From Solobacterium sp. (GTDB taxonomy: Bacteria; Bacillota_I; Bacilli_A; Erysipelotrichales; Erysipelotrichaceae): a DNA stretch of 9,393 nt. Position 1 is the stretch's first letter, and every line of letters begins with the position of its first letter. Under the pieces are notes generated by a model, which did not search any database, was not told where the DNA came from, and was given only the letters and a program-made list of their open reading frames with translations. Made by a program: the position numbers and the translations under genes. This document shows positions 1 to 9,393 of the stretch, in pieces. The stretch spans positions 1 to 9,393 of the forward strand of contig JAEEHG010000140.1 in NCBI GenBank assembly GCA_016280695.1, in the 5' to 3' direction.

Positions 1-152
1 GGGTCATGGTCCAGCCGGAAAAGATCAACGATGTCACCATGGTCAAGGTGGCGCATGATATCAAGGAAAAGATTGAGAATGAACTGACCTATCCGGGTCA
101 GATCAAGGTCACTCTGATCCGTGAGGTCCGGGTTCAGGAACTGGCTCAGTAG
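1..152 (+). CDS. rny: Ribonuclease Y, C-terminal end (partial)
   Basis: This is the last 49 codons of a gene that begins left of the window; the reading frame starts at base 3 and ends at TAG 150-152. The visible tail reads [10 protein letters not shown], then [15 protein letters not shown], then [15 protein letters not shown], ending VQELAQ. This closely resembles the end of Bacillus RNase Y (a '[14 protein letters not shown]' type ending). RNase Y is a membrane-anchored endoribonuclease that starts mRNA decay; its KH and HD domains and its membrane anchor would lie upstream and cannot be seen here. The identity is reinforced by the next gene, because rny (ymdA) is directly followed by ymdB in B. 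subtilis. Only two bases separate this stop from the ymdB start, so the two genes are very likely cotranscribed and translationally coupled. Confidence 0.88.
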
Positions 153-154
153 CC

Positions 155-928
155 ATGAAAATACTGTTTCTGGGTGACGTGACCGCCCGCAGCGGGCGGG
201 ATGCCGTCATCGCGGAACTGCCTGGGCTCAAACAGGCGTACGGGGCGGATTTCACCATCGTCAACGGTGAGAACGCTGCCCATGGCAAGGGGATCACGAC
301 GAAGATCTACCGCTCGCTGAAGGAAGCCGGGGCTGACCTGGTCACGCTGGGCAATCACGCTTTTTCCAAAAGTGAGATCATCACCGGCATGGACAGCTGT
401 CCCGACCTGATCCGGCCGGCCAATCTGGAACCTGCCGGGGCCGGTGCCTGCTGGGCGGTCAGAACCTGTCAGGGCAGACGCATCGCGGTGATCAACCTGC
501 TCGGGAATATCTTCATGGACTGTGCAACGGAGTCACCGTTTGCGGCCATGGACAGGATCCTGCCGGAAGTACAGGCTGATGTCATCCTGGTGGACCTGCA
601 TGCGGAAACCACCAGTGAGAAACAGCTGTTCTTCCACCGTTACCGGCAGCGGATCAGCGCCGTGATCGGCACGCATACCCATGTGCAGACCGCTGATGAG
701 TGTGTGCTGGGCGGCTGTGCCTTCATCAGTGATGTCGGCATGTGCGGACCATACGAGAGTATTATCGGCCGCAGCATTGAAGAAGTCATGGCCCGGATGA
801 TCGGCCAGGCCCAGACCCGGTTTACACCGGCAGAAGGACCGGCAATCATCTGCGGCGTTGTCATCGAGATCGATGACAATACCGGCCGGGCTCTCAGCAT
901 TGAGAGAATACAGAAACGTCCGTTCTGA
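155..928 (+). CDS. ymdB: YmdB-family metallophosphoesterase (TIGR00282)
   Basis: This 257-residue protein, close to the 264 of B. subtilis YmdB, belongs to the calcineurin-like phosphoesterases that hydrolyse cyclic nucleotides (2',3'-cAMP for YmdB). YmdB is reported to affect biofilm and late adaptive gene expression. The metal-binding residues are visible in order: Asp8 in LFLGDV, Glu39-Asn40 in NGENAAHGKG, Asn67-His68 in GNH, His149 in DLHAETTSEK, and His174 and His176 in GTHTHVQTAD. The set looks complete, so the enzyme should be active. No signal peptide or membrane segment is seen, so it is cytoplasmic. The ATG at 155 lies two bases after the rny stop with no strong ribosome binding site, which fits translational coupling. 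One small deviation is GNHAF at 66-70, where Bacillus YmdB has GNHTW. The gene ends inside a terminator hairpin. Confidence 0.93.
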   Translation: MKILFLGDVTARSGRDAVIAELPGLKQAYGADFTIVNGENAAHGKGITTKIYRSLKEAGADLVTLGNHAFSKSEIITGMDSCPDLIRPANLEPAGAGACWAVRTCQGRRIAVINLLGNIFMDCATESPFAAMDRILPEVQADVILVDLHAETTSEKQLFFHRYRQRISAVIGTHTHVQTADECVLGGCAFISDVGMCGPYESIIGRSIEEVMARMIGQAQTRFTPAEGPAIICGVVIEIDDNTGRALSIERIQKRPF

Positions 929-947
929 GGAACGGGCGTTTTCATTC
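914..947 (+). terminator. Terminator hairpin overlapping the ymdB stop
   Basis: A 12-pair stem is formed by 914-925 against 930-941, with one T-G wobble, a four-base loop (926-929) and a short T run (939-942) continuing into TTCATTCT. The loop contains the TGA stop codon of ymdB (926-928), so the left arm is coding. It should end the rny-ymdB transcript. The T run is short, so termination may be partial. Confidence 0.6.
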
Positions 948-1021
948 TGCCTGCCGGAAGCCCTTCTTCCAGTGCGGTTTCTTACCTGCGGCAAGACAGT
1001 GAAAATATGCATGGGATTACT

Positions 1022-1030
1022 TGATATAAT
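1022..1030 (+). promoter_or_regulatory. Extended -10 promoter for the glycosyltransferase gene
   Basis: TGATATAAT at 1022-1030 is a perfect extended -10 element (TGnTATAAT). There is no recognisable -35 box at the expected distance (1002-1007 reads AAAATA), which is tolerated in extended -10 promoters. Transcription would start near 1037, leaving a leader of about 26 bases before the preferred start at 1063. Confidence 0.6.
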
Positions 1031-1052
1031 AATTCTGGAAATGATGCAGTAC

Positions 1053-1056
1053 GGAG
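1053..1056 (+). promoter_or_regulatory. Ribosome binding site choosing the start at 1063
   Basis: GGAG at 1053-1056 directly abuts the ATG at 1057, too close for initiation there. It lies six bases before the in-frame ATG at 1063, which is a normal spacing, so 1063 is the better start. Confidence 0.6.
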
Positions 1057-1062
1057 ATGAAC

Positions 1063-2133
1063 ATGACCGCAGAAGAACTTAAGCCGGCGGCAGTGGAAGC
1101 TGGACACGAGGCAATGACACAGGAATTACCGGCAGATACTGCTGTTCCGGCAATATCAGTCATTGTCCCGGTATACCATGTGGAGAAGTATCTCCGCAGA
1201 GCTCTGGACAGTCTCCTGGACCAGACTTTTACTGATTTTGAACTGATCCTTGTGAATGACGGCGGAACCGAAGCAGAGGCAGCGATCTGCAGGGAATATG
1301 CGGATAAAGACAGCCGGATTGTCTATCTGTCCCAGACAAATCAGGGATTAAGTGCAGCCCGCAACCGCGGACTGGATGTCCACAGAGGCAGATGGATCAT
1401 GTTCGCTGACAGCGATGACTGGGTTAGAAATGATTTCTGTGAGCGGGCCCTGGCAAGCGTTCTGGCATCTGATGCAGATATGGGTATCTTCGATCTTGTT
1501 TATACTGAAAGTGATCATACGGCGGGGCATGTGCATCAGGTTAAACTGCCTGAGGGCCTGTACGACAGCGACACCATTCTCAGAGCAAGGCTGTGCGGAA
1601 AGGTTCAATGCTTTGTCTGGAACAAGATTTACCGTGAAGACCTGTGGGATGACATACGTTTCCCGCCCGGTGAATATTGGGAGGATGATGCTGTTATCCA
1701 TGAAGTCATTGATAAAGCAGGAAAAATCGCTGTCATACATGACATTCTCTATTACAAGCCACGCAGAAAGGACAGTATCACTTCTGCGGCAGCCGAGCAC
1801 AGGGAAGCTGCTTACTGGCAGTTTATCCAGCGCCGCAGACGCTGGGAATACCTGCAGCAGAACCACCCTGAACTGCTTTCAATGGCTGCTGATGACATGG
1901 TCATTTCGACGATTAAATACGGCCGGGACTGTGTCCTTTACAACGATGATTCTGAGGGCTTTGAAAGGATACGCCGCTGGGCAGAAACAACACATATTCC
2001 GCGCAAAGAAGTCAAACTGCAGCATCGTATCCGGTATACTCTGCTCATCTGCAGTAAACCGCTGTTCGGACTTATGGAACGAATCGTCCGTTTCATGATA
2101 AAGCAAAAGCAGTCAGCTGAAAAAAGGACCTGA
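1063..2133 (+). CDS. Glycosyltransferase family 2 protein
   Basis: This 356-residue protein (from the ATG at 1063; 358 from 1057) transfers a sugar from a nucleotide-sugar donor to a cell-envelope acceptor, as is typical of family 2 enzymes. The GT-A fold begins at about residue 31 with ISVIVPVY. It continues with the donor-binding LVNDGG near 64-68, an NQGLSAARNRGLD segment near 93-105, and the DXD-type metal site DSDD at 116-119 in FADSDDW. Further on are WNKIYR near 186-191 and EYWEDD near 204-209, the acceptor-side acidic motif of this subgroup. About 28 residues precede the catalytic domain. The basic C-terminal helix near residues 325-350 could rest on the membrane; no true transmembrane span is seen. 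It has its own promoter. The donor and acceptor cannot be told from the sequence. Its base composition appears somewhat less GC-rich than its neighbours by eye, possibly reflecting transfer. Confidence 0.88.
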   Translation: MTAEELKPAAVEAGHEAMTQELPADTAVPAISVIVPVYHVEKYLRRALDSLLDQTFTDFELILVNDGGTEAEAAICREYADKDSRIVYLSQTNQGLSAARNRGLDVHRGRWIMFADSDDWVRNDFCERALASVLASDADMGIFDLVYTESDHTAGHVHQVKLPEGLYDSDTILRARLCGKVQCFVWNKIYREDLWDDIRFPPGEYWEDDAVIHEVIDKAGKIAVIHDILYYKPRRKDSITSAAAEHREAAYWQFIQRRRRWEYLQQNHPELLSMAADDMVISTIKYGRDCVLYNDDSEGFERIRRWAETTHIPRKEVKLQHRIRYTLLICSKPLFGLMERIVRFMIKQKQSAEKRT

Positions 2134-2180
2134 CGATGCAGCTGAACAAAGCAGGCGTATTATGAGAAGCTTGATGGCAT

Positions 2181-2232
2181 AAACCGCGTGAGGACGGCAG
2201 AATCCTGTGGTGTCAGGAAGCCGGCGCGGTTT
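2181..2232 (+). promoter_or_regulatory. Structured RNA leader before the phosphatase gene
   Basis: Three nested stems can be drawn. They are AAACCGCG (2181-2188) with CGCGGTTT (2225-2232), CGGC (2195-2198) with GCCG (2220-2223), and TCCTG (2203-2207) with CAGGA (2214-2218). The asymmetric internal loops are TGAGGA against G and AGAA against A. The structure ends two bases before the ribosome binding site of the next gene and lacks a following T run, so it is not a simple terminator. It matches no riboswitch class I can name. A role in translation control or mRNA stability is inference. Confidence 0.45.
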
Positions 2233-2234
2233 CA

Positions 2235-2242
2235 GGAGAAGG
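2235..2242 (+). promoter_or_regulatory. Ribosome binding site fixing the phosphatase start at 2245
   Basis: GGAGAAGG lies directly before the ATG at 2245 (two bases after its last G). Its GGAG core is six bases before the ATG. It begins just after the leader hairpin, so folding of that hairpin could affect access to it. Confidence 0.6.
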
Positions 2243-2244
2243 AA

Positions 2245-2703
2245 ATGGTGAGAATACTGTTTGTCTGCTGGGGCAATATCTGCCGCAGCCCGATGGCGGA
2301 ATACATCATGAAATATCTGGCTGAACAGGCGGGTCTTTCGGGTGTCTTTGCGATTGATTCGGCAGGCGTATCCGCAGAAGAAACAGGGAATCCCGTCTAT
2401 CCGCCGGCCCGCCGGATCCTGCGCGCCCACGGCATCCCGTACGGGGATCACCGGGCCCGGCAGATGACCCGGGCGGACTATGACAGTTATGATCTGCTGA
2501 TCGGCATGGATACGGTGAATATTGCCCGGATGAAATGCATCTGCGGCGGTGACCCGGAGCACAGGATCCGGCTGCTGATGGACTATACAGACCGGCCGGG
2601 CGATGTCAGTGACCCGTGGTACACCGGTGATTTTGAAACGGCATACCGGGATATCCTGGCCGGCTGCACCGGCCTGATGGCAGAAACAGAACAGGAGAGA
2701 TGA
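2245..2703 (+). CDS. Low-molecular-weight protein tyrosine phosphatase
   Basis: This 152-residue protein is the usual size for the family and dephosphorylates phosphotyrosine in cytoplasmic proteins. The catalytic P-loop is C8-WGNIC-R14-S15 (CX5R), with Cys8 the nucleophile and Arg14 the phosphate binder. The general acid is Asp123 in DPWYTGDF. A family-typical GNPVYPPARR segment lies near 48-57. The residue after Asn in the P-loop is Ile12. As I recall, arginine phosphatases of the YwlE type have Thr there, so tyrosine specificity is favoured. The ATG at 2245 was chosen because it has a good ribosome binding site and starts at the beta strand preceding the P-loop; an in-frame GTG at 2188 would add 19 poorly matching residues that lie in the leader hairpin. 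Upstream is a glycosyltransferase gene, and such phosphatases often regulate exopolysaccharide synthesis. Downstream are a redox-type protein and a ribosomal GTPase, so its target is open. Confidence 0.92.
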   Translation: MVRILFVCWGNICRSPMAEYIMKYLAEQAGLSGVFAIDSAGVSAEETGNPVYPPARRILRAHGIPYGDHRARQMTRADYDSYDLLIGMDTVNIARMKCICGGDPEHRIRLLMDYTDRPGDVSDPWYTGDFETAYRDILAGCTGLMAETEQER

Positions 2704-2707
2704 ACAA

Positions 2708-3175
2708 ATGACAGAACAGTATATTCGTGAGTTTATCGCGCATGAGGAAAGCCTTCCGGCAGAAGAGCGTCCTTTTTACCATATGAACTGTGCCGAAAAC
2801 CTGCTGCGCTCCGCCGCCTGGCAGTATGACCTGGATGTGCCGGAGGAGATGTTTCGGATTGTCATCCCGTACGGGGCAGGAATGCAGACGCAGAATACCT
2901 GCGGCGCGCTGCTCGGGGCGCTGGGGGCCATCGGCCTGCTGTACAGCGAAGAAAAACCGTCAAAGGATCTGAAGATGAAAGCGGCCGTACGGGCATATGT
3001 GCGCCGCTTCCAGGATGAGTTCGGCAGTCTTGCCTGCGCGGCAATCAAACCGGCATTCCAGGATGAACGCCGGACCTGTACGCCGGTCAAGGTCAGAGCC
3101 GGCCAGCTCCTGGATGAGGTCGCTGCGGATATCGATGTGATCTATGCCGATTATCTGAAGGAAACAGGACAATGA
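2708..3175 (+). CDS. C_GCAxxG_C_C family putative redox protein
   Basis: This 155-residue cytoplasmic protein matches the family named for its spaced cysteines (TIGR01909/PF09719, putative redox-active protein). The four cysteines are Cys28 in MNCAENLL, Cys65 in TCGALLGALGAIGL, Cys110 in FGSLAC and Cys124 in RTCTPVK. The glycine-rich stretch before Cys65 (PYGAGMQTQN) and the FQDEFGSLAC segment are also typical. The second motif is CGALLG, a variant of the canonical GCAxxG. The biochemical function of the family is not established; metal or cluster binding and thiol redox chemistry are proposed from the cysteines. It starts five bases after the phosphatase stop, with GGAGAG at 2694-2699 as ribosome binding site. 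Its TGA overlaps the ATG of the next gene by four bases (ATGA at 3172-3175), which implies translational coupling with the GTPase fusion. Confidence 0.78.
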   Translation: MTEQYIREFIAHEESLPAEERPFYHMNCAENLLRSAAWQYDLDVPEEMFRIVIPYGAGMQTQNTCGALLGALGAIGLLYSEEKPSKDLKMKAAVRAYVRRFQDEFGSLACAAIKPAFQDERRTCTPVKVRAGQLLDEVAADIDVIYADYLKETGQ

Positions 3176-5673
3176 GGAAAAAAACTGTCATCGGTATCCT
3201 GGCCCACGTCGATGCCGGCAAAACCACCTGCATTGAAAGCATGCTGTTCAACTCCCGGCAGATCCGGAAGATGGGCCGCGTGGATCACCGCGACGCGCTG
3301 CTGGACTACGACGAAAACGAGCGCAGCCACGGGATTACGATCTATGCCAAGGAAGCCTACCTGCCATGGCAGGATACGGACATCTACGTCATCGACACCC
3401 CGGGGCATGTGGACTTTTCCAGTGAGATGGAACGCAGCCTGCAGGTGCTGGACCTGGCCGTCATCCTGATCAATGCCCAGGATGGTGTGCAGAGCCACAC
3501 CAGGACCATCTGGCGGTGTCTGGAACAGTACCATGTGCCGGCCCTGATCTTCATCAACAAGATGGATATCAGCTACCGTTCTGCGGAGGAACTGCTGGCT
3601 GACCTGCGGCAGCACTGCAGTGAAGACTGTATTGATTTCAGCGCGGCCGACCGGCTGGAACGGCTGGCCATGGTCAGTGACGACATGCTCAATGCCTTTA
3701 TGGAAACCGGCACGGTCAGTGATGACATGATCCGCCAGGCGGTATCCCAGCGGCTTTGTTTCCCGGTGCTTTCCGGCTCGGCCCTGAAAAACCAGGGGAT
3801 CAGCGAACTGCTGGACCTGATTGTCCGCTGTGCCCCGCAGAAGGAATATCCCGATATCTTCGGGGCCCGGGTCTATAAGATCTCCACGGATCCGGAAGGC
3901 AACCGGCTGACCCATATGAAGATTACCGGCGGGGTCCTGAGTGCCCGCCAGCGCATCAATGAACAGGAAAAAGCGGACCAGATCCGGATCTACAGCGGGC
4001 CGGAGTACCGCATGGTGCAGCAGGCCGAAGCCGGCATGATCTGTGCTGTCAAGGGCCTCGCCAGCGTGGAAACCGGCCAGGGCCTGGGATATGAGGAAAA
4101 CCGCACCCGGCCGCTCCTGCAGGCCTGCATGGACTACGAGCTGCTGGTGCCGGAAGGAACCGACATGCTCAGGCTGACCGAAACCTGCCGGCGGATCGCC
4201 GACGAGGATCCGCAGCTGATGCTGACAATCGATCCGGTGACCCGGAATATCCATATCCGCATCATGGGTGAAATGCAGAAAGAGATCCTCGAAGACCGGA
4301 TCCGGCAGGCCTGCGGGGTTTCCGTGGGTTTCAGTTCCGGCGGGATTCTCTACCAGGAAACCATTGCGGCCCCGGTGATCGGTGTCGGCCACTTTGAGCC
4401 GCTGCGCCATTATGCGGAAGTCGTGCTGAAGCTCAGCCCGCTGCTGCGGGGGCGTGGGCTGCTGATCGACTCGGAATGCCCGGTTGACAATCTGTCTCTG
4501 AGCTGGCAGAAATCCATATTCACCAGCCTGCGGATGAGTGAACTGCCCGGGATCCTGACCGGCTCACCGTTAACGGATATGCGTATAACTATTCTCAACG
4601 GCCGGGCCCATCCCAAACATACCGAAGGGGGAGACTTCCGCGAGGCGGCCCTGCGGGCAGTCCGCATGGGGCTGATGAAGGCCGGCGGGGTGCTGCTGGA
4701 GCCGATGGTCAGCTATACCGTTACCCTGCCGCAGGAATACCTGAGCCGGGCCCTCTATGACCTGGAACAGCATCAGGCTTCCGTGCAGATCAGGGAAGCG
4801 GGAGAGGGCCAGTCTGTCATCAGCGGGCGGGGACCGCTGCGGCTCATGCGCAATTACCAGCAGGACGTGACGTCCTATACCCGCGGCCGCGGCACCTATG
4901 AAGCAGTACCGGACGGCTATGCGGAAACGGCCGAACAGGAAGCCCTGGTGACAGCCGGCGGCTATGATCCCGAGCGGGACCTGGCGCATCCGTCAGCCTC
5001 GGTATTCTGCGAACACGGCAGCGGCTTTGCCGTTCCGTGGTATGAGGTCGAAGACCACATGCACCTGGAACTGCAGAAGGAGACGAACAATACAGCCTAC
5101 CAGCACCGCCGGTACCAGGTCAGCGCCGCAGACCTTAACCGGTTGAATGACATGGCCGGGGGGAAGAACCGGAAGGAAGACACCTATATCCGTGATCCCA
5201 GGAAACCGCTGAGCAGCGACCCGGTCCGCATCAAGGTCCGCGATGAACTGCCCACCTGCATGATTATTGACGGCTACAACATGATCTACGGCTGGGACAG
5301 CATGAAAGCCATGGCGGAAATCGATATCACCACAGCCCGGGAGAAACTGATCGATGAACTGTTCAGCTACCAGGCCTATCTGGGGCACCGCATGATCCTG
5401 GTGTTTGACGGCTACCGGCGGCCGGACAACTACGGTACTTCCTACCGCCGCGGCAAGGACATGAAGATTGTCTATACCCGCACCAATCAGACCGCGGACC
5501 AGTATATCGAGGAGATTACCAGCGAGATGAAGAAGAAGTACAACCTGATCGTGGTTACTTCGGACAACCTGATCCAGAACGCCGTGTTTGCCCAGGGTGC
5601 CATGCGCATGTCGGCCCGCGAGCTGGAGAACCAGATCCGTTTCCGGCGCGGGCAGGGCAGCTACAGCATCTGA
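3172..5673 (+). CDS. TetM/EF-G-like ribosomal GTPase fused to YacP/Rae1-like NYN nuclease
   Basis: This 833-residue protein joins a full-length translation GTPase to a C-terminal nuclease domain. The G motifs are AHVDAGKTT (11-19), the switch I motif RSHGITI (51-57, His53 where TetM and EF-G have Arg), DTPGH (75-79), NKMD (129-132) and SGSALKN near 201-207. Domains II-V follow to about residue 590, with TetM-like LMKAGGVLLEP and LPQEYLSRALYD. TetM itself is about 639 residues. A linker of about 100 residues contains SVFCEHGSGFAVPW (610-623). From about 696 comes a NYN domain like B. subtilis YacP/Rae1. It has Asp700 in IIDGYNMI, Asp746 in VFDGYR, TNQTADQYIE (771-780), TSDNLIQ (796-802) and QGAMRMSARELENQI. 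The basic tail of Rae1 is shortened. Rae1 cuts mRNA in the ribosomal A site, so a GTP-driven ribosome-directed nuclease is inferred. The tetracycline-displacing loop is not conserved. The gene overlaps the preceding one by four bases. Confidence 0.87.
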   Translation: MRKKTVIGILAHVDAGKTTCIESMLFNSRQIRKMGRVDHRDALLDYDENERSHGITIYAKEAYLPWQDTDIYVIDTPGHVDFSSEMERSLQVLDLAVILINAQDGVQSHTRTIWRCLEQYHVPALIFINKMDISYRSAEELLADLRQHCSEDCIDFSAADRLERLAMVSDDMLNAFMETGTVSDDMIRQAVSQRLCFPVLSGSALKNQGISELLDLIVRCAPQKEYPDIFGARVYKISTDPEGNRLTHMKITGGVLSARQRINEQEKADQIRIYSGPEYRMVQQAEAGMICAVKGLASVETGQGLGYEENRTRPLLQACMDYELLVPEGTDMLRLTETCRRIADEDPQLMLTIDPVTRNIHIRIMGEMQKEILEDRIRQACGVSVGFSSGGILYQETIAAPVIGVGHFEPLRHYAEVVLKLSPLLRGRGLLIDSECPVDNLSLSWQKSIFTSLRMSELPGILTGSPLTDMRITILNGRAHPKHTEGGDFREAALRAVRMGLMKAGGVLLEPMVSYTVTLPQEYLSRALYDLEQHQASVQIREAGEGQSVISGRGPLRLMRNYQQDVTSYTRGRGTYEAVPDGYAETAEQEALVTAGGYDPERDLAHPSASVFCEHGSGFAVPWYEVEDHMHLELQKETNNTAYQHRRYQVSAADLNRLNDMAGGKNRKEDTYIRDPRKPLSSDPVRIKVRDELPTCMIIDGYNMIYGWDSMKAMAEIDITTAREKLIDELFSYQAYLGHRMILVFDGYRRPDNYGTSYRRGKDMKIVYTRTNQTADQYIEEITSEMKKKYNLIVVTSDNLIQNAVFAQGAMRMSARELENQIRFRRGQGSYSI

Positions 5674-5714
5674 ACAGGCACATGTATGTTAATATTTTTA
5701 ATCGCCTGAGATTG

Positions 5715-5743
5715 TTGAAGTGTAAAAACGCGGATGATATAAT
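5715..5743 (+). promoter_or_regulatory. Sigma-A type promoter of the ferredoxin gene
   Basis: TTGAAG (5715-5720), a 17-base spacer and TATAAT (5738-5743) give a near-consensus promoter, further strengthened by an extended TGA just before the -10. Transcription would start near 5750. That would put the AGGAGG ribosome binding site (5751-5756) at the very 5' end of the mRNA. Confidence 0.8.
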
Positions 5744-5767
5744 TTGTGACAGGAGGTAATTACCATT

Positions 5768-5944
5768 ATGCCAGTAACAGTTGATAAGGAACTCTGCATC
5801 GGTTGCGGAGCCTGTGTAGGAGTTTGCCCGGTAGGCGCTCTGGAACTCGACGACGAGGGAAAGTCCCAGTGCAATGAGGACCTGTGCATCGATTGCCAGT
5901 CTTGTGTAGGTTCCTGCCCGGTAGAAGCTATCGCAGCGAAGTAA
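5768..5944 (+). CDS. 2[4Fe-4S] ferredoxin
   Basis: This 58-residue electron carrier has the two CxxCxxCxxxCP motifs of a clostridial-type ferredoxin. They are Cys10, Cys13, Cys16 and Cys20 followed by Pro, and Cys40, Cys43, Cys46 and Cys50 followed by Pro. Each cluster is bound by three cysteines of one motif and the last cysteine of the other. The protein is small, acidic and cytoplasmic, and would pass low-potential electrons between enzymes such as pyruvate:ferredoxin oxidoreductase and hydrogenase in an anaerobe. A ninth cysteine, Cys35, lies between the motifs and is not needed for cluster binding. The ATG at 5768 follows AGGAGG by eleven bases, slightly long; no closer in-frame start exists. 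The gene has its own strong promoter and terminator, so it is a single-gene unit, probably well expressed. Confidence 0.95.
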   Translation: MPVTVDKELCIGCGACVGVCPVGALELDDEGKSQCNEDLCIDCQSCVGSCPVEAIAAK

Positions 5945-5954
5945 AAAAACGCAG

Positions 5955-5985
5955 AAAACCGTCCTTGATCAGGGCGGTTTTTTGT
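5955..5985 (+). terminator. Rho-independent terminator of the ferredoxin gene
   Basis: An 11-pair stem, AAAACCGTCCT (5955-5965) with AGGGCGGTTTT (5971-5981), contains one T-G wobble and closes a five-base loop. The T run covers 5978-5983. It lies eleven bases after the ferredoxin stop and also isolates the ABC importer operon from upstream transcription. Confidence 0.9.
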
Positions 5986-6022
5986 TGTCCGGGCTTGGGC
6001 GGTGTTATGGCGTAATCGTTTC

Positions 6023-6036
6023 CGAAAGCGTTTACA
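6023..6036 (-). promoter_or_regulatory. cre-like CcpA operator over the importer promoter
   Basis: Read on the minus strand the site is TGTAAACGCTTTCG, which fits 13 of 14 positions of the consensus TGWAARCGYTWNCW. It overlaps the -35 box (6031-6036), so bound CcpA would be expected to block transcription when preferred sugars are present. A weaker overlapping match on the plus strand (6011-6024, 11 of 14 positions) lies just upstream. Confidence 0.65.
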
Positions 6037-6059
6037 CTGCTCTCGAAGAGGACTATAAT
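6031..6059 (+). promoter_or_regulatory. Sigma-A type promoter of the ABC importer operon
   Basis: TTTACA (6031-6036), a 17-base spacer and TATAAT (6054-6059) form a near-consensus promoter. Transcription would start near 6066, about 32 bases before the GTG start at 6098. The -35 box is inside the cre-like site. Confidence 0.82.
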
Positions 6060-6097
6060 AATTGCAAAGGTTTCATAAATAACAGGAGGGAAAGATT

Positions 6098-7195
6098 GTG
6101 AAAAAACTGATGAAACTGTTCCTTGCCGGATCACTGGCATTTGGAATGGCCGCCTGCAGTTCCGGCGGCAACTCCGGCGGCGGTACTTCGGATGATGAAT
6201 CCGAACTGGTAAAGGCTGCCAAGGAAGAAGGCGAACTGGTTGTTTACGGTTCCTGCGAAGAAGAATATCTGACGGCGGCAGCCGAGCATTTCGAGGAACT
6301 CTATGGGATTCACGTGACGGCACAGAGACTGTCCACCGGTGAAGTCCAGGCCAAGATTGAAGAAGAGAAGGGCAATCCTTCCGGTGACGTCTGGTTCGGC
6401 GGCACCACCGATCCGTACAACATTGCGGCATCCAAGGGCCTGCTCGAAGCTTATGAGGCAGAAAACGCATCTCATCTGATCAGCCCTGCTTACCGTGACA
6501 AGGACGGCTACTGGTATGGTATTTACAAGGGCATCCTGGGCTTCATGGTCAATAAGGATGAACTGGCCCGTATGGGTATTGACAGACCGGAAGACTGGGC
6601 TGATCTGCTCGATCCGAAGTACAAGGGTCTGATCTGGCTGTCCAACTATAATACTGCCGGCACAGCCAAGCTGGTCATCAACACCATGATCCAGAAGTAC
6701 GGTCACGATGAAGGCATTCAGTACCTGGTTGACCTTGACAAGAATGTCCAGGTTTACACCAAGTCCGGCTCTGGCCCGTCCAAGAATGTCGGCACGGGTG
6801 AGTGTGTGGTCGGCATCGGCTTCCTGCATGACGGCATTACCCAGATCGTTGACAACGGCTACGGAAACGTCGAACTGGTGATCCCGAGCAGCGGTACATC
6901 GTTTGAAATCGGCGCTACAGCCATCTTCGCCGGTGCCAAGCATCCAAATGCCGCCAAGCTGTGGATTGAATACGCGCTGTCTCCGGAATGTGTCGAACTG
7001 GCAGCCCAGCATGGTTCCTATCAGTTCCTGGTCATCGACAACGCCAAGCAGCCGGAAGTCGCGGATGAATTCGGTCTCGATCCGAACAACGTCATGGACT
7101 ATGACTTCGAAGATGCCAAGGCCAACACCGAAGCATACATCGCCGATGTCATGAATGCCCTGGGCGGCGGCGACGACAGATTCAAGACAGAATAA
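6098..7195 (+). CDS. ABC importer solute-binding lipoprotein, AfuA/FbpA-like
   Basis: This 365-residue protein captures the substrate outside the cell and delivers it to the permease encoded next. Residues 1-20 are a lipoprotein signal ending in the lipobox GMAAC, with Cys20 the lipid anchor; a Ser/Gly-rich tether (21-31) follows. The mature part resembles the periplasmic-binding group with GDVWFGGTTDPY near 96-107, LLDPKYKG near 170-177, and IGFLHDG (240-246). The Tyr-Tyr iron ligands of classical FbpA are not seen. Instead His244-Asp245 and Glu270 (TSFEIGA) sit where, as I recall, AfuA uses His, Asp and Glu to bind sugar phosphates; this alignment is from memory and unverified. Together with the cre-like promoter site this favours a sugar-phosphate or other carbon substrate over iron, but neither is proven. 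The start is GTG, with AGGAGGG (6084-6090) seven bases upstream. Confidence 0.85.
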   Translation: MKKLMKLFLAGSLAFGMAACSSGGNSGGGTSDDESELVKAAKEEGELVVYGSCEEEYLTAAAEHFEELYGIHVTAQRLSTGEVQAKIEEEKGNPSGDVWFGGTTDPYNIAASKGLLEAYEAENASHLISPAYRDKDGYWYGIYKGILGFMVNKDELARMGIDRPEDWADLLDPKYKGLIWLSNYNTAGTAKLVINTMIQKYGHDEGIQYLVDLDKNVQVYTKSGSGPSKNVGTGECVVGIGFLHDGITQIVDNGYGNVELVIPSSGTSFEIGATAIFAGAKHPNAAKLWIEYALSPECVELAAQHGSYQFLVIDNAKQPEVADEFGLDPNNVMDYDFEDAKANTEAYIADVMNALGGGDDRFKTE

Positions 7196-7214
7196 CAACT
7201 GAACAGAACAAGAC

Positions 7215-7250
7215 AATACCGGGCGGATTCCGTGTCCGTCCGGTATTTTC
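7215..7250 (+). terminator. Intergenic hairpin between binding protein and permease genes
   Basis: A 13-pair stem is formed by 7215-7227 against 7235-7247, with one G-T wobble and a seven-base loop, followed by a short T run (7246-7249). Placed just after the binding-protein gene, it probably works as a partial terminator or a 3' stabiliser. Either would give more binding protein than permease, a common arrangement in ABC importer operons. Confidence 0.6.
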
Positions 7251-7279
7251 CTGACTGATCCATAGAGAGGAGGCTTAAT

Positions 7280-8989
7280 ATGGCGAGAAGTCAAAGCAGA
7301 GAACTCGAGCGCAAGAAGTTCTTTGCGGATCCCATCATGGTGACAACCATTGTTGTTCTGATTGTTTTCCTGACCCTGTTTATCCTGTATCCGCTGGCCA
7401 TCCTGCTGATTGACAGTGTGATTACCGGCGAAGGCATTTCCCTGAGTGTATTCCAGCGGGTCATGGGCATGCCAAGTTTCCGCAGGGCCATTACCAATAC
7501 CCTGAAAGTCGGTTTTCTGGTCGGTATCCTGTCGGCCCTGATCGGCCTGCTGTTTGCCTATGTGGAAGAATATGTCCAGCTCAAGACAAAGATGCTTGCC
7601 GGGCTGTTTAAAGTGATAAGCATGCTGCCGGTTGTCTCACCGCCGTTTGTACTGTCGCTGTCCATGATCATGCTGTTTGGCAAGGCCGGCATCATTACCC
7701 GTTATCTGCTGCATATCTATGACAATAACGTGTATGGCTTCTGGGGCATCGCGATCGTGCAGACACTGACGTTCTTCCCGGTCTGCTACATGATGATGAA
7801 AGGCCTGCTGCGGAATATTGACCCGTCTCTGGAAGAGGCAGCCCGGGATATGGGCGCATCACGGCTCAAGGTTTTCAATACTGTGACGCTGCCGCTGATT
7901 CTGCCGGGTCTCGGCAATGCATTCCTGGTGACGTTCATTGAGTCCATCGCGGATTTTGCCAACCCGATGATCATCGGCGGTTCCTATGATACGCTGGCAA
8001 CCTCAATTTATCTGCAGATTACCGGTGCGTATGACAAGCAGGGCGCTTCCGCCATGGCGGTCGTGCTTCTGGCTATTACGCTGATGATGTTCATCGTCCA
8101 GAAGTACTATCTGGAAGCCAAGAGCACTGCCACCCTGACCGGCAAGGCCAGCCGGCAGAGAATGATGATCACCGACAAGTCGGTCACCCGTCCGCTGACG
8201 GCTTTCTGCCTGCTTGTTTCCCTGTTTGTTGTCATGATGTATATCTGTGTGCCGCTGGGTGCGCTGTTCAAGACATGGGGCTATGACTTCCATCTGACAT
8301 TCAAGTGGTTCCAGATGGTCTTCACCAGATACAAGGGCTTCAAGGCCTTCAAGGATTCCTTCCTGCTGTCGCTGATTGCCTCGCCGATCACGGCGCTGCT
8401 GTCCATGATTATTTCCTACCTGGTTGTCAAGCGTTCGTTCCGGGCCAAGGGATTCATTGAAGCAGTATCCATGCTGGCAATGGCAGTCCCGGGCACGGTT
8501 CTCGGTGTCGGTTACATCCGCGGCTTCTCGGCCGGTGTATTCCGTTCCGGTTTCCTGCAGTCCCTGTACGGGACAGGAACGCTGCTGGTCATTGTCTTCA
8601 TCGTCCGCTCGCTGCCGACCGGTACCAGAAGCGGTATCTCGGCCCTGCGCCAGATTGACAAGAGTATCGAAGAATCTGCCTATGACATGGGCGCTGACAG
8701 TTTCCGGGTGTTCATGACGGTGACCCTGCCGCTGATCAAGGACAGTTTCCTGTCCGGCCTGGTTACGGCGTTTGTCCGCAGCATTACGGCGATTTCCGCC
8801 ATTATCCTGCTGGTAACACCGAAGTTCCTGCTGATTACCGTACAGATCAACGAGTTCGCCGAGAAAGGCTCTTACGGCATTGCCTGCGCCTTTGCGACAA
8901 TCCTGATCATCATTACATACGGTTCCGTCACCCTGATGAACCTGTTTATCAAGCACTTCGGCACCAGCCGTGAAATCAAGGAGGTATAA
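7280..8989 (+). CDS. ABC importer permease, two fused FbpB-type domains
   Basis: This 569-residue inner-membrane protein forms the channel of the importer. It contains two BPD_transp_1 permease halves in one chain, so a single copy can replace the usual dimer. Hydrophobic spans are evident near residues 20-45, 75-95, 112-133, 152-172, 210-232 and 257-274 in the first half. In the second half they lie near 306-328, 360-383, 394-412, 432-444, 490-515 and 532-555. Each half carries an EAA loop that contacts the ATPase: EEAARDMGASRLKVF (185-199) and EESAYDMGADSFRVF (464-478), each followed by TVTLPLI. This fused arrangement is typical of the FbpB/AfuB/ThiP group. The ATG at 7280 has AGGAGG (7268-7273) six bases upstream. 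The ATPase gene begins two bases after its stop, and its ribosome binding site lies in the last permease codons. Confidence 0.92.
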   Translation: MARSQSRELERKKFFADPIMVTTIVVLIVFLTLFILYPLAILLIDSVITGEGISLSVFQRVMGMPSFRRAITNTLKVGFLVGILSALIGLLFAYVEEYVQLKTKMLAGLFKVISMLPVVSPPFVLSLSMIMLFGKAGIITRYLLHIYDNNVYGFWGIAIVQTLTFFPVCYMMMKGLLRNIDPSLEEAARDMGASRLKVFNTVTLPLILPGLGNAFLVTFIESIADFANPMIIGGSYDTLATSIYLQITGAYDKQGASAMAVVLLAITLMMFIVQKYYLEAKSTATLTGKASRQRMMITDKSVTRPLTAFCLLVSLFVVMMYICVPLGALFKTWGYDFHLTFKWFQMVFTRYKGFKAFKDSFLLSLIASPITALLSMIISYLVVKRSFRAKGFIEAVSMLAMAVPGTVLGVGYIRGFSAGVFRSGFLQSLYGTGTLLVIVFIVRSLPTGTRSGISALRQIDKSIEESAYDMGADSFRVFMTVTLPLIKDSFLSGLVTAFVRSITAISAIILLVTPKFLLITVQINEFAEKGSYGIACAFATILIIITYGSVTLMNLFIKHFGTSREIKEV

Positions 8990-8991
8990 CA

Positions 8992-9393
8992 ATGGCTAAA
9001 GAGAAAAAAGGGGTTCGCCTTGAACATATATCGAAAATCTACCTGGATCCCAAGACAAAGAAAGAATTCTATGCCGTAAAGGATACAACCCTGGATATCG
9101 AACCGGGTACATTCGTCACCCTGCTCGGCCCGTCCGGCTGCGGCAAGACTACGACCCTGCGCATGATTGCCGGCTTTGAGAGCCCGGATGAAGGGGAGAT
9201 TTACCTCGGCGGGGAACCGATCAATGAACTGACCCCGAACAAGCGCGATACAGCCATGGTCTTCCAGAGCTACGCGCTGCTGCCGCACTACAATATCTAT
9301 GACAACGTCGCATATGGCCTGAAACTGCGGAAGATGAGTCCCGAGGTCATCAAAGAGAAGGTAACCAACATTCTGAAGCTGGTCGGCCTGGAA
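8992..9393 (+). CDS. ABC importer ATPase subunit (partial, N-terminal part)
   Basis: The first 134 codons of the ATP-binding subunit are present; the gene runs off the right edge. It powers import by the binding protein and permease encoded upstream. The Walker A motif is GPSGCGKTT (46-54), the Q-loop glutamine is Gln92 in VFQSYALLPH, and FESPDEGEI (62-70) is typical of the PotA/FbpC/UgpC type of importer ATPase. The LSGGQ signature, Walker B and any C-terminal TOBE domain lie beyond the window. The ATG at 8992 is preceded by AAGGAGG (8978-8984), seven bases away and inside the end of the permease gene. This indicates tight cotranslation. Confidence 0.93.
   Translation, partial: MAKEKKGVRLEHISKIYLDPKTKKEFYAVKDTTLDIEPGTFVTLLGPSGCGKTTTLRMIAGFESPDEGEIYLGGEPINELTPNKRDTAMVFQSYALLPHYNIYDNVAYGLKLRKMSPEVIKEKVTNILKLVGLE

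Follow-up and report, generated by a model that had tools for sequence, protein, structure and literature searches.

A TetM-related GTPase fused to a Rae1/YacP-type nuclease, a probable stand-in for free Rae1 in Clostridia and Erysipelotrichia

The window, the whole stretch of 9,393 nucleotides analysed here from Solobacterium sp., contains a gene for an 833-residue protein in which a translational GTPase continues directly into a nuclease domain. The open reading frame begins with ATG and runs as a single frame with no internal stops. Its features are as follows.

2708..3175, + strand: gene for a C_GCAxxG_C_C protein (context); its stop overlaps the start of the fusion gene (ATGA)
3172..5673, + strand: whole fusion gene (ORF and Pfam), 833 aa, translational GTPase of domains G/II/III/IV/V plus NYN_YacP nuclease domain
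3187..3837, + strand: G domain (Pfam GTP_EFTU, residues 6-222, 6e-50)
within 3187..3837, + strand: G-domain motifs G1 VDAGKTT, G2 HGITI, G3 DTPGH and G4 NKMD
3865..4329, + strand: domains II and III, EF-G type (EF-G_D2, residues 232-303; EFG_III, residues 330-386; structure model)
4345..4683, + strand: domain IV (Pfam EFG_IV, residues 392-504)
4618..4635, + strand: domain-IV tip loop, residues 483-488 (H-T-E-G-G-D), a signature distinct from those of Tet and EF-G
4690..4938, + strand: domain V (Pfam EFG_C, residues 507-589)
4969..5067, + strand: conserved SVFCxHGxGF...MHL module at the end of the GTPase part
5068..5259, + strand: linker of about 64 residues (model; residues 637-650 and 663-689 at pLDDT <50)
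5260..5640, + strand: NYN_YacP (Rae1-type) nuclease domain (Pfam, residues 697-823)
5269..5271, + strand: codon of Asp700, equivalent to D7 of B. subtilis YacP
5407..5409, + strand: codon of Asp746, equivalent to D53
5497..5499, + strand: codon of Asp776, equivalent to D81
5563..5565, + strand: codon of Asp798, equivalent to D104

With motifs G1 to G4, DTPGH among them, and a G-II-III(-IV-V) fold, the protein belongs with the EF2-family translational GTPases, and its EF-G_D2 match (E 4.5e-05, 23.9 bits) lies below the profile cut-off of 27. The NYN_YacP match reaches E 1.1e-38 and 133.3 bits against a cut-off of 24.6, and the domain aligns to the solved B. subtilis YacP (PDB 5mq8) at E 1.2e-20. 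The original prediction had described a TetM-like GTPase and a Rae1/YacP-type NYN domain in one frame, with intact GTPase motifs and four aspartates in YacP-like contexts, and each of these points was borne out. In G1, G3 and G4 the core residues do not vary among 70 full-length relatives, and the equivalents of D700, D746, D776 and D798 are aspartate in 70/70 aligned full-length and 33/33 aligned short relatives. Assignment of the NYN fold rests on sequence, because the GTPase body took up the hits of the structure searches, and the position of the nuclease in the full-length model is not fixed, since the linker is disordered there. An assembly or sequencing join of two genes, against which the prediction had cautioned, was ruled out by the same frame in three other MAGs (L002-L004) at 93-99% identity. 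Neighbour families common to the window and these MAGs are genus-level only. The pairing with the C_GCAxxG_C_C gene was not found beyond the window's close relatives, and no conserved gene partner emerged, as no neighbour family occurred in more than 7 of 66 loci.

NYN domains in long frames were found in more than 100 sampled genomes (37 in one sample, 127 Clostridia in another), which likewise speaks against an assembly join, and the fusion ranges across Clostridia and Erysipelotrichia, with homologues in Holdemanella and Faecalitalea among them. One relative (G263, locus L111) has its GTPase and NYN domain split over two overlapping frames. We also found a natural short form, comprising 55 protein clusters of 569-595 aa with GTP_EFTU and NYN matches and without EFG_IV and EFG_C. 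Judged by its sequence, this form combines G-II-III with NYN, so that a nuclease is attached to an RF3-like body; residues 1-372 of the one short form modelled match EF-G and RF3 in structure searches. NYN-less relatives end about 10 residues or less past the SVFCxHGxGF...MHL module. In L. salivarius the NYN domain has apparently been lost and the GTPase retained, so that the GTPase seems to have some work of its own. The trees suggest that NYN was gained once and lost once. For the NYN-domain tree alone, a single clade was not rejected (AU p 0.494), but the free tree needs three changes. These trees omit L141 (incomplete G domain) and L143, and trees 2 and 3 also leave out L044_691aa; two are quick trees. 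One of these, among the trees that set the fusion clade apart from resistance Tets, has no short forms and labels L175 'full' though it is NYN-less.

Fused and free nucleases hardly ever share a genome. Among 393 Clostridia genomes surveyed, 250 had a NYN_YacP match and 143 had none. The match lay in frames of at least 800 aa in 127 of the 250 and in frames of at most 230 aa in 112; ten more lay in frames of 231-799 aa, which we left unclassified, and one was under the cut-off. In G649 and G812, which are among the 112, the short frame matches the profile no further than position 146-149, like the fused domains, so these two may not be genuine free genes. A single genome, G723, held both an intact fusion and a free yacP, against 36.5 expected if the two were independent, a figure not corrected for phylogeny; the exclusion is partly shared ancestry. 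All 50 genomes traced by way of relatives (50 of 80 loci given) had exactly one NYN_YacP match. The prediction had asked whether the window's own genome encodes a separate yacP/rae1: none was found in this 77% complete assembly, where the frame following rlmB is not yacP. Co-occurrence of a free GTPase with a free YacP, as a Rosetta-stone relationship, was unsupported, as NYN-less GTPases were present in 21/112 genomes with free YacP and 3/20 without YacP.

Genome history offers an independent argument that the fused and free forms share one job. In the two genomes inspected for the site of the free gene, G620 and G723, the order is rlmB-yacP-sigH, and in G723, whose rlmB and sigH score above their NCBIfam cut-offs, the yacP in this slot is intact. 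An RNase III-domain gene, which we take to be mrnC, also lies near free yacP and rlmB. When we examined fusion genomes with readable rlmB-sigH slots, 4 of 20 contained yacP debris with stops, while shuffled controls gave no such match (0/60). A fifth decayed copy, in G809, was picked because its remnant had already been seen. The other 16 of the 20 unpicked slots held no recognisable yacP, which indicates absence rather than decay.

The architecture itself is not new. Atkinson 2015 (PMC4342817), in the text available from it, describes Tet-NYN proteins in ten Clostridiales, files them as Tet and suggests resistance, so that a speculation on function was already in print. The window protein falls under that definition, having the same order of Tet-type GTPase and YacP-like NYN. 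Relative to that account, the fusions described here fall into a clade of their own marked by a different tip motif, extend to Erysipelotrichia, come also in a short form lacking domains IV/V, and appear to stand in for free YacP; what is new is thus the non-resistance clade, the exclusion with free YacP, the decayed yacP copies and the short form. The other obvious comparison is B. subtilis Rae1/YacP (PDB 5mq8, 5mq9), an A-site endoribonuclease according to the accessible part of PMC6613710, which shares with the fusion the NYN_YacP domain and four aspartates in the same contexts. Rae1 is a free protein (181-residue PDB chains) encoded beside rlmB; the window protein is not a free single-domain protein of this kind, its nuclease being tied to a GTPase at another locus. 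Ribosome-dependent mRNA cutting would be expected of both; S1025 is named as a known Rae1 target in PMC11780869.

Given these patterns, we consider it probable that the protein joins a GTPase from a branch near TetM, without resistance hallmarks, to a Rae1/YacP nuclease, and that it replaces free Rae1. Its GTPase part is predicted to dock on stalled ribosomes, where the nuclease would cut the mRNA. Mutual exclusion and the decayed yacP copies in fusion genomes lend support to a Rae1-like role, and the fusion has most likely assumed the work of Rae1; its predicted ribosome-dependent mRNA cleavage follows from the replacement of free YacP. From what is known of related families, the G-II-III platform would bind where EF-G and RF3 do, at the factor-binding centre, and nucleotide state would time the access of the nuclease. 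In the full form, the NYN domain may act in or near the A site after domain IV withdraws, and in the short form it may act in place of domain IV. The expected outcome is mRNA decay at stalled or slow ribosomes.

An unlikely alternative is that the protein is a ribosome or rRNA maturation factor, its GTPase docking on assembling subunits and its NYN domain trimming rRNA or tRNA precursors. Free yacP does adjoin rlmB, a 23S methylase gene, and the RNase III-domain gene. Moreover, loss of yacO (rlmB) or of rae1 suppresses the same efp defect, according to the portion of PMC6613710 consulted, and an RNA-maturation role was the first proposed for NYN proteins, as cited in the accessible text of PMC4342817. 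However, the fusion gene is found elsewhere than at the rlmB locus and keeps no constant neighbours, B. subtilis Rae1 is described as an A-site mRNA cutter in the available part of PMC6613710, and the absence of a NYN_YacP match from 143 of 393 Clostridia would be odd for an rRNA step.

We regard as quite improbable the reading, after Atkinson 2015, that the protein protects ribosomes from tetracycline and carries an RNase as an extra, in which case domain IV would chase the drug and the NYN domain would cut rRNA or mRNA for resistance. As the prediction had anticipated, several family members carry TetM/TetW/TetO/TetS family labels in databases. The domain order is that of EF-G/TetM, tet_protect is the best NCBIfam profile for the fusion, and resistance was the suggestion in the available text of Atkinson 2015 (PMC4342817). 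Yet the fusion scored 370.8 bits against tet_protect and 263.7 bits against the M_W profile, short of their cut-offs of 775 and 1100, while a Tet(M) control passed its own (1506 vs 1420). In the tree, the fusion clade is sister to the resistance Tet clade and not within it. The domain-IV tip reads HTxGGDF in the fusion family and SPxSTxADF in resistance Tets, with SPxSTxAD present in 6/6 resistance-annotated proteins, 0/47 full fusions and 0/22 NYN-less relatives. Tet(M), Tet(O) and TetB(P) share the G, II, III, IV, V body (about 30% identity for Tet(M) and Tet(O)) but lack NYN; EF-G, which translocates, has the tip H[DE]VDSS, and RF3 has no nuclease. The short form has no domain IV at all, and in a plasmid collection just 2 of 1047 matching records span at least 80% of the fusion query. 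Resistance-type Tet identity was therefore rejected by three tests (cut-offs, tree position and domain-IV tip). Of the earlier proposal that the protein acts on stalled or antibiotic-blocked ribosomes, the Rae1-like half gains from the exclusion and the decayed genes, and the antibiotic half is not supported. A chance union of two independent halves, in which the GTPase has a task of its own and the NYN domain is a free Rae1 riding along, is equally doubtful: the long disordered linker, NYN-less GTPases in 24 of 132 genomes tested and the apparent loss in L. salivarius would fit, but the two parts have stayed together in Clostridia and Erysipelotrichia alike, each with invariant sites, they remain joined even where domains IV and V are gone, and genomes with the fusion tend to lack the free gene.

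Several observations also weigh against a Rae1 replacement that cuts mRNA on stalled ribosomes. If domain IV enters the A site, as it does in TetM and EF-G, the full form could not have its NYN domain in that site simultaneously. L. salivarius seems to have lost NYN, G723 carries both copies, and NYN-less GTPases show no preference for genomes that have free YacP. The disordered linker, the 143 Clostridia with no NYN_YacP match, the 16 slots empty of recognisable yacP, the shared ancestry behind part of the exclusion and the NYN-domain tree, which by itself shows no single origin, count on the same side. More tentatively, and with rather less confidence than in the replacement itself, the whole GTPase branch, several members of which are filed as tetracycline resistance, could be a GTP-driven mRNA-cutting rescue factor. 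Such a factor would have taken up Rae1 and ousted the free enzyme, whose gene would survive as remnants next to rlmB in some genomes. One lineage would later have shed domains IV and V, the tRNA mimics, leaving the nuclease as the part that reaches into the A site.

Annotation of family members as Tet, when those tested fail the resistance cut-offs, would inflate counts of resistance in gut commensals. For structural studies, the short form provides an enzyme pared down to two modules. Our literature search found nothing on what times Rae1; for the way bacteria choose stalled ribosomes for mRNA cutting, the fusion of Rae1 to a GTPase represents a possible, and testable, timing device.

The combination of a TetM-like translational GTPase with a NYN nuclease domain is already known, since Tet-NYN fusions are reported in the available text of Atkinson 2015 (PMC4342817), which suggests testing them for rRNA RNase ability. 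Among the matches listed in our literature searches, one showing the best 20 of 377, we found no later work on the fusion, and the available part of PMC7180214 does not treat it. As the original prediction held, the window encodes such a protein in one 833-codon frame, with EF-G-type domains and NYN_YacP recognized by a Pfam domain search:

3172-5673, + strand: fusion gene, single frame, 833 codons
Residues 6-222 of the window protein: GTP_EFTU (Pfam)
Residues 232-303 of the window protein: EF-G_D2 (Pfam, below cut-off)
Residues 330-386 of the window protein: EFG_III (Pfam)
Residues 392-504 of the window protein: EFG_IV (Pfam)
Residues 507-589 of the window protein: EFG_C (Pfam)
Residues 697-823 of the window protein: NYN_YacP (Pfam, E 1.1e-38)

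The fusion gene is followed by a ferredoxin with two 4Fe-4S motifs (5768-5944); farther downstream, 6098-9393 encodes a solute-binding protein, a permease of two units and the beginning of an ABC ATPase. The NYN part matched the B. subtilis YacP structures 5mq8/5mq9 (E 1e-20). The YacP-like contexts foreseen for Asp700, Asp746, Asp776 and Asp798 were borne out: these residues align with D7, D53, D81 and D104 of B. subtilis YacP, of which we take D7 and D81 to be the catalytic pair, and all four are Asp in 70/70 full-length and 33/33 short relatives among the aligned sequences. The short form (569-595 aa) keeps domains G, II and III and the NYN domain and lacks IV and V. An AlphaFold model of the window protein (mean pLDDT 88.4) has EF-G and TetM as structural matches of its GTPase body, with pLDDT below 50 in linker stretches 637-650 and 663-689.

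We rejected a resistance-type Tet, given scores below the Tet cut-offs, a clade beside the resistance proteins, and a different domain-IV tip. The window protein scored 370.8 bits with the tet_protect profile (cut-off 775) and 263.7 bits with the M_W model (cut-off 1100), while a Tet(M) control cleared its own cut-off. In a 65-row tree of domains G-III, the fusion family (52 rows) forms one clade (support 100/98) adjoining the resistance proteins (100/99). A second tree, built by a quick method on longer columns with TetB(P) added (83 rows), grouped six resistance-annotated proteins (support 99) and kept the fusion family separate (support 100, an outlier from G815 excluded). The tip reads SPxSTxAD in 6/6 resistance-annotated proteins, H[DE]VDSS in 7/7 EF-G, and HTxG[GQ]D in 22/22 relatives without NYN and 46/47 full fusions, the exception (locus L113) having RTEGGD. 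In the 70-row structure-job alignment, the family motif occurs in 65 rows and SPxSTxAD in none. Filing this architecture under resistance is likely wrong. Two NYN-less loci on Ligilactobacillus salivarius megaplasmids (L119 and L120; e.g., pMP118) are annotated as TetM/TetW/TetO/TetS resistance protein; L119 falls below curated cut-offs, and both carry the non-resistance tip.

In the window's phylum, NYN_YacP scored above cut-off in 39/392 genomes, with 37 matches in frames of at least 800 aa; the other two lie in a short form of 615 codons (G095) and in a split frame (G263). For the 29 loci read from the phylum search (L082-L110), the alignment with the fusion starts in every case at residue 187-226 and runs through 820-830. 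We also sampled 393 genomes in the class of G431, which is Clostridia since G431 is a Lachnospiraceae genome. Matches occurred in 250, comprising 112 in frames of at most 230 aa, 10 between, 1 below cut-off, and 127 in frames of at least 800 aa, most of these taken as fusions from frame length only; in 10/10 long-frame genomes tested, a frame of equal length also matched the domain-IV/linker profile. Fused and free YacP largely exclude each other. Extra matches appeared in five Clostridia genomes (G723, G809, G560, G614, G647), those in the last three being weak and below cut-off; intact free yacP accompanies the fusion in G723 only, the free copy of G809 being broken. If the two forms were independent, 36.5 genomes would be expected to hold both, versus this one intact case, on a count uncorrected for shared ancestry, which accounts for part of the deficit. 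Exactly one match was found in 50/50 genomes reached via relatives (50 of 80 loci), and a check for a separate yacP/rae1 in the window's genome (77% complete) returned one match, the fusion gene itself; these NYN_YacP searches are blind to far-decayed copies.

According to the available text of PMC6613710, Rae1 of B. subtilis acts in the A site, and rae1 adjoins yacO (rlmB), with which it is co-transcribed; that of PMC11780869 gives S1025 as a Rae1 target. The rlmB-sigH slot is where free yacP is located in G620 and G723. In G723 this slot holds an intact yacP and both neighbors exceed NCBIfam cut-offs; in G620 the sigma factor has sigma-70 Pfam domains, and the gene preceding rlmB encodes an RNase III domain. 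The position of rlmB was found in 30 fusion genomes that had not been picked for the trait (29 Clostridia and the window's genome). A same-strand sigH match lies downstream of it in 20 of them; the remaining 10 gave no match to sigH or yacP within 0.8-1.5 kb past rlmB. In four of the 20 slots (G783, G537, G516, G463), tblastn recovered yacP pieces in the expected orientation (E 1e-3 or better), every one interrupted by internal stops; the remaining 16 gave no recognizable yacP, and no pieces appeared when the slots were shuffled by mononucleotide (60 shuffles). A fifth debris slot, in G809, was added because a remnant had been seen there beforehand; it has a stop, and the Asp of the VVTSD motif is replaced. 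The slot of the window's genome, at 39 bases, is too short for tblastn: directly after rlmB (above its NCBIfam cut-off) comes a frame of 212 codons that matches sigH weakly (22.8% identity) and lacks any Pfam match, leaving no space for yacP. Free yacP has thus decayed in several fusion genomes.

NYN-less relatives have open frames of 624-729 codons; the 19 recovered end within about ten residues past the SVFC...MHC module. NYN-less relatives form the sister clade of the fusions in two quick trees, one of them the 83-row tree, so NYN was probably gained once and lost once; on those trees the loss would be the L. salivarius megaplasmid form. The NYN-domain tree alone gives no decision on this history. 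In that tree, a free NYN protein (L216, G648:C1:394740-395350) is nested among fused domains, and its genome has a NYN-less GTPase at another site, making L216 a candidate for secondary fission of a fused gene. At L111, in G263 of the window's genus, GTPase and NYN occupy two overlapping frames (3943-6078 and 6036-6515), which may reflect either a genuine split or an error in the sequence. Protein clusters P0180-P0213 (those of 809-835 aa) are fast-evolving fusions with no precomputed EFG_C match, and members placed in the tree adjoin short forms; this fast-evolving group may be in the process of losing domain V. An Agathobacter rectalis 252-kb plasmid record (L122, 3971-6772) carries a 933-aa fusion whose G domain has about 25 extra residues relative to Tet and EF-G profiles. 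At L044, an EF-G-like frame of 691 codons (1154-3226) lies about 2.8 kb upstream of a fusion gene; its P-loop (GHGGNGKTS) and switch I (KFSIS) are unusual.

Mechanistically, the G-II-III platform would dock at the factor-binding center, GTP hydrolysis would time access of the nuclease, and NYN would cut mRNA within the A site or close to it. Domain IV of TetM and EF-G fills the A site. That of a full-length fusion would likewise arrive first, so NYN would have to enter after domain IV withdraws or via the mRNA entrance, and the linker, roughly 64 residues, would be compatible with either route; in the short form, the conflict of domain IV and NYN over the A site would be gone. Two observations count against a Rae1-type mechanism, namely the absence of a NYN_YacP match in 143/393 Clostridia and the persistence of NYN-less GTPases (21/112 free-YacP genomes, 3/20 genomes without YacP), meaning that the GTPase has work needing no tied nuclease. 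The proposed GTP-dependent mRNA-cutting factor on stalled or antibiotic-blocked ribosomes is partly supported: exclusion and yacP debris favor a Rae1-like role, and the antibiotic-blocked half is not supported, as the window protein fails the Tet cut-off, clade and tip tests. Within the literature searched, the short form and the evidence for Rae1 replacement appear new. The strongest argument is the decay of yacP in fusion genomes, which suggests that the fusion does Rae1's work.
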